From positions 1,488,001 to 1,552,000 of the forward strand of contig NZ_CP155071.1 in the NCBI RefSeq assembly GCF_039621855.1: a stretch of 64,000 nt of DNA, given 5' to 3'. The notes below the pieces were generated by a model. The model saw nothing but the letters and a program-made list of their open reading frames with translations. It did no database searches and was not told the DNA's origin. The DNA is from Erwinia sp. HDF1-3R (lineage in GTDB: Bacteria; Pseudomonadota; Gammaproteobacteria; Enterobacterales; Enterobacteriaceae). Made by a program: the position numbers and the translations under genes. Positions 1 to 64,000 of this stretch are shown here, piece by piece; the first letter of the stretch is position 1, and each line of letters starts with the position of its first letter.

Positions 1-8
1 TTCATCAT
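1..8 (-). CDS. Start of a gene leaving the window at its left edge
   Basis: On the minus strand an ATG at position 8, followed by a second ATG codon, is preceded by a good ribosome site (GAAGG about 5-8 bases upstream). Only two codons lie inside the window, so the product cannot be named. The gene would be divergent from nothing visible to its right; the nearest gene, the alcohol dehydrogenase, points the same way. Confidence 0.4.
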
Positions 9-180
9 GGTTCCCTTCTGGTGTGATTCATTTGCTGACGGACAGGCACAATCTGCGGGCGAAGCCGGCGTATAACAATGTCAATAATCCTAAGCCGGGC
101 GACCTTAACGTAAAATTTACGCTTCGTTTGCTAAAACCGCCCACTATCCCTGTGCAGCCAAAGGGTTACGCCATCAGTAT

Positions 181-1320
181 TTACACCAGGGTAAATGCCG
201 CCTCGAGCATCTGGCGCTGCTGCTCCACGCTGTAATTCACCAGCGAGTTTTTGCTGCCCGAACGGGCCAGGATCCACTGCATCTCATCCTCCGTCAGCGT
301 CGGTGGCTCCTGCCAGAAGGGCATAATGGCATTGTCCTTCAACCACTGGGCCAGCTGCCGTGCAGGCGGGAGCGTAAATCCGGGGAACAGCGCGTCGCCC
401 AGCGCGCTCATCAGTTCCTGCTGCTGGGTGTTTTCACTCCGTTCCAGTATGGTCAGGAAGGGTAGCAGCAGACGGCCACAGACTTCACCGTGGTGGTAGT
501 CTTTGATCGCGCCCAACTCGCCGGCAATGCCGTGGATAACGCCCAGGCCCGACATGCTGAGACTTAATCCTCCCTGCCATGACGCAAACAGGATCTGCTC
601 ACGCGCGCTGTCGCCCAGCGCATCAGTGCGGTTGAGATGGGGCCAGGCGCTAATAAATGCACGCATGCCGTTCAGCGCCGTCAGGCGGGTAAGCATGTTC
701 CCCTTGTTGGAGAAGTAAGCCTCAAACAGATGGGTAAATGCATCAATGGCGCAGCAGGCAAGCACGTGGTCGGGCGCACCGCGCAGCAGGTCAGCATCGA
801 GGATGGCTATTTGTGGCACAAAATTAGCGTGGCGCAGCGAGGCCTTTACCTTAATCTCCGCCTTATCCGTGACGACGGCATTCTGCGTTACTTCGCTACC
901 GGTTCCCGCCGTGGTAGGAATGGCGATCAGCGGCAGCGTGTCACCGCTCACCGGCGTATCGCCCACCTTCTCCAGATAGCGCAGCGTGTTAAGTGGATGC
1001 TGGCTCAGCGCAGCAAAGGCTTTTGCCGCATCCAGTACGCTTCCTCCGCCTATCGCCACCACGCGCCGGGCATCGCCGCGCCAGCGGCTTACCCAGGCGT
1101 CAATTTCATCCGGAGAGGCCTCATGGCTGACAATTTCATGTCCGATAAGGAGCGGTTCCAGCTCAGATTTCAGTGTCTGCCACGCTGTGCCATTCAGAAA
1201 AGAGCGTCCGCAGAAGAGTAGCGTGGGCATCGGTGCCGCGCGCAGTATCGGCAGCAGCTGCTGCAGGCTGCCACGACCAAAAAAGGTCTGTCGGTTGTTG
1301 ATCATCTGGCTGGCGAACAT
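181..1320 (-). CDS. Iron-containing alcohol dehydrogenase family protein
   Basis: A 379-residue protein of the group III (metal-dependent) alcohol dehydrogenase family, expected to oxidise an alcohol or reduce an aldehyde with NAD(P). Visible are the dinucleotide-binding GGGS loop near residues 91-94, the TTAGTGSE segment near 136-143, and the candidate metal ligands Asp193, His197, His263 and His277. Length is typical. I chose the ATG at 1320 because a GAGGA ribosome site sits 8 bases upstream; the ATG at 1326 is only 2 bases from it. The substrate cannot be told from sequence: this family includes butanol, lactaldehyde, glycerol and phosphonate-related enzymes. No pathway gene is adjacent. 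Confidence 0.85.
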   Translation of the reverse strand: MFASQMINNRQTFFGRGSLQQLLPILRAAPMPTLLFCGRSFLNGTAWQTLKSELEPLLIGHEIVSHEASPDEIDAWVSRWRGDARRVVAIGGGSVLDAAKAFAALSQHPLNTLRYLEKVGDTPVSGDTLPLIAIPTTAGTGSEVTQNAVVTDKAEIKVKASLRHANFVPQIAILDADLLRGAPDHVLACCAIDAFTHLFEAYFSNKGNMLTRLTALNGMRAFISAWPHLNRTDALGDSAREQILFASWQGGLSLSMSGLGVIHGIAGELGAIKDYHHGEVCGRLLLPFLTILERSENTQQQELMSALGDALFPGFTLPPARQLAQWLKDNAIMPFWQEPPTLTEDEMQWILARSGSKNSLVNYSVEQQRQMLEAAFTLV

Positions 1321-1358
1321 GGGCATTATCCTCAGAGGAAGAGTTAAAAGGGTAAAGG

Positions 1359-1757
1359 TCAGAGCGCGCGGGCAGGGCAGGACAAAATTATCATCCTGTC
1401 CTGTGGCGCGCCGATAACGCTAAAGCGGGTGTCGGAAAGCCTCTGCGCCAGCCAGCCCTCTTTGGTTACCGCCGAGGGAATATACTGGCGTGGATCGCTG
1501 CTCTTAAGCGGCCCGCTTTCCAGAGCGAGTTCAGGCTGCGACAGGGTGAGCCTGAACGAGGTGAAGCGATCGGTGACCCTTCCTTCAACGTTGCCTAACG
1601 GCGCACCGGCCAGCGTTTCCATTTTCCCGTGGCAGGCCATGCTGTGGTTATCTGAAGAGCAGCCGCTCAGCAGCATCAGCGTAAGGAGAATCCCCCCGCC
1701 AATGATACGAGCGGGTGAGCATAACTGCATAAGCCTGTTGGTGGCATTCCTGCGCAT
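1359..1757 (-). CDS. Small putative lipoprotein
   Basis: A 132-residue protein with a long hydrophobic signal ending in the lipobox LLSGC (Cys33), so a lipid-anchored envelope protein is likely. After the signal it is polar, with two further cysteines (one near residue 42, one near the C-terminus) that could form a disulfide. The start at 1757 has AGGA 7 bases upstream. It lies 38 bp upstream of the alcohol dehydrogenase gene on the same strand and could be co-transcribed. I do not recognise a family; function unknown. Confidence 0.65.
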   Translation of the reverse strand: MRRNATNRLMQLCSPARIIGGGILLTLMLLSGCSSDNHSMACHGKMETLAGAPLGNVEGRVTDRFTSFRLTLSQPELALESGPLKSSDPRQYIPSAVTKEGWLAQRLSDTRFSVIGAPQDRMIILSCPARAL

Positions 1758-2258
1758 AGCCGGTCCTTTTTTGTAGGTGTAAGTTGATTATAGTCGCTAC
1801 TCCTGTACGGATGAGTCTGAAAAAAACCGCTTATAAATCATGGTTAAACACACCTTATATATTAACTTTCACACCCTTTTTACCATTTTGTGGCTTTTAG
1901 TAAATCAAATGGGCGAAAATCATAACAACGATTCGCAAAGTCATTATTGAGTGCTACACTTTTGCCGCCTTTAATACCCCCGTCTCTTATTCGGTGGCCT
2001 GATATGCACGCCGCTGCCCCACACTTTGGTGGCCTGAAATGCGTACCGCATGGCCCACTGGACAGGCGCTTTTTTGCTCTTTTTTTATCAGCAAAGCGGG
2101 GCAGGCGGGCAAGTTTTCAAACTGCTTGTATACTTTCGCTGCAATGATGCGCACGGGCTTTTCGCGCTGGCGACCGGGCAGGAGAAGGATTTCTGCTGCC
2201 GGGCTTCAGGCTGAAATGGCTAAATGACGGATGACTCTTTAGATATTGAATCGACCCA
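1758..2258. other. Intergenic region upstream of pqqU
   Basis: About 500 bp between the divergent lipoprotein gene and pqqU. It presumably holds both promoters, and the stretch near 1820-1920 is AT-rich. A 15-base sequence occurs twice with one mismatch (GGTGGCCTGATATGC at 1993-2007 and GGTGGCCTGAAATGC at 2028-2042, period 35 bp), which might be an operator pair. I see no credible gene here. Confidence 0.5.
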
Positions 2259-4406
2259 GTGAAAAACAAAACCTCTGCTTTTCTGCTAACGCCGCTACTC
2301 TGCCTGCCCGCTTTTGCAGCCAGCTCTGCGCCGAACTCATCCGCTCAGGCATCGGCTGCGGCGGAGGGATCCCTTATCGTCATTCGTCAGCGCAGTGGGG
2401 TATCCGAACTGGATACGCCGGCTGCGGTCAGCGTGTTGAACGGCCAGGATCTGCGTAGCAATAATGCTCAGGTCAACCTTTCCGAAGGTCTGGGGAGCGT
2501 ACCCGGTCTGCAAATCCAGAATCGCCAGAATTATGCGCAGGATTTACAGCTGTCGATACGTGGCTTTGGTAGCCGCTCCATGTATGGCGTGCGGGGCGTG
2601 CGGGTTTACGTCGATGGTATTCCAGCCACGATGCCCGATGGGCAGGGGCAAACCTCGAATATTGATATCAATTCAATTGAGCGTGTAGAAGTGCTGCGAG
2701 GCCCCTGGTCAGCGCTCTATGGCAACGCTTCCGGAGGCGTGGTCAACATCGATACCGAAACCGGCAGCCAGCCAGCCACCCTTACCGCCGGGACATACTT
2801 TGGCAGCTACGGCAGCTGGCGAAACAGCGTCAAAGCCAGCGGCGCAACGGGGGATGGCACGCACGTCGGCGATGTGAACTACACCCTTTCAGCTTCGCGC
2901 TTTACTACTCACGGCTATCGCGATCATAGCGGAACGCAAAAAAGTCTCGGTAACGGTAAATTTGGCGTGCGCCTGGATGAAGCCAGCACGCTGACGCTGA
3001 TGTTTAACACCGTCTCCGTGGATGCCAACGACCCCGGTGGACTGACGAAAGCGGAATGGCAAAATAATCCCCGTCAGTCTCCTCGCGGCGATAGTTTTAA
3101 TACGCGCAAAAGTCTCGATCAGACCCAGGTGGGCCTGCGCTACCAGCGTGAACTGACGGATAATGACCAGTTAACCCTGACCACCTGGCACGGTGAGCGG
3201 CACACCACCCAGTATCAATCTATCCCGCTGGCACCTCAGCTAAAGCCCGCCTATCCCGGCGGCGTGATTGTGCTTGAGCGGAAATATTCCGGCATTGATA
3301 CCCGTATCAGGCATGACGACCAGATAGGTACCGTGCCGTTCTCGCTTACTGGCGGTCTGGACTATGAAACCATGACCGAACGCCGCCAGGGTTTTGAAAA
3401 CTATCAGCTTGTTAACGGCGTGCCGGCGTTTGGCGAGAAGGGCCGCCAGCGGCGCAATGAAAGGAACCAGATGTGGAATCTGGACCCCTATCTGCAAACG
3501 CACTGGGCGCTAACGCAGAAGTGGGCACTGGACGCGGGCGTGCGCTACAGTACGGTGAGCTTTGACTCACAAGATTATTACGTGACCACCGGGAACGGCG
3601 ATGACAGCGGCAGCAAACGCTACCATAAATTGTTGCCGATGGGATCGCTGAACTATGCGCTGACAGACGCATGGAACCTCTACTTCTCCGCCGGACGCGG
3701 CTTTGAAACGCCCACCATTAATGAGCTCTCCTACCGCTCCGTTGATGGCAGTCAAACCGGGCTTAATCTGGGACTAAAACCTGCGACCAGCGACACGTTC
3801 GAGCTGGGAAGCAAAACCCGCCTCGGCTATGGACTCCTGACCGCCGCGATTTTCCAGACCAACACCGACAATGAGCTGGTGGTGGCGGACAGCAGCAACG
3901 GGCGATCGGTCTATAAAAACGCCGGTAAAACACGTCGACGGGGTATTGAAACCTCGTTTGATCAGCAGTTCGCTGAAAACTGGCAGATGAAAGCGGCCTG
4001 GACGTATCTTGATGCCACCTACCGCAATGAGTCCTGCGACGACAGTGGTAACTGCACACCCTCTGGTAATCGCCTGCCGGGTATTGCGCGTAATATGGGA
4101 TACGCCTCGCTGGCCTGGGCACCGGAGCAGGGCTGGCACGCGGGCGCGGATATCCGCTATCTCAGCAGCATTCAGGCCGATGATGAAAATGATGCTAAGG
4201 CGCCCTCCTGGACGGTGGTCAGCCTGAATACCGGCTATCGCTTCAACTGGGACAAGTGGTCGCTCGATCTGTTCAGCCGCGTCGATAACCTCTTCGACAG
4301 GGCGTACGTGGGCTCGGTTATTGTCAATGAGGGCAATGGCCGCTTTTACGAACCCGCACCGGGCCGAAATTATGGTGGAGGAGCAACCCTCACCTATGCT
4401 TTTTAA
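2259..4406 (+). CDS. pqqU: TonB-dependent outer-membrane receptor for PQQ (YncD/PqqU type)
   Basis: A 715-residue TonB-dependent receptor: signal peptide (about residues 1-20, ending AFA), plug domain with the TPAAVSVLNGQDLRS segment and the GPWSALYGNASGGVVNI plug signature, then a long beta-barrel ending in the C-terminal aromatic Phe expected for BAM recognition. Overall resemblance is to E. coli YncD, now known as PqqU, which imports pyrroloquinoline quinone. The neighbour immediately downstream (149 bp) is gcd, whose product needs PQQ, which supports the assignment. The only in-frame start after the preceding stop is a GTG with a poor ribosome site, suggesting weak translation. Confidence 0.85.
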   Translation: MKNKTSAFLLTPLLCLPAFAASSAPNSSAQASAAAEGSLIVIRQRSGVSELDTPAAVSVLNGQDLRSNNAQVNLSEGLGSVPGLQIQNRQNYAQDLQLSIRGFGSRSMYGVRGVRVYVDGIPATMPDGQGQTSNIDINSIERVEVLRGPWSALYGNASGGVVNIDTETGSQPATLTAGTYFGSYGSWRNSVKASGATGDGTHVGDVNYTLSASRFTTHGYRDHSGTQKSLGNGKFGVRLDEASTLTLMFNTVSVDANDPGGLTKAEWQNNPRQSPRGDSFNTRKSLDQTQVGLRYQRELTDNDQLTLTTWHGERHTTQYQSIPLAPQLKPAYPGGVIVLERKYSGIDTRIRHDDQIGTVPFSLTGGLDYETMTERRQGFENYQLVNGVPAFGEKGRQRRNERNQMWNLDPYLQTHWALTQKWALDAGVRYSTVSFDSQDYYVTTGNGDDSGSKRYHKLLPMGSLNYALTDAWNLYFSAGRGFETPTINELSYRSVDGSQTGLNLGLKPATSDTFELGSKTRLGYGLLTAAIFQTNTDNELVVADSSNGRSVYKNAGKTRRRGIETSFDQQFAENWQMKAAWTYLDATYRNESCDDSGNCTPSGNRLPGIARNMGYASLAWAPEQGWHAGADIRYLSSIQADDENDAKAPSWTVVSLNTGYRFNWDKWSLDLFSRVDNLFDRAYVGSVIVNEGNGRFYEPAPGRNYGGGATLTYAF

Positions 4407-4555
4407 TCAGATATCCACAACAGTCTGCCACTCTGGCGTAGGCCAGCGGGCAGGGTAAAAACACCGGCATGGATAAGCAGTAAGAAACCGGGTGTTTTAA
4501 GCGGTTAAGATCCCGATCTAAATCGAAGACGTTAAATATTGGTAAGGTTCATACT

Positions 4556-6949
4556 ATGCAAACTAAAGCACCGTTATCACGGAACCTCGTGATCCTCACG
4601 GCTGTGTTTGCCGCCCTCAGCGGGTTATACCTGCTGATTGGCGGTATCTGGCTGGCTAAGCTGGGTGGTTCAGTCTATTACATCATCGCTGGTGTGGTAG
4701 AACTGGCTGTCGCCTGGCTGCTGTTCCGTCGCCGCTCATCAGCACTGTTGCTGTATGCGGTGTTCCTGCTCGCGACCCTTGTCTGGTCGCTCTGGGAAGT
4801 CGGGACTGACTTCTGGGCCCTGACGCCACGTCTGGACGTCACCTTCTTCCTCGGCCTGTGGATGGTTCTGCCATTCATTTACCGCGGCCTGAGCACGGGG
4901 CGGTTTGCACGCGGTGCGCTGGGCGTGGTGCTGTTGGTCACGGTGATTGCCCTGGGCTGGTCGGTCTTTAACGACCCGCAGGAAATTAACGGTTCGCTTA
5001 GCCCGGCACAGGCGGCGAACGTGGAGAAATCCGCTGACGGCGTTGCAGCCGGTGACTGGCCAGCCTATGGCCGTACCCAGGCGGGAACGCGCTACTCACC
5101 GTTAACGCAGATTAACGATAAGAACGTGGGTCAGCTCAAAGAAGCCTGGACTTTCCGTACCGGTGATATGAAGCGCCCAACCGATCCGGGTGAGCTGACG
5201 GATGAAGTGACGCCAATCAAAATTGGTGATTCGCTCTATCTCTGTACCCCGCACCAGATCCTGTTTGCACTGGATGCGGCTACCGGTAAAGAGAAATGGA
5301 AATTTGATCCACAGCTGAAAACCGATCCCTCTTTCCAGCACGTGACCTGCCGTGGTGTCTCTTATCATGAGACGCCTGACGCTGCTGCAACGCCTGCGGG
5401 CGGTAAGCCTGCTCTGTGCTCACGCCGCATTATCCTGCCGGTGAACGATGGACATCTGTATGCGCTGGATGCTGAAACCGGTGCGCTCTGCCCGGGCTTC
5501 GGCGACAACGGTAAACTGAACCTGCAGCAGAATATGCCTTTTGCACGCGCAGGGGCCTATGAGCCGACTTCACCTCCCGTCATTACCGATAAAACTATCG
5601 TTATTGCCGGTGCGGTAACCGATAACTACTCGACCAAAGAGCCATCCGGGGTCATCCGTGGTTTTGATGTGAACAGCGGTAAGCTGCTGTGGGCATTTGA
5701 TACCGGCGCGAAAGACCCTAACATCCTGCCGCAGGGCGAGCAGAACTACGTTGCCAACTCGCCTAACTCCTGGGCACCTGCCGCCTATGACGCGAAGCTG
5801 GATCTGGTGTATCTGCCTATCGGCGTTGCTACGCCAGATATCTGGGGCGGCAACCGTACGCCAGAAATGGAACGCTTTGCCAGCGGCCTGCTGGCACTGA
5901 ATGCCACCACCGGCAAACTAGCCTGGTTCTACCAGACCGTTCACCACGATCTGTGGGATATGGATGTACCGGCACAGCCAACTCTGGCCGATATCAATGA
6001 CAAAGACGGCAATAAAGTCCCAGTCGTTTATGTTCCGGCCAAAACCGGTAATATCTTCGTGCTGGATCGCCGTAACGGTAAGCTGGTTGTGCCTGCACCA
6101 GAAACGCCGGTTCCACAGGGTGCCGCAAAAGGTGACCATGTTTCCCCAACTCAGCCTTATTCAGAGCTGACCTACCGTCCGAAGAAAAACCTGACCGGTG
6201 CGGATATGTGGGGGGCAACAATTTATGACCAGCTGATCTGCCGCGTGATGTTCCACCAGCTGCGTTATGACGGCCCGTTCACTCCGCCATCCGAGCAGGG
6301 CACCCTGGTATTCCCGGGTAACCTGGGCATGTTTGAATGGGGCGGTATTTCTGTTGATACCGACCGTCAGATCGCCGTGACTAACCCAATGGCGCTGCCG
6401 TTTGTTTCCCGTCTGATCCCGCGTGGGCCAAATAACCCACTGTGGCCAGGCGAGAAAGATAAAGGCGGTAGCGGCACTGAAACGGGCGTACAGCCTCAGT
6501 ACGGCGTACCGTTTGGCGTGACGCTGAATCCGTTCCTGTCACCGCTTGGCTTCCCCTGCAAGCAGCCGGCATGGGGCTATATCTCCGCCGTTGATCTGAA
6601 AACAAATGATATCGTGTGGAAAAAACGCATCGGTACCGTGCGTGACAGCTCGCCGGTTCCTCTGCCGTTCAAGATGGGTATGCCAATGTTGGGTGCGCCA
6701 ATCTCGACTGCCGGTAACGTGATGTTTATCGGGGCAACGGCAGATAACTACCTGCGTGCGTTTAACGTCACCAACGGTAAGCCGCTGTGGGAAGCTCGCC
6801 TGCCAGCGGGCGGTCAGGCCACGCCAATGACTTATGAAGTGAATGGCAAACAGTATGTGCTGATCGCTGCCGGTGGCCATGGCTCATTCGGCACTAAGCT
6901 GGGCGACTATATTGTGGCCTATGCACTGCCGGACGACGCTAAGAAGTAA
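4556..6949 (+). CDS. gcd: Membrane-bound PQQ-dependent glucose dehydrogenase
   Basis: A 797-residue quinoprotein that oxidises glucose to gluconolactone in the periplasm and passes electrons to ubiquinone. The N-terminal ~150 residues contain five hydrophobic helices, followed by the eight-bladed PQQ propeller. The sequence matches E. coli Gcd along its whole length, including WPAYGR, YQTVHHDLWDMD and the TGNIFVLDRRNG segment that contributes the active-site region. It sits directly downstream of the PQQ receptor gene. A strong palindromic terminator follows. In plant-associated enterobacteria this activity underlies gluconate production and phosphate solubilisation; that role here is inference. 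Confidence 0.97.
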   Translation: MQTKAPLSRNLVILTAVFAALSGLYLLIGGIWLAKLGGSVYYIIAGVVELAVAWLLFRRRSSALLLYAVFLLATLVWSLWEVGTDFWALTPRLDVTFFLGLWMVLPFIYRGLSTGRFARGALGVVLLVTVIALGWSVFNDPQEINGSLSPAQAANVEKSADGVAAGDWPAYGRTQAGTRYSPLTQINDKNVGQLKEAWTFRTGDMKRPTDPGELTDEVTPIKIGDSLYLCTPHQILFALDAATGKEKWKFDPQLKTDPSFQHVTCRGVSYHETPDAAATPAGGKPALCSRRIILPVNDGHLYALDAETGALCPGFGDNGKLNLQQNMPFARAGAYEPTSPPVITDKTIVIAGAVTDNYSTKEPSGVIRGFDVNSGKLLWAFDTGAKDPNILPQGEQNYVANSPNSWAPAAYDAKLDLVYLPIGVATPDIWGGNRTPEMERFASGLLALNATTGKLAWFYQTVHHDLWDMDVPAQPTLADINDKDGNKVPVVYVPAKTGNIFVLDRRNGKLVVPAPETPVPQGAAKGDHVSPTQPYSELTYRPKKNLTGADMWGATIYDQLICRVMFHQLRYDGPFTPPSEQGTLVFPGNLGMFEWGGISVDTDRQIAVTNPMALPFVSRLIPRGPNNPLWPGEKDKGGSGTETGVQPQYGVPFGVTLNPFLSPLGFPCKQPAWGYISAVDLKTNDIVWKKRIGTVRDSSPVPLPFKMGMPMLGAPISTAGNVMFIGATADNYLRAFNVTNGKPLWEARLPAGGQATPMTYEVNGKQYVLIAAGGHGSFGTKLGDYIVAYALPDDAKK

Positions 6950-6984
6950 CGCCTGGCGCCGGCTCCTGCCCGGCGTCAAACGAT

Positions 6985-7016
6985 AAAAAAAGGGCAGCCC
7001 ATGGGCTGCCCTTTTT
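6985..7016. terminator. Bidirectional rho-independent terminator
   Basis: Perfect hairpin GGGCAGCCCATGGGCTGCCC flanked by an A run on the left and a T run on the right. It can end gcd (plus strand) and the convergent kinase gene (minus strand, stop at 7023). Confidence 0.9.
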
Positions 7017-7022
7017 GTTTTT

Positions 7023-7553
7023 TTATCCGGTATTAAGACCCCATTCCATATACAGCCGCTCGATCTCTTTGACCGATCCTGCCCGTACCCTGGGTAATCT
7101 CAACTGTTCAAACAGGGCGGCATTACGTTTCCGTCCCCCGGGGGTGACAAAGAGAATGTGGTGGAGCATTTCCCAGCTCAACCGATCCTGCCCATCCATT
7201 CCGCCATAGCGCCCGGGCTGCCATAACGTTCTTCGGATATAGCGCAGCAGGCTGGAAGGCGTTGAAATATCGAGCAGAATCACGCCGGTTGCCCGCCCAA
7301 GGCGCTGTGGAAGACAGCGTGAATAATTTCCTTCCATTATCCAACTTTCTTGTGCAATGGCTTTCTCATGAAGGGCCAGGAATTCGTCAGCAGGGCGGGG
7401 ATACCAGCTGGACTGTGGGTAGTGGTGATAAAGCCGGTCGAGATGAATAATCGGTAGTTCGCACTTTCGGGCGATGGCCGTTGCAAGTGTGGATTTCCCG
7501 CTATTTGAAGGACCGAGAATGCAAATCCGCGGGCCTAATGCGTTCAGATTCAT
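7023..7553 (-). CDS. P-loop nucleotide kinase-like protein
   Basis: A 176-residue protein with a Walker A motif GPSNSGKS (residues 14-21) and a following LDRLYHHYPQ segment. It resembles the adenylate-kinase-like/topology-modulation (FlaR-type) ATPases, which are small P-loop proteins of poorly defined substrate. I chose the ATG at 7553, which puts the P-loop close to the N-terminus as in this family; the longer reading frame to 7742 adds an unlikely leader and has no good ribosome site. It converges on gcd and shares its terminator. Confidence 0.75.
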   Translation of the reverse strand: MNLNALGPRICILGPSNSGKSTLATAIARKCELPIIHLDRLYHHYPQSSWYPRPADEFLALHEKAIAQESWIMEGNYSRCLPQRLGRATGVILLDISTPSSLLRYIRRTLWQPGRYGGMDGQDRLSWEMLHHILFVTPGGRKRNAALFEQLRLPRVRAGSVKEIERLYMEWGLNTG

Positions 7554-7762
7554 ATTCTTCCCGGAAGAGAGAGTGCAGCGGGCCACTATAGCCTGGCGAT
7601 CAGCCGCCCGGGAATCGGGCACTACTGTCCATGGAACCGTTGGTGGACAAAATGTGATCTGGATCGCACAAATGGTTAAGATGCTAATAGTTAGCAGGCT
7701 TATTATAAGTGCATCCAAGGCGAGCTGCCTTGTCCCAAACATCTTAAAGAAGGAATTTGACC

Positions 7763-7984
7763 ATGAAAACCATCAAAACACTGAGTATTGCCGCCGTTGC
7801 CGCGCTCTCTATGATCTCTTTCGGTAGCTTTGCTGCCCAGAGCATTTCGGCTCACGGCAGTACGCTGGACAGCGCTCAGGCGCACATCGCCGCCCAGGCT
7901 AAAGCGGCCGGTGCCTCCAGCTATAAAATCACCAGCGCCCGTGCCGAAGATGGCGTCTATATGACCGCCGAAATCTATAAATAA
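7763..7984 (+). CDS. Small periplasmic YhcN/BhsA-type (DUF1471) protein
   Basis: A 73-residue protein with a clear signal peptide (cleavage near SFA-AQ, residues 22-25) and a mature domain of about 50 residues ending in YMTAEIYK, typical of the DUF1471 family (BhsA, McbA, YhcN). These periplasmic peptides are often induced by stress and affect biofilm or outer-membrane permeability. The ATG at 7763 has an AGGA ribosome site; an upstream in-frame TTG is less likely. It is monocistronic, followed by a strong terminator. Confidence 0.85.
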   Translation: MKTIKTLSIAAVAALSMISFGSFAAQSISAHGSTLDSAQAHIAAQAKAAGASSYKITSARAEDGVYMTAEIYK

Positions 7985-8013
7985 ACCCGGGACGTACCGT
8001 AGCAAATCAGAAC

Positions 8014-8038
8014 AGGCTGCCATCAGGCAGCCTTTTTT
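8014..8038 (+). terminator. Rho-independent terminator of the DUF1471 gene
   Basis: AGGCTGCC-ATCA-GGCAGCCT hairpin followed by six T, 30 bp after the stop codon. Confidence 0.9.
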
Positions 8039-8494
8039 ATTGGGTCCTTGTCCCGGGCAGGGCAAAGCGCCGCGCTGAGCGCGCCTGAGTCGTTTCGGAC
8101 ACTGTCATAAATATGAAACTTTGCTTAAGTTTCAATCTTCCCCCCCCATTTTCCAGTCCCACCCCCTCGCAAACATCCTCTAAGAGTAAACCGATTCTAA
8201 ATCATCTTTAGATAATTTCCGGTTCGACCGCATTTATCGGGAGTTCTTAATTTTCAACTAAGAATTGTTGTTTATCGTTCATTAAGCATTGAAATTTGGC
8301 CTTTTTGCTCATGCGATAATGCCGCCGCTGAAAAGTTAGCCATTTATGACCTGCGCGGAGAAAGAGAGTCACCGATGAGAAAATTCACAGCAAATTATAT
8401 GTGATGGCTAAATTTCAACGCATAACAGTTGCCAGTGGACTGGAAATAGCACACTCTGCTAAAGTTTATTTTGGTTACAATTAAGGAAATTTTA
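8039..8494. other. Regulatory region upstream of arnB
   Basis: About 450 bp without a gene, AT-rich from 8100 on. It holds a candidate PmrA box (listed separately). I see no other gene in it; short reading frames here lack ribosome sites. Confidence 0.5.
8246..8262 (+). promoter_or_regulatory. Candidate PmrA (BasR) box for the arn operon
   Basis: CTTAAT-TTTCA-ACTAAG matches the two-half-site PmrA consensus YTTAAK-N5-YTTAAK at 10 of 12 positions. It lies about 230 bp upstream of arnB. In enterobacteria arn is activated by PmrA and/or PhoP, so a site is expected; this one is only a candidate. Confidence 0.35.
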
Positions 8495-9637
8495 ATGATG
8501 TCGGATTTTCTTCCTTTTTCGCGCCCCGCAATGGGGGAAGCTGAGCTGGCAGCGGTCAGGGACGTGATGAATTCCGGCTGGATCACTACCGGGCCTAAAA
8601 ATCAGCTGCTCGAAGAGGCTTTTTGCCAGTTAACGGGTAACCAGCATGCGATTGCCGTTAGTTCGGCAACGGCAGGCATGCATGTGACGCTGATGGCGCT
8701 GGGCATCGGTCCCGGGGACGAAGTTATCACCCCTTCACTGACCTGGGTTTCCACCCTGAATATGATTGCGCTACTGGGCGCAGAGCCGGTCATGATTGAT
8801 GTCGATCGTGACACGCTGATGGTGACCCCTGAGCTTATTGAAGCCGCGATTACGCCGCGTACTAAAGCCATTGTGCCCGTACACTATGCAGGCGCTCCGG
8901 CGGATATTGATGCCATTCACGCATTGGGTAAGCGCTACGGCATTCCGGTCATTGACGACGCCGCGCATGCGGCCGGAACCGGATACAAAGGCCGCCACGT
9001 GGGGGCAACCGGCACGGCTATTTTCTCCTTCCACGCCATTAAAAACATGAGCTGTGCGGAAGGCGGCCTGGTGGTAACCGATGATGAAACCTTGGCGAGC
9101 CGTATCCGCAGCCTGAAGTTCCACGGTCTGGGTGTCGATGCCTTTGATCGTCAGACCCACGGCCGCGCGCCCCAGGCTGAAGTTATTGCGCCCGGCTATA
9201 AATATAATCTGCCCGACATCAGCGCCGCTATTGCGCTGGTGCAGCTGGATAAACTTCCCGAACTGAACGCCCGGCGTGCGGAGATTGCCGCCCGCTACCT
9301 GAAGGAGCTGGCGGATACGCCGTTTTTACCGCTGTCCGTGCCGGAGTGGGCCCATCAGCACGCCTGGCACCTGTTTATTATCCGCGTTGATCCTGAGCGC
9401 TGCGGGCTGTCCCGTGACGAACTGATGCAGGCCCTGAAGGATCGTAATATTGGCAGCGGCCTGCATTTCCGTGCGGCGCACACGCAGAAATATTACCGTG
9501 AACGCTTTCCCGATTTAACCCTGCCTGAAACCGAATGGAACTCCGATCGCATCTGTTCGATACCGCTGTTTCCAGGTATGACCGACGGCGATGTCAGCCG
9601 CGTCATTACCGCCCTGCGCGATATTGCCGAGAGATAA
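8495..9637 (+). CDS. arnB: UDP-4-amino-4-deoxy-L-arabinose aminotransferase
   Basis: A PLP-dependent DegT/DnrJ/EryC1-family enzyme that converts UDP-4-ketopentose to UDP-4-amino-4-deoxy-L-arabinose with glutamate as donor. Visible are the VIDDAAHA segment and the [14 protein letters not shown] motif carrying the Schiff-base lysine (about Lys183). It is the first gene of arnBCADTEF. The ATG at 8495 is 8 bases from AAGGA; a second ATG follows directly at 8498, and the upstream TTG at 8471 lacks a ribosome site. Confidence 0.97.
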
Positions 9638-9638
9638 C

Positions 9639-10628
9639 ATGACGCCCGAACAACCTATCAATAAAGTTTCTATTGTCATTCCCGTTTATAACGAGCAGGA
9701 GAGCCTGCCCGAACTGCTCCGCCGCACGACAGCGGCCTGCGACCAGCTGCCGATGGACTATGAAATCCTGCTGGTCGATGATGGCAGCAGCGATAACTCT
9801 GCCGAGATGCTGGCGAGTGCCGCGTCCGAAGAGGGCAGTCATATCGTTGCGGTATTGCTTAATCGTAATTATGGCCAGCATTCGGCCATTATGGCTGGCT
9901 TCAGCCACGTCAGCGGCGACCTTATCATCACCCTTGATGCGGATTTACAGAACCCACCTGAAGAGATCCCGAGACTGGTTGCGGTGGCTGCCGAGGGGTA
10001 TGACGTGGTGGGGACCGTGCGGCAAAATCGCCAGGATAGCTGGTTCCGCAAGCGCGCCTCGCGCCTGATCAATCATCTGATCCAGCGCACCACCGGTAAA
10101 GCGATGGGCGATTATGGTTGTATGCTGCGCGCCTATCGCCGCCATATTATTGACGCCATGCTGCACTGCCATGAGCGCAGCACCTTTATCCCCATTCTGG
10201 CCAATACCTTTGCCCGCCGGGCCATTGAGATCCCGGTTCATCACGCCGAGCGCGAATTTGGTGATTCCAAATACAGCCTGATGCGCCTGATCAATCTGAT
10301 GTATGACCTGGTGACCTGCCTGACCACCACGCCGCTGCGTATGCTCAGCGTGGTCGGTAGCCTGATTGCCCTGGCGGGGTTCGCCTTCTCACTGTTTTTG
10401 ATCGTCGCGCGCCTGTTTTTCGGTTCGCACTGGGCTGGCGACGGCATGTTTGTCCTTTTCGCCGTGCTGTTTATTTTCATCGGCGCACAGTTTGTCGGAA
10501 TGGGTCTGCTCGGAGAGTATATTGGCCGCATTTATAACGACGTCCGTGCCCGCCCGCGCTACTTCATCCAGCGCGTTGTCAACTCATCCGTTTCTGTTTC
10601 CGAATCCTCAGAGGATAACAAAGAATGA
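9639..10628 (+). CDS. arnC: Undecaprenyl-phosphate 4-deoxy-4-formamido-L-arabinose transferase
   Basis: A 329-residue inner-membrane GT2 glycosyltransferase that moves Ara4FN from UDP to undecaprenyl phosphate. It has the N-terminal GT-A fold with VDDGSSDNS and [10 protein letters not shown], and two transmembrane helices in the C-terminal third (about residues 235-305). The start is the ATG directly after the arnB stop; an in-frame upstream ATG inside arnB is ignored. The stop overlaps the arnA start by 4 bases. Confidence 0.96.
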
Positions 10629-12607
10629 AAGCTGTTGTTTTTGCCTACCACGATATGGGATGCGTCGGCATCAATGCGCTGGTTGAGGCCGGCTATCAGA
10701 TTGAAGCCATCTTTACCCATCCTGATTCCGCCAATGAAAACCACTTTTTCGGTTCGGTCGCGCGTGCGGCAGCGGAGCTGGGTATCCCGGTTTTTGCGCC
10801 GGAAGACGTTAATCACCCATTATGGGTTGACCGCATTCAACTGATGGCACCGGACGCTATCTTCTCGTTTTATTACCGTAATCTGCTGAGTGACAAGATT
10901 CTGGACTGTGCTCAGCATGGCGCATTTAACCTGCATGGTTCTCTGCTGCCGAAATATCGTGGCCGCGCGCCGCTGAACTGGGCGCTGGTCAATGGCGAAA
11001 CCGAAACCGGCGTTACCCTGCACCGTATGGTCGCCCGCGCGGATGCCGGTGAGATTATGGCGCAGCAGAAAGTGGCGATCGCGCCAGAAGATAACGCGTT
11101 AACCCTGCACCGTAAGCTGACCAGCGCGGCCACTGAGCTGCTTACCGACGCGCTGCCCGCGCTCAAACTGGGCAAACTTCAGGGATGGGCGCAGGATGAA
11201 AGCCAGGCAACAACGGTTAGACGCCGGTCGCCGGAGGATGGCTGTATCGACTGGTCGCTGCCCGCAGAGAAGGTCAACAACCTGGTGCGTGCGGTTACCG
11301 ATCCCTGGCCTGGCGCGTATGGCTACGTTGGCTCGGCAAAATTCATCGTCTGGAAAGGGAAGGTTCATCATGACCTGCCTGCGGCCAAAGCCGGTACGGT
11401 ACTGTCGGTCGCACCATTAATCATTGCCTGCGGTGAGGGTGCGCTGGAAGTGATGACGGGGCAGAGCGAAAACGGCGTGTATATGCAGGGTTCACAGCTC
11501 GCGCAAACGCTGGGCCTGGTTAGCGGTGCGCTACTGCACAACCAGCCGGTATCGGCAGTTAAGCGCCGTACCCGGGTACTGATCCTGGGCGTTAACGGAT
11601 TTATCGGTAACCACCTGACCGAGCGACTGCTACAGGATGATAACTTCGATATCTTCGGTCTGGATATCGGTTCAGACGCTATCAGCCGCTTTGTTGGCCA
11701 TCCGCGCTTTCAGTTTGTTGAAGGGGATATCAGCATCCACTCGGAGTGGATTGAATATCACATTAAAAAATGTGACGTCATTCTGCCGCTGGTGGCCATT
11801 GCCACGCCAATTGAGTACACGCGCAATCCACTGCGGGTGTTTGAGCTGGACTTTGAAGAAAACCTGAAAATTATCCGCGACTGCGTGAAATATAAAAAGC
11901 GCATTATTTTCCCGTCGACTTCCGAAGTGTACGGCATGTGTACCGATCCTAATTTCGATGAAGACAGCTCAAATCTGGTGGTCGGTCCGATCAACAAACA
12001 GCGCTGGATTTACTCGGTCTCCAAACAGCTGCTTGACCGGGTGATCTGGGCCTACGGCGATAAAGAAGGACTGCGGTTTACGCTGTTCCGCCCGTTCAAC
12101 TGGATGGGGCCGCGTCTCGATAACCTTAACGCCGCGCGTATTGGCAGCTCCCGTGCGATTACCCAGCTAATCCTGAATCTGGTTGAAGGGTCGCCCATTA
12201 AACTGATGGACGGCGGGCGGCAGAAGCGCTGCTTTACCGATATCAGCGACGGGGTAGAGGCGCTGTTTCGCATTATTGAAAACAAAAACAATAACTGCGA
12301 CGGCCAGATTATTAATATCGGTAACCCGGACAACGAGGCGAGCATCAAAGAGCTGGCACAGCAGCTGCTGGAGAGCTTTGATCGCCATCCGCTCCGCAGC
12401 CATTTCCCTCCTTTTGCCGGCTTCCGCGACGTTGAAAGCAGCAGCTATTACGGCAAGGGCTATCAGGACGTGGTGCACCGTAAGCCCGCCATCCGCAACG
12501 CCCGCCGCCTGATTAACTGGACGCCGGAAGTGAAGATGGAAAAAACCATCGATGCTACGCTCGATTTCTTCCTGCGCACGGTTGACGGCGTGGATACGGA
12601 GAAATGA
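10625..12607 (+). CDS. arnA: Bifunctional UDP-glucuronate decarboxylase / UDP-Ara4N formyltransferase
   Basis: A 660-residue fused enzyme. The N-terminal ~300 residues are the formyltransferase ([18 protein letters not shown] motif) that formylates UDP-Ara4N. The C-terminal ~345 residues are a short-chain dehydrogenase (NAD loop [14 protein letters not shown], catalytic YSVSK) that oxidatively decarboxylates UDP-glucuronic acid. Full family length with no break. It overlaps arnC by 4 bases and arnD by 4 bases, indicating coupled translation. Confidence 0.97.
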
Positions 12608-13497
12608 AAAAAGTCGGCCTCCGTATAGATGTCGATACCTGGCGGGGGACGCGTGACGGCGTCCCCCGGCTGCTGGAAACGCTCAGTTTACATCGCACTC
12701 AGGCCACCTTTTTCTTCAGCGTAGGGCCGGATAACATGGGGCGCCACCTGTGGCGCCTGATGAAGCCGAAATTCCTGTGGAAGATGCTGCGCTCGGGCGC
12801 GGCCTCGCTGTATGGCTGGGATATTTTGCTGGCCGGTACGGCCTGGCCCGGACGCAACATTGCTAAGGGCCTGTCAGAAACGATCGCCGCCGCAACCGAA
12901 CATCATGAAGTCGGTCTGCATGCATGGGATCACTTCGCCTGGCAGACCTGGGCAGGCGTATGGCCTGAGGAGACGCTAACAGAGCAGATCCGCCGGGGGC
13001 GCGATGCGCTGCAAAACGTAACCGGGCAGCCGGTGACCTGCTCAGCGGCCGCGGGCTGGCGGGCAGATGGTCGGGTGATTCACGCAAAGGAGTCTTTCGG
13101 CTTTCACTATAACAGCGACTGCCGGGGGACGACGCCTTTCCTGCCCCTATTGCCGAATGGCGCACTGGGTACGGTGCAGATCCCCGTTACGCTGCCCACC
13201 TGGGATGAGGTCGTCGGTTCGGTTGTCAGTAAAGAGGCGTACAACGCCTTTATCCTGGAGAAAATTCACCAGGATAAAGGTACGCCCGTTTACACCATCC
13301 ACGCTGAAGTTGAAGGTATCGCCATGAGCAGCCAGTTTGACGAACTGCTGCGGCTGGCCGCAGAGCAGGGCATTCAGTTCTGCCCGCTTGGTGACCTGTT
13401 GCCTGATGACCTGTCTGGCCTGCCGACGGGAAAAATTTTCCGGGGAACCCTTCCCGGGCGTGAGGGATGGCTGGGATACCAGCAACTATCTGAGTAA
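12604..13497 (+). CDS. arnD: 4-deoxy-4-formamido-L-arabinose-phosphoundecaprenol deformylase
   Basis: A 297-residue NodB-type polysaccharide-deacetylase-fold enzyme that removes the formyl group from Ara4FN-undecaprenyl phosphate. Visible are the metal-binding opening [10 protein letters not shown] and the HAWDHFAWQ motif. It overlaps arnA by 4 bases and is 6 bases from arnT. Confidence 0.96.
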
Positions 13498-13503
13498 GCC
13501 AGT

Positions 13504-15165
13504 ATGAAAATAATGAGAAACGGTGCCCTGCTGCTGGCACTGTTTGCCCTGTACTACCTCGTACCTCTTGAGTTCCGCGACCTGTGGCAACCTGATGAAA
13601 CCCGCTATGCCGAAGTCAGCCGGGAGATGCTCGCCAATGGCGACTGGGTGGTGCCACACTTTTTTAACCTGCGCTATTTTGAAAAACCCATCGCCGGTTA
13701 CTGGATAAACAACCTCAGCCAGCTACTGCTGGGCCATAACAACTTTGCCGTGCGCTTTGGCTCCGTTTTTTCCGTCACGCTGACCGCGCTGATGGTCTAC
13801 TGGCTGGCGCTACGCATCTGGCGCGAACGCTACACGGCGATAATGGCCAGCGTTATTTTCCTGACCAGCCTGCTGGTGTTTAGCATTGGCACCTATGCGG
13901 TGCTCGACCCGATGATTACCCTGTGGCTGGTGGCGGCCATGTGTAGCTACTGGTTGACCATTGCCGCGTCCAGCCGTAAAGAAAAGGTGCTGGCCTGGCT
14001 GGTGATGGGGCTGGCCTGCGGTATGGGCTTTATGACCAAAGGCTTCCTCGCGCTTGCCGTACCGGTGATCGCCATTGTGCCCTGGGCGATTCATCAACGG
14101 CGCTTCAAAGAGTTGCTGCTCTTCGGCCCGCTGGCGGTGATCGGTGCAGCGGCAATTAGCGCGCCCTGGGCGATAGCGATTGCCCAACGCGAACCCGACT
14201 TCTGGCACTACTTTTTCTGGGTGGAACATATTCAGCGCTTCGCCGATGAGAGTGCACAGCATAAAGCGCCTTTCTGGTATTACCTGCCGATTATGGCAAT
14301 CGGCTGCCTGCCCTGGCTGGGGCTGTTACCCGGCGCACTGAGTACCGGCTGGCAAAAGCGCAAAGAGAACGGTGGAAGCCTCTACCTGCTAAGCTGGACG
14401 GTAATCCCCCTGCTGTTTTTCAGCATTGCTAAAGGCAAATTACCGACCTACATCCTTCCCTGCTTTGCCCCGCTGGCTATTTTAATGGCGAAACGGGCCA
14501 CCGATCTGATGTTGGTCAGCGGCAAAGCCCTTAAAGTGAATGGCTGGATAAACTTTGCTTTTGGGCTGCTGTGTACCCTGGCGATTATTGGATTTCTGGC
14601 CCCCTGGGGGCTGGCACGACATCCTGTATACGGCCATAGCGAGCTGCTCAAGGTCATATTGGGCGGGGGCGCCTTTCTGCTGTGGGGCATTACAGGCTGG
14701 CTGACGCTGGCATCACCCGCGAAGCGCTGGAGCTGGGCAGCCTGCTGTCCGCTGGCACTGGCTCTGGTGGTCGGAATGGTGATCCCCAATCGGGTCATTG
14801 ACTCCAAGCAGCCGCAGCAGTTTATCCGTGCCATTAAAAGCGACATCGCGCCGAGCCGGTTTGTACTGGCAAATAACCCGGGGATCGCCTCCGGACTGGC
14901 CTGGGAGCTTAAGCGCAGCGATATCAAGCTTTACGACCAGCCGGGTGAGGTGCAGTATGGATTAAGCTATCCCGACGCAAAAGGGACATTTATTACCGGG
15001 GCTGATTTCGCCGGCTGGCTGGCTGCGCATCGCCATGAGGGGGAGGTCTCACTGATAATGCTGCTGTCGCACGATGAGAAGCTTACTCCAGGCGATCTGC
15101 CCAAAGCGGACCGGGTACTCCGCCGGGGACGGCTGGTGATGTTCCAGTACAGACAGCTGCCATGA
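13504..15165 (+). CDS. arnT: Lipid A 4-amino-4-deoxy-L-arabinose transferase
   Basis: A 553-residue polytopic inner-membrane GT83 (PMT-like) transferase that adds Ara4N to lipid A on the periplasmic side, giving resistance to polymyxin and cationic peptides. The N-terminal periplasmic-loop motif [14 protein letters not shown] is present, followed by about a dozen hydrophobic helices and a C-terminal soluble domain. It overlaps arnE by 4 bases. Confidence 0.97.
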
Positions 15166-15494
15166 ACATCCTGTTTATCGCCTTTGCCAGCCTGTTAAGC
15201 TGTGCCGGCCAGCTCTGTCAGAAGCAGGCCGCACAGCATGGCCTGCTGAAGGGGCGATGGCATTTACTGTTCTGGCTGGGACTTAGCGCCATACTGCTTG
15301 GCTGCGCCATGCTGGTATGGCTGATGGTGCTGCAAAAGGTGCCGGTAGGCGTGGCGTATCCCATGCTCAGCCTGAACTTTATTTTTATCGTGCTGGCGGC
15401 CCGCTGGCTGTGGAAAGAGCCGGTTACCCTCCGTCACTGGCTGGGCATTGTGCTGATTGTGGCTGGCGTAGTGGTAATGGGCGTACGGGCATAA
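15162..15494 (+). CDS. arnE: Ara4N-phosphoundecaprenol flippase subunit ArnE
   Basis: A 110-residue EmrE-like protein with four predicted membrane helices ([19 protein letters not shown] in the third). With ArnF it flips undecaprenyl-phosphate-Ara4N to the periplasmic face. It overlaps arnT by 4 bases. Confidence 0.93.
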
Positions 15495-15545
15495 TGGATA
15501 TGTACCGATGTTTGCAGGCAGCAGAATGACCAGAGGTAGCGTCTG

Positions 15546-15929
15546 ATGGGTATTGTACTGGCACTTTGTAGCGTCCTGCTGGTCAGCGGCGCACAGCTGC
15601 TGATGCGCTGGGCGATGATGAACCTGCCGTCGGCCAGCGATCCGGCCCGGCTGTTTAACGCGCTGCTCAGCCTGCCGCCGGCTGCTCTGGCCCTGCTCGG
15701 CGGCCTGTTTGCCTATGCGTTATCAATGCTGTGCTGGTTTCTGGCGCTGCGGAAAATACCGCTCAGCAAGGCGTATCCGCTGTTAAGCCTGAGCTATGTG
15801 CTGGTGTGGGGGGCAGCGCTCTGCCTGCCCGCGCTTAATGAAATCTTCGTCTGGAGTAAGCTGGCCGGGGTAGTACTGATTTTTGGCGGCCTGTTGCTGA
15901 TCTGCTGGCCCTCGCGGGTAAAAGGCTGA
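15546..15929 (+). CDS. arnF: Ara4N-phosphoundecaprenol flippase subunit ArnF
   Basis: A 127-residue four-helix EmrE-like partner of ArnE, with the paralogous motif LSKAYPLLSLSYVLVWGAA. The start ATG has an AGAGG ribosome site. It lies 51 bp after arnE and ends the arn operon; no clear terminator follows. Confidence 0.92.
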   Translation: MGIVLALCSVLLVSGAQLLMRWAMMNLPSASDPARLFNALLSLPPAALALLGGLFAYALSMLCWFLALRKIPLSKAYPLLSLSYVLVWGAALCLPALNEIFVWSKLAGVVLIFGGLLLICWPSRVKG

Positions 15930-16047
15930 ACGCCTCCTTCTTCTTCACCTTCTTTATTCCTTTCTGAGCCGTTATCGGTCCAGCCTAATGTAATGCTAAG
16001 TTTCCCCCGGCAAACTGAGTTCATCTCTGTTTTCCTGGAGGGGAACG

Positions 16048-16134
16048 ATGCATTACGCCATTGGGCTAGCGGCGGCAAGCCGCAAAAACGTCAGGTTCAC
16101 GCAGTTAACACCTGTTATTCGGAGGGTGGGATGA
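16048..16134 (+). CDS. 28-residue leader ORF coupled to the response regulator
   Basis: A 28-codon ORF beginning with ATG 4 bases after a very strong ribosome site (GGAGGGG at 16037-16043) and ending in TGA that overlaps the ATG of the next gene (ATGA). The product begins MHYAIGLAAASRKN and is basic and unremarkable. Strong initiation plus the stop/start overlap suggests its translation controls the downstream regulator. I do not recognise a family. Confidence 0.5.
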   Translation: MHYAIGLAAASRKNVRFTQLTPVIRRVG

Positions 16135-16790
16135 GAATTCTGCTGACTGAAGAGAATTGCCTGCAAAGTGAAGCAATTCTCCCCCCGCTCAGAGAGGCAG
16201 GCTACGCCATGGAGTGCATAAAACACCCGACGGGGGAGCTGCTGGCGGATGGCCATTTTGATATTGTCATTCTCAGTGCCGGACTGCCGCCAGGCGAGAA
16301 GGAGAGTCTGAAGGATCTGCTGCGCGTGACGGGCCGTGAATTACCCCTGCTGATTATGATGACGTGTTCGGAGGCGGCAGGCGAACGTTCAGGCTGCACA
16401 GATACCGACATTGACGGCTACATTGCCACGCCCTTCGATGCCGAATCACTGCTTGCCTGCCTGCATAATGCCCGGCGACGGCGGGAGGGGCAGGGCGCAC
16501 CGCTGATCAGCAATGGTGAAATCGTGCTGGATCCTGCCAGCTATCAGGCCGTTAATCTGCTCAGCGGTGAGGTGCACCGCCTGTCTATTCGCGAGTTCGC
16601 GTTAATGCAGGCACTGATATCCCAGCCGGGCAGGCCGCTTTCACGGCGTGAGCTTGAGTCTAAACTCTACGGCTGGGGAGAAGGGATTGAGAGCAATGCG
16701 GTTGAATTTTTTATCCATTCGCTGCGAAAAAAAATGGGCAGTGGCGCCATTAAGAACATTCGGGGCGTGGGATGGATGGTATCATCATAA
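16131..16790 (+). CDS. OmpR-type response regulator with degenerate receiver
   Basis: A 219-residue protein: receiver-like domain (1-115) and an OmpR/PhoB winged helix (about 125-219, with LSIREFALMQAL and IKNIRGVGWMV). Architecture and DNA-binding part resemble BasR/PmrA and QseB. The receiver is altered: the phosphoacceptor Asp is replaced by Ser49 (VILSAGLP), the acidic pair reads E8-N9, and the conserved Lys is Thr100 (ATPF); only Thr78 remains. Phosphorylation is therefore unlikely. No sensor kinase is adjacent. It lies 200 bp after arnF on the same strand, so a role in arn control is a reasonable guess. GGAGGGTGGG precedes the ATG. Confidence 0.8.
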   Translation: MRILLTEENCLQSEAILPPLREAGYAMECIKHPTGELLADGHFDIVILSAGLPPGEKESLKDLLRVTGRELPLLIMMTCSEAAGERSGCTDTDIDGYIATPFDAESLLACLHNARRRREGQGAPLISNGEIVLDPASYQAVNLLSGEVHRLSIREFALMQALISQPGRPLSRRELESKLYGWGEGIESNAVEFFIHSLRKKMGSGAIKNIRGVGWMVSS

Positions 16791-16830
16791 ATGATTCTTG
16801 CTCTGATTCTTATTCTCATGGAGACAATTA

Positions 16831-17943
16831 GTGAAAACTCGTTCGTGGCTGTTATTGGGAACCATGCTGGCCAGCGCAGGCTGTGCCGCCACCACCTATC
16901 CGGTGCAGATCACCGATATGGACAATCAAAAAATCACCCTGAGTAAGGAGCCACAGCATGTGATCCTGCAGGACGGACGGGATGTACTTTCTCTGGCCCT
17001 GCTGGACAGGGAAGATCCCTTTCGGCGGGTGGTCGCATGGAATAACCTGCCGAAAAAACAGGATACCCAGACCTGGGATTTGCTAAAGAAAACCTGGCCT
17101 GAAGCGACGAAAATTATCGATATGGGCTTCAGCGATCGCGGAGAGGTCAATCTTGAAAGCGTCATTGCTGAAAAGCCCGACCTGATGATTGCCCAACTGC
17201 GCGCGAAGCCTGCTCTTAAGCAGACGGGCGTGCTGGACCAGCTGCAAAAGCTGCATATCCCGGTGGTGTTCATCGACTATGAACTGCACCCGGCGCAGAA
17301 TACGGCAAACAGCATCACCCTGCTGGGAACCGTTCTGAATCAGGAATCCAGGGCAAAAGCGTACACCGACTTCTACCAGGCACATTGGAACACTTTACAG
17401 CAGAAAATTGAACCGATTAAGCCTAAGCCCACGGTCTTTATCGAACCTATTGCCGGGAATTCAGATGGCTGCTGCTTTACCCACGGACACAATGGCTGGG
17501 GCGGTCTGGTCGAGGCGGTAGGCGGGAAGAATATTGGCTCCAGCCTGCTGCCCGGTGCATCAGGGTTTGTTGCGCTTGAGAAGATTATTGCGATGAAGCC
17601 TGACGTCTATATTATGACCGGATCAAAACGCCCGGATAAAAACGTGCTGCCGTTTGGCTTCGGCGTGGCACCGCAGGAGGTCACGGCCCCCTTTAAGAAA
17701 CTGATCGAACGCAATGGTCTCCAGCAGATAGCGCCGGTCAAAGCGGGGCGTGTCTACGGGGTTTATCACCATTTTTATAACCATCCGTACAATATTATCG
17801 GCATGGAAATCCTGGCGAAGGACCTCTACCCGGCGCAGTTCAGCGATCTGAATCCAACGGCAGACTTCCATCAAATCCTCACCCGCTTCACAAAAATTCC
17901 GGATGGACCTGTCACCCTGAGCTATCCCTCAGACAAGCCGTAA
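16831..17943 (+). CDS. Iron/siderophore-type ABC substrate-binding protein (orphan)
   Basis: A 370-residue exported binding protein of the FepB/BtuF (helical-backbone) class: signal peptide about 1-19, then VQITDMDNQKITLSKEPQHV and the segment NLESVIAEKPDLMI typical of the class. These deliver ferric chelates, heme or cobalamin to an inner-membrane transporter. The start is GTG with GGAG upstream. A Cys lies at the end of the signal (SAGC) but the lipobox is poor. No cognate permease or ATPase of this class is in the window; the neighbour fetAB is a different type of exporter. Confidence 0.75.
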   Translation: MKTRSWLLLGTMLASAGCAATTYPVQITDMDNQKITLSKEPQHVILQDGRDVLSLALLDREDPFRRVVAWNNLPKKQDTQTWDLLKKTWPEATKIIDMGFSDRGEVNLESVIAEKPDLMIAQLRAKPALKQTGVLDQLQKLHIPVVFIDYELHPAQNTANSITLLGTVLNQESRAKAYTDFYQAHWNTLQQKIEPIKPKPTVFIEPIAGNSDGCCFTHGHNGWGGLVEAVGGKNIGSSLLPGASGFVALEKIIAMKPDVYIMTGSKRPDKNVLPFGFGVAPQEVTAPFKKLIERNGLQQIAPVKAGRVYGVYHHFYNHPYNIIGMEILAKDLYPAQFSDLNPTADFHQILTRFTKIPDGPVTLSYPSDKP

Positions 17944-17975
17944 ACTAAAGCCATACCAAATAGATTTCATCCCTG

Positions 17976-18000
17976 AAAAGGCGACATTTTGTTGCCTTTT
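17976..18000 (+). terminator. Rho-independent terminator after the binding-protein gene
   Basis: Long hairpin AAAAGGCGACA / TGTTGCCTTTT (11 pairs including one G-T) ending in four T, 33 bp after the stop codon. Confidence 0.75.
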
Positions 18001-18042
18001 CGCGTTATGATCGGCGGCATAAATAATTTGCAGGACGCCACT

Positions 18043-18711
18043 ATGTCGACCCATCCTCCCCTGCTGGACGTACAGGGTGTGAGCTATGCACTGGCCGGAA
18101 ACACGCTGCTGGCTCCCGTATCGCTTACGCTTAACGCGGGTGATTTTCTCCTTCTGACCGGACCGTCCGGCTGCGGGAAAAGCACGCTATTAAAAATTAT
18201 CGCTTCGCTACTCGATCCCACGCACGGCAGCGTGCTGTTTAAAGGTCAGCCCGTCAGTGAACTGAGGCCCGAAACCTACCGTCAGCAGGTCTCCTGGTGC
18301 TGTCAGACGCCCGCGCTGTTTGGCAAAACGGTATGGGATAACCTGGCGCTGCCGTGGGAAATCCGCCACAAAAAAGCTGAAAGAGAGGGACTGCAACGCT
18401 GGCTGCAACGGGTCAATCTCCCGGCAGAGACGCTGGACAAAGAGATTGAGACGCTTTCCGGCGGGGAAAAGCAGCGGGTGGGGCTACTGCGTAATCTGCA
18501 GTTCTTACCTGACGTGCTGCTGCTGGACGAAGTCACCAGCGCGCTGGATGATGAAAACAAGCAGGCCATCAATGGGCTGATCAACGAGCTGATGGCTGAA
18601 AAGGGCATGGCCGCCATCTGGATCAGTCACGATAGCGCCGAAATTCATCGGGCGCAGCAGGTATTGACGCTCAGCCCATCCTCAGCCGGGAGTGCAGATG
18701 AACCAGCATAA
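18043..18711 (+). CDS. fetA: Iron export ABC transporter ATPase FetA (YbbL)
   Basis: A 222-residue ABC ATPase with Walker A GPSGCGKST, signature LSGGEKQR and Walker B VLLLDEVTSALD. With FetB it forms an exporter implicated in iron homeostasis under peroxide stress. I start at the ATG at 18043 (MSTHPPLLDVQ), as in E. coli YbbL, instead of the longer frame from 17989, which runs into the upstream terminator. It overlaps fetB by 14 bases. Confidence 0.9.
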   Translation: MSTHPPLLDVQGVSYALAGNTLLAPVSLTLNAGDFLLLTGPSGCGKSTLLKIIASLLDPTHGSVLFKGQPVSELRPETYRQQVSWCCQTPALFGKTVWDNLALPWEIRHKKAEREGLQRWLQRVNLPAETLDKEIETLSGGEKQRVGLLRNLQFLPDVLLLDEVTSALDDENKQAINGLINELMAEKGMAAIWISHDSAEIHRAQQVLTLSPSSAGSADEPA

Positions 18712-19465
18712 CATTACAAACGAATCCCTGGGGCTGGCGCTGATCCTGGTGCTGATTGCCCTGCTGGTCAGCAGGAAAGAGAAGCTGGGGCTGGAAAAAG
18801 ATATTATCTGGAGCGTATCGCGGGCCATCGTTCAGCTGATTATCGTCGGCTACGTGCTGAAGTATATCTTTATGCTCAACAACGGCTGGGTGACCGTGTT
18901 GATGGTGCTGTTTATCTGTACCAATGCGGCGCTGAACGCCCGTAAGCGTAGCCGCAATATCGACCGGGCGCTGGCTATCTCTTTTGTCGCCATCACCCTG
19001 AGTACCACCCTGACGCTGACAATTCTGGTGCTGTCCGGCTCCATTGAGTTCCTGCCGATGCAGGTTATTCCGATATCAGGCATGATCGCGGGCAATGCGA
19101 TGGTGGCCGTGGGGCTGTGCTACAGCAACCTGAATCAGCGTTTTGCCGACAACCGCCAGAAAATACTTGAAAGGCTTAGCCTCGGCGCGTCAATTAAAGT
19201 GGCTTCCGGCTCGCTAATCCGCGACAGCATTCGCGCCGCGATGATCCCTACCGTCGATGCAGCGAAAACCGTGGGCCTGGTGAGTCTGCCGGGCATGATG
19301 TCCGGGCTGATTTTTGCCGGGATCGATCCGGTTAAGGCGATTAAATACCAGATTATGGTGACGTTTATGCTGCTCGGTACCGCCAGCTTCTCGACCATTA
19401 TTGCCGGCTACCTCGCCTATCGGCGTTTTTATAACGCGCGGGCGCAGTTAAAAGCGGGAATTTGA
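18698..19465 (+). CDS. fetB: Iron export permease FetB (YbbM)
   Basis: A 255-residue UPF0014-family inner-membrane permease with about seven hydrophobic helices and the conserved block GASIKVASGSLIRDSIRAAM and PGMMSGLIFAG. The ATG at 18698 is 5 bases from GGGAG; an in-frame GTG two codons earlier is less likely. It overlaps fetA, so the two are translationally coupled. Confidence 0.92.
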   Translation: MNQHNITNESLGLALILVLIALLVSRKEKLGLEKDIIWSVSRAIVQLIIVGYVLKYIFMLNNGWVTVLMVLFICTNAALNARKRSRNIDRALAISFVAITLSTTLTLTILVLSGSIEFLPMQVIPISGMIAGNAMVAVGLCYSNLNQRFADNRQKILERLSLGASIKVASGSLIRDSIRAAMIPTVDAAKTVGLVSLPGMMSGLIFAGIDPVKAIKYQIMVTFMLLGTASFSTIIAGYLAYRRFYNARAQLKAGI

Positions 19466-19471
19466 ACAGGG

Positions 19472-19492
19472 CCGGGCCGCATTGCGGCCCGG
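19472..19492. terminator. GC-rich hairpin between convergent fetB and the porin gene
   Basis: CCGGGCCGC-ATT-GCGGCCCGG hairpin, without a proper T run on either side. It lies between convergent stop codons and may slow or end transcription from both sides. Confidence 0.5.
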
Positions 19493-19500
19493 ACTGAGGA

Positions 19501-20841
19501 TCAGAAGTTGATGTTGGCGCTAATGCCGCCGATAAAGGCATCTTTCACTTCGCCTACCGCACCCGGAGAAGCGACGTATTGCAGGTTCGGCCGCAGGTTC
19601 AGCCAGCTGGTAAGATGGGCATTGTAGTAAATCTCATAGTCGTACTCCGATCCGCTCTGGATCGGCAGATAAGTCGGGTTATTGTAGTCATTTACCCCAT
19701 TATCCCGGTTAGTCTGACGCAGCATACTGCCGTAGTCATCGTTGACGTGAATGCGCGCCGCGCCGATGCCAATTTCATCTTTAGCACGGGAAGCAAACGG
19801 GCCTTTCCAGACAAAAGAGACCGACTGGTAGTTATCCGTTTTAGAGGTTTTGTGATCGTTCATCACCGCCTGTACGATTACGCCCAGACCCCGCTGATTG
19901 TCGCCGTCCATTGAGGTCAGCTGTTGTTGCAGCAGCAGGTAACCACCGTAGGCGTGATTCTGTTCGCCGTACTGTCCGTCACGGTATGAGCTGTAGTTAT
20001 CGCCTTTCACCGAGGAGTAATACATCCCTACGCGGTAGTTACCCGGCAGTTTGTCGGCGCCGAAGGCTGGCTGCCAGCCCAATTCAACCGGGACCATATT
20101 CCCTTCGGTGTGGCTGGTATCCAGGCGGAAGCCGTTACCGGTATCGTAGTTCGAGGCAGTTTGGTTATAGAAGCCAACCTGTAAGAATACTTCAGGCGTG
20201 AAGTTAAATTTTACCCTGCCGCCCCACTGAGATACCGGCCAGTTATACCAGCGATCGCCCCGCCAGTTACCCGCCTGACCGCTACCGAATGCGAGGTTCT
20301 GGAAGTTACTCTGAAACGCATCGAAGTCTTCGCCAACGGTAACGCGTCCTGCCTTCACTTCAACCGCATGGTCAAAAAAGCCTTTATTCAGCCAGAACTG
20401 AGTCAGGCGCCAGGTTTGTCCACGTCCCCAGACTTCCTGCACGGATGAGAGCCCACCGGATCGCGGGTCATTAATATAATCCGACAGGTTTTGCCCATTA
20501 CGGCTGGTGATAGTGGTCTGGAACTGCGTGTCATTCCAGTTGAGGAGTTTTTCCAAATCCAGCGTGGTGCCGAATGCCCACTGGTCCGTGTAGCGGGCGG
20601 TAGTTGAATGGTTATATCCACCGGAGAAGTTGCTGGCGGATTCCATGGTGTAGTTAACCTGGAAATCCACACCGTCGTTTTTTAACTGGGTGCGGGAGCC
20701 GCCCCAGTCGCCAAAAGCATAGGGGGAATCAATGCTGAGCGGGGCATAATCTGCCAGTGCAGATCCTGATGCCAGCATTAATCCCAAACCACAGAACGCC
20801 ACCGATCTTTTTAATGTGGTTTTAGGGAGCTTGCTTTTCAT
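19501..20841 (-). CDS. OprB-family carbohydrate-selective porin
   Basis: A 446-residue outer-membrane protein with signal peptide (about 1-30, ending ALA-D), an N-terminal APLSIDSPYAFGDWGGSR segment typical of OprB porins, many amphipathic strands and a terminal Phe. OprB channels favour uptake of glucose and other sugars. Glucose dehydrogenase is also encoded in this window but no sugar transporter is next to this gene. A GGTGTTCC leader precedes the start; the AT-rich upstream region contains a half-conserved CRP-like site. Confidence 0.85.
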   Translation of the reverse strand: MKSKLPKTTLKRSVAFCGLGLMLASGSALADYAPLSIDSPYAFGDWGGSRTQLKNDGVDFQVNYTMESASNFSGGYNHSTTARYTDQWAFGTTLDLEKLLNWNDTQFQTTITSRNGQNLSDYINDPRSGGLSSVQEVWGRGQTWRLTQFWLNKGFFDHAVEVKAGRVTVGEDFDAFQSNFQNLAFGSGQAGNWRGDRWYNWPVSQWGGRVKFNFTPEVFLQVGFYNQTASNYDTGNGFRLDTSHTEGNMVPVELGWQPAFGADKLPGNYRVGMYYSSVKGDNYSSYRDGQYGEQNHAYGGYLLLQQQLTSMDGDNQRGLGVIVQAVMNDHKTSKTDNYQSVSFVWKGPFASRAKDEIGIGAARIHVNDDYGSMLRQTNRDNGVNDYNNPTYLPIQSGSEYDYEIYYNAHLTSWLNLRPNLQYVASPGAVGEVKDAFIGGISANINF

Positions 20842-21306
20842 TTTGGAACACCTTCTTGTTATTGGAATAATTTTTTTTCTGTTGCCTGTCAGGCAGGAGG
20901 GTCTGGGCCGTTGCGCCTGAGGTCAGTTTTTTCTCCGGCTTATCAGGCGCGGAAAAGGGAAAATGCCTGACATGAGCGGGTTTTACGGTCCGTACGGACG
21001 GCATGAAACCACCATTAGCGGAGATAGTTGTTATAAATAGTGCTGAAATGATTTGGCTGCTAATTGAAATTGCTGGATTTGAAATGTCGATCACATATTT
21101 AAGCGCGCAGGCACAAGAGGGGGCGTCAATTAATTCGGTTTATTTCAAAAACGAGGTGTGTCGGGAGCAGGGCGGGTCGAATTGAGGGTATTAACCGGGG
21201 CACGGAAGCCGAAGTGAGTAAGGGGGTGCAGCAGTGAGGGATTTAGCAAAAAAGAGGGGAATGGCGAGGTAACCGATCGGTACCAACGCGGCGATAAAGG
21301 CGAGAA
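20842..21306. other. Intergenic region upstream of the porin gene
   Basis: About 465 bp that must contain the porin promoter. At 21080-21095 TGAAA-TGTCGA-TCACA fits one half of the CRP consensus (TGTGA-N6-TCACA), about 240 bp from the start codon, so its role is doubtful. No credible gene is seen. Confidence 0.4.
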
Positions 21307-21329
21307 AAAGGCCGACGATGTCGGCCTTT
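21307..21329 (-). terminator. Rho-independent terminator of the DUF883-type gene
   Basis: On the minus strand AAGGCCGAC-ATC-GTCGGCC is followed by five T. It lies about 38 bp after the stop codon of the gene at 21367-21621. Confidence 0.85.
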
Positions 21330-21366
21330 CAGGGGGAGCGCTAGCGATTAACTTAGCGCCTCGGGC

Positions 21367-21621
21367 TTAGCGACGGCCGAAAATCTTCGCCGCCAGGAAG
21401 CCAACGCCAGCGGCAATCGCCAGCGAAACAAATGGGGCATCCTGCGTTTTGGTTTTCACACAGTCCAGCGCATCATCAACAGCGTAAGATGCTTTGGCCG
21501 CGCCCTGACGCACTTTACCTTTTAACTCATGCTCGGGAGAATCAGTCGCTTTACCGAGCTGCTCCTGGCCTTTACCCAGTGCTTCGTCAGCTTTGTCACT
21601 CGCTTTATCTAACAGACTCAT
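21367..21621 (-). CDS. Small YqjD/ElaB-like (DUF883-type) membrane-anchored stress protein
   Basis: An 84-residue protein with a charged helical N-terminal region (repeated Lys/Ala/Glu, MSLLDKASDKADEALGKG) and a C-terminal hydrophobic helix followed by the basic tail AAKIFGRR. This is the layout of the DUF883 family (YqjD, ElaB, YgaM), C-tail-anchored inner-membrane proteins that bind ribosomes in stationary phase. The N-terminal half also recalls CsbD-like stress proteins. Own terminator, so monocistronic. A good AAGGAGATATT site precedes the ATG. Confidence 0.7.
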   Translation of the reverse strand: MSLLDKASDKADEALGKGQEQLGKATDSPEHELKGKVRQGAAKASYAVDDALDCVKTKTQDAPFVSLAIAAGVGFLAAKIFGRR

Positions 21622-21797
21622 AATATCTCCTTCTTAGTGGCATGATTTCCTCATAGGGAACATTAAGAGTAGACCATCCCGTACGAGTTGCCGCTGCGGT
21701 TGTGTGAAAAAATATGACGAAGGTAAAGAATTTGGCAGTTGGGGTGTTTTTTTAGCCTCGGAATGTCTACCTCGTGAATTGATGGGTGTTTGGTACT

Positions 21798-24436
21798 GCA
21801 CAGGCCTGGAGTGGTCGCCAACGGGTGGGGCCCGGTGCCTGGCGGTCCTCACGCCGCGCGTGGCGCGGTGCCTTCGCTCCGCTCGTCGACCTTTCGGACC
21901 GGGCATGACGTGACATCCCTGTCCCGGCATGCCCTTGTGCCAGCATCCCTGCTGGCCCATCCGGGTCTTCCTCTCTGCGCTCAGCGCTGCGGAATGCCTG
22001 TCACCGGGCCCCACCCGTCTGCTTATTGCATTGTGCTGGCTGCGGGTAAGAGCGGTTCCGGGGGTTTCAGGAAACTCTGTGGCCGGGTTTATTGAAGAAA
22101 GAACTCTACAAATAAGAAAACTGCTCTGCTAAAGACTCAGTGCCGTCGTCAGCTGATCGTATCTGGTATGCGGGAGACCTGGCGAATGTCGCCTGCGTAT
22201 TGAGCCCATTGCTGTAAGGGCAGGGGTGGTCGCCTACCGTTGGGGCCCGGTGCTGCACAGGCCTGGGGTGTCGCCAACGAGTGGGGCCCGGTGTCTGGCG
22301 GTCCTCACGCCGCGCTTCGCACGGTGCCTTCGCTCCGCTCGTCGACCTTTCGGACCGGGCATGACGTGACATCCCTGTCCCGACATGCCCTTGTGCCAGC
22401 CTCCCTGCTGGCCCATCCGGGTCTTCCTCTCTACGCTCAGCGCTGCGGAATGCCTGTCACCGGGCCCCACCCGTCTGCTTCTTTGCATTGTGCTGGCTGC
22501 GGGTAAGGGCGGTTGCGGGGGTTACATAAACTCTTTTGGCAGGTTTGGAAGAGTAAGAACTCTGCAAATATGAAAACCGCTGTGCTAAAGATTCAGTGCC
22601 GTCGCCAGCTGGTCGTATCCGGTCTGCGGGGGATCTGGCGAATATCGCCTGTGTATTGAGCCCATTGCTGTAAGGGCAGGGGTGGTCGCCTACCGTTGGG
22701 GCCCGGTGCTGCACAGGCCTGGGGTGTCGCCAACGAGTGGGGCCCGGAGCCAGGCGGTCCTCACGCCGCGCGAGGCGCGGTGCCTTCGCTCCGCTCGTCG
22801 ACCTTTCGGAGCGGGCATGACGTGACATCCCTGTCCCGACATGCCCTTGTGCCAGCATCCCAGCTGGCCCATCCGGGTCTTCCTCCCTGCGCTCAGCGCT
22901 GCGGATTGCCTGTCACCGGGCCCCACCCGTCTGCTCTTTTTGCATTGTGCTGGCTGCGGGGTAAGAGCGGTTCCGGGGGTTTCAGGAAACTCTGTGGCCG
23001 GGTTTTATTGAAGAAAGAACTCTACAAATAAGAAAACTGCTCTGCTAAAGACTCAGTGCCGTCGTCAGCTGATCGTATCTGGTATGCGGGAGACCTGGCG
23101 AATGTCGCCTGCGTATTGAGCCCATTGCTGCACAGGCCTGGGGTGGTCGCCTACCGTTGGGGCCCGGTGCTGCACAGGCCTGGGGTGGTCGCCAACGGTT
23201 GGGGCCCGGTGCCTGGTGGTCCTCACGCCGCGCGTGGCGCGGTGCCTTCGCTCCGCTCGTCGACCTTTCGGACCGGGCATGACGTGACATCCCTGTCCCG
23301 GCATGCCCTTGTGCCAGCATCCCTGCTGGCCCATCCGGGTCTTCCTCTCTACGCTCAGCGCTGCGGAATGCCTGTCACCGGGCCCCACCCGCCGGCTTAT
23401 TGCATTGTGCTGGCTGCGGGGTAAGAGCGGTTCCGGGGGTTACATAAACTCTTTTGGCAGGTTTGAAAATGGAAAGAAGTCTGCAAAAAACAAGAAAACT
23501 CCTCTGCTAAAGACTCAGTGCCGTCGTCAGCTGATCGTATCTGGTATGCGGGAGACCTGGCGAATGTCGCCTGCGTATTGAGCCCATTGCTGTAAGGGCA
23601 GGGCGTGGTCGCCTACGGGTGGGGCCCGGTGCTGCACAGGCCTGGGGTGTCGCCAACGAGTGGGGCCCGGTGCCTGGCGGTCCTCACGCCGCGCTTCGCA
23701 CGGTGCCTTCGCTCCGCTCGTCGACCTTTCGGACCGGGCATGACGTGACATCCCTGTCCCGACATGCCCTTGTGCCAGCATCCCTGCTGGCCCATCCGGG
23801 TCTTCCTCTCTGCACTCAGCGCTGCGGAATGCCTGTCACCGGGCCCACCCGTCTGTTTATTGCATTGTGCTGGCTGCGGGTAAGAGCGGTTCCGGGGGTT
23901 TCAGGAAACTCTGTGGCCGGGTTTTATTGAAGAAAGAACTCTACAAATAAGAAAACTGCTCTGCTAAAGACTCAGTGCCGTCGTCAGCTGATCGTATCTG
24001 GTATGCGGGAGACCTGGCGAATGTCGCCTGCGTATTGAGCCCATTGCTGTAAGGGCAGGGGTGGTCGCCTACCGTTGGGGCCCGGTGCTGCACAGGCCTG
24101 GGGTGTCGCCAACGAGTGGGGCCCGGTGCCTGGCGGTCCTCACGCCGCGCTTCGCACGGTGCCTTCGCTCCGCTCGTCGACCTTTCGGACCGGGCATGAC
24201 GTGACATCCCTGTCCCGACATGCCCTTGTGCCAGCATCCCTGCTGGCCCATCCGGGTCTTCCTCTCTGCACTCAGCGCTGCGGAATGCCTGTCACCGGGC
24301 CCACCCGTCTGTTTATTGCATTGTGCTGGTGCGGGTAAGGGCGGTTCCGGGGGGGTACATAAACTCTTTCGGCAGGTTTGGAAGAAGGAAGAACTCTGCA
24401 ATTAAGAAAACCTTTGTGCTAAGACTCAGAGCCATC
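21798..24436 (-). repeat. Six-unit tandem array of a ~457-bp structured element (A-B-A-B-A-B)
   Basis: Units begin (at GCACAGG) at 21798, 22255, 22711, 23172, 23634 and 24090, giving periods of 457, 456, 461, 462 and 456 bp; the sixth is cut short near 24436. Each contains a ~198-bp core bounded by inverted repeats: 21821-22018, 22277-22474, 22733-22930, 23195-23392, 23656-23852, 24112-24308. In core 1 the 17-bp ends ACGGGTGGGGCCCGGTG and CACCGGGCCCCACCCGT are perfect; other copies carry 1-3 changes. The part after the core exists in two forms that alternate: units 1, 3, 5 have TTTCAGGAAACTCTGTGGCC, units 2, 4, 6 have TACATAAACTCTTT. Read on the minus strand the core forms hairpins with GGA in the loop. 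Reading frames on both strands here are repeat-derived and not believed to be genes. Confidence 0.95.
21821..22018 (-). ncRNA. Core element of unit 1: candidate structured RNA with GGA-loop hairpins
   Basis: On the minus strand this 198-bp core folds, by eye, into a 17-bp closing stem enclosing several hairpins. These are CCC-GGAT-GGG (21956-21965), CCAGCA-GGGA-TGCTGG (21940-21955), a GGGCATG/CATGCCC stem (21901-21907 with 21928-21934) enclosing GACA-GGGA-TGTC, and CCGCGC-CAC-GCGCGG (21854-21868). The decamer ACAGGGATGT (21913-21922) equals the core of the CsrA/RsmA SELEX consensus RUACARGGAUGU. All six cores keep the decamer. No promoter was identified, so transcription is inference. Confidence 0.45.
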
Positions 24437-24550
24437 GGCTGGGCAGGCGCTGTCAAATGCACATTACCGAATTACCTGCTAATGGGCCGGGCGGGCTACA
24501 AAGCCTGAGTGTTATTAGGGCTTAACTTAAAGTCGTGCTGATGATGCCTG

Positions 24551-24631
24551 CGGATAGACAACCGGTTTTACTGAAAGCAGCTCAGCAGCCCGCGGACAGA
24601 CAAACGGTTTTACTCAAAGCGGCTCAGAAGC
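24551..24631. repeat. Imperfect 42-bp tandem duplication
   Basis: Two copies (24551-24589 and 24593-24631) of a sequence beginning CGGATAGACAACCGGTTTTA / CGGACAGACAAACGGTTTTA, differing at about five positions. They lie next to the solitary core element and are noncoding. Confidence 0.7.
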
Positions 24632-24637
24632 CTGAGA

Positions 24638-24842
24638 GGTGGATAATCCCAGCGGGTGACGGGTAATCCGCAGCGCTGCGGCGCAGACGGAGGGCCAGGC
24701 GAGGGCAGCAGGGATGCTGCACTCAGGGAGCGGCGGGCAGGGATGCCCGCTCGCGACCGGGCCGTCCGGCCCGGAGTCGGAGCCAAAGGCACCAGGCAAA
24801 GCCTGGCGCGAGGACGCCCGGCAAACGCTGGGATTATCCACC
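24638..24842 (+). repeat. Solitary diverged member of the array's core family, opposite orientation
   Basis: A 205-bp element with perfect 17-bp terminal inverted repeats GGTGGATAATCCCAGCG (24638-24654) and CGCTGGGATTATCCACC (24826-24842). Read on the plus strand it aligns with the array cores read on the minus strand: GGTGAC-GG-A-TCCGCAGCGCTG near the 5' end, then GCAGCA-GGGA-TGCTGC (24705-24720), GCGGGCA-GGGA-TGCCCGC (24733-24750), CCGGGCC-GTCC-GGCCCGG (24758-24775) and CCAGGC-AAA-GCCTGG (24792-24806). The stems differ in sequence from the array but remain paired, which points to selection on structure. Confidence 0.75.
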
Positions 24843-25002
24843 GGCAAAGGAACTGTCCACCGGCAAAGCCGACATTGCAGCCGACACAACCAACCGGCAT
24901 ACATCGGAACTGTCCACCAGCACCGAAGATATCGCAGCCTGCGCAACAAACCTGCGCTGTGGGCCACCCGCCACCCGCAGGGATTATCCACCAACCCACA
25001 AC
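24843..25002. other. Noncoding stretch with repeated TCCACC motifs
   Basis: Contains GGAACTGTCCACC twice and a second copy of GGGATTATCCACC (about 24980), the same sequence as the right end of the solitary element. This suggests the remains of further element ends. No gene is seen. Confidence 0.5.
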
Positions 25003-25039
25003 GAAAAAAGCCCGGCAGACACTTATGTCTACCGGGCTT
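25003..25039 (-). terminator. Terminator of the cydAB-DUF2474 operon
   Basis: On the minus strand a long hairpin (arms GCCCGGTAGACA and TGTCTGCCGGGC) is followed by six T. It lies about 90 bp after the stop of the small subunit gene. Confidence 0.85.
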
Positions 25040-25129
25040 CGATGTAAGTTTATTAGCGCCAGAAACTGTCCAGCGGGCGGCATATCGACAGCCTTTTAAT
25101 GACAGGGCAGCCCTCCGGACAACGTGCGA

Positions 25130-25285
25130 TTAGTGTGATTTCATACCGGCCGCGGTCATCATCATACGAAACAGCGTTGCCACCACGCCCAGCGCCATAA
25201 CGCTGCCTGCATAAATGACCGCCATCCACAAAATGCGTTTCCACACCGGTGAAGGTGTCGCCTGCTGTGTTTCAATCATACTCAT
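25130..25285 (-). CDS. DUF2474-type small subunit of the bd oxidase (CydX-like)
   Basis: A 51-residue protein starting MSMIETQQATPSP with one membrane helix preceded by WKRILWMAVIYAGSV and followed by LFRMMMTAAGMKSH. This is the pattern of the DUF2474 family, small proteins encoded after cyanide-insensitive-type cydAB genes and thought to act like CydX in stabilising the oxidase. It lies 15 bp after cydB on the same strand, with a GGGAGATG ribosome site/start context, and before the operon terminator. Confidence 0.85.
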   Translation of the reverse strand: MSMIETQQATPSPVWKRILWMAVIYAGSVMALGVVATLFRMMMTAAGMKSH

Positions 25286-25300
25286 CTCCCGTTCACTCAA

Positions 25301-26308
25301 TCAGTGGTAGCCTTCATCCGGATTGATTTTCCCTCGGAACACATAGTAGCTCCAGAAGGTATAAACCAGGATAACCGGAATAATCAACAGCCCGCCGACC
25401 AGCATAAAGCCCTGACTCTGCGGCGGTGAGGCAGCCTGCCAGATAGTGATGGACGGTGGAATGATATTCGGCCAAATGCTGATACCAAGGCCGGTAAAGC
25501 CCAGGAAAACCAGCGCCAGCGTCAGCAGGAACGGGGAGTAATTCGCATGGCGCTTGAGGGCGCGCAGCAAACTCCATGCAGCCAGCAGAACCAGCACCGG
25601 TACTGGCAGGAACCAGAACAGATTTGGCAGGGTAAACCAGCGATGCATAATGTCCGCGTGGGCCAGCGGCGTCCAGACGCTGACGATGGCAATAAACACC
25701 AGCAGCACCAGCAGCAGAGGCTTCGCCAGCGCGGTCATTTTGCGATGCAGCTCGTTCTCGGTTTTCATAATCAGCCAGGTACTACCCAGCAGCGCATATG
25801 CCACCACCAGACCCAGACCACAAAACATCGAAAACGGCGTCAGCCACAGCAGTTCCGGGCCACTATAGGCACGATTCGTTACCTGGAAACCGTTGATAAA
25901 GGCGCCCAGCACTACACCCTGGCTAAACGTCGCCAGAATAGAGCCCACGATAAAAGACTTATCCCAGAACGGACGATGCTCCTCGGTCGCCTTAAAGCGA
26001 AACTCAAAGGCGACGCCGCGGAAAATCAGGCCAATGAGCATCAGCGTCAGCGGCACCGACAGGGCGTCGAGGATCACCGCATAGGCCAGCGGGAAAGCGC
26101 CGTACAGCGCCGCACCGCCCAGCACCAGCCAGGTTTCATTACCGTCCCACACCGGCGCAACGGTATTCACCATCATATCGCGCTCGGCTGCATCTTTATT
26201 AAATGGAAACAGTAGACCAATACCCAGGTCGAAGCCGTCCATCACGATATACATCAGCGTTGAAAAAACAATGATGCCAAACCAGATGACAGAAGTATCA
26301 ATGACCAC
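25301..26308 (-). CDS. cydB: Cytochrome bd-type quinol oxidase subunit II
   Basis: A 335-residue polytopic membrane protein matching CydB/CioB: MDGFDLGIGLLFPF near the start, WDGNETWLVLGG and GIRG-like FRGVAFEFRFK segments, and a TFWSYYVFRGK C-terminus. With subunit I it reduces oxygen to water using quinol. At 335 residues it is the shorter AppB/CioB type. It starts one base after the cydA stop, so the two are coupled. Confidence 0.93.
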   Translation of the reverse strand: MVIDTSVIWFGIIVFSTLMYIVMDGFDLGIGLLFPFNKDAAERDMMVNTVAPVWDGNETWLVLGGAALYGAFPLAYAVILDALSVPLTLMLIGLIFRGVAFEFRFKATEEHRPFWDKSFIVGSILATFSQGVVLGAFINGFQVTNRAYSGPELLWLTPFSMFCGLGLVVAYALLGSTWLIMKTENELHRKMTALAKPLLLVLLVFIAIVSVWTPLAHADIMHRWFTLPNLFWFLPVPVLVLLAAWSLLRALKRHANYSPFLLTLALVFLGFTGLGISIWPNIIPPSITIWQAASPPQSQGFMLVGGLLIIPVILVYTFWSYYVFRGKINPDEGYH

Positions 26309-26309
26309 G

Positions 26310-27734
26310 TTATTTCTCCCCCTTCTGCGCGTTTAACTTTTCCTGCACGGCAGACAGCGGACGTGAAGGGGTATGTTTGGTGCCAGGACCACCATCCGGA
26401 TCGTCATTACCTTCACCCTGTTTCGGACCCTTCTTGATCAGGTTAAACAGATAGATGTAGCCGACGCCGAACACTGACGTGTAAACCAGAATAAAGGCGA
26501 TCAGGCTCAGGCTCATGTGCAAATCGCCGTGAGCGGATACCGCATCCTTCGTTCGCAGCAGGCCATACACCACCCAGGGTTGACGCCCTATTTCAGTGGT
26601 AAACCAACCGGCCAGAATGGCAATCAGACCCGACGGACCCATCAGCAGTGCGAACCACAGGAAGGGACGACAGGTATAAAGGCGATTGCGTATGCGCAGC
26701 CACAGGCTGACCACGCCCAGCAGCACCATCAGCATGCCCAGGCCTGCCATTACGCGGAACGACCAGAATACGATAGTGGAATCGGGACGATCTTCTTTTG
26801 GAAAGGTTTTCAGCGCCGGAACCTGCTTATGCAGACTATGGGTCAGGATCAGGCTGCCCAGATATGGGATCTCCACCGCGTAGCGGGTTTTTTCCTGTTC
26901 CATATCCGGCAGACCAAAGAGAATAAGCGGCGTGGCTTCGCCCGGCTTATTCTCCCAGTGGCCTTCAATTGCCGCGATTTTGGCAGGCTGGTGTTCCAGC
27001 GTATTCAGACCGTGTGCATCGCCCAGTCCCGCCTGAATCGGCGATACGATCAGCGCCATCCACAGTGCCATCGACAGCATTTTGCGAATCGCTGGGGTGT
27101 CATTGCCGCGCAGCAGATGCCAGGCCGCAGAAGCGCCAACAAAGAAGGCGCTCGCCAGGAAAGCGGCGGTGGACATGTGCAGCAGTCGGAATGGGAAAGA
27201 GGGGTTGAAAACAATCTTAAACCAGTCAACCGGGACCACCAGGCCATTCTGAATCGCGTAGCCCTGTGGGGTCTGCATCCAGCTGTTAGAGGCGAGGATC
27301 CAGAAGGTTGAAATGATGGTGCCCAGCGCAACCATGCAGGTCGCAAAGAAGTGCAGGCCACGGCCCACACGATGCCAGCCAAACAACATAACGCCAAGGA
27401 AGCCAGCCTCAAGAAAGAAGGCGGTAAGCACTTCATAGGTCAGCAGCGGGCCCGTTATACTGCCGGCGAACTGGGAGAAGCCGCTCCAGTTGGTGCCGAA
27501 CTGATAGGCCATCACCAGGCCTGATACCACGCCCATGCCGAAGTTAACGGCAAAAATTTTCGACCAGAAATGGTAGAGGTCGCGATAGTCCTCATTTCTG
27601 GTTTTCAGCCACATCCCTTCCAGCACTGCCAGAAAACTGGCAAGCCCGATGGTGATAGCCGGGAAAATGATATGGAAGGAGACGGTAAAGCCGAACTGTA
27701 TCCTTGCCAGGTGGAATGCATCTAATCCGAACAT
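26310..27734 (-). CDS. cydA: Cytochrome bd-type quinol oxidase subunit I (cyanide-insensitive type)
   Basis: A 474-residue heme-bearing subunit. His21 in the first helix ([10 protein letters not shown]) is the candidate heme ligand equivalent to E. coli CydA His19; [20 protein letters not shown] is the conserved block around the heme b558 and heme d region. The protein is about 50 residues shorter than E. coli CydA, consistent with the short-Q-loop CioA class, as is the DUF2474 gene downstream. The ATG has GAGG upstream. It opens the operon; expression is probably oxygen-regulated, but I did not find a clear Fnr or ArcA site. Confidence 0.93.
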
Positions 27735-28939
27735 TGCTTACCTCGATCTAACATAGACTGCCTTTTCTTATTAATTAACTCGCACCTGACAACAAGGCCA
27801 CATTTGATGTGATGGGGCGATCGTCAGGCGAGTATTTCATCGAAGGATTGATCCAGAGACCAAATCATTAGAAGGAGTGACAACAGTAATAGCGATTACG
27901 GCAATAATAACGGGGTTCTTTGCGATGAATTGTTTCACCGCTGCGTTAAATCGGTTGTCCATACTGTTAAAATGGGATCTGGGAATGATGCTGTTATGTA
28001 AAAATAATGTATCCGCATAGCCCTAAAGGTTTTTTTCGCGCCGTGGGCGTCTCCTTCCGTCATACCGATCCCCATTATCCGATGTAAGAATTATTTATAT
28101 CGCGGCGGGCGGCTATAACTATTTGGTTGTTTTAGCTGTCGATTAAGGCACAAATTGGAAATTATTACGCTTAATGGTGTCATGGGCAGGTGTGTTGTTG
28201 TTTAATTGTTGCATTAAGGGTCGCAAGCGTTTAATAAAAATTAGATTTAATGTTATCAATGATTTCGTCACCCTGGTGGATAACCCAGCCGCAGTAAGCG
28301 CATGTAAATGTTAAACCATAATGACATATATTGATTCTGATAGAATTAATTAGTTACATTTACGCTCGTAATTTATCGCAATTTTATGTCGAAGGTCAAA
28401 GTTATTGCCACTTTACTGTGAGTGCGTCGTCAATTGCCTGTATCCCAGCGGGAACGAGATGACCTGATGCAAATGAGTGACAGCAATGGTCGAGCCGACT
28501 GGCGTTATTCTTTGGCGCATCCGACTTAGGGATAATTTTTTTAGCGGCTAAAATCCGAATTTTAGCGGCAGGGTAATCCTGCGGCGTCGCCCCGATGAAG
28601 GAGATTTAACGCTTAAATTTAAACGAATTAATACGCTCGGCCAGGGCAAAAAACAGCGAACTACAGGCAGGGAGAAGTGGATCGTCAGGCAGGAAAACCG
28701 CAGGCGCTATTGCACTGAATAACACTTCATAAGTATACTATCACCTTGAAAAGCTTTGATTTTTTTGACTAAAGTCAAATTCACTGCCGTTTGAAATCAT
28801 TGTCTTATATTGAATACTTGCCACATTTAGGCGTACGCCATCCAACACCCAGTTACTTATTTATCGCTGTATTACCTTAGCGGTATAACCCTTTGTCGCT
28901 TGAATCTTGTTTGGGCCGTTGCCTTTGGGGATACGCAGT
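27735..28939. other. 1.2-kb AT-rich intergenic region at the left edge of the T3SS
   Basis: This stretch separates cydA (minus) from the first T3SS-side gene (plus). It is noticeably richer in A and T than its flanks. I looked for an hrp box (GGAAC-N15/16-CCAC) and found none. Apart from one 41-codon minus-strand ORF (27837-27962) no plausible gene is visible. It may be an island boundary or hold the cyd regulatory sites. Confidence 0.5.
27837..27962 (-). CDS. Possible 41-residue small membrane protein
   Basis: Starts MDNRFNAAVKQFIAKN and contains a hydrophobic stretch PVIIAVIAITVV, then a polar tail. It lies in the cydA upstream region. The ribosome site is poor, which lowers confidence. 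It could be a chance ORF. Confidence 0.25.
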   Translation of the reverse strand: MDNRFNAAVKQFIAKNPVIIAVIAITVVTPSNDLVSGSILR

Positions 28940-30049
28940 ATGGAACATGAAGAAAATAATGCAGCGCCGGTGCCGGAACTGGCGCTGGACGGTATTCCGC
29001 AGGCCATCCTCCGGTTGGGTAAACGTCTGGCTGATACCAAATATCAGATAGATATGTTGGGTAAAAACGGCTGGGGGGATTTGACCGCGAATCTGCACGG
29101 TCTTGAGGCAAGCGGCGAATGGAACGGACCGGATGATGCGCTGACCTTTTTTAGCAAAATATTCCCCTTTGCGCGCCTGCCTGCGGAAACAGAATCCCTT
29201 GGAATATTCCAGGTGCCAACCGAGCGCGTTATCGGCCGCAGCTGGCGCTGGTGGCCTGAACATCTTAGCGCCAACAGCGAAGCGCGCCTGAAAGAGCATC
29301 TGGAGAGCCCTTTTGCCGCCAGTGGTACCTCGTTCTACTTTTTACCTGCGTTAGGCGTCCTGCTGGCGGCGCAGGGGCAGGGACGGGTAAACTACTGTCG
29401 CCAGCATAATATTCCCTTTATTACTGCCCGCGTCAGTAACCTGAACTACCCCCCGGCCGACCGGTTCCGCCTGTACCACGTCACGCGGGGGGAAACGCGC
29501 CAAAGCTGGATCGTGCTAAACGATCGCTATTTGCAGCCCGTAATATGGCCGCGGATAACGCTTCCTGCACTGACCGCCTACGGTGTGCATACCGGCAGCT
29601 GGTCGCTGCTATTCCCGCCGGTCAGCAGAGTGTTTGACGAGCTGTACACGCCGGTGGCGGCTGAGGATTTTATTGCGCCCTGTGTTGATCTGCTTGCCGT
29701 AAAAGAGCGGATGCGCGCCGAGCAGGAAGCGGCAAGACAGGCGATTAAACCGGTGAAAATGGCGCTGAGCGATATGGATATCACCAATATCTGGCCGGTC
29801 AGCCTGACGCTCTCCTTCTGCTTTATTTTATCGCTGGTTGTGGCGGGCGTCACGGCTGGCAAGGGCTGGACGGGCAGTATCAGCCTGCTGGTCTGCGGGA
29901 TGGCCGGTAGCCTTTTACTGTTTATGGCAACGCCGGTATTCCTGGTCAGTAAGCGGATGCGCCGCCGCTATGATGCAATAGCCCCGGTCGCGCCAGCCAG
30001 CCCCACCGATGAAAAGCGAGAGCAGGACGACAGGCTACCGCCATCCTGA
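28940..30049 (+). CDS. Unrecognised protein with C-terminal membrane hairpin, next to the T3SS
   Basis: A 369-residue protein I do not recognise. The first ~270 residues look soluble and are Trp- and Pro-rich (SWRWWPEHL, FYFLPALGVLLAAQGQG). A charged helix (KERMRAEQEAARQAIK) precedes two adjacent hydrophobic helices at about 284-306 and 313-332 (SLTLSFCFILSLVVAGV and LLVCGMAGSLLLFMATPVFL). A basic and then acidic tail (EKREQDD) ends it. The ATG at 28940 has GGGGA upstream. It is convergent with hrpY and has no hrp box. It might be an island-border gene or a membrane component; no function is proposed. Confidence 0.7.
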   Translation: MEHEENNAAPVPELALDGIPQAILRLGKRLADTKYQIDMLGKNGWGDLTANLHGLEASGEWNGPDDALTFFSKIFPFARLPAETESLGIFQVPTERVIGRSWRWWPEHLSANSEARLKEHLESPFAASGTSFYFLPALGVLLAAQGQGRVNYCRQHNIPFITARVSNLNYPPADRFRLYHVTRGETRQSWIVLNDRYLQPVIWPRITLPALTAYGVHTGSWSLLFPPVSRVFDELYTPVAAEDFIAPCVDLLAVKERMRAEQEAARQAIKPVKMALSDMDITNIWPVSLTLSFCFILSLVVAGVTAGKGWTGSISLLVCGMAGSLLLFMATPVFLVSKRMRRRYDAIAPVAPASPTDEKREQDDRLPPS

Positions 30050-30107
30050 GGATCACGCACGGGGCAAGGGAGAGTATGCATTGCGGCAGCGAGCCGCCAG
30101 ACTGAAT

Positions 30108-30749
30108 TTACTGCACAAGATGATGGCTTATCGCGTACTTCACAATATCGGCGTTGCTGCTGAACTGCATTTTGTCCATCATGCGTGACTTATAGGTACT
30201 GACCGTTTTATTGCTGATTGAAAGCGTCTGGGCGATGGCGTTGATCGTCTCACCGTGTGCCAGCAGCATCAGAATTTGCCGTTCGCGGGTGGTCAGCGTC
30301 TCGTGTAGCGCCCGGTTACCGTTCTGGTATTCAGCAAAAACGATCTCCTGTGCGAGGTCGTGATCGATATAACGCGATCCTCCCGCCACGCTGCGGATCG
30401 CGGTCAGCAGCGCATCGGGATTTTTATCCTTAGTGATATAGCCCAGTGCGCCACAGTTCAAAACCCGGCGGGCGATCTGCGGCTCATTAAACATACTGAG
30501 CACCAGGATCGGCAGGTTTTCGTATTGCAGGTGAATGCGTTTGATCAGTTCCTCACCGCTGATGCCGGGCATAGAAATATCCAGCAGCAGCAGATCCAGC
30601 CCGCCGAGGCGCAGCCGCTCAAGTACCTGACCGCCATCTCCCGCTTCACCCACTACGGAAAGACGCTTATCCAGAGCAAAAATTTGCTTTAATCCTTCAC
30701 GCATCAGCGCGTGGTCATCGGCAATGACCAGTCGTATCACGTCATTCAT
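30108..30749 (-). CDS. hrpY: NarL-family response regulator HrpY
   Basis: A 213-residue two-domain regulator: receiver with acidic pair ADDH (D11-D12) and phosphoacceptor Asp57 (LLLLDISMPG), and a LuxR-type helix-turn-helix (LTTRERQILMLLAHGETINAI) at the C-terminus. In Erwinia, Pantoea and Dickeya HrpY, phosphorylated by HrpX, activates hrpS and so the T3SS cascade. It is 49 bp downstream of hrpX on the same strand. Here hrpS is more than 20 kb away, unlike the compact enterobacterial arrangement. Confidence 0.93.
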   Translation of the reverse strand: MNDVIRLVIADDHALMREGLKQIFALDKRLSVVGEAGDGGQVLERLRLGGLDLLLLDISMPGISGEELIKRIHLQYENLPILVLSMFNEPQIARRVLNCGALGYITKDKNPDALLTAIRSVAGGSRYIDHDLAQEIVFAEYQNGNRALHETLTTRERQILMLLAHGETINAIAQTLSISNKTVSTYKSRMMDKMQFSSNADIVKYAISHHLVQ

Positions 30750-30798
30750 TCGGTTTCCCTCGTCGATACTGCCTTATTAAGCCCGGCGCAGCCGGCGA

Positions 30799-32262
30799 TC
30801 ACGGCTTTTTTGCCGGCAGAGGGAGGGTCAATTCCAGCTGGGTGCCTTCACCGGGCTGGCTATTGATAGTGACCTGACCATCAAGCATATCCATCCGTTC
30901 CTGAATGCCCAGCAGGCCAAAAGCATCCCTACGCACGGATTGCATCTGGAAACCCCGACCATTATCGCGGATCTGAATAAGCAGCGCGTCGCGCGAAGCC
31001 TGCACAATAATGGATACCTTACTGGCCTGGGCATGTCGGGATATATTGGTTAGCGACTCCTGGACAACGCGAAATATTGTCGTTACTGCGCGATCGCACA
31101 GCGTGACCGGTTTCGTTTCCGGAACGAGCAGCATGCAGCTACAGCCGCTGGTTTTTACAAACTCGTCGCGCAGCCACTCCAGCGCGGGCACCAGCCCCAT
31201 GTTCAGCATATTTGGCCGCAGGCGTGTGGAGACGTCGCGTACCACCTGAATAGTGCTGTCGATGAGCGTCATCAGATAGTCTACCTGCTGCGTCACCTGT
31301 GACGGGCTGCTGGCCTGCATGCCAATCAGCGACAGGCCAGCCCGCAGGCTGGTCAGGTGCTGACCCAGCTCATCATGGATTTCGCGTGCCAGATGTTTAC
31401 GCTCATCCTCGGACTGCTGCTGCTGCTTACTGGCCAGCAGTCGCAGCTGATAGTGCGCGGCCCGCACTTCATTTTCGACTTCGCGCAGGCGGCTGATGTC
31501 GCGACCCACAGCTAAAACTGACACGATATCGCCCTTAAGATCGTATTCCGGCACGCAGCGAACGTGAAGGACCATCGAGCGTTTACCGTAGTGGGCTTCC
31601 AGCTCGGCCTCGCTCTTTTCTCCACTGGCCAGCGTGTTCGATACCAGACGGAACAGGCGCATTCCCACCTCATCGAAGGGAATGGAATCTGTCAGACGCC
31701 ACCCGCGCGCACGCTCTTCACTACAGCCGGTCAGTTCAAGCACCAGCGGGTTGGCATACTGACAGCGCATCTGGGTATCAAAACGCGCAATCAGATCCGG
31801 TGAGTTTTCCACCAGCGAGCGAAACTGCTGCTCCTGTTGCAGATAGCGCTCGGTCCGCTGCCTGAGTTCACGAACATCGCGTACCACGCAGAGTACCAGG
31901 TTTTGCCCCTGATGCTCATACACGCTGGAGCTGACCTCAACCGGGATAATCTCACCGTTTTTCATCCGGTGTTGAGACGTGAAGCGGATACCTTCAGGAC
32001 GCAAACTCAGTTTCCACCATAGCGCGGCGACATCGGGATCCTGGAGTTCGCCCTCAACGTCGGAATAGCTTAAACGTATCAGCTCCTGATATTTATAACC
32101 TAACATTTCGCAGGCTTTATTATTGATATATACCAGCCTGGAGTCCTGGCCGACTAAATAAATAGCGTCATTCACTTTGTCAAGCGCAAAGTCGGGCAGG
32201 ATAGCCCGCGCATCAAGCGAAATTTTGCTCACGTTGAGACTGAATATTTCAGATGAAAGCAT
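30799..32262 (-). CDS. hrpX: Cytoplasmic PAS-domain sensor kinase HrpX
   Basis: A 487-residue NarX/DegS-type histidine kinase without membrane helices: two PAS domains (about 25-130 and 145-258), HisKA_3 with the phosphorylatable His296 in AREIHDELGQH, and an ATPase domain with RDNGRGF and GEGTQLELTLPL. It senses an unknown cytoplasmic signal and phosphorylates HrpY. The ATG follows AGAGAGAG. No hrp box precedes it. Confidence 0.93.
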   Translation of the reverse strand: MLSSEIFSLNVSKISLDARAILPDFALDKVNDAIYLVGQDSRLVYINNKACEMLGYKYQELIRLSYSDVEGELQDPDVAALWWKLSLRPEGIRFTSQHRMKNGEIIPVEVSSSVYEHQGQNLVLCVVRDVRELRQRTERYLQQEQQFRSLVENSPDLIARFDTQMRCQYANPLVLELTGCSEERARGWRLTDSIPFDEVGMRLFRLVSNTLASGEKSEAELEAHYGKRSMVLHVRCVPEYDLKGDIVSVLAVGRDISRLREVENEVRAAHYQLRLLASKQQQQSEDERKHLAREIHDELGQHLTSLRAGLSLIGMQASSPSQVTQQVDYLMTLIDSTIQVVRDVSTRLRPNMLNMGLVPALEWLRDEFVKTSGCSCMLLVPETKPVTLCDRAVTTIFRVVQESLTNISRHAQASKVSIIVQASRDALLIQIRDNGRGFQMQSVRRDAFGLLGIQERMDMLDGQVTINSQPGEGTQLELTLPLPAKKP

Positions 32263-32460
32263 GGCTCTCTCTGTATGACAAATAGAAAAGAAAATTCAGG
32301 CATAACTATTACCACTCAGTTACATTAACTAAGATTCTACACCTGAGAGACTAATTACAACAAATATTTACTACAGTGACTACCTGAAATGATCTGAATA
32401 TTGACCCAGCGCCAAATATAAAACTTCCCTCCCATATTGCCGCTAAAAAGTTAGCTTTAG

Positions 32461-33003
32461 TCAGCTTATTGTGCTTTTAAGCGTCTCACGAACGCGTGAC
32501 AGACGCGATTTCACCGTGCCGAGCGGGATATCGAGCGACGTGGCGACATCCTGGTAGCTGCCATTGCGCTCGACCAGGATCGAGAGCATTTCACGGGTAT
32601 CCGCAGGGAGTTTATCAATGGAGGTCGCCATCACGTTAAGTAGCTGATCGTTGGCAATAATATCACTTGGGTCGCACTCCTGGACCAGCTCAATCACATT
32701 ATCTTCATTCAGGCTGTCGAACAAAAAACGATTCTGATGCGTTTTATAGTAGTTGCGGATGAGGTTGGCGGCAATACCAAACAACCACGTCTCAGGGCGC
32801 GATGCGCCGAGAAACTTATGGCTGTTGCGCAGCACTTCCACGCAGGTCATCTGGGCAATATCCTCAACGTCTTCGCGGTTGGATACGCGCTTGCGAATAA
32901 AGTTAATCAGCTTGCGATTCTGCTGGCAAAGAATATCCTGCCATAAAACGGGCATGGGTGCTTCAGACGTATATGACACTTCGGCTATTGAGGTCGCTAA
33001 CAT
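32461..33003 (-). CDS. hrpL: ECF sigma factor HrpL, master activator of the hrp regulon
   Basis: A 180-residue ECF sigma factor with region 2 (DVEDIAQMTCVEVLRNSHKF) and region 4 (GSYQDVATSLDIPLGTVKSR). It directs RNA polymerase to hrp boxes, five of which are seen in this window. The ATG at 33003 has AGGAG 8 bases upstream. The longer frame from 33045 (GTG) would start upstream of the expected transcription start of the sigma-54 promoter at 33046-33061, so it is rejected. Confidence 0.95.
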   Translation of the reverse strand: MLATSIAEVSYTSEAPMPVLWQDILCQQNRKLINFIRKRVSNREDVEDIAQMTCVEVLRNSHKFLGASRPETWLFGIAANLIRNYYKTHQNRFLFDSLNEDNVIELVQECDPSDIIANDQLLNVMATSIDKLPADTREMLSILVERNGSYQDVATSLDIPLGTVKSRLSRVRETLKSTIS

Positions 33004-33045
33004 TGCATCACTCCTGAAATAATGAATACGGGTTTCAATAGACAC

Positions 33046-33061
33046 TGCAAGGAGTGTGCCA
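33046..33061 (-). promoter_or_regulatory. Sigma-54 promoter of hrpL
   Basis: Minus strand TGGCAC-ACTCC-TTGCA is an exact match to the RpoN consensus TGGCAC-N5-TTGCA. Transcription should start about 12 bases downstream of TTGC, giving a leader of about 30 nt before hrpL. HrpS is the expected activator. Confidence 0.95.
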
Positions 33062-33242
33062 GACCGGTAGATTTTGCTCAGGCCTTATTATTGCTACACG
33101 GGGCTCTTTGCTTAAGAATTATCTGAGACAAAAGTCTTACTTTCGGGGAAAATACCTGTGCCATAATTTTCACTAATAACGCGCGGGTAAAGTTTCCCCC
33201 GAAAAGACTTATTTTTTTTGCAGGGAAGGGTTAACGCGGTTG

Positions 33243-33270
33243 GGAACTTATGGTCATTTTCGACCACGTA
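33243..33270 (+). promoter_or_regulatory. hrp box for the hrpJ-hrcU operon
   Basis: GGAACT, 15 bases, then CCACGTA: the HrpL-dependent promoter consensus (GGAACC-N15/16-CCACNNA), about 31 bp upstream of hrpJ. Confidence 0.92.
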
Positions 33271-33301
33271 ATGGCATCGTGTTCACCACATTGAGTTTGC
33301 C

Positions 33302-34462
33302 ATGATCAAAATCCAGTCCACTTTTCATTCTCAGCAGGCACTGTCTAAAATGCTGCTGAAACAGGATACCCCGTCCGCGGCTACGAGTGCCGTGGCTGGG
33401 GCGAATACGCAGACGCGAGCGGTGAATACCCGGTCGGCAGCGGATTCCCTGTCAGACTCGCTGGAAGAGATTGGTATGTTGTTCAGCGAGAAGATGGAGA
33501 AAAGGAGCAAAGGACTGGCGCGCCGTCAGATTAATACGGCGCACCTGCGCAGTAATCGCGGTGCCGTAGAGCGTATTGAGCGGCTGGGTGAGCTTTATCA
33601 AATGCTCGATGGCCAGCAGCAGGATCGGCTGGAGACGCGCCTGAGCGCGCTGAGCAGCGTGTTACGCGGCGAAGGGGAGCCGGAAGCGAGTGCGCTGGTC
33701 GAGGCAGCGGAAGGGGATCCGGCCCGCTGTGACCTGCTGCTGCGGATGACCCTGCGCGAGGCCGATCGGGCCGGTGACCATCAGACCGCCGCCGCCGCCA
33801 GCAGCAGTCTGGATAAGCTGCATGCCCGCTACGGCGATGAGGTCAGAGCCGGTCTGAATACCGCGTCCGCCATCGCCAGCTTTACTACCGACCCCACCGA
33901 AAAGCAGTCGATGCGTAACCTCTATTATCGCGGCATTGTGAAACACCAGTCGGCTTCGGTGATCCTCGACAGCCTGCTGGAACGTTTTGGCCACGAGCAG
34001 TTTATGCCGGGGCTCCGTACGCTTCAGCGGGCGCTGTCCGAGGATATCGCCTCGCTGACGCCCTCACTTTCCTCCCAGTCGCTGCACAAAATCCACACGG
34101 GCCTCAGCGAGGCCGGACAGATAAGCCATGTCCTCGCGGGCAGCGGTAAGCTCCTCGAACGGCTGCGCGCGGGGGGGAAAATCCCTTCCGCGTCGCTGGG
34201 CGCCATTGATTTGACCCGCAGCCTGCTCGGCTTTGCTCATAACGGAGTGACGGGGCGGGATATCCAAAAAATAGGTAAGGACTATGCAGGTACGCATCCG
34301 GCGGCCCAGATGCTGTTCTTCAACGGCCTGCTGCCACTGGTGCACGAGATGCCCGTCATGCTGTGGCAGGACCGTAAACAACGCTCGCCCGCGATGAATA
34401 TGCTGCGCGATACGATCAGGGTTCTGGTGAACAACGAAAATAATGCAGCGGCGAAAGGCTAG
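33302..34462 (+). CDS. hrpJ: T3SS gatekeeper HrpJ (SctW, YopN/TyeA-like)
   Basis: A 386-residue soluble protein of the HrpJ/YopN-TyeA/SepL family that controls the switch in export of translocator and effector substrates. The N-terminus is Ser/Thr-rich and flexible, fitting a secreted protein, followed by helical repeats. First gene of the long plus-strand operon, 31 bp from its hrp box; the ribosome site is weak. Confidence 0.9.
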   Translation: MIKIQSTFHSQQALSKMLLKQDTPSAATSAVAGANTQTRAVNTRSAADSLSDSLEEIGMLFSEKMEKRSKGLARRQINTAHLRSNRGAVERIERLGELYQMLDGQQQDRLETRLSALSSVLRGEGEPEASALVEAAEGDPARCDLLLRMTLREADRAGDHQTAAAASSSLDKLHARYGDEVRAGLNTASAIASFTTDPTEKQSMRNLYYRGIVKHQSASVILDSLLERFGHEQFMPGLRTLQRALSEDIASLTPSLSSQSLHKIHTGLSEAGQISHVLAGSGKLLERLRAGGKIPSASLGAIDLTRSLLGFAHNGVTGRDIQKIGKDYAGTHPAAQMLFFNGLLPLVHEMPVMLWQDRKQRSPAMNMLRDTIRVLVNNENNAAAKG

Positions 34463-34474
34463 CAGGGGAAAGCG

Positions 34475-36583
34475 ATGAACGGCATCTTTTTAATATTAAA
34501 TCGCATTGCCCTGGCCGCGATGCAGCGTTCTGAAATCATTGGCGCCATGTTTGCGATGGCCATTGTTTTCATGCTGATCATTCCGCTGCCGCTGGGGCTG
34601 ATTGATACCCTGATTGCCGTCAATATCTGTATTTCTTCTCTGCTGGTGGTGCTGGCGATGTACCTGCCCCGACCGCTGGCCTTTTCAAGTTTCCCGGCTG
34701 TGCTGCTGCTGACCACCATGTTCCGCCTGGCGCTGTCGATCTCCACCACCCGTCAGATCCTGGTACAGCAGGATGCGGGTCATATCGTGGCGGCGTTCGG
34801 AACCTTTGTGGTCGGCGGTAACCTGGCCGTGGGCATGGTGATGTTTTTAATCCTCACCGTGGTGAACTTTCTGGTTATCACCAAGGGGTCAGATAGGGTG
34901 GCCGAGGTTGCCGCGCGTTTTACCCTGGATGCGATGCCGGGCAAGCAGATGTCGATCGACAGCGATCTGCGTGCCGGTCTGATTGACGTCGGTACCGCTA
35001 AACGCCGCAGGGTGGATCTGGCCAAGGAGAGCCAGCTGTTTGGCGCAATGGACGGGGCAATGAAGTTTGTTAAAGGGGATGCGATTGCCGGGCTGGTTAT
35101 TCTGTTTATCAACCTGATTGGTGGCTTCAGCATTGGCGTAATGCAGCTGGGAATGCCAGCGGGCGATGCCATGCAGACCTACTCCGTACTGACCGTGGGT
35201 GACGGCCTGATCGCGCAGATCCCGGCGCTGCTTATCTCGCTGACCGCCGGGATGATTATCACGCGTGTCTCATCGGACAGTGATAACAGCGTCGATAACA
35301 ATATTGGCCGTGAGATAGCCGAGCAGCTTACCAGCCAGCCGAAAGCCTGGATCCTCTCCTCCATCGGCATGTTCGGGTTTGCGCTGCTGCCGGGTATGCC
35401 CACCGGCGTATTCGTGGTGCTGTCGGTATTGACGCTGGCGACCGGCAGCTTTCAGGTGTGGCGGGCGCGGCGCGAGCTGGTTTCAAACCAGCCGCAGATG
35501 GAGAACGAGGTGGTGCCGCCCGAACTTAACGGCACCGAGGATCTGCGCCAGTTTAATCCCACCCGGCCCTATCTTCTGCAGTTCCCCAGCGCCGCGCGCG
35601 GGACGGCAGAGACGCTGGAGCTGGTCCAGGCCATTCGCCGGATGCGCAACAGCATTGTTTATAACTACGGCTTTACGCTGCCTGCGTTTGATATTGAGTT
35701 TCAGGATCAGCTGCCTGCCGATGAATTCCGCTATTCCGTGTATGAAATTCCCCGGGTGATCGGCACGTTTCGGGTGCCCCTGCTGGCGGTGAGCCGTAAA
35801 GAGCATGAGAGGCTGGCAGAGGAGGAGGGGGTAGTCCCCGGCAGCGATGCCCGGCGGGAGGGCGACCTGCTGTGGCTGCCGCCCGACCATCCCCTGTTGC
35901 AGAGTGACGAACCGGCCCGTTGGGGCTTTCACGATCTGCTGATGAAGCGGATGGAGAATGCCATCCACGCCAGCGCACCGCATTTTATTGGACTACAGGA
36001 GACGCGGGCGCTGATGGGCTGGCTGGAGACGGAGCAGCCAGAGCTGGCACAGGAGCTACAGCGCGTTATGCCCATCGCCCGTTTCTCTAACGTGCTGCAA
36101 AACCTGGTTTCTGAACGTATTCCGCTGCGCTCGGTGCGGGCGATTGCGGAGGCGCTGATCGAACATGGTCAGCATGAGCGTGATATCAGCCTGCTTACCG
36201 ATCTGGTCCGCATCTCATTAAAAGAGCACATCTGCTACCAGTACAGCCAGGAGGATGGCCTGCACGTCTGGCTGCTTACGCCGGAAATGGAGGAGCAGCT
36301 GCGTGACGCGCTGCGCCAGACCCAGAGCGAAGTCTTTTTCGCCCTGACGCAGGAGCAGAATATGGCCATTCTCGCCCAGATGCATAACGCTTTTGCGCCG
36401 GGAAATGCCGCCTCCGCCGTGCTGCTGGTCGCACAGGATTTGCGCAGTCCGCTACGCGGTCTGATTCAGGATGAATTTCATCAGGTGCCGGTGCTGTCTT
36501 TCGCCGAGCTGCAATCAAACCTGTCGATTAATGTGGTGGGTCGCCTGGACCTGGACGATTCAGCCGAGTCCTTTGATGCTTAG
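34475..36583 (+). CDS. hrcV: T3SS export gate HrcV (SctV, FlhA family)
   Basis: A 702-residue protein with eight N-terminal membrane helices and a large cytoplasmic C-terminal domain (about 330-702) that forms the nonameric export gate ring. Conserved FHIPEP-region sequences such as TVVNFLVITKGSDRVAEVAARFTLD occur (cited only in part: TKGSDRVAEVAARF, DAMPGKQM, AKRRR). AGGGGAAAGC precedes the ATG; 12 bp after hrpJ. Confidence 0.96.
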   Translation: MNGIFLILNRIALAAMQRSEIIGAMFAMAIVFMLIIPLPLGLIDTLIAVNICISSLLVVLAMYLPRPLAFSSFPAVLLLTTMFRLALSISTTRQILVQQDAGHIVAAFGTFVVGGNLAVGMVMFLILTVVNFLVITKGSDRVAEVAARFTLDAMPGKQMSIDSDLRAGLIDVGTAKRRRVDLAKESQLFGAMDGAMKFVKGDAIAGLVILFINLIGGFSIGVMQLGMPAGDAMQTYSVLTVGDGLIAQIPALLISLTAGMIITRVSSDSDNSVDNNIGREIAEQLTSQPKAWILSSIGMFGFALLPGMPTGVFVVLSVLTLATGSFQVWRARRELVSNQPQMENEVVPPELNGTEDLRQFNPTRPYLLQFPSAARGTAETLELVQAIRRMRNSIVYNYGFTLPAFDIEFQDQLPADEFRYSVYEIPRVIGTFRVPLLAVSRKEHERLAEEEGVVPGSDARREGDLLWLPPDHPLLQSDEPARWGFHDLLMKRMENAIHASAPHFIGLQETRALMGWLETEQPELAQELQRVMPIARFSNVLQNLVSERIPLRSVRAIAEALIEHGQHERDISLLTDLVRISLKEHICYQYSQEDGLHVWLLTPEMEEQLRDALRQTQSEVFFALTQEQNMAILAQMHNAFAPGNAASAVLLVAQDLRSPLRGLIQDEFHQVPVLSFAELQSNLSINVVGRLDLDDSAESFDA

Positions 36584-36593
36584 GAGCTGAAAA

Positions 36594-37490
36594 ATGTTTG
36601 AGCTACGCGTGTTAACAGGCCGTCACCAGGGGGCGGCACTTCCCGTCACCGGGGGAGAATGGACCCTGGGACAGAGTGAGGACGCCGGTCTGCAACTGAC
36701 GGATGCGGGGGTGGCCGCACGACATGCGACGCTGATTTTTGCGGAGGATCGCTGGCTGCTGCAGGCAGTGGAAGGCAAGGTGCGTACCGCAGCCGGAGAG
36801 AATATCGACCTGCTGGATCCTCTTCCTGTTGACCAGCCGTTCGCACTGGGGGAGGTCTGGCTCAGCCTCTCACCCGCGAACAGCCCGTGGGAAGCCATGA
36901 CCGCGGCGCCTCAGCCGGTAGCACAATCGGTAGCACAACCTGCCCCCCCAGAGGCGCCACCCGTAGCGTCACCGACCTTCTCGCGCGGGGTTCAGGTGCT
37001 CTCCATCAGCCTGATCCTGCTGCTGAGCTTTACCATTATTAGCTGGATCCTACAGCCCACCGTGGCGCAAACCTCTACCGGCGGCTCAAACCGTAAGGTG
37101 CTGGAGACATTGCAGGAAGTTCGCCCGCCGCTGGTGGCGATGCTGCGCGATCGTGGACTGACGCCCGGCGTTAAAATCGATATGGGCAAAGGCACGATGA
37201 TTCTGAAGGGAGAGTTAAACAAAGAGCAGCTGCAGATCCTGGAAAGAATGCTGGTGCGCTTTGAGGCGCAGTACAACGTGGTGCCAAAACTGGTCAATAC
37301 CACCCGCCTGCGCAGCGCCAAACTGCCGTTCCGCATTGTGCAGATAACCACCGGCAAACGGGCGAACGTGGTGACCGACGCCGGACAGCGCCTGTTTATT
37401 GGCGATCAGGTCAAGGATCTGCGACTGGTGGCCATTACCTCCAGTGAAGTTGAATTCGCCGGCAGTGAGCATATCAAGGTGAACTGGTGA
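36594..37490 (+). CDS. hrpQ: T3SS inner-membrane ring protein HrpQ (SctD)
   Basis: A 298-residue SctD-family protein: N-terminal cytoplasmic FHA-like domain (about 1-95), a Pro/Ala linker, one membrane helix (about 134-153) and a periplasmic domain. It forms the outer of the two inner-membrane rings together with HrcJ. Its stop overlaps the hrcN GTG start. Confidence 0.88.
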   Translation: MFELRVLTGRHQGAALPVTGGEWTLGQSEDAGLQLTDAGVAARHATLIFAEDRWLLQAVEGKVRTAAGENIDLLDPLPVDQPFALGEVWLSLSPANSPWEAMTAAPQPVAQSVAQPAPPEAPPVASPTFSRGVQVLSISLILLLSFTIISWILQPTVAQTSTGGSNRKVLETLQEVRPPLVAMLRDRGLTPGVKIDMGKGTMILKGELNKEQLQILERMLVRFEAQYNVVPKLVNTTRLRSAKLPFRIVQITTGKRANVVTDAGQRLFIGDQVKDLRLVAITSSEVEFAGSEHIKVNW

Positions 37491-38857
37491 GGCTGGACGT
37501 CAACGGGCTCATCCGCGACTGGACGCAGCGACATCAGCAGCGACTGGCAAACTTTGCGCCGGTTAGCGTCTTTGGTCGCATTACGGGCATCAGCGGCATT
37601 CTGCTTGAAAGCAGCCTGCCCGGCGCACGGATTGGCGACCTGTGCCGCATTGAGGGCAAAAATAACCGTCGCGTACTGGCCGAGGTGGTCGGCTTTAACC
37701 CGCAGCACACCCTGCTTTCCGCGCTGGGTCAGCTGGATGGCATCGCCCAGGGCGCGAGAGTGACGCCGCTCTATCAGCCCCACAGTATTCGCGTCTCAAC
37801 GCAGCTGTTAGGCAGCGTGCTGGATGGTTTCGGTCGTGCCGTCGAGCAGGGCGGCATCAGCGCCTTTGCCGAGCCGGAAGAGGGCTACCGTGACGGGATC
37901 AAACCCGTACTGGGTGATGCGCCTCCGCCCACCGAACGCCCCCGCATTGATACGCCGCTGCCGACCGGTATGCGGGCCATTGATGGCCTGCTGACGCTGG
38001 GGGTCGGGCAGCGCGTGGGGATTTTCGCCGGCGCAGGCTGTGGTAAAACCACATTGCTGGCGGAGCTGGCGCGCAATACGCCCTGTGATGTGATTATTTT
38101 TGGCCTGATTGGTGAACGCGGTCGTGAACTGCGCGAGTTTCTTGACCACGAGCTGGACAGCGAACTGCGCAGCCGCACCGTGCTGCTGTGCGCCACCTCA
38201 GACCGCAGCAGCATGGAGCGCGCACGGGCGGCCTTTACCGCCACCGCCATTGCGGAAGCCTTTCGTGACGAGGGGAAAAGTGTGTTGCTGATCCTCGATT
38301 CCCTGACGCGTTTTGCCCGCGCCCAGCGAGAAATCGGTCTGGCGCTGGGCGAACCGCCCGGTCGCGGTGGCCTGCCGCCTTCGGTCTATACCCTGCTGCC
38401 AACGCTGCTTGAGCGCGCCGGGCAGACCGCCACCGGTGCAATTACGGCCCTTTATTCGGTGCTGATCGAACAGGACTCAATGAACGATCCGGTGGCCGAC
38501 GAGGTGCGATCGCTGATTGACGGGCATATCGTGCTCACCCGTAAGCTGGCGGAGCGCGGCCACTATCCTGCGATTGACGTGCTGGCCAGCCTGAGTCGAA
38601 CCATGAGCAGCGTGGTGGCGCGGCAGCAGGTGAGCGAGGCGACCGACGTGCGTCGTCTGATGGCCGCCTGGCAGCAGGTAGAAATGCTGATCCGCCTCGG
38701 CGAATACCAGCCGGGTAACGACAGCCTGACCGATGCGGCAGTGCAGGCTCAGGATGCGATAAACGGTTATCTCCAGCAGCCGATGCGCGATCCCTCCAGC
38801 TTCGATCTCACCTGTTCTCAACTTGCCGAGGTAAGCCGTCATGCGCCGCCACGCTAA
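37487..38857 (+). CDS. hrcN: T3SS ATPase HrcN (SctN)
   Basis: A 456-residue F1-like ATPase that unfolds and releases substrates from chaperones. Walker A GAGCGKTT lies at residues 182-189, followed by GLIGERGRELREF and Walker B VLLILDSLTRFARA. GTG start overlapping the hrpQ stop (GTGA). Full family length. Confidence 0.97.
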   Translation: MRLDVNGLIRDWTQRHQQRLANFAPVSVFGRITGISGILLESSLPGARIGDLCRIEGKNNRRVLAEVVGFNPQHTLLSALGQLDGIAQGARVTPLYQPHSIRVSTQLLGSVLDGFGRAVEQGGISAFAEPEEGYRDGIKPVLGDAPPPTERPRIDTPLPTGMRAIDGLLTLGVGQRVGIFAGAGCGKTTLLAELARNTPCDVIIFGLIGERGRELREFLDHELDSELRSRTVLLCATSDRSSMERARAAFTATAIAEAFRDEGKSVLLILDSLTRFARAQREIGLALGEPPGRGGLPPSVYTLLPTLLERAGQTATGAITALYSVLIEQDSMNDPVADEVRSLIDGHIVLTRKLAERGHYPAIDVLASLSRTMSSVVARQQVSEATDVRRLMAAWQQVEMLIRLGEYQPGNDSLTDAAVQAQDAINGYLQQPMRDPSSFDLTCSQLAEVSRHAPPR

Positions 38858-39302
38858 TCCCGAACCCGAACTGACCACCGACCCCTCGGCGGTCGAGCTA
38901 CAGCATACCCTTAATCTGCTGCTGCCCATCCGGCGGCAGCGCCTGAGCCGCAGCGAGCGTCAGCAGCGTGAGCAGGAGAGGACGCTTCGTACCCTGATCG
39001 ATAAAAAGGCCGAGGCCGACGAGCGGCTGGCCGGGCGGCAGCAGGATTACCAGCAGGTGCGTCGGGCATTTGACGGGCAGAACTGCGGTGTACGCCAGGA
39101 AAAATTTCGGCTGGAACGTGCGCTACAGCAGGAGCAGCAGGCGGCAGAGCGGGTGGGTAGGGAGCGGATGAATATTGACCAGCTGGCGCAGCAGCACGGC
39201 GAGCAGCAGGTAAAGGTGGAGCAGGCCCAGCAGGAGACGCGGCGTCGCCTGCGGGAAGTAGAAAAGCTGGAATATTTGCTACAGCAGGAGAGGTTTGCAT
39301 GA
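38841..39302 (+). CDS. hrpO: T3SS stalk protein HrpO (SctO)
   Basis: A 153-residue, highly charged Gln/Arg/Glu-rich coiled-coil protein of the SctO/FliJ/YscO class, thought to link the ATPase to the export gate. It overlaps hrcN by 17 bases and hrpP by 4 bases. Identification rests on composition and operon position more than on motifs. Confidence 0.85.
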   Translation: MRRHANPEPELTTDPSAVELQHTLNLLLPIRRQRLSRSERQQREQERTLRTLIDKKAEADERLAGRQQDYQQVRRAFDGQNCGVRQEKFRLERALQQEQQAAERVGRERMNIDQLAQQHGEQQVKVEQAQQETRRRLREVEKLEYLLQQERFA

Positions 39303-40006
39303 TCCGTACTCTTTCACAATCGGCCATTGCGCATCAGCTTCGTCAGGCCTCTGAGCGCCAGGCGCAACAGCAGCGTGAAAATCAGCGACGAGCGCAGGTG
39401 CATCCGGCCCCGGCGGGAAGAACCGCGCGGCCGGATGCGCGAGCCGCGCGACTGCCGGAGCCTGCCGCTGGGCAGAAGCGCGGCGCCCCGTCGCCTGCCA
39501 GCCGTAGTCAGGAGCGTGCCGCATCGGGTCGGCCTGCCTCGCGTAGCGAGTTCAGGCGGCCTTCAGAGGAGGAAGACGATCTGTTTAGCGCCCTGCTGGA
39601 AAAGGGTGACGATGTGATGATGCCTTTACTGACGCTCAACGGGGGCGGTTCGGATCCGCAGCAGAATTTTACCCCGATGGCGGAGACGGCAACGCCGTCT
39701 GCTCCGCCTGCGATGGCCCTGTGGCAGGAGATTGAACCGGCGCTGGCTTCGTCGCTAACCGGGATCCCGCCGGGTGAGATGATGCTGACCCTGATGCTGC
39801 CGAAGCTTGGCAACGTTGACGCGCAGATGGCCGCGCTGCCCGGTGGCGGCTGGGATATCGCGCTGCGCCTCGAGTCCGGGGCCTGGCAGGCGCTGCTGCC
39901 TCATCAGGAACGGTGTCGCCTCTCGCTTCGCCAGCGCATGGCCTGCCGGGTGCGACTGCGCGTTGAGCGTCGTCAGCCCGATGACTATCAGGCGATTGAA
40001 GCATGA
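39299..40006 (+). CDS. hrpP: T3SS needle/pilus-length and substrate-switch protein HrpP (SctP)
   Basis: A 235-residue protein with a disordered Arg/Ala/Pro/Gln-rich N-terminal half and a compact C-terminal domain (about 130-235, LTGIPPGEMMLTLMLPKLG), the layout of SctP/FliK-type proteins. It overlaps hrpO and hrcQ by 4 bases each. Confidence 0.82.
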   Translation: MIRTLSQSAIAHQLRQASERQAQQQRENQRRAQVHPAPAGRTARPDARAARLPEPAAGQKRGAPSPASRSQERAASGRPASRSEFRRPSEEEDDLFSALLEKGDDVMMPLLTLNGGGSDPQQNFTPMAETATPSAPPAMALWQEIEPALASSLTGIPPGEMMLTLMLPKLGNVDAQMAALPGGGWDIALRLESGAWQALLPHQERCRLSLRQRMACRVRLRVERRQPDDYQAIEA

Positions 40007-41049
40007 CGGCCCTGTCATTACGGCAGGTCTCTGCGCAACATGCCCGTCTGCGGCAGCGCATCGGTGCGGGCTGTTCATGGCCTTTTACGCTGGCAGGCCA
40101 GCCCGGCGTAATGCGGCTGACGCTGGCGAATATGCCTTGTCCCGAAGGGATGAGCCACTGGGTCTGTGACGCGGGTTCGCTACAGTTTTCCGACGCGGAG
40201 GCGGTCTGTTCGCTGATGTCCACCTGTCCGCTATTTGCCCTTGAGCCGGAAGCGCCCGAGCAGGCCTGGTACTGGCCGTGGTGGCAACAGCAACTTTCTG
40301 CCGAACTTCTTGCGCTGTTCGTCCACTTATCTCTTACGCAGTCTGTTGCCGAACCCGCTGACATGCTGCTGACGTTAACGCTGGTGCGGGGGGAACAGCA
40401 GGCTGAAAGCCTGCTGGCGCTCAGCACCGCGAGCCTGGAACACCTTATTAATAAAACCGGATGGCAGCAGGACGCGCAACCTTTACCGGATAGCATGATG
40501 CTTAGCCTGCCGATTACCGTCGGCGAATTAGTGCTGTCGCCTGCCGGGCTACAGTCCCTGCGCTGCGGGGATGTATTGCTGCCTGAGACGCTCCACTTCA
40601 CCCCAGAGGGGCGGGGAACGATTCGCAGCGCTGGCTGGCAGCTGCAGGGCGAATTGCAGCTGCAGCCCGGCACGATGGCCCATTTTTATCTTACCGAGAT
40701 GGAGAGAAGTAACGTGACCCTTACCCATGACGAGTATGAGCAAGAGAATCTTAACCCAGCGGATCCCAGCCGGGACGCCGAACCGACCGGCGGGGCAACA
40801 GACTTTGCCCCTCTGCCACTCGCTCTGTCGGTTCGCTGCGGCCAGCTGAAACTGACGCTGGGTGAACTGACTCGTCTCAGCCCCGGCGCGATGGTGATGA
40901 TTGATAACGTAAAGCCCGGCGAGGCGCTGCTCTGCCACGGGGACTATCCGCTGGCCAGGGGGGAGCTGGTCGACGTAGAGGGCAGGCTGGGCCTGCAAAT
41001 CACCCACCTGCTGCCCGCCAGCAAAGACCCTCTGTGCGGGAGCGTTTGA
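40003..41049 (+). CDS. hrcQ: T3SS cytoplasmic ring (sorting platform) protein HrcQ (SctQ)
   Basis: A 348-residue SctQ protein with two SpoA-type domains, the last at about 275-345 (LSVRCGQLKLTLGELTRLSPG). It is a single uninterrupted gene, as in Erwinia and Dickeya, whereas P. syringae splits it into hrcQa and hrcQb. An in-frame GTG at 40714 with GGAGAG 7 bases upstream could start a separate C-terminal product of 111 residues, as known for YscQ, SsaQ and SpaO. Confidence 0.93.
   Translation: MTALSLRQVSAQHARLRQRIGAGCSWPFTLAGQPGVMRLTLANMPCPEGMSHWVCDAGSLQFSDAEAVCSLMSTCPLFALEPEAPEQAWYWPWWQQQLSAELLALFVHLSLTQSVAEPADMLLTLTLVRGEQQAESLLALSTASLEHLINKTGWQQDAQPLPDSMMLSLPITVGELVLSPAGLQSLRCGDVLLPETLHFTPEGRGTIRSAGWQLQGELQLQPGTMAHFYLTEMERSNVTLTHDEYEQENLNPADPSRDAEPTGGATDFAPLPLALSVRCGQLKLTLGELTRLSPGAMVMIDNVKPGEALLCHGDYPLARGELVDVEGRLGLQITHLLPASKDPLCGSV
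40714..41049 (+). CDS. Possible internal HrcQ-C product
   Basis: Internal GTG (codon 238 of hrcQ) preceded by GGAGAG at 40701-40706, a good ribosome site. The product would be 111 residues and consist of the acidic linker plus the C-terminal SpoA domain, equivalent in extent to P. syringae HrcQb. An in-frame ATG at 40699 is a weaker alternative. Predicted from sequence only. Confidence 0.4.
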   Translation: MTLTHDEYEQENLNPADPSRDAEPTGGATDFAPLPLALSVRCGQLKLTLGELTRLSPGAMVMIDNVKPGEALLCHGDYPLARGELVDVEGRLGLQITHLLPASKDPLCGSV

Positions 41050-41055
41050 TAATCA

Positions 41056-41709
41056 ATGGATTCACTTTCGCTCAACCCGATGACGCTTGCCCTGTTTCTT
41101 GGGGCACTGTCGCTGATACCGATTCTGATGATTGTCTGCACCTGTTTTTTAAAAATATCCATGGTGCTGATGCTCACCCGCAACGCGATGGGGGTCCAGC
41201 AGGTACCGCCAAATATGGCTATCTATGGCATTGCGCTGGCGGCCTCGCTCTTTGTCATGGCACCGGTATTCAATGAGATGAGTCAGCGGGTTAAGGCACT
41301 GCCGATTGATACGCAGTCGACCGAACGGCTGGATTATACGGTGAGCAACGGCGTGGAGCCGTTGAAGCGATTTATGGTGAAGAACACCGATGCCGATATT
41401 CTGACGCATCTGCAGGAAAATGCGCAGCGCATGTGGCCAAAAGAGATGGCACAAAGCGTGCAGCACGACAGCCCGCTATTGTTAATTCCCTCCTTTGTGC
41501 TTTCGGAGCTACAGAACGGCTTCAAGATTGGCTTTCTGATCTATATCCCCTTTATCGTCGTCGATCTGATTGTCTCCAACGTCCTGCTGGCACTGGGGAT
41601 GCAGATGGTGTCACCCATGACCATCTCCCTGCCGCTAAAAATCCTGTTGTTCGTGCTGGTCAGTGGCTGGACACGGCTGCTTGACGGCCTGTTCTACAGC
41701 TATATGTGA
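41056..41709 (+). CDS. hrcR: T3SS export apparatus protein HrcR (SctR, FliP family)
   Basis: A 217-residue membrane protein with about four helices and FliP signatures ([23 protein letters not shown] region; [20 protein letters not shown]). It forms the core of the export gate with HrcS and HrcT. Confidence 0.96.
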
Positions 41710-41716
41710 GGAACAG

Positions 41717-41977
41717 ATGGATATTCTAACGCTGTTTCGCCAGGCGATGCTGCTGGTGGTGGTGCTCTCCGCGCCGCCGCTGATTGTGGCAGTCATTGTT
41801 GGCGTGATCGTCTCGCTGCTCCAGGCCGTGATGCAGCTTCAGGATCAGACCCTGCCCTTCGCCATCAAACTGGTGGCGGTGGGGCTGGCGCTGGCGCTGA
41901 GCGGGCGATGGATTGGTATTCAGCTGATTGAGCTGACGCAGAACGCGTTCGCCATGATGCCCTACGTGAAGTACTGA
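41717..41977 (+). CDS. hrcS: T3SS export apparatus protein HrcS (SctS, FliQ family)
   Basis: An 86-residue protein with two membrane helices and the FliQ-like segment VSLLQAVMQLQDQTLPFAIK. The ATG at 41717 has GAGGAA upstream; the longer frame from 41663 lies inside hrcR and is rejected. Confidence 0.95.
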   Translation: MDILTLFRQAMLLVVVLSAPPLIVAVIVGVIVSLLQAVMQLQDQTLPFAIKLVAVGLALALSGRWIGIQLIELTQNAFAMMPYVKY

Positions 41978-41978
41978 T

Positions 41979-42782
41979 ATGTGGAACAGTGTCCTCTACG
42001 ATGGCTACCACTTTATTCTTGCGATCACGCTCGCCATGGCCCGCATTTTCCCCTGCCTGCTGCTATCGCCGGTTTTCTCGTTTAATGTCATAAAGGGCGG
42101 CCTGCGATCGGCCATCGTGCTGGCACTGGCGCTGTTCCCTTCGCCGATGATCCAACAGCAGCTGGCGCTGGAGGATCCTTCCCTGTTCCTGCTGGCCGCG
42201 CTGGCGCTGAAAGAGATAGCGATCGGCGTGGTGATCGGCCTGCTGATGGCGATGCCGTTCTGGCTGTTTGAATCGGTCGGCGCGCTGTTTGATAACCAGC
42301 GCGGCGCGTTAATGGGCGGACAGCTTAATCCTCAGCTTGGCCCGGATGCCACCCCGCTGGGGGTACTGATGCAGCAGTCGGTTATCCTGCTGCTGGTACT
42401 GGGTTTAGGGCTGTCAACGCTGACGCAAATTATCTGGGACAGCTACCGCCTGTGGCCGGCGATGCAGTGGCTCCCCTTTCCCGGCGAAGCGGGTTTCAAG
42501 GTGTATCAGACGCTGCTGGCGGGCGTGTTTACGCACATCGTTCTCTACGCGGGTCCGCTGGTGGCCCTGCTGCTGCTGGTTGATTTTAGCATTGGCATCC
42601 TCAGTATCTACAGCCCTCAGCTCCAGGCGACGGTGCTGGCCATGCCGGCAAAATGCCTGCTGGGGATGCTGTTTTTCGTGCTTTATCTGCCGATCCTGAA
42701 CTACGTTGCAGGCGAACGCCTGTTTGAACTCAAAGATCTCATTCCACAGATGAGCCAGATTTTGCGCGGGGTGACGCGGTAA
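41979..42782 (+). CDS. hrcT: T3SS export apparatus protein HrcT (SctT, FliR family)
   Basis: A 267-residue polytopic FliR-like protein (FDNQRGALMGGQLNPQLG is the conserved cytoplasmic loop). It starts one base after the hrcS stop and shares one base with the hrcU start, so the genes are tightly coupled. Confidence 0.95.
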   Translation: MWNSVLYDGYHFILAITLAMARIFPCLLLSPVFSFNVIKGGLRSAIVLALALFPSPMIQQQLALEDPSLFLLAALALKEIAIGVVIGLLMAMPFWLFESVGALFDNQRGALMGGQLNPQLGPDATPLGVLMQQSVILLLVLGLGLSTLTQIIWDSYRLWPAMQWLPFPGEAGFKVYQTLLAGVFTHIVLYAGPLVALLLLVDFSIGILSIYSPQLQATVLAMPAKCLLGMLFFVLYLPILNYVAGERLFELKDLIPQMSQILRGVTR

Positions 42783-43873
42783 TGGCCGAAAAAACCGAAA
42801 ATGCAACGCCGCAAAAGCTAAAGGAGTCGCGTAAAAAGGGCCAGGTCGGTCAGACGCCGGATATCCCTAAGCTGCTGATCTGCATCGGCGTTATGGAGAC
42901 GATTTTTGCGCTGGTACAGGGCGGCATGGCGCGGCTGGAGGCGATGATAATGCTGCCTCTTGCCCGGCTAAACGATCCTTTTGGTCATGCAATGGAGGAG
43001 GTGGCCACCGACGGGTTAATGGTGCTGCTCTATTTCTGCGGCATTGTCTGCGCGCTGATTTTCCTGCTGCGTATTATTGGCGGCTGGATCCAGTTTGGCC
43101 CGCTGTTCGCGACCGAGGCCATTAAGCCTAAGTTTGACGCCATCAATCCGGTGGGCCAGCTGAAGAACATGTTTTCTGCCAAAAAATTCACCTCGCTGCT
43201 CACCAGCGTGCTGAAGTCAGTGGCTATCGGCGTGGTGTTCTATCTGGCGATCGAACCCGATCTCGGCCCGCTGGCGCAGCTTGCTTACAGTGACGACCTC
43301 AACGGTTTCTGGCAGTCCATTCTGGCGCTGTTTATGAAAATTGTCCGGGAAACGCTGGCCCTGCTGCTGGTGATGAGCTCGCTGGATTTCGGCCTGCAAA
43401 AGTACTTCTTTCTTAAGCAGCAGCGCATGAGTCATGAGGATATCCGCAATGAATTCAAGCAGAGCGAAGGCGACCCGCATATGAAGGGGCACCGTAAATC
43501 CATGTCGCAGCAGATCCTTAATGAAGCGCCGAAACCGGCACGGCGAGAAGTGGCGGTCGAGGAGGCGGATATGGTGTTAATTAATCCGACGCATTTCGCG
43601 GTAGGACTCTATTATCGCCCCGGTGAAACCCCCTTGCCGAGACTGCTCTATAAGGCAGAGGGCTACGAAGCGCAGGATATTATCGCTTACGCGCAGCAGC
43701 GAAATATGCCGGTTATCCGCTTTGTCTGGCTGACCCGTACGCTGTTCCGCACGGTTAAAGAGGGCGAATACATTCCTCGCGAAACGCTGAAGGCCGTGGC
43801 GCAGGTTTACCGGCTGCTCAGGGAGCTGGAGGATCAGGAGCTTGATGAGGTGCTGGAGATGGATGACGTTTAA
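42782..43873 (+). CDS. hrcU: T3SS autoprotease/switch protein HrcU (SctU, FlhB family)
   Basis: A 363-residue protein with four N-terminal membrane helices and a cytoplasmic domain containing the NPTH autocleavage motif (residues 268-271), needed for the export specificity switch. Last gene of the operon; its end converges on hrpV with only 12 bp between stops. Confidence 0.97.
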   Translation: MAEKTENATPQKLKESRKKGQVGQTPDIPKLLICIGVMETIFALVQGGMARLEAMIMLPLARLNDPFGHAMEEVATDGLMVLLYFCGIVCALIFLLRIIGGWIQFGPLFATEAIKPKFDAINPVGQLKNMFSAKKFTSLLTSVLKSVAIGVVFYLAIEPDLGPLAQLAYSDDLNGFWQSILALFMKIVRETLALLLVMSSLDFGLQKYFFLKQQRMSHEDIRNEFKQSEGDPHMKGHRKSMSQQILNEAPKPARREVAVEEADMVLINPTHFAVGLYYRPGETPLPRLLYKAEGYEAQDIIAYAQQRNMPVIRFVWLTRTLFRTVKEGEYIPRETLKAVAQVYRLLRELEDQELDEVLEMDDV

Positions 43874-43885
43874 TTTTCTTACTGC

Positions 43886-44209
43886 CTAGCGTAAATCCCC
43901 CAGCGAACAGAGTGTGGTAATGAGATCGTGCGGGTCATCATCGTCAGTGGGGAAACAGATCAGGCTAAGGGCACCCCCGGCATCCATACTGATATAGCAC
44001 CCTTCGTAGCGGTCGGAATGCTGGAAGCGCCAGGTTAACACCTGACGCACGAGGTCGTCACGGCGTGAACCCGGCAGGATGCGTAGCGTCAGCACGGGGG
44101 CGGGCAGGGGGGCAAAAATTAACGCGTTCCCGGGCTGTAAGGCCCAGCAGCAGGCCTCACCCTGCTGCCAGGCATGCATAAAGGCCGCTATGCTATCAAC
44201 CTGCGTCAT
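43886..44209 (-). CDS. hrpV: HrpV, negative regulator of HrpS
   Basis: A 107-residue soluble protein at the position of hrpV, last in the hrpF-G-C-T-V operon. In P. syringae and Erwinia HrpV restrains HrpS and is relieved by HrpG. It overlaps hrpT by 4 bases. Assigned by size, position and general resemblance. Confidence 0.82.
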   Translation of the reverse strand: MTQVDSIAAFMHAWQQGEACCWALQPGNALIFAPLPAPVLTLRILPGSRRDDLVRQVLTWRFQHSDRYEGCYISMDAGGALSLICFPTDDDDPHDLITTLCSLGDLR

Positions 44210-44391
44210 TCATTCACCGATGCCCGGGAGTAATCGAATGGCCCGTTGCGCATATCCGGCTGCCACCAGATGGTCATTGCATGATCGTCAGAGACCGGCC
44301 TGCAGGACACATCGTTACAGCCAGCAAATTTCGGGTGGGCGCAGGCCGATAATAAGGTGACCAGCGCCAGAATCCCCAGCGGCTTTTTCAT
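44206..44391 (-). CDS. hrpT: HrpT, small outer-membrane lipoprotein (pilotin-like)
   Basis: A 61-residue lipoprotein with lipobox LLSAC (Cys17) and three more cysteines after it (GCNDVSC segment and Cys17 itself among them). It probably helps HrcC reach the outer membrane. The ATG at 44391 gives a proper signal peptide; the longer frame to 44553 lies inside hrcC. Confidence 0.87.
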   Translation of the reverse strand: MKKPLGILALVTLLSACAHPKFAGCNDVSCRPVSDDHAMTIWWQPDMRNGPFDYSRASVNE

Positions 44392-44410
44392 ACTTTTCTC
44401 TCCCTCTCTT

Positions 44411-46519
44411 TTATCGCGACAGTAAGCGATCCGATGAACGGACAGGCGCGGAGTCGGCAGGCATATAGCCGTCGCTGGATTTGAGCAGTGATACCCGGGC
44501 CGGACGGGCGGGTATCTGTGTATCGTAGGCGACATACACCTCGGTCGACTCACCAGGTTTCAGCTTACTGTGTGGCCATGCCGACACGGCAAGCGTGCGA
44601 TCGCTGCGGCAGGACGACTCGTCGAAACGCGCTTCCGCGCTGCTGGTATTGGTTAATACGCCGACGGCAATCTGCATTGAGCTATTGCCGTACCACTGAT
44701 GACGCGCGCTGCTGCGAAAGGTCAGCGGAATATTACACAGCGAACTCAGCGTCAGGCCGGTTTGATTAGCCTGTAAGCCGCCGGGCAGCCGGTCTTCAGC
44801 CAGATCCTGCATCGCGCTCTCAATGGTGTGTTTCATATCGCCAAACTGATGACGGCGATTGATATCCCGTAGCGTATCGTTCACCTGATCGCGGTTTTCC
44901 GCGTCCACATAGCGTGAAGGATCCACCTGGTCACCAATCAGATGCGGCGTAATAATAAACAGTCGCTCACGCTGGGAGGTGGTGTGATTATTTGAGGTAA
45001 ACAGTTTGCCGATAAAGGGGATCCGGCCCAAAATCGGTATCCGCTGCTCATCATCCCCGCTCTGCCGGGTATGAAAGCCGCCCATCACCAGCGAACGCTT
45101 TTCCTGTACCAGCGCCTGCGTGCTGATGACGCCATTTTCCGTCCCCTGGGCGCTACCGTCCTGATTTTTGTCCAGCCGGCCATCCTCAACGTCCACCACC
45201 AGCTGTACCGCCGCTTTACCGGGGTTATCGCCAATCGAGCGAGGCGTAACGCGCAGGCTGGTCCCGGCGGTCACTTCGCGGATATCCGCTACCCGCTCAC
45301 CAATTGCGGTGATATAAGCGGTGTTGCTAAAATCAATAACCGCAGGCTGATTTTCGAGCGTCAGCACGGACGGGTTAGCAATAATCGATGCGGTGCCTTC
45401 TCCTTCCAGTGCCTGAATATCCGCGTAGAAGCGGTTAAAATCGGTGACGAACAGGGTGCTCGAACCATTAAGCATGTTTGACCCACCGGCCACGTTGCCA
45501 GCCTGTCCTCCCCAGCTTGAGGAGAGACGCGCCAGCTCGTTACGATCGATATCGACAATGACCGCGTCAATCTCAACCAGCTTTTGTGGCACATCAATCA
45601 TCTTCACCAGGGCGGCATACTCACTGTGCAGCTTTTTATTGTCGCGCACCAGCAGGGTATTATTCCGCACGTCGGCGGAGACTTTGCCCTGTAGATCTTT
45701 ACCCTGACTTTGGTCCTGCGCGTTGCTGCGGCCCAGGCGGGTATTGCGGCCAATCATCTGCTCCATAATCCCACGGCTTTGCTCCTGCATGGCCTGATAA
45801 GGATCGCTCCCGCCGCGTCCATCCTGCGAGGTGGTGGTGCCGCTGGCCGTACCGCCGCGGTTTTGCCCAAGGAGTTCATTCAGCATGGTGGCCACGCCGG
45901 GCACCACCAGCGTCTGATCGCGAAATTTAATGGTGCGGTCAGCCACGTCGGCATACTTCAGCGGGAATGCCATCATCTGTTTATCTTCGCTGGTTTCCGG
46001 CTCGGATTTTTTACTGAACTCGGCAATCATATCGACATATTTCGGCGGACCGGTGACCAGCACCACGCCCTCGTCGGGCAGCTCGCCCCAGCCAAAGCGG
46101 GATTCAAGCAGGCCTACGCCCTCCAGCGCCTGTTTCAGGTCTGGCGCGGCATCGGGGCTGATTTTAAGACGGCGTGAGGTTTGCTCAGACTGCGGGCTGA
46201 CGTAAAGCGTGTTGTTATAAACAAACCACTGGAAGCGATACTCCAGCGCCAGCCGGTTCAGAAAGGCCTCGGCGTTATCGGAACGCAGGCGTGCGGTAAC
46301 AAAGGTATCCGGCAGGCCGGTCACGTTGGCATCCACGCCATGACTGCTGGCGAAATCCTGGAGTATCACGCTGAGCGGCGTATTGTCGGCAGAGTAGGCG
46401 TAGGCCCCCTCTTTCCATTCGTCGGGCGTACTGGCATAGCTGTGTGTTACGGATAAGCCGAGCGCCAGCGTTAACAGTAACGGGCGAAACGGCAAAAAAG
46501 TCGTCAGCGGTCGGGGCAC
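44411..46519 (-). CDS. hrcC: T3SS outer-membrane secretin HrcC (SctC)
   Basis: A 702-residue secretin: signal peptide (about 1-29), N-terminal ring-building modules, and the C-terminal secretin domain with EKRSLVMGGFHTRQ and VPILGRIPFIGKLF-type sequence (here RIPILGRIPFIGKLFTSN). It forms the outer-membrane channel for the Hrp pilus. The start is GTG with AAGGAG upstream. Full family length. Confidence 0.96.
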   Translation of the reverse strand: MPRPLTTFLPFRPLLLTLALGLSVTHSYASTPDEWKEGAYAYSADNTPLSVILQDFASSHGVDANVTGLPDTFVTARLRSDNAEAFLNRLALEYRFQWFVYNNTLYVSPQSEQTSRRLKISPDAAPDLKQALEGVGLLESRFGWGELPDEGVVLVTGPPKYVDMIAEFSKKSEPETSEDKQMMAFPLKYADVADRTIKFRDQTLVVPGVATMLNELLGQNRGGTASGTTTSQDGRGGSDPYQAMQEQSRGIMEQMIGRNTRLGRSNAQDQSQGKDLQGKVSADVRNNTLLVRDNKKLHSEYAALVKMIDVPQKLVEIDAVIVDIDRNELARLSSSWGGQAGNVAGGSNMLNGSSTLFVTDFNRFYADIQALEGEGTASIIANPSVLTLENQPAVIDFSNTAYITAIGERVADIREVTAGTSLRVTPRSIGDNPGKAAVQLVVDVEDGRLDKNQDGSAQGTENGVISTQALVQEKRSLVMGGFHTRQSGDDEQRIPILGRIPFIGKLFTSNNHTTSQRERLFIITPHLIGDQVDPSRYVDAENRDQVNDTLRDINRRHQFGDMKHTIESAMQDLAEDRLPGGLQANQTGLTLSSLCNIPLTFRSSARHQWYGNSSMQIAVGVLTNTSSAEARFDESSCRSDRTLAVSAWPHSKLKPGESTEVYVAYDTQIPARPARVSLLKSSDGYMPADSAPVRSSDRLLSR

Positions 46520-46532
46520 GCTTCTCTCCTTA

Positions 46533-46928
46533 TTATACGGGCATTGCAGTGCGCTGCCGCGTTAACAGACTCAGCAGGGTTTCCTGCCAGACTTCACACT
46601 GGTTACAAAGGCTTTCCAGCAGGATGACGGCATCTTCGGTCCGATCGTTTTTAAGACGGACAAGTAAATTCAGTGACGCATTCTGTGGGTTAAGGCACAA
46701 GGCTGCCGTGCGTTCGCCGAAATGCTCGAGCGCGGGGCGGGTAAGCCGAAGTGCCATGTCAAGGACCTGCTGATTAACCTCAAGAGCCAGGGGGATCTCT
46801 GCAAGATAAAACCAGCCACCGGGACGGCGCTGTAGCCTGACCGACATATCATCAATCCACAGCGCCAGTTCACCGTTCGTCTGTTCAAAACGGTGTTCAA
46901 TCAGTGCCGCAACATCAGTTGATGGCAT
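46533..46928 (-). CDS. hrpG: HrpG, chaperone-like anti-HrpV protein
   Basis: A 131-residue soluble protein of the size and position of HrpG, which binds HrpV and so frees HrpS. It resembles class I T3SS chaperones in length and acidic character. I start at the ATG at 46928, which overlaps the hrpF end by 14 bases; the longer frame to 47069 lies inside hrpF. Confidence 0.83.
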   Translation of the reverse strand: MPSTDVAALIEHRFEQTNGELALWIDDMSVRLQRRPGGWFYLAEIPLALEVNQQVLDMALRLTRPALEHFGERTAALCLNPQNASLNLLVRLKNDRTEDAVILLESLCNQCEVWQETLLSLLTRQRTAMPV

Positions 46929-47142
46929 CAATAATTGCCTTACGGATGCCGTGCTTGTACTGGGTATACTGTGAACTGGCCCAGTTAGCATTGGAGAGAT
47001 CCTGCATTTCATTCTGAAAAGCATATATGTCGGCGGCATTAAAGGGCTGGTCCTGACTCTCCTTGGCATACTGGTACATATCCTTTTGCGCGTGAACCAC
47101 CTGACTGGTTAAGCGGCGCTGGATCGGGTCATTACTGCTCAT
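46915..47142 (-). CDS. hrpF: HrpF, small T3SS protein
   Basis: A 75-residue helical protein (MSSNDPIQRRLTSQVVHAQ) matching HrpF in size and place. First gene of the hrpF-G-hrcC-hrpT-hrpV operon, about 30 bp from an hrp box. HrpF proteins of this group are required for secretion and may act in early substrate assembly; exact role uncertain. GGAGAC precedes the ATG. Confidence 0.85.
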   Translation of the reverse strand: MSSNDPIQRRLTSQVVHAQKDMYQYAKESQDQPFNAADIYAFQNEMQDLSNANWASSQYTQYKHGIRKAIIDAIN

Positions 47143-47172
47143 GATAGGGGTCTCCTGTAAGGGTGCCTGGAT

Positions 47173-47200
47173 TATGTGGCGCGCAACGGCTTAGGGTTCC
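47173..47200 (-). promoter_or_regulatory. hrp box for the hrpF-hrpV operon
   Basis: Minus strand GGAACC, 15 bases, CCACATA: exact hrp-box consensus, 31 bp upstream of hrpF. Confidence 0.93.
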
Positions 47201-47259
47201 GCTGAGGCGAAAAAATAGTGGCAGGATACCAGGGTCAGGAGAGGTTGCCCGGGTATTGG

Positions 47260-47287
47260 TATCAGATATCAGGTATCAGGTATCAGG
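47260..47287. repeat. Four tandem heptamers across the hrpE stop codon
   Basis: TATCAGA followed by three exact TATCAGG copies. The hrpE stop (47269-47271) lies inside. Slippage by one heptamer would change the last residues of HrpE. Confidence 0.8.
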
Positions 47288-47886
47288 GCCGGGCAGATCT
47301 GCGCCCAGCTGAGGTGGAGTTCGCCCTGCGGCGTGGTAAGGATCATGCTGTCCGCTGCCAGCGAGCCGTCGCTGCTAACCTGCCATTCAAGCTGGGGACG
47401 GGTCGCCAGCCAGCGTTCAACCGCCGGGTGTTGTTCACTGGCGCACAGCAGGGTGGCGGGAGCGGGGCGCCCCTGCGCTTTCAGTAGCTGCTGCAACAGG
47501 GCCTGGACGCGCTCTGATGGGGGAAGTTCGGCGATCAGCTGCGCCAGCGCCTGACTCAGCAGGGCTTCCGCATTGGGCAACAGGTTTGCCTGCCACTGCG
47601 CCTGCTGCTGCTGCCATTCAGCGAAAAATTGTTCAGCCTGATGCAGAAAATCCTGCTGATGCTGAGCGAGTTGTTCAGCCAGCACTTGTTCGTGCTGCTC
47701 ACGCATCTGTCTCTTGAGCCGATCCGCCTGATGACTGGCGTCGTTAAGCCGCTGCTGCGCCTGTTGCTCAGCGGCCTCAAGGATCGACAGCGCCTGCTGA
47801 TGTTCAGCAATAGCCTCCCGGGTGATGATGCCACCCGATAACAGCCGTGGGTCACTCAGTAAGGGGATTTTCTTGCGGATCCACAT
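47269..47886 (-). CDS. hrpE: T3SS ATPase regulator HrpE (SctL)
   Basis: A 205-residue SctL/FliH-class protein that tethers the ATPase to the cytoplasmic ring. It has a long Gln/Ala-rich coiled coil (about 25-115) and a C-terminal globular part. The start overlaps hrpD by 35 bases. The stop codon is embedded in a short tandem repeat. Confidence 0.87.
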   Translation of the reverse strand: MWIRKKIPLLSDPRLLSGGIITREAIAEHQQALSILEAAEQQAQQRLNDASHQADRLKRQMREQHEQVLAEQLAQHQQDFLHQAEQFFAEWQQQQAQWQANLLPNAEALLSQALAQLIAELPPSERVQALLQQLLKAQGRPAPATLLCASEQHPAVERWLATRPQLEWQVSSDGSLAADSMILTTPQGELHLSWAQICPALIPDT

Positions 47887-48460
47887 GTATCATCTTCTCC
47901 GGTTGCTGGCTTTGCCAGATTACGGCATCCCACAGGGCGGCCAGCCGGGACTCAGGCAGGTCAGGCACAGGATACTCGCTGACCTGTTTGACCCATTCCC
48001 GCGGAAACCGCAGCCGCAGCCGGGGCCAGCAGGCGGGCGACAGCGTATGCAGTAACAGCAGGCTACCGGTGGTATAAGGGTAAAAACAGTCCTCACCCAG
48101 CCAGCTCTCACAGCGCAGGGCCTTAGTCAGGCGTCTGCACCAGATACGGTTGGCGGGGCTCAGTTCATCAGGGGCCAGGTGCGGTGCGCAAACGCCCGCC
48201 AGCAGCGTCAGGAGACGCGCCCAGCAGGCATCGGGCAGACTTACCAGCGCGAGTAACCGCTCCTGAGGGGCCGGGGGCAGGGCAGGGCGAATATCAAATC
48301 CGGCGGCGACCGCCAGGGGATGCTGCCATGCCAGTGCCTGTTGCTGCGCGGCAGGCAGCGCAAAGAAGCCGTTAATATGCCAGCTTTCATCCGCCTGCTG
48401 CCAGTATCCCTGATGCCACCACTGCAGCCAGCGCTCAGCCTGCTGTTCGCTCACCTCCAT
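47852..48460 (-). CDS. hrpD: T3SS sorting-platform protein HrpD (SctK)
   Basis: A 202-residue Trp- and Leu-rich soluble protein at the hrpD position between hrcJ and hrpE. SctK proteins connect the cytoplasmic ring to the inner-membrane ring. Motifs are weak in this family, so position is the main support. Confidence 0.82.
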   Translation of the reverse strand: MEVSEQQAERWLQWWHQGYWQQADESWHINGFFALPAAQQQALAWQHPLAVAAGFDIRPALPPAPQERLLALVSLPDACWARLLTLLAGVCAPHLAPDELSPANRIWCRRLTKALRCESWLGEDCFYPYTTGSLLLLHTLSPACWPRLRLRFPREWVKQVSEYPVPDLPESRLAALWDAVIWQSQQPEKMIHVDPQENPLTE

Positions 48461-48463
48461 CGG

Positions 48464-49246
48464 CTATTTCCCCGCTGCGGCAGCAGCATTTTTCGCTTTA
48501 CCGAGCCTGAGCTTTTTGCCAGGTCTGAACAGCGTCAGGCCAACGGCTGCCAGAGCCACAATGGCCAACAGTGAAAAAATCCACTTGACGGTCGAATAGC
48601 TTCCCGGTGAGAGCTGGAAAGGCCCCATCTGCACCACCTCAACGCGATCTTCATAGGTTTGTGCCGGAACAAAGACAATCGCGAGGTCTTTATCGCTTTT
48701 TCCGGCCAGCCCCGGAATACTGGTGGCGACCATCTGACGAATTCGTGGCTCAATGCTGTCGGGATCGAGATTGTTGTGATACTTGATAAATACCGAGGCG
48801 GAAGCCGGCTGGACAGGCTCGCCGGGCGCGAGGCGCTCAGGCAGAACGACGTGTACGCGGGCAACAACAACGCCATCAATCTGCGCCAGGGTGGATTCAA
48901 CTTCCTGAGAAAGCGCATAAATATAACGGGCGCGTTCTTCCATCGGGCTGGAAATCACCCCGCTTTTCTGAAATACCTCACCCAGGTTGGTTCGCGCCTT
49001 ACGCGGCAGCCCGGCAGAGTCGAGGATCTTCACGCTGCGTTCAATATTCTCTGCATCCACCGCGACGGAGATGCCCGATTTCTCAATCAGCTTTTGCGCG
49101 GCAATCTGGTGCTGATTCAGCTCGGCAATAATGTCATTTGCGTCATTTTCTGCCAGCCCGCTAAACAGCACGGTTTTATCACCGCAGCCCGCAAGCAGCA
49201 GCACCAGCGCCAGGCACGCCAGCCATTTCAGCAAAAGTGTTTTCAT
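48464..49246 (-). CDS. hrcJ: T3SS inner-membrane ring lipoprotein HrcJ (SctJ)
   Basis: A 260-residue YscJ/PrgK/FliF-type lipoprotein: lipobox LLLAGC (Cys21), two ring-building modules (LNQHQIAAQKLIEKSGISVAV region and VVARVHVVLPER), a C-terminal membrane helix and a short basic tail. Confidence 0.96.
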   Translation of the reverse strand: MKTLLLKWLACLALVLLLAGCGDKTVLFSGLAENDANDIIAELNQHQIAAQKLIEKSGISVAVDAENIERSVKILDSAGLPRKARTNLGEVFQKSGVISSPMEERARYIYALSQEVESTLAQIDGVVVARVHVVLPERLAPGEPVQPASASVFIKYHNNLDPDSIEPRIRQMVATSIPGLAGKSDKDLAIVFVPAQTYEDRVEVVQMGPFQLSPGSYSTVKWIFSLLAIVALAAVGLTLFRPGKKLRLGKAKNAAAAAGK

Positions 49247-49253
49247 TACGTCG

Positions 49254-49625
49254 CTACTGTAGGTTGGTCAGTTTATCGATGCTTTGTACGCCTTTGGCGA
49301 CAATTTTCGCGTTCATTAAATTTTCAATATAATAGTTCGATAAAGCCGAATTAGCCTGGCTAAATTCCAGTAAATTGGATGAGCGTGATGCTTTCTGTAA
49401 ATCCTGAAAGGTCTCTTTTCTTTGCCGCTCGCTATTACTAAAGGAGCTGGCAAGGCCATTCATAAAGTGACTCACGCCATTAGGTGCGGAAACTTTTTCA
49501 ACCTGTGGGTCTTCTTTTAGCTGGGCGGAAAAAAAATCAACGTCAGTTTGTTCAGGCTGCGGCAGCAGGGACTTGTCATTAAGCTCGGTATGGCCTGGCC
49601 CTGATGGCAATTGTGATATTTTCAT
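49254..49625 (-). CDS. hrpB: T3SS inner-rod protein HrpB (SctI)
   Basis: A 123-residue SctI-type protein with a helical C-terminus (NSALSNYYIENLMNAKIVAKG), as in inner-rod proteins that line the channel beneath the pilus. The ATG at 49625 was preferred over 49697 because the extra residues look unrelated, though the ribosome site is weak. It lies 8 bp before hrcJ. Confidence 0.85.
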   Translation of the reverse strand: MKISQLPSGPGHTELNDKSLLPQPEQTDVDFFSAQLKEDPQVEKVSAPNGVSHFMNGLASSFSNSERQRKETFQDLQKASRSSNLLEFSQANSALSNYYIENLMNAKIVAKGVQSIDKLTNLQ

Positions 49626-49738
49626 GGCGAATGGCTCATTGTTGAAAAGAGGAAATACGCGGTGAAGGTGGCGCAGGCATTTATGTATGATGCCCACGCC
49701 ATAGCGTGCAAATAAATAGCAGTGGTTAGAACAGCTAA

Positions 49739-50029
49739 TTAGTACTGGATTTTAACCTGAGTAGCAGCAGAAGCGGCCTGAGCCTCACTGTCCGCAATGC
49801 CCTTGGTTTTGCTATTCTGCTGATCAAGTTTCGCTTTTTCGATAGAGTCCTGCTGCGTCTGAGCCTGAATCGCCTGCATTTGACTCATAAAATCGGTACC
49901 GGAGTCTGCGCTTTTGGTTTCAGACACTGCTGCATCCCCAGCAGTTTTTAACGTTGAGGCATCACTTGCTGCACCGCCCATAAAGCTTGCAAGCTGACTG
50001 GTAAGGTTAGTACCAATTGAACCTGACAT
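49739..50029 (-). CDS. hrpA: Hrp pilin HrpA
   Basis: A 96-residue small, Cys- and Trp-free Ala/Ser/Gln-rich protein with an alpha-helical C-terminal half (QQDSIEKAKLDQQNSK). It has the hallmarks of Hrp pilins, which are exported and polymerise into the long T3SS pilus. AGGAG precedes the ATG and an hrp box lies about 57 bp upstream. First gene of hrpA-hrpB-hrcJ-hrpD-hrpE. Confidence 0.88.
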   Translation of the reverse strand: MSGSIGTNLTSQLASFMGGAASDASTLKTAGDAAVSETKSADSGTDFMSQMQAIQAQTQQDSIEKAKLDQQNSKTKGIADSEAQAASAATQVKIQY

Positions 50030-50085
50030 ATTCTCGCTCCTGATTAAGATGGATATTGATAATTAACATCAGCGTCTTCATTTGT

Positions 50086-50113
50086 TAAGTGGGAGCAGCG
50101 CGTAAAGGGTTCC
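50086..50113 (-). promoter_or_regulatory. hrp box for the hrpA-hrpE operon
   Basis: Minus strand GGAACC, 15 bases, CCACTTA: exact hrp-box consensus. Confidence 0.94.
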
Positions 50114-50174
50114 AAATTAATTTTAATTTTTTCTGCAGAGAGTTAATCCCAAAATGACTGAATGAAAAATGTTC

Positions 50175-51179
50175 TCAGGCAACGATATTCAGGGACTTGA
50201 TGCGATGATAAAGCGTACGACGCGGAATACCCAGTTCATGCACCACATCATCAATTTTATGGCCGTGTCGGTTCAGACAGTCTTTAATCAGGCTGCGTTC
50301 GATGCGGCGCAGACGATCTTTTAACAGGGTCGCCTCGCCATCGCCCGCTGAAATATTGCACAGCGGCGGCAGGCGTAATACGTGACGCTCGGCGGCCGCT
50401 TTCAGTTCACGGATATTTCCCGGCCAGCTATGCAGAAGCAGCGCTTCGTCCAGCGTTAACGATGAGGGAGGCACGGACTGCTTCAACCGCATGGCCGCCT
50501 CCAGCGTAAAGCGGCGAAACAGCGGAATAATCAGCTCGGCGTGAGAACGCACCGTTGGCGTCTCAATTTTGATGGTCGAAAGGCGAAAGTAAAGATCCCG
50601 TCGAAAACGCCCCTGCTCAACCAGCTCCGCCAGCGGCGTCTGCGAAGCGGCGATCACCCGCAGGTCGAGGGGCACGGGCTGAGTCGACCCCAGCCGCTGA
50701 ATTGAACGGGTTTCGAGTACCCTCAGCAGCTTCGCCTGCAGAGTCAGCGGCATGCTGTCTATTTCATCCAGAAACAGGATGCCCTTATCCGACACCTCAA
50801 TATAACCTGCACGCGAATGACTGGCCCCGGTATAGGCACCGGCCATCACGCCAAACAGTTCGCTTTCTGCCAGATTTTCAGGAATAGCCGCGCAGTTTAC
50901 CGGCACCAGCGGCCCCGTCACGCCAGAGAGCTGATAGATGCGGCGGGTTAACGTGTCTTTACCTGTCCCGGTCTCGCCTTCCAGCAGCAGATCGACCTTC
51001 AGCGGAGCGAGCGTATTAACCATGGGATACAGATTGGCATGAATATCCGCCATCGCGGGTCCAATAACGCTGGTTGACGCTGTGTTATCCCCCGTTAAGG
51101 GAAATATCTCCTTACACCGCCCGGCAACATCGTGACAGATAATCCTTTTAATTGGCTGCTTATCACTATCTGTAATCAT
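50175..51179 (-). CDS. hrpS: Sigma-54 enhancer-binding activator HrpS
   Basis: A 334-residue AAA+ activator without a receiver domain: Walker A GETGTGKD (68-75), the sigma-54-contacting loop GAYTGA (114-119, a common variant of GAFTGA), Walker B FLDEIDSMP, and a C-terminal Fis-type helix-turn-helix (IDDVVHELGIPRRTLYHRI). It activates hrpL from the sigma-54 promoter seen at 33046-33061. CAGGAGA precedes the ATG. There is no hrpR, so a single HrpS works as in Erwinia. It is separated from hrpXY by the whole T3SS. Confidence 0.95.
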   Translation of the reverse strand: MITDSDKQPIKRIICHDVAGRCKEIFPLTGDNTASTSVIGPAMADIHANLYPMVNTLAPLKVDLLLEGETGTGKDTLTRRIYQLSGVTGPLVPVNCAAIPENLAESELFGVMAGAYTGASHSRAGYIEVSDKGILFLDEIDSMPLTLQAKLLRVLETRSIQRLGSTQPVPLDLRVIAASQTPLAELVEQGRFRRDLYFRLSTIKIETPTVRSHAELIIPLFRRFTLEAAMRLKQSVPPSSLTLDEALLLHSWPGNIRELKAAAERHVLRLPPLCNISAGDGEATLLKDRLRRIERSLIKDCLNRHGHKIDDVVHELGIPRRTLYHRIKSLNIVA

Positions 51180-51631
51180 AATTTCTCCTGGATTCCCTCA
51201 GACGAATTTGAAAAATTCTGTTAGCACCCTGATACGAAATAAGAGATGGAACGGCATCTGCTGCGAGGCACGCTTTCAGCATCAGATTGTTCCGTAATGA
51301 TCCTTAACTTTCGTTCACTATTTACCAGCCCGATGCAGGCGGCTATCAGTTTCCTCTGAACTTGTTGTGGGGATCTCCGTGCCATAAAGTAAGGAAATCC
51401 TTACCTGACGGGTCGTGTCTGATGATAAGTTCATGTAAGTAATTGCATTATTATTGTTATTAATCGTTAGGATTTAGTAATTATAATTGCGAGATTTGTG
51501 TCTTAAATTTCTTTTGCTGGAACCTTTCTGGTTAGTTCCCCACCAAAAAAACGCGAAGAAGCCGGAAAATTTCCGGGCTATTAGGGTGCGCTGTTTCACA
51601 GTGGCACTTATCTCACTTACTGGAGATACTC
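51180..51631. other. Regulatory region between hrpS and the harpin gene
   Basis: About 450 bp carrying the hrpS promoter region (minus) and the hrp box of the harpin gene (plus). AT-rich between 51420 and 51520. I did not identify the HrpY-binding site. No further gene is seen. Confidence 0.6.
51519..51546 (+). promoter_or_regulatory. hrp box for the harpin gene
   Basis: GGAACC, 15 bases, CCACCAA: exact hrp-box consensus, 85 bp upstream of the ATG. Confidence 0.94.
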
Positions 51632-52291
51632 ATGAATCCCATGAATAGCGTAAATATTGGTAGTCAGTTAGGCGGTAGCAGTACAGCAAATAACAGCGAT
51701 TTTTTAAGTCAGATGGAGATGATTAATCCGGCTAAATCTGAGCTCGCAGGGCAGGGTGTTAACTTTGGCACGCAGGGGAGCAACGGTACGGCGAACAGTG
51801 CGCTGGCCATACCGCTAAAAAATAGCCAAAGCGGTCAGGAAGTAAGTGGGGATCAGGATAGCACCAACGCGATTACTCAACTGCTAAACGCGATCATTCA
51901 ACTGCTACAGGGGCAGGGAAAAACGGGTGATAGCGGTAAAAGCCCCAGTGAGGCCAGCGACGGCAGTAACGCCAGCGCTAACGGACCAACGGCTACCCAG
52001 AATGAGCAGGGCAGTAGCGATATGCTGACTCAGCTAATGGACATGATTAAGAAGATGCTGGGCCAGTCCTCTGAAGGCAGCGATAGCGCAGGCCAGTCAG
52101 CGAATGGCGACAGCGCTGCCGCACCCGCGTCGGCACAGAGCAGCAATGGCACTCAGGATAGCGGCTCGGAGAGTAACGGTATTGCCGGTAAACTGGGCGC
52201 CGCCCTGCAGATGTTGGGTCTGGGGGCTATCCTTTCGGCTCTTCAGGGCAGCGGAGCCAGCGCGCAGGGCAGTGGTGATGTCAGCAAGTGA
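51632..52291 (+). CDS. Harpin-like secreted protein
   Basis: A 219-residue acidic, Ser/Gly/Gln/Asn-rich protein without Cys, Trp or Tyr, the composition of harpins (heat-stable proteins exported by the T3SS that act in the plant apoplast and help translocation). Two similar amphipathic helices, STNAITQLLNAIIQLLQGQG (about 76-95) and SSDMLTQLMDMIKKMLGQSS, are separated by a Ser/Asn linker, and a third hydrophobic segment lies near the C-terminus. It is much shorter than E. amylovora HrpN (about 400 residues) and closer in layout to Hpa1-type harpins, so I give no symbol. GGAG precedes the ATG; an hrp box drives it. Confidence 0.8.
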   Translation: MNPMNSVNIGSQLGGSSTANNSDFLSQMEMINPAKSELAGQGVNFGTQGSNGTANSALAIPLKNSQSGQEVSGDQDSTNAITQLLNAIIQLLQGQGKTGDSGKSPSEASDGSNASANGPTATQNEQGSSDMLTQLMDMIKKMLGQSSEGSDSAGQSANGDSAAAPASAQSSNGTQDSGSESNGIAGKLGAALQMLGLGAILSALQGSGASAQGSGDVSK

Positions 52292-52376
52292 ATGTGTGCT
52301 TTAACTGAGAAAAGGGGGGCCGCTCCCTTATTTCAAATGGGGGAATATGGCGCGTAACGCTTATTCCCCGGCTTAT

Positions 52377-53678
52377 TCAGCTACCTGATGTATCGGACAG
52401 GCGCGAAGTCAACCGCGCTTCAATTTGTCTGGCGCCCCAGTCAACGGCTTTTGGCAGTGCTTTCTGCAGCGCTTTGCTGGCACGTTCTGCCGCCAGGGGG
52501 GCAAGAATTTCAGCGGCCGGCACGGAGGCAAAAACGGGCATCGAGAGAGCCAGGTTGGTCAGGTGATTCATCGCTGCCGTAGAAGCCGCATTGAATCCTT
52601 TGCTCGACATTGCCTGACTGACGGCCGTACGCGCCGAAAGCGTAGCCGCAAATCCGCCTGCCAGCAGGGCATTTTTGGTCATCCCGCTGGCCGTTAATAC
52701 TTCACGACCCGCACGAAGCGATTCCGTTGCCACATCAACGGGGAATTTAGCCAGGCGTTTACCCGCGCCCTGTAATGGCGCAGTCAGGCCGTGGCTATTT
52801 TTCAGTGCGCTGTAGCGTTGCTTCCAGTCCATCCGGCCAAAAAGGTATTCAGCGCCCTCGCGGCTATATTTGCTGTTTACCGCATGGGTCACGGCGGACA
52901 TCGCTCCACCGGCCGCCAGGCCGCCTCCCGCAGTAAGCCAGCTGTCTACCGCTGCTGCCGTCTTAGCCCCTGCGGTTGCCGTTACGGCGGCAGCGGTTCC
53001 CAGACGCACCACATTTCGCACGCTGTAGGCCTGGATAGCGGCGGCATATTCCGCTGCCAGTCGCCCGGTTGTCGGTTGTTTGGCCTCAGCCGCCTGCTGC
53101 ATTACCGGTTCAAGCTCGTTGTGTTCAGCGGCCAGCCACTGCGTATCCGCCGTGGCTTTATCAAGTAACGCGCAGCCAAAGGTGTCGGCAATCCCCGACT
53201 GTAATCCTGCATGCATACCAAGCTGAGCAGCGCTATGGGCAAAGGCGCTGAGCTGAGGGATGCGGTCAAAGGCAACCGATGCCACAGCAAACGGGATGGC
53301 GCGAACAGCGCCTCGGCTAACCTGTGCCACGCGGTCAAGCCGGCTACCTTTTGTGAGTACCGCTTCAATTGATTCGGGTGTTTCATTCATTGCATGAAGC
53401 TGGCGGGTGCGATCTTCGATCAGCTGGTGAAAATCAGCCTGATTATCGCCGTCAGTGTGATTCTCAAACAGCGCAGCCAGCTTGTAATGAATGGCCGCTT
53501 CGTTAGCAGAGTGATACTCAGTGCCCTGAATATGATAGACGCCGCGCTGGGTTGCGGCTTGGGTCTGGCTGGCATCGCTGTGTGTTGACGGTGAGGATGC
53601 CTGGGGATGTTCCGGAAGGGCATCATGAATGTCAGGTGTTATGCTGTTGCCGGATGAAGGGAGAGCAGGTGTGACCAT
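52377..53678 (-). CDS. Candidate HrpL-regulated type III effector or translocator
   Basis: A 433-residue protein I do not recognise. Its N-terminus fits T3SS export rules known from P. syringae: Pro at position 4, no acidic residue in the first 12, and eight Ser in the first 50. The middle and C-terminal parts hold several Ala-rich hydrophobic helices (GTAAAVTATAGAKTAAAV, WLTAGGGLAAGGAMSAV, NALLAGGFAATLSA, LTNLALSMPVFASVPAAE), suggesting membrane insertion. An hrp box precedes it, so it belongs to the HrpL regulon. No adjacent chaperone gene is seen. Confidence 0.7.
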   Translation of the reverse strand: MVTPALPSSGNSITPDIHDALPEHPQASSPSTHSDASQTQAATQRGVYHIQGTEYHSANEAAIHYKLAALFENHTDGDNQADFHQLIEDRTRQLHAMNETPESIEAVLTKGSRLDRVAQVSRGAVRAIPFAVASVAFDRIPQLSAFAHSAAQLGMHAGLQSGIADTFGCALLDKATADTQWLAAEHNELEPVMQQAAEAKQPTTGRLAAEYAAAIQAYSVRNVVRLGTAAAVTATAGAKTAAAVDSWLTAGGGLAAGGAMSAVTHAVNSKYSREGAEYLFGRMDWKQRYSALKNSHGLTAPLQGAGKRLAKFPVDVATESLRAGREVLTASGMTKNALLAGGFAATLSARTAVSQAMSSKGFNAASTAAMNHLTNLALSMPVFASVPAAEILAPLAAERASKALQKALPKAVDWGARQIEARLTSRLSDTSGS

Positions 53679-53710
53679 GGGTTTACCTTATCGATACAGA
53701 CGAATAAGGC

Positions 53711-53738
53711 TAAGTGGTAAAGAGCAGGCCAGGGTTCC
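53711..53738 (-). promoter_or_regulatory. hrp box for the candidate effector gene
   Basis: Minus strand GGAACC, 15 bases, CCACTTA: exact consensus, 33 bp upstream of the start codon. Confidence 0.94.
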
Positions 53739-53840
53739 CTCAGGCAATAAAGCGAGACGGCAAAAGCACATCCTGAAATCTTCATCTATACTCAAGCCAC
53801 TACATCGTAGTGACTTTTAATTTTGTTTGAGGGAAATGGA

Positions 53841-53924
53841 ATGAAGATTATTCTCTGGATTATTGCCATCATTTTTATCGTGGGTCTGCTAACGCTTACT
53901 GGCGTGTTTAAAATACTGTTCTGA
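53841..53924 (+). CDS. yohP: Small inner-membrane protein YohP
   Basis: A 27-residue single-helix protein, MKIILWIIAIIF onwards with the TGVFK near the C-terminus. It matches E. coli YohP (also 27 residues, same ends and TGVFK motif), a stress-induced inner-membrane microprotein. A GAGGGAAATGG ribosome region precedes the ATG and a terminator follows. It marks the first ordinary chromosomal gene to the right of the T3SS. Confidence 0.9.
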   Translation: MKIILWIIAIIFIVGLLTLTGVFKILF

Positions 53925-53932
53925 TGGTAAAG

Positions 53933-53969
53933 GGATGACGGCTGCGCAAACGCGGCTGTCATCCTTTTC
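53933..53969 (+). terminator. Terminator of yohP
   Basis: GGATGAC...GTCATCC stem with GC-rich inner pairs (TGCG/CGC) and a following TTTT. It overlaps the 3' end of the convergent Cys-rich gene. Confidence 0.7.
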
Positions 53970-54216
53970 GCTTCGACTCAATTAACCGCTCCCCGGATGA
54001 CGTCCAGCACTCATTATTTACCTGATGAAGTGAGGTTAAGCGTCCCTCCTGCGTTACGTCTCCACCTGCTAAAATCTTATAGTAAGGGGTATCTGACAGC
54101 GTAAGAGGCCTGATGCAGTCCGCGCAAACCGCACCATAATGCCCCCCGTAACGCTTCTGCCCACTGGTAAAGATAAACTTCCCGCAGCCACATTTCGCGC
54201 ATTTTAATACCATCAT
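53959..54216 (-). CDS. Small Cys-rich (zinc-ribbon-like) protein
   Basis: An 85-residue protein with CAKCGC near residues 6-11 and CADC near 31-34, a four-cysteine pattern typical of a zinc ribbon, followed by a short unrelated tail. GAGAGAAG precedes the ATG. Convergent with yohP. I do not recognise a named family; it could bind nucleic acid or protein, but that is a guess. Confidence 0.6.
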   Translation of the reverse strand: MMVLKCAKCGCGKFIFTSGQKRYGGHYGAVCADCIRPLTLSDTPYYKILAGGDVTQEGRLTSLHQVNNECWTSSGERLIESKRKG

Positions 54217-54682
54217 GCTTCTCTCGAATTTCAGGACTTATCCTATTTACTTGAGGTGATATTATCAAAGATTACCAGGATATCCATAAGATATGTTAAT
54301 TGATTCTTGCTGAGCATTGTTTTTTAATGAAATTAATTTTCCGGAAACTTAAGATGTAGGTTACTGAAAATGCTTTAATAGAGTCTGAAAGGCGTAAAAT
54401 AATTTTAAATTGATTGAGATCAAATTTTAGTTAAGACGCAGGAAATAAAGACAATATCGGTGTGCTGTGCTTATCATTTTTCTGACTCGCCCTGGGGGTG
54501 GCACGATGGGGAGTTTCAGGCGTGTACCTGGATCTGAAACCGCGGCGTGAATAATAATGTGTCAGCAAAAAAGGCGATATTTATCACTTTTTCGCGTTTC
54601 GCTACTGGACAAAAGGCTCGGCAATTGCTGTACTAACCGTCGACACAGTTTTGTGTCCATTTTTCATGTAAAGGTAATATAG
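54217..54682. other. Long upstream and leader region of cspE
   Basis: About 465 bp, AT-rich on the left. The last ~130 bases before cspE probably form a long structured leader, as is common for csp genes; an imperfect AAAAAGGCGATA / TATCACTTTTT hairpin lies at about 54569-54594. No gene is seen. Confidence 0.45.
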
Positions 54683-54892
54683 ATGTCTAAGATCAAAGGT
54701 AGCGTTAAGTGGTTTAATGAGTCCAAAGGATTCGGTTTCATTACTCCTGAAGATGGTAGCAAAGACGTGTTCGTTCACTTCTCTGCCATCCAGAGCAATG
54801 GTTTCAAAACTCTCGCTGAAGGTCAGCGCGTAGAGTTCGAAATCACCAACGGTGCCAAAGGCCCATCTGCTGCTAACGTTGCCGCTATTTAA
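54683..54892 (+). CDS. cspE: Cold-shock-type RNA chaperone CspE/CspC-like
   Basis: A 69-residue single cold-shock domain with RNP1 [11 protein letters not shown] and RNP2 DVFVHFSAI. It binds single-stranded RNA/DNA and melts structure. The location near the tatE-lipA-lipB block is like that of cspE in E. coli, which supports cspE over cspC. AAAGG precedes the ATG. Confidence 0.93.
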
Positions 54893-54912
54893 GTTATCAG
54901 ACAGAATTTTTA

Positions 54913-54940
54913 AAACCCGCCGATCGGCGGGTTTTTTTTT
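54913..54940 (+). terminator. Terminator of cspE
   Basis: AACCCGCCGATCGGCGGGTT hairpin followed by eight or more T. Confidence 0.95.
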
Positions 54941-54986
54941 GTCCCATTCACCCTTAATTAAGACGCGTTGCGATAACCGCGATGGC

Positions 54987-55082
54987 TTATCGGGCAAAGA
55001 ACTGCTGAAGCCACAGTACGGCAATCAGGACGCTTATCATAACAGCAACGGCTTCACTTACAGATTTAGGTAATGCGCTCAT
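54987..55082 (-). CDS. 31-residue putative small membrane protein
   Basis: Starts MSALPKSVSEAVAVM, has a hydrophobic helix (ISVLIAVLWLQQFF) and ends in AR. The start has an excellent ribosome site (AAGGAAGCAG before ATG). Length and layout are those of bacterial membrane microproteins. Family not recognised. Confidence 0.55.
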   Translation of the reverse strand: MSALPKSVSEAVAVMISVLIAVLWLQQFFAR

Positions 55083-55200
55083 TCTGCTTCCTTCTGTCTT
55101 TATTCTTAAGCAAGAGTGTGACGAAGGATTATGAAGGAAACATTAAAACGCCCCGACTGACATCCCACCCAGTATTGCAGGCTTAACGTGGAGCAAAAGT

Positions 55201-55635
55201 ATGATAATTCGACTCGCCGCAGAAAAAGACAGTTTTGCCCTTAGCGCCCTGTTAACCGAATTAGGTTATGAAGGTACCCATCGCTTTATTGAGCGGCGGC
55301 TGGCGCAGTTAATTAACGATGATACCGAACGCCTTCTGGTGGCTGAACAGGATAACAGCGTGCTGGGCTTTCTTTCGCTGCATTTTATTCCTCAGCTGGC
55401 ACTGGAGGGTGATTTTGCCCGGGTCAGTTACTTTTGCATCGCCGATGGCGAACGCAGTAAAGGCGCTGGTCAGCAGCTGCTGCAACATGCTGAAAACCTG
55501 GCTCAGGCGCGCGGCTGCGACCGGATGGAAGTGCACTGCCATGAACACCGTATTAAAGCCAATGCGTTTTATGCCCGCGAAGGCTACACCGAATCACCCT
55601 GCTATCTGGTTAAACCTCTGCTGATAGCGGGCTGA
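55201..55635 (+). CDS. GNAT-family N-acetyltransferase
   Basis: A 144-residue protein with the GNAT core: IRLAAEKD at the N-terminus, VSYFCIADGERSKGAGQQLL as the acetyl-CoA-binding region (R/Q-x-x-G-x-G/A type), and NAFYAREGY. The substrate (small molecule or protein) is unknown. Its C-terminal 12 codons lie in the first copy of a 36-bp duplication whose second copy encodes the end of the convergent MocR-type gene. Confidence 0.85.
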   Translation: MIIRLAAEKDSFALSALLTELGYEGTHRFIERRLAQLINDDTERLLVAEQDNSVLGFLSLHFIPQLALEGDFARVSYFCIADGERSKGAGQQLLQHAENLAQARGCDRMEVHCHEHRIKANAFYAREGYTESPCYLVKPLLIAG

Positions 55636-55680
55636 GATCCGTAGGGTTAAACCTCTGCTGATAAGGGGCTGAGATCCGTA
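55608..55680. repeat. 37-bp-period duplication spanning two convergent gene ends
   Basis: Copies at 55608-55643 and 55645-55680 (GGTTAAACCTCTGCTGATA onwards) differ at two positions. Copy 1 encodes the C-terminus of the GNAT protein on the plus strand; copy 2 encodes the C-terminus of the MocR-type protein on the minus strand. Confidence 0.9.
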
Positions 55681-57005
55681 CCACTGGCCAGGATCAAGGC
55701 ATCAGCGATGGGAGCAATATCTTCATCGGCTAGCCTGGACGTGGCGACGCGAATAAACTGTACGCCGCCGCTGCGGCAGCGTTCGCCTGGCAGGACGGCA
55801 ATCCCCCGTGCCGCGAGGGTAATCATCGCAAACTGCTCTGACTGCACCGGCACAAAAAGGCTTAAGCCATCCCTGTCCGGCAGCGACAGCCCGCGTTTTT
55901 CCAGCGCGTTCAGCAGCAGACGCCGCCGCGTGGCGTAGACGACTTTCGCCTGCTGGATCAGCTGCTGGGTGTTGCGGTCATCGAGCATCCACGCGACAGC
56001 ATGCTGGAGGATCCTGCTGGTCCAGCTGGCACCAAAATTACGCCACGAGTGGATGCGTTTAATCAGCGGTTCTGGCCCTGATAACACTGCAAGCCTCAGG
56101 TCCGGGCCATAGGCTTTAGAAAATGAGCGTACATGCAGCGTCCTCTCCGGATAGTAGCGCCCCAGGCTCCATACGGGGTGGGCAGAGAGTTCCCCAATCC
56201 CATCATCCTCAATAATCAGCGTCCGCGTTCCCAGCAGCACTTTTGCCAGCGCCTCGTTTCGGGCTTCACTGACTCTGATACCGGTGGCGGAATGCGTTCC
56301 CGGCTGATAAATCATCGCCGTCGCACCCTTAGTCAGCAGCTTTGCCAGTGCCCCCGGCAGCGGTCCATGCTCATCACAGGCAAGCGGCAAGACATCGGCA
56401 CCGACATTGTCCAGCATATCCAGCAGCCGGGCCGCACTGGGATCTTCTATGATCACTTTCTCTCCTGGGGCGATAAGCGTCTGCATAATGCAGTTCATGG
56501 CATCGAAGCCGCCATCCGTCGCCAGCCATGCCTGGGCAGGGAAGGGCCAGCGGGGTTTTACCGCAGCCAGCAGCGCAGGCGCGATAGGTTCACGCTGGTA
56601 GCTATTGAGCTGCGGGCATGCAATACCCTGCATCATCGCTTCCTGCAGATTGGGTAGCAGAGCGGGATCGGGCGAGGCCATGGCGAGATCGGCACGGATG
56701 GCATCGCCATAGTTGCCGATTTTCTCAAAACGCACCGGACGCGGCGAGATGTTGTCGCCACATACCCAGACGCCGCTTCGTCCTTTTCCCGCAATGACCT
56801 TTTGCTTCCGAAGCTGCCCCCAGGCGGCAGAAACGGTAGCCGGGCTGACTGCCAACGCTTCCGCCAGCCCGCGTACCGAAGGCAGGTGGGTACCCATCGG
56901 GATCTCTCCATCGCGGATCAGCGCTGACGTCACTGCCGCAATGCCCTTTACGCTGGCGTCGGTAATCCGTTCTGCCAGCCAGTTAACGTCAAGCGATCCG
57001 GTCAT
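55647..57005 (-). CDS. MocR-type regulator (GntR helix-turn-helix fused to aminotransferase fold)
   Basis: A 452-residue fusion: N-terminal GntR winged helix (about 1-80, LPSVRGLAEALAVSPATVSA) and a type I aminotransferase-like domain (about 100-445) with the probable PLP lysine in SFSKAYGPDLR. MocR regulators usually sense PLP or amino compounds and control a neighbouring gene. This one is divergent from the Pht5-like/ybeM/ABC transporter operon (131 bp apart), its likely target. AAGGGAATTC precedes the ATG. Confidence 0.88.
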   Translation of the reverse strand: MTGSLDVNWLAERITDASVKGIAAVTSALIRDGEIPMGTHLPSVRGLAEALAVSPATVSAAWGQLRKQKVIAGKGRSGVWVCGDNISPRPVRFEKIGNYGDAIRADLAMASPDPALLPNLQEAMMQGIACPQLNSYQREPIAPALLAAVKPRWPFPAQAWLATDGGFDAMNCIMQTLIAPGEKVIIEDPSAARLLDMLDNVGADVLPLACDEHGPLPGALAKLLTKGATAMIYQPGTHSATGIRVSEARNEALAKVLLGTRTLIIEDDGIGELSAHPVWSLGRYYPERTLHVRSFSKAYGPDLRLAVLSGPEPLIKRIHSWRNFGASWTSRILQHAVAWMLDDRNTQQLIQQAKVVYATRRRLLLNALEKRGLSLPDRDGLSLFVPVQSEQFAMITLAARGIAVLPGERCRSGGVQFIRVATSRLADEDIAPIADALILASGTDLSPLSAEV

Positions 57006-57136
57006 AAGAATTCCCTTTGTTCAGTAACAAAGTAAATATTGTACAGCTATTATTCTCGATCTAGTATCGAATTCAAGCAAAAAGTGAACGCTTTTTACAC
57101 GGTTTAGCGGCCGATCCCTGATACAGAGAGAATGTC

Positions 57137-58087
57137 ATGATTACCATCAGACTGGCAGTACGCGACTGGGACTACTTTACCCCGCTGGCCCTGGGCGATA
57201 TTAAGCCGCAGGGCTTTAGGCTGGAAGTTCACCGCGTGGGAACGCTGGTGGGCGATCTGGCGAACAGCCGCGACTATGATGCGGCTGAGATATCCTTCAG
57301 CCGCTATGCTCAGAGCAGGGCCAGGGGAGAAGACCCGGTGCTGGCGCTGCCCCATTTTCTGATGCGCGGCTTTCGTCAGCGCTGCATCATTACGACCGAA
57401 CACAGCCCGCTGGTATCACTCGATCAGCTCGAGGGGAAAAAAATAGGCGTTACCGGCTGGCAGGATTCAGGCAATACCTGGACCCGGGCGCTGCTGCGTG
57501 AGGCCGGCGTTGATATCGGGAGGGCTTACTGGTTTGCCGGCCGCTTAACGGCAGACCATCCTGTAGAGGATCGGCTCGCCGGGTTTGGTCGTCCGGGACG
57601 GATTGAAGCCGCTCCGGGAGAGCGCCCGCTGATTGAGCTGCTGAGGGCAGGTGAACTGGATGCGGTATTTACCCCTTTTATGCCGCAGGGCTTCTTCCTG
57701 AAAGGGTCGGGCCTGCGGCAGTTGCAGACTGATTTTCGTCAGGCCGAACGCGAATATTTTGATCGGGTGGGTTATATCCCCGGTCATCACCTGCTGGCCT
57801 ACAAACACGAGATCGCTAACGCCCACCCTGACATCGTGAAGGAGCTGAGTGATCTGATCGATCAATCGGCCAGACTGTGGCAGGCAAAACGTGAGAAATA
57901 TGCGGATACCACCCCCTGGCTGCTGGATGATTTGCGACGTACCGCGCAGGATTTGCCGGCCAGCTGGAATGACAACGGTTTTGACGCTAACAAAGAGATG
58001 ATTGCTGCGTTTGGCAAAGAACTTTTCGAACAGGGCATTACCACCACCTGCCTGACGCCCGCCATGCTATTTCCGGCAGTAACCTGA
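57137..58087 (+). CDS. 4,5-dihydroxyphthalate decarboxylase-like / NMT1-like binding-fold protein
   Basis: A 316-residue protein without a signal peptide. It has the periplasmic-binding-protein fold used by the Pht5/4,5-dihydroxyphthalate decarboxylase-like family (LAVRDWDYFTPLALGDI at the start, LEGKKIGVTGWQDSG in the middle, FTPFMPQGF later). Members are either decarboxylases or binding proteins for sulfonate- and nitrate-type transporters. Lack of a signal favours a cytoplasmic role. First gene of the MocR-divergent operon; 11 bp before ybeM. Confidence 0.7.
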   Translation: MITIRLAVRDWDYFTPLALGDIKPQGFRLEVHRVGTLVGDLANSRDYDAAEISFSRYAQSRARGEDPVLALPHFLMRGFRQRCIITTEHSPLVSLDQLEGKKIGVTGWQDSGNTWTRALLREAGVDIGRAYWFAGRLTADHPVEDRLAGFGRPGRIEAAPGERPLIELLRAGELDAVFTPFMPQGFFLKGSGLRQLQTDFRQAEREYFDRVGYIPGHHLLAYKHEIANAHPDIVKELSDLIDQSARLWQAKREKYADTTPWLLDDLRRTAQDLPASWNDNGFDANKEMIAAFGKELFEQGITTTCLTPAMLFPAVT

Positions 58088-58098
58088 GGAGCACTGAA

Positions 58099-58893
58099 AT
58101 GAAAGTTGCATTAGGACAGTTTGCGGTCAGCCGCGAATGGCAGGAAAATGCCGCGATTTGCACCGATCTGATGACGAAGGCTCAAGCAGGGGGGGCCGAT
58201 TTGTTGGTGCTGCCCGAGGGCGTACTGGCGCGGGATATTGCTGACCCGGATCTGGTGCTAAAGGCCGCCCAGCCGTTGGATGGCCCCTTCCTTAGCGAAA
58301 TATATGCCGCCAGTCGTGGAAATACGCTCACCACCATGATGACCGTACATGTGCCTGCGGACGAGGGTAAGGCACTGAATGTTTTGATTGCTATTCGCAA
58401 TGGGGAAATTATCGCCCGTTATGACAAGCTGCATCTTTATGATGCCTTTGCGATGCAGGAGTCGCGCAATGTTTCTGCGGGTCTGACCGTGCCCCCGCTG
58501 GTGGACGTGGCCGGAATGAAAGTCGGCCTGATGACCTGTTATGACGTGCGTTTCCCCGAGCTGGCCCGCCGCCTGGTGCTCGATGGAGCCGATGTTCTGG
58601 TCTTGCCCGCCGCCTGGGTCAAAGGCCCGCTGAAAGAAATGCACTGGGAGGTGCTGGTAACCGCCCGTGCGCTGGAAAATACCTGCTATCTGGTGGCTGT
58701 GGGTGAGTGTGGCCCGCGCAATATCGGTAACAGCCTGGTCGTGGATCCGCTTGGCGTGTCGATAGCGAAAGCCGCAGAAGCGCCGGCGCTGGTTTTTGCC
58801 GAGCTGGATCCGGCCCGTATCGCCCACGCGCGCAGCGTATTGCCGGTTCTCGAAAATCGTCGTTTTGATCGTCCTGAACTGATCCAACCCTGA
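58099..58893 (+). CDS. ybeM: Nitrilase-family amidase YbeM (deaminated glutathione amidase-like)
   Basis: A 264-residue nitrilase-superfamily amidase resembling E. coli YbeM over its whole length. The Glu-Lys-Cys triad is visible in VLPEGVL, YDKLHLYDAF and MTCYDVRFPE. Relatives hydrolyse deaminated glutathione, a metabolite-repair reaction. It lies near tatE as in E. coli, but here an ABC transporter operon separates the two. GAGGAGC precedes the ATG. Confidence 0.9.
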   Translation: MKVALGQFAVSREWQENAAICTDLMTKAQAGGADLLVLPEGVLARDIADPDLVLKAAQPLDGPFLSEIYAASRGNTLTTMMTVHVPADEGKALNVLIAIRNGEIIARYDKLHLYDAFAMQESRNVSAGLTVPPLVDVAGMKVGLMTCYDVRFPELARRLVLDGADVLVLPAAWVKGPLKEMHWEVLVTARALENTCYLVAVGECGPRNIGNSLVVDPLGVSIAKAAEAPALVFAELDPARIAHARSVLPVLENRRFDRPELIQP

Positions 58894-58944
58894 GATAAAG
58901 GGCATGGCAGGCTATCCACCATTAAGACACCGGGGAAACGAACA

Positions 58945-59826
58945 ATGAAAAAAATTGCGCTGGCACTGGCTCTGGGCTTATCCGTTAGCCTGGCACAGGC
59001 CGCAGAGGCCATTCCTGTACAAAAGGTCGACCAGGCACTGCATGACCGTCTGCCGCCTGATATCCAAAAGGCGGGCAGGATGATTTCGGTGAATAATGGC
59101 TCCTTTCCGCCCTATGAAATTGTAGAAGGGCCCTCTTCGATGAGCGGTGCATCAGCCGACCTCACCGAGGCGCTGGCACAGCTGCTGGGTATCAAAATCG
59201 AGCACGCTACCGTCAGCGGGCTGTCGGGCGTGCTGGCCGGCATCAAATCTGGCCGCTATCAGCTGGCGATTGGCCCCATTGGGGATTATCCGGAGCGCCA
59301 GCAGAAAAATGATTTCATCGACTTTGTGCAGGAGTTCGTGGTGTTTGCCGTACAGAAGGGCAATCCGTTGCAGATTAACGATCTGGAGAGTACCTGCGGT
59401 AAGCGAATTGCGGTAATGGCGGGAGGCTCGGCGGAACAGGTCATTCGCAGGCAGTCTGACGTCTGTACCGGGGCGGGTAAACCAGCGGTGGTTATCCAGT
59501 CATTCGCCGATCAGCCCTCGTCGATTCTGGCGGTGCGCTCTAAGCGTTCGGATGCCTTTTTCTCTTCGCAGGCACCGCTGGTGTGGTTTGTTGACCAGGC
59601 GAACGGACAGCTTGAGCTGACCGGGCAGGGTAAGAAAAATGGCTTCGGCGATATTTTCCAGGGCACCGTGGTGCCGAAAGACGCCGCGCTTGGCAAAGTG
59701 GTGCTTGCGGGGTATCAGAAGCTTTTCGCTAACGGCACCTATGCCGCCATTATGAAGAAGTGGAAGCTTGAGGGGAACGCACTGACTGCCCCGGGGATTA
59801 ACCTGGCGAAAGGGGCAGCAAAATGA
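58945..59826 (+). CDS. Polar amino-acid-type ABC substrate-binding protein
   Basis: A 293-residue exported family-3 solute-binding protein: signal peptide about 1-19 (AQA-AE), then NNGSFPPYEIVEG and GPIGDYPERQ. It should bind an amino acid or opine-like compound in the periplasm. Two cysteines (in STCGKR and DVCTG) may pair. Its stop overlaps the permease start (ATGA). Confidence 0.87.
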   Translation: MKKIALALALGLSVSLAQAAEAIPVQKVDQALHDRLPPDIQKAGRMISVNNGSFPPYEIVEGPSSMSGASADLTEALAQLLGIKIEHATVSGLSGVLAGIKSGRYQLAIGPIGDYPERQQKNDFIDFVQEFVVFAVQKGNPLQINDLESTCGKRIAVMAGGSAEQVIRRQSDVCTGAGKPAVVIQSFADQPSSILAVRSKRSDAFFSSQAPLVWFVDQANGQLELTGQGKKNGFGDIFQGTVVPKDAALGKVVLAGYQKLFANGTYAAIMKKWKLEGNALTAPGINLAKGAAK

Positions 59827-60911
59827 CCCCAGGCGGCAGCGATCCGCGCGCTGAGGCAGGGCAGAATGCTGTGACCCCAGGCGGCAGCGATCCGCGCGCT
59901 GAGGCAGGGCCGAACGCTGTGACCCCAGGCGGCAGCGATCCGCGCGCTGGGGGCAGTGCGAGCGCTGGCGAATGGGCTGACGTGCAGCTGCGCGATGTGG
60001 CCTGTGCCCGCAGCGCCCCGCGCTACGGACGGCTGGTCAGCTGGGTCCTGGTACTGGCGATCGCCGCCAGCGTCCTGTGGCTGGTGGCTACTAACCCCAA
60101 TTTTGAATGGGGCGTGGTGGGCAAATGGTTTACCGAAGGCTCGGTGCTCAAGGGCTTGCAGGTCACGCTGGGGCTGACGGTCGTCTCCATGATCCTGGGC
60201 ACCCTACTGGGGCTGCTGCTGGCGGTGGCGCGGCTGGCGGATAACCGCCTGCTGAGCGGACTGGCCGGATTGTATATCTGGTTTTTTCGCGGGACGCCGC
60301 TGCTGGTACAGCTAATTTTCTGGTACAACATGTCGACGCTCTTCCCGACGGTTACCCTGGGTATTCCCTTTGGTGGGCCAGTACTGGCCAGCTGGAATAC
60401 CAACGATCTGATCACTCCCCTGACGGCGGCTATTGCAGGCCTGGCGCTGAATGAAGCGGCCTATATGGCAGAAATTATTCGCGCAGGTCTGCAATCAGTC
60501 GACAGCGGGCAGGTGGAAACCACCCAGGCTTTTGGCATGAGCCGCGCGCGTGCGCTGCGCCGTATCATTATTCCCCAGGCCATGCGGTCAATTATTCCCC
60601 CTACCGGCAATCAGCTGATCGGTATGATCAAGGCGACCTCGCTGGTGAGCGTGATTGCGATGGGCGATCTGCTCTATTCCGTTCAGTCGATCTATAACCG
60701 CACCTTTGAAGTTATTCCGATGCTGCTGGTGGCCGTTATCTGGTATCTGCTCATCACCTCTGTATTGAACGTCGGACAGTCGGCGATTGAGCGCTACTAC
60801 TCACGCAGCGTCCGACGCACGCTGTCGGCAACCCGTCGGCGATTACCCGCAGCGGACAGCAAAGCCACTCCGATGGTTAACCGTCCTTTTATGCATAAGG
60901 AGGATCTGTGA
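59823..60911 (+). CDS. Amino-acid ABC permease with repeated N-terminal extension
   Basis: A 362-residue HisM/GlnP-type permease. Residues about 1-50 are three tandem 16-residue repeats ([16 protein letters not shown] and variants), then a hydrophobic segment near 66-86 and the transport domain with [17 protein letters not shown], the ATPase-contacting EAA loop. The extension is unusual for the family and is made by a 48-bp tandem DNA repeat. It overlaps the binding-protein gene and the ATPase gene by 4 bases each. Confidence 0.87.
59826..59969 (+). repeat. Three 48-bp tandem repeats inside the permease gene
   Basis: Copies start at 59826, 59874 and 59922 (ACCCCAGGCGGCAGCGATCC). Copies 1 and 2 are nearly identical; copy 3 diverges in its second half. 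Being 48 bp, copy-number change keeps the frame. Confidence 0.95.
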
Positions 60912-61678
60912 ACGAGACTCAGCCGCTGGTGCGGGCGCGAAACGTGCAGAAAAGCTATGGCGATAATGAAGTGCTCAAAGGGGTGGATCTGGATGTTATG
61001 TCGGGTGAGGTGGTGGTGATCCTCGGGCCGTCCGGCTCGGGAAAATCGACCTTTCTACGCTGCATTAACCACCTTGAAGAGCTAAATGCGGGTTCGATTA
61101 TGGTGAGCGGTAGCCAGCCCGGCTATATCCTGAAAAAAGGACGGCTACAGCGCCTGCCGCCGCGTAAAATCGCCCGGCAGCGGCAGAAAATTGGCATGGT
61201 GTTTCAGCAGTTCAATCTTTACCCGCATATGACCGTTTTGCAAAATATCATCGAGGCACCCATTGGGGTACACAAGGTGCCGCGTGACGAGGCTACGCGC
61301 TATGCCAGAGAGCTACTGGCCACGGTGGGACTGAGTGACAAGGCGGATGCCTGGCCGGGGAATCTCTCCGGCGGTCAGCAGCAGCGCGTTGCCATTGCCA
61401 GAGCGCTGGCGATTCGTCCCGAGCTGATGCTTTTCGATGAGCCTACTTCGGCGCTGGATCCTGAGCTGGTGGGCGAAGTGCTGGCAATCATGCGCAATCT
61501 GGCTGACCAGGGACTGACAATGATTGTGGTGACGCATGAGATAGGCTTTGCCCGTGAAGCCGCAGATCGGGTGGTATTTATGGATGGCGGGGTGGTGGTT
61601 GAGCAGGGGCCGCCAGAAGACGTTTTGGTTAATCCGCGACATCCCCGTTTCCAGACTTTTCTCAGCCGTTTTATCTGA
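60908..61678 (+). CDS. Amino-acid ABC transporter ATPase (GlnQ/HisP type)
   Basis: A 256-residue ABC ATPase with Walker [11 protein letters not shown]-loop [13 protein letters not shown], signature LSGGQQQR and Walker [15 protein letters not shown], followed by the His of [11 protein letters not shown]. An insertion near residues 65-95 ([17 protein letters not shown]) is also seen in some opine and histidine-type transporters. Last gene of the operon. Confidence 0.92.
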
Positions 61679-61810
61679 TATCATTTAGCGGTCAATCTGT
61701 GCAGATATTACTCTGTTACAGATTGCGGTTGTATTGACCGGCGTTCTGCGCGTTAATACACGTTATCGTTATTGGCCGTAACACGGGTCAGATTAGAAAA
61801 GAAGGTGTGT

Positions 61811-62017
61811 ATGGAAGGTATCAGTATTGCGAAGCTGCTGATTATCGGTGCTCTGATCGTATTATTGTTCGGAACCAATAAGTTGCGTTCTCTCGGTGGC
61901 GATCTGGGGTCGGCGATCAAAGGCTTCAAAAAAGCCATGAGTGACGACGATTCTTCCGCTAAAAAAGCGCCGGTTGCCGAAGAAAAGCCCGCAGAGCAGG
62001 TTATTCACAAAGATTAA
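61811..62017 (+). CDS. tatE: Sec-independent translocase component TatE
   Basis: A 68-residue TatA-family protein: N-terminal membrane helix ([17 protein letters not shown]), the hinge [21 protein letters not shown], and an acidic/basic tail. It works with TatBC in export of folded proteins. Its position beside lipA supports TatE over TatA. The ATG at 61811 begins at the usual MEGIS; the longer frame is rejected. Confidence 0.95.
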
Positions 62018-62033
62018 TCGCCGTTGGGTGAAT

Positions 62034-62066
62034 AAAAAAACGGATGACACAGTCATCCGTTTTTTG
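62034..62066. terminator. Terminator between tatE and lipA
   Basis: AAAACGGATGAC-ACA-GTCATCCGTTTT, with A run before and T run after, so it can end transcription from both sides (tatE and convergent lipA). Confidence 0.92.
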
Positions 62067-62127
62067 TTTGTGTTGCATGTATGTAAATAAATATGACAAA
62101 TGGGCGGGCTGCCGCACGCCCGTCACA

Positions 62128-63093
62128 TTATTTCACTTCCAGCCCTTTTGCCTGCATATCCGCATGATACGACGAGCGCACAAAGGGACCGCAGGCGGCA
62201 TGGGTAAAGCCCATTTCCATTGCGGCTTCTTTCATTTCATCAAATTCCGCCGGGCTGACGTAGCGCTGAACCGGCAGATGATGGCGGCTGGGCTGGAGAT
62301 ACTGGCCGAGCGTCAACATGGTCACGCCGTGACGTCGCAGGTCGCGCATCACCTCAATAATTTCCGCATTGGTTTCACCCAGCCCGACCATCAGGCCTGA
62401 TTTGGTCGGCAGTTCGGGGTGGGCCTCTTTAAAACGCTCCAGCAGCTTAAGCGACCAGTCGTAGTTTGCACCGGGGCGAACCTGCCGGTAAACGCGCGGC
62501 ACGTTTTCCAGATTGTGATTAAAGACGTCCGGCGGCGTGGCGTTGAGGATCTCCAGCGCACGATCCATACGACCCCTGAAATCAGGCACCAGCGTTTCAA
62601 TTTTGATGGTCGGGTTTTTAGCGCGGATAGCGCTAATGCAGTCGGCAAAGTGCTGAGCGCCGCCGTCGCGCAGATCGTCGCGGTCTACGGAGGTGATGAC
62701 CACGTAGCGTAACGCCATATCCGCGATGGTCTGTGCCAGCTTTTCCGGCTCATTCATATCAGGAGCAACGGGACGGCCGTGGGCGACATCACAGAAGGGG
62801 CAGCGGCGGGTACAGATGGCGCCGAGGATCATAAAAGTGGCGGTGCCGTGGTTAAAGCATTCTGCCAGGTTAGGGCAGGAAGCCTCTTCGCAGACGGAGT
62901 GCAGGCCATTTTTCCGCATGGCCGCTTTGATACCCTGGATGCGGCTGGAATCCGCGGGGAGCTTGATCTTCATCCATTCCGGCTTGCGTAAAATTTCCGT
63001 GCGCTCGGTGACGACGGTTTTTACCGGGATCAGCGCCATTTTGTCTGCGTCGCGGTATTTTACGCCGCGTTCCATCTGAATGGGTTTACTCAT
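62128..63093 (-). CDS. lipA: Lipoyl synthase
   Basis: A 321-residue radical-SAM enzyme that inserts two sulfurs into the octanoyl chain on lipoyl domains. Visible are the auxiliary cluster cysteines ([12 protein letters not shown]), the radical-SAM motif CTRRCPFC and the C-terminal RSSYHAD serine motif. Full length. It follows lipB by about 217 bp; the ybeF regulator found between them in E. coli is absent. Confidence 0.98.
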
Positions 63094-63310
63094 AATCTAG
63101 CAGGTTCCAGGTTGGCATGCGCCGGGTGCGCATAACACTTAATGAGTTGTTTAACCATCATCCTTCAGATAATCAGCGGGGCTGTTTCCTGAAGGCCAGG
63201 GGTGAGGCTCAACTTTTTTTGATAAAAGCGCGAAAATTATATCATCCCGGCCGCCGCTTTTCAGCCAGGCCGCCGCATTAAATGTGACGGAATTGTAAAT
63301 CAACTCGCGC

Positions 63311-63970
63311 TTATACGAGCGGCAGACTGTTGCCTTCCAGCCAGATAACCTCGGAGCAGCCCAGCTGCCGGGCGAAGTTTTCAATCAGCAGCGGGCCAAC
63401 CTCAGCGGGCTGAACGTCCGGCTTAAGCGCGCTAAGCTGCGTCATTTCCAGACCGGCATAGCCGCAGGGATTGATGCGCAGGAAAGGCGAGAGATCCATC
63501 GCGACATTTAGCGCCAGACCGTGGAACGAGCAGCCTTTACGGATGCGCAGTCCCAGCGAGCAGATCTTTTTGTCATCCACGTACACGCCCGGTGCATCGG
63601 GTCTTGCACAAGCGGAGAGAGAAAAGCAGGCGAGGGTGTCGATAACCGTTTGCTCAATAGCCGTCACCAGCTGTCGCACGCCGATTTTTCTGCGCTTGAG
63701 GTTAACCATTACGTACATCACCTGCTGTCCGGGGCCGTGATAGGTTACCTGACCGCCGCGATCGCTCTGAACGACAGGGATATTCCCGGTCATAAGCAGA
63801 TGTTCTGCCTTACCTGCCTGTCCCTGAGTAAATACCGGCGGATGTTCAACCAGCCAGATTTCATCGGGCGTCGCGTCGTCGCGTCGATCGGTAAAGGTAT
63901 GCATGGCCTGTGAAACAGGCTCCCAGGGCTGGAGACCCAGCTGGCGAATAAGCAGCGTATCTGGTGACAA
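63311..63970 (-). CDS. lipB: Octanoyltransferase LipB
   Basis: A 219-residue enzyme that moves octanoate from acyl carrier protein to lipoyl domains. Visible are [37 protein letters not shown] and the active-site Cys in RINPCGYAG. The start is uncertain: the TTG at 63970 aligns with the start of E. coli LipB, whose own start I recall as TTG; an earlier in-frame TTG at 63988 is possible, and the frame stays open to the window edge. Confidence 0.93.
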
Positions 63971-64000
63971 AACGAGTGGTCCGTTCAATATTCGGCAGGG

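Follow-up and report, generated by a model that had tools for sequence, protein, structure and literature searches.

CsrA-type loops in an Erwinia tandem array are a conserved property of a dispersed TwoAYGGAY repeat family

The window (the whole 64,000-nt stretch of Erwinia sp. HDF1-3R DNA that we analysed) contains a tandem array at 21792-24437 with CsrA-type GGA loops on its minus strand. We found that such loops are conserved throughout a family of repeats and do not belong to a single sponge gene. A typical locus of this family is made of two homologous structured modules, A and B, in a fixed divergent orientation, and is often amplified tandemly on one side. Our preferred reading, to which we give about an even chance, is that the array belongs to a dispersed and non-autonomous family of BIME-like repeats, which are composed of TwoAYGGAY modules and have a role as a diffuse CsrA sink or dock. 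The array is probably not a dedicated sponge RNA, as the original prediction had it. That prediction was right in substance in what it observed, with some counts wrong, and its interpretation is partly supported.

The array and its modules

The array holds 5.8 copies of a 456-nt unit and is flanked by a CsbD-like gene (21367-21621, minus strand) and by a minus-strand cyd-type operon, the latter named by eye. The locus as a whole is composed of six A modules and one B module. The A modules, all on the minus strand, are at 21821..22018, 22277..22474, 22733..22930, 23195..23391, 23656..23849 and 24112..24305. The first of these includes the segment that was originally flagged (21901-21965) and has a 17-bp outer stem (ACGGGTGGGGCCCGGTG) around two GGGA hairpins; its predicted fold, at -118.3 kcal/mol (z -6.9), was more stable than 200 of 200 shuffles. 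A centre at 24306..24638 separates A from B, carries a 42-nt tandem repeat at 24546-24632 and has ends that are found again at other loci. The B module (24639..24841, plus strand) has a core homologous to A, an unrelated 17-bp outer stem (GGTGGATAATCCCAGCG) and its GGA loops on the opposite strand, with a predicted fold (24638-24842) of -133.4 (z -9.8). The stretch 3' of B (24842..24992, plus strand) repeats the B outer-stem arm (GGGATTATCCACC), and a terminator-like hairpin with a T-run (25007..25040, minus strand) lies between the cyd-type operon and the array. The TTATCCACC/TTGTCCACC repeats, at window 24830-24992 and in the 3' flanks of B modules, are close to the DnaA box, with a different last base.

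There are many long ORFs on both strands of 21634-24508 (for example 22457-22858 minus and 23056-23424 plus). These are probably spurious and are likely to get annotated as hypothetical genes. Elsewhere, the window has a cspA thermoregulator RNA at 54512-54940 (137.7 bits), a 48-nt tandem repeat of about 3 copies at 59824-59967 and a 37-nt repeat of 2 copies at 55608-55680.

The original prediction described a decamer and several GGA hairpins in every core, and most of this can be seen in the array. ACAGGGATGT and GACAGGGATGTC each occur once per core in all six cores, on the minus strand, and are absent from the rest of the window; from base composition, the chance expectation of the decamer in the window is about 0.11. 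The stated likeness of the core decamer and loops to the CsrA SELEX consensus agrees with the consensus quoted in an excerpt of PMC4347634 (RUACARGGAUGU, with ACA and GGA fully conserved). CCAGCAGGGATGCTGG, described as present in every core, is exact in four of the six, and the other two have a loop-closing mismatch. The letters of the CCCGGATGGG hairpin are in all six cores, but its GGA is paired in the predicted fold of core 1 (probability unpaired 0.11-0.13), so the models give two loop GGAs per core and about 12 in the array, where about 18 GGA hairpins had been counted.

TwoAYGGAY identity and known relatives

All six cores pass the gathering cut-off of RF01731 (TwoAYGGAY), with 45.9-56.7 bits against 43. 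Module 1 (at 21896-21962) and module 4 score 56.7 bits, modules 5 and 6 score 55.7, and modules 2 and 3, which have a closing mismatch in hairpin 1, score 51.4 and 45.9. The cores align to positions 46-112 only of the 168 in RF01731, and their 17-bp outer stems are their own and differ from the model's. Their loops read AGGGAU, with G where AYGGAY has Y; across genera AUGGAU, AGGGAU, ACGGAU and AGGA(U/C) are all seen. What the window elements share with the family is the two GGA-loop hairpins, whereas they are dispersed, tandem and divergent. A passage of PMC4333381 (2015) proposes TwoAYGGAY as a CsrA-binding sRNA, a prediction awaiting validation, and a table entry in PMC2864571 rates it probably RNA and probably not cis-regulatory. 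We found no experimental test of the CsrA proposal in the literature excerpts examined, and no description of a dispersed, divergent layout or of cassettes in passages naming TwoAYGGAY or in wider titles and abstract openings.

The covariance-model search that had been suggested as a check finds RF01731 in six of six cores and no match to RF00018 (CsrB/RsmB) in 21500-25100, even at E<=1. The likeness to CsrB/RsmB holds for the several GGA-loop hairpins on one strand and for the Rfam clan, CL00106, to which both RF01731 and CsrB belong. It does not hold for the RF00018 model, and the array also differs in having no detected sigma-70-type promoter, in being one of many loci and in sharing its genome with a separate CsrB.

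The repeat family in its own genome

We found at least 58 RF01731 matches in the genome (two contigs, 4.85 Mb), at least 42 of them above the cut-off; 150 of 183 candidates were scored, so these counts are lower bounds. A search of 32 intervals with A and B modules as queries gave 110 places in 31 of them, of which 99 are modules above 100 bits (44 A, 55 B) and 11 are weaker and partial. Copies spanning at least 90% of a module number 97 (44 A, 53 B). The orientation is consistent: in all 27 intervals with both signs, the minus-strand modules are on the left and the plus-strand modules on the right, so that the GGA strands face outward. Both A and B are present in 26 of these 27, and the remaining one (L133) has B on both sides; the other 4 of the 31 intervals have one sign. 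On the outside, the outer-stem arm is often repeated in tandem, with a period of about 41 nt beside A and about 57 nt beside B, and the centre between modules has ends that recur across loci. The loop GGA is intact in 197 of 198 loops (A 44/44 and 44/44, B 55/55 and 54/55), and it ranks among the most conserved triplets of the modules.

The intervals are also biased toward convergent gene junctions (18 of 31, versus 36 of 239 neighbouring pairs, P 6e-7, with ORF limits of 80 and 100 aa in the two gene sets). One ORF inside an interval, L125, looked like cargo, and we rejected it because it is an ordinary gene, an alpha/beta hydrolase; L125 is therefore two neighbouring loci.

The REP/BIME unit is short, some tens of bases, whereas the modules here measure about 200 nt, fold into a branched structure and have conserved loops, and we did not find a Y1 (RAYT) transposase in the genome. 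What is shared, going by an excerpt of PMC2817692, is intergenic palindromes paired in opposite orientation. By description, the family also resembles Pseudomonas fluorescens repeats (R178 and others), dispersed and with a tail-to-tail bias (excerpt of PMC2718517), and Photorhabdus 105/154-bp palindromes at a variable locus (excerpt of PMC3091717); a possible identity of either with TwoAYGGAY is a lead.

Loops, stems and the DNA-level alternative

The family retains two GGA loops per module while the stems change by compensation. We looked at 20 sequences from g12, a genus of the same order, and found that 94.6% of stem cells are paired versus 72.2% when shuffled, with 129 double (compensatory) changes versus 41.7 shuffled and 4-26 when slid. 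The GGA is invariant in both loops of these sequences, the closing helix TTTAGCA/TGCGTTAA is nearly constant, and a single G-U pair is retained in 19 of the 20. As far as sequence can tell, invariant loops on compensating stems are the pattern of a bound loop, and intact GGAs together with stem covariation make CsrA-type docking plausible if the GGA strand is transcribed. Departures elsewhere, among copies found with a model, are CGTGGATG in L110, L112 and L115, and L111, where the GGA is lost in one hairpin. We rejected a GNRA tetraloop in place of the CsrA loop, as the first loop base takes all four letters and 5-letter loops exist.

Wobble pairs favour the GGA strand. Stem positions 1-5 of 183 double hairpins have 34 GU against 11 AC; the pattern for these hairpins itself required the loop letters A, GGA and T/C, with the first loop base left free, and a double hairpin was kept only when each of its hairpins had two Watson-Crick pairs among the first four of the stem. 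Over whole predicted folds in the genome, which were chosen with GU allowed, there are 160 GU versus 32 AC in A and 135 versus 79 in B. In stem positions 1-4, GU takes 20 of 1320 cells (Watson-Crick, GU or AC; 144 other cells set aside). A structure that works only as RNA is expected to have more GU pairs than this. With so few, there is room for a DNA-level role of the stems or for selection on DNA palindromes.

A rival explanation is purely DNA-based. The modules would be BIME-like DNA palindromes with loops that are read in single-stranded DNA by a transposase or recombinase, and RNA and CsrA would be uninvolved. Almost purely Watson-Crick stems agree with it, as do dispersed, intergenic modules that are oppositely paired and tandemly amplified, and a bias to convergent junctions like that of other repeats (excerpt of PMC2718517). 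It could also draw on two transposase-like genes of g12 just outside the left element, L156:2081-2608 and L162:2756-3775, which are 49% identical over 162 aa. The L162 gene has a Y1_Tnp match below the Pfam cut-off and the L156 gene matches nothing in Pfam. However, PF01797 (Y1 transposase) is unmatched in the Erwinia genome, the L162 gene has no relative in 24 same-genus genomes (the Erwinia genome included), and the loop sequence conserved on otherwise unrelated stems is that of the CsrA consensus. We consider the DNA-only explanation possible and rather unlikely. A fragment of one of the transposase-like genes was also seen at G034:C2:61293-61376, about 110 nt from an element.

Two candidate mobilisers were rejected. 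For a REP-RAYT pairing within the genus, PF01797 is absent in four of the six genomes with at least 27 matches (G000, G003, G006, G011), is weak in G013 and G014, and is stronger in element-free genomes such as G009 and G022. An IS110 lies beside elements in three Alishewanella loci (L207, L218 and L226, with the IS110-like gene Pfam-checked in L226), which we read as no more than a possible target preference.

Transcription and the sponge explanation

The original prediction was that one minus-strand transcript over the six cores forms a sponge like CsrB/RsmB and thereby adjusts the nearby T3SS. The twelve loop GGAs all face the same way, which fits this, and they would be sense for read-through from the cyd-type operon: since both neighbours of the locus are on the minus strand, such read-through would cross B antisense and then six A modules sense. 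An excerpt of PMC5109040 also reports that T3SS gene expression requires CsrA in Erwinia amylovora. Against it, we found no sigma-70-type promoter-like site in the array, where 0.8 were expected, and the terminator separates the operon from the array. The genome has one csrA and a canonical CsrB elsewhere at 202.5 bits (two RF00018 matches, neither in the array), and the unit sits at 31 intervals genome-wide, only one of which has the T3SS as a neighbour. The T3SS is also further away than the 4.5 kb that had been given. The ORF at that distance, starting at 28907, has no Pfam match at E<=1e-3, and recognisable structural genes begin only at 33302, with an HrpJ-domain gene 8.9 kb beyond the array end; a gene for a LuxR-type response regulator (30108-30749) lies in between. 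Taken as an explanation of the array, a dedicated sponge gene seems to us very unlikely.

The evidence leaves room for some GGA-strand RNA at the window locus, past the terminator. In 18 of 18 convergent settings, transcription from either flanking gene would enter the nearer modules on their antisense strand, and any gene that reads into a two-sided locus crosses an antisense module before a sense one. Transcription of the entire family could present about 197 loop GGAs, compared with the 18 CsrA sites credited to E. coli CsrB in an excerpt of PMC4347634, so a diffuse sink is conceivable.

Our preferred reading remains that of a dispersed repeat family with a diffuse CsrA role. The GGA strand would be transcribed through read-through or an unseen promoter and would fold into modules, each of which may hold a single CsrA dimer that bridges its two loops, about 30 nt from each other. 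The family would then act as a diffuse, low-level CsrA sink or a local dock and not as a CsrB-type sRNA gene. Its spread and copy-number change would take place at the DNA level, by recombination or some mobilising enzyme, and insertion would be at gene 3' ends, where it would be harmless. The array itself would be a cargo-less, tandemly amplified, BIME-like member of the family and at most an auxiliary CsrA sink.

Distribution in other genomes

RF01731 is present in 15 of 40 relatives (the Erwinia genome included), in 86 of 295 genomes of the order and in 35 of 398 genomes of a phylum draw. Scoring covered at most 52 candidates per genome among relatives, 9 in the order and 6 in the phylum, so copy numbers are lower bounds. 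Within the genus the counts run from 0 in 14 of 24 genomes up to at least 52 (52 candidates scored). The divergent layout is seen outside the Erwinia genome as well. In other genomes, neighbours within 1.5 kb among the matches listed are 16 divergent and 0 convergent, and in g12, with a model built here, neighbours are 32 divergent, 4 convergent and 49 tandem (137 of 147 model matches used, with ten below 31 bits left out). Three of the four convergent g12 neighbours fall between successive divergent pairs. Exceptions to the divergent layout exist in Alishewanella (L218, L226, L235).

A scan for A/B-like motifs gave 39 stretches, with 22 in Erwinia sp. ErVv1, 9 in Alishewanella and 2 in Alkalimonas, plus Hafnia, Acinetobacter and Pantoea coffeiphila. 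Three further MAG matches are doubtful. We set aside an Acidobacteria match, which sits in a coding tandem repeat, and a Roseburia piece in which the scanner saw no double hairpin. A plasmid or phage origin was also rejected: only 7 Pantoea plasmids match (69-78% identity over 35-41% of the unit), and no phage does. The plasmids with these distant copies of the A unit are NZ_CP117200.1 and six other large ones, and no gene is annotated under the match.

CsrA is present in all 80 carrier genomes tested, out of 117 carriers found, and in the phylum draw it is present in 35 of 35 carriers and in 220 of the 398 genomes overall. This is the co-occurrence that CsrA binding requires, but it is confounded by phylogeny, with 34 of the 35 phylum carriers in one class, that of Erwinia.

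Paired modules and variable sites

In g12, divergent pairs often enclose genes. We hand-picked 40 loci (L256-L295) from the matches listed regardless of spacing, except that L280 was visible as a pair. They include 21 divergent pairs, of which 8 are cargo-less with modules 136-217 nt apart and 13 have cargo of at least 120 aa. Six of the 13 cargo pairs reach at least 75 bits in PADLOC and none of the 13 flanks do (P 0.015). The matches are NsnA in L258, PDC-S31 in L272, HerA and SIR2 in L281, PDC-S31 plus a weak ThsA-like match in L283, Ppl in L289, and a retron I-B RT with an ATPase-Toprim partner in L294; the PDC models stand for candidate, unproven systems. No match of at least 75 bits is present in the other seven (L257, L260, L279, L280, L284, L290, L295), although a SocA/Panacea antitoxin domain is encoded in L257 and an alkaline phosphatase in L260.

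Eight further loci had been chosen beforehand, six of them (L154-L158 and L162) for wide spacing; the figure for the 13 pairs uses L256-L295 only. Six of the eight reach 75 bits (L154 PDC-S49, L155 NsnA, L156 PDC-M11, L157 PDC-S31, L162 PtuA/PDC-M01, L167 PDC-S20), L161 has a weak match only and L158 has none. Of ten proteins compared, three have no match and one is marginal, and none of five further ORFs matched.

By protein, the 75-bit line is reached by 11 of 30 in the cargo and by 0 of 30 in the flanks (P 3e-4); we chose this line after both sets had been seen. The cargo set has 25 proteins from the 13 pairs and 5 from L161, L162 and L167, and one of the neighbours is from L154. At E<=1e-3 the cargo has 14 of 30 and the flanks 10 of 30, so it is match strength that separates the two sets. 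The neighbour matches are mostly shared housekeeping domains, such as UbiG (66.8 bits) or the response regulator encoded next to L279, L283 and L295.

The same site can have different contents. We made nine pairwise comparisons at six sites, recognised by neighbour gene, and in eight of them, once element-like repeats are set aside, no 120-base stretch of one content aligns with the other; in the ninth, a gene is common to L157 and L272 at 70% identity. Flank homology is two-sided in four of the nine (L154/L257, L258/L161, L272/L284, L283/L295); for L283/L295 the orientation is reversed and one of the two homologous flanks lies several kb off. For L279/L283, L162/L294, L157/L284 and L155/L260, the flank aligns on one side and only element sequence does on the other.

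One explanation of these observations leaves CsrA out: divergent TwoAYGGAY pairs would be the ends of exchangeable cassettes, and the array would be a cargo-less, overgrown end pair. The g12 cargo pairs, their PADLOC matches with none in the flanks, and the six sites with contents that differ between species all speak for it. However, no cassette with cargo was found in the Erwinia genome, where the L125 ORF is an ordinary hydrolase, and more than half of the g12 cargo pairs (7/13) have no strong PADLOC match, with cargo hardly above neighbours at E<=1e-3. A mobilising enzyme was not found, flank homology on both sides is seen in only four comparisons, and the sites may be mere tolerant insertion points. 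We think that boundary elements alone are an improbable account.

More tentatively than our preferred reading, we suggest that the two ideas may belong together. TwoAYGGAY would then form the paired ends of a cassette-exchange system of Gammaproteobacteria, each end with an outward two-loop CsrA dock, so that every transcript leaving a cassette would end in a CsrA-binding hairpin pair. Many g12 cassettes would have genes for defence against phages as cargo, among them retron I-B, HerA-SIR2, Septu-type PtuA and NsnA, and the window array would be a cargo-less, amplified form. We offer only as a proposal that pairs of TwoAYGGAY modules flag exchangeable sites in which defence-like genes are abundant.

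Significance

TwoAYGGAY has so far been an orphan RNA family with a single functional proposal, CsrA binding. The present results make it testable, as a high-copy dispersed repeat with GGA strands that face outward in most close pairs, and with pairs in g12 that bound variable sites including anti-phage-like genes. If CsrA binds the modules in cells, the repeat family adds dozens of CsrA docks per genome. Should the pairs prove to be the ends of cassettes, they would give one class of defence-gene hot spots a boundary that can be recognised and used in searches.
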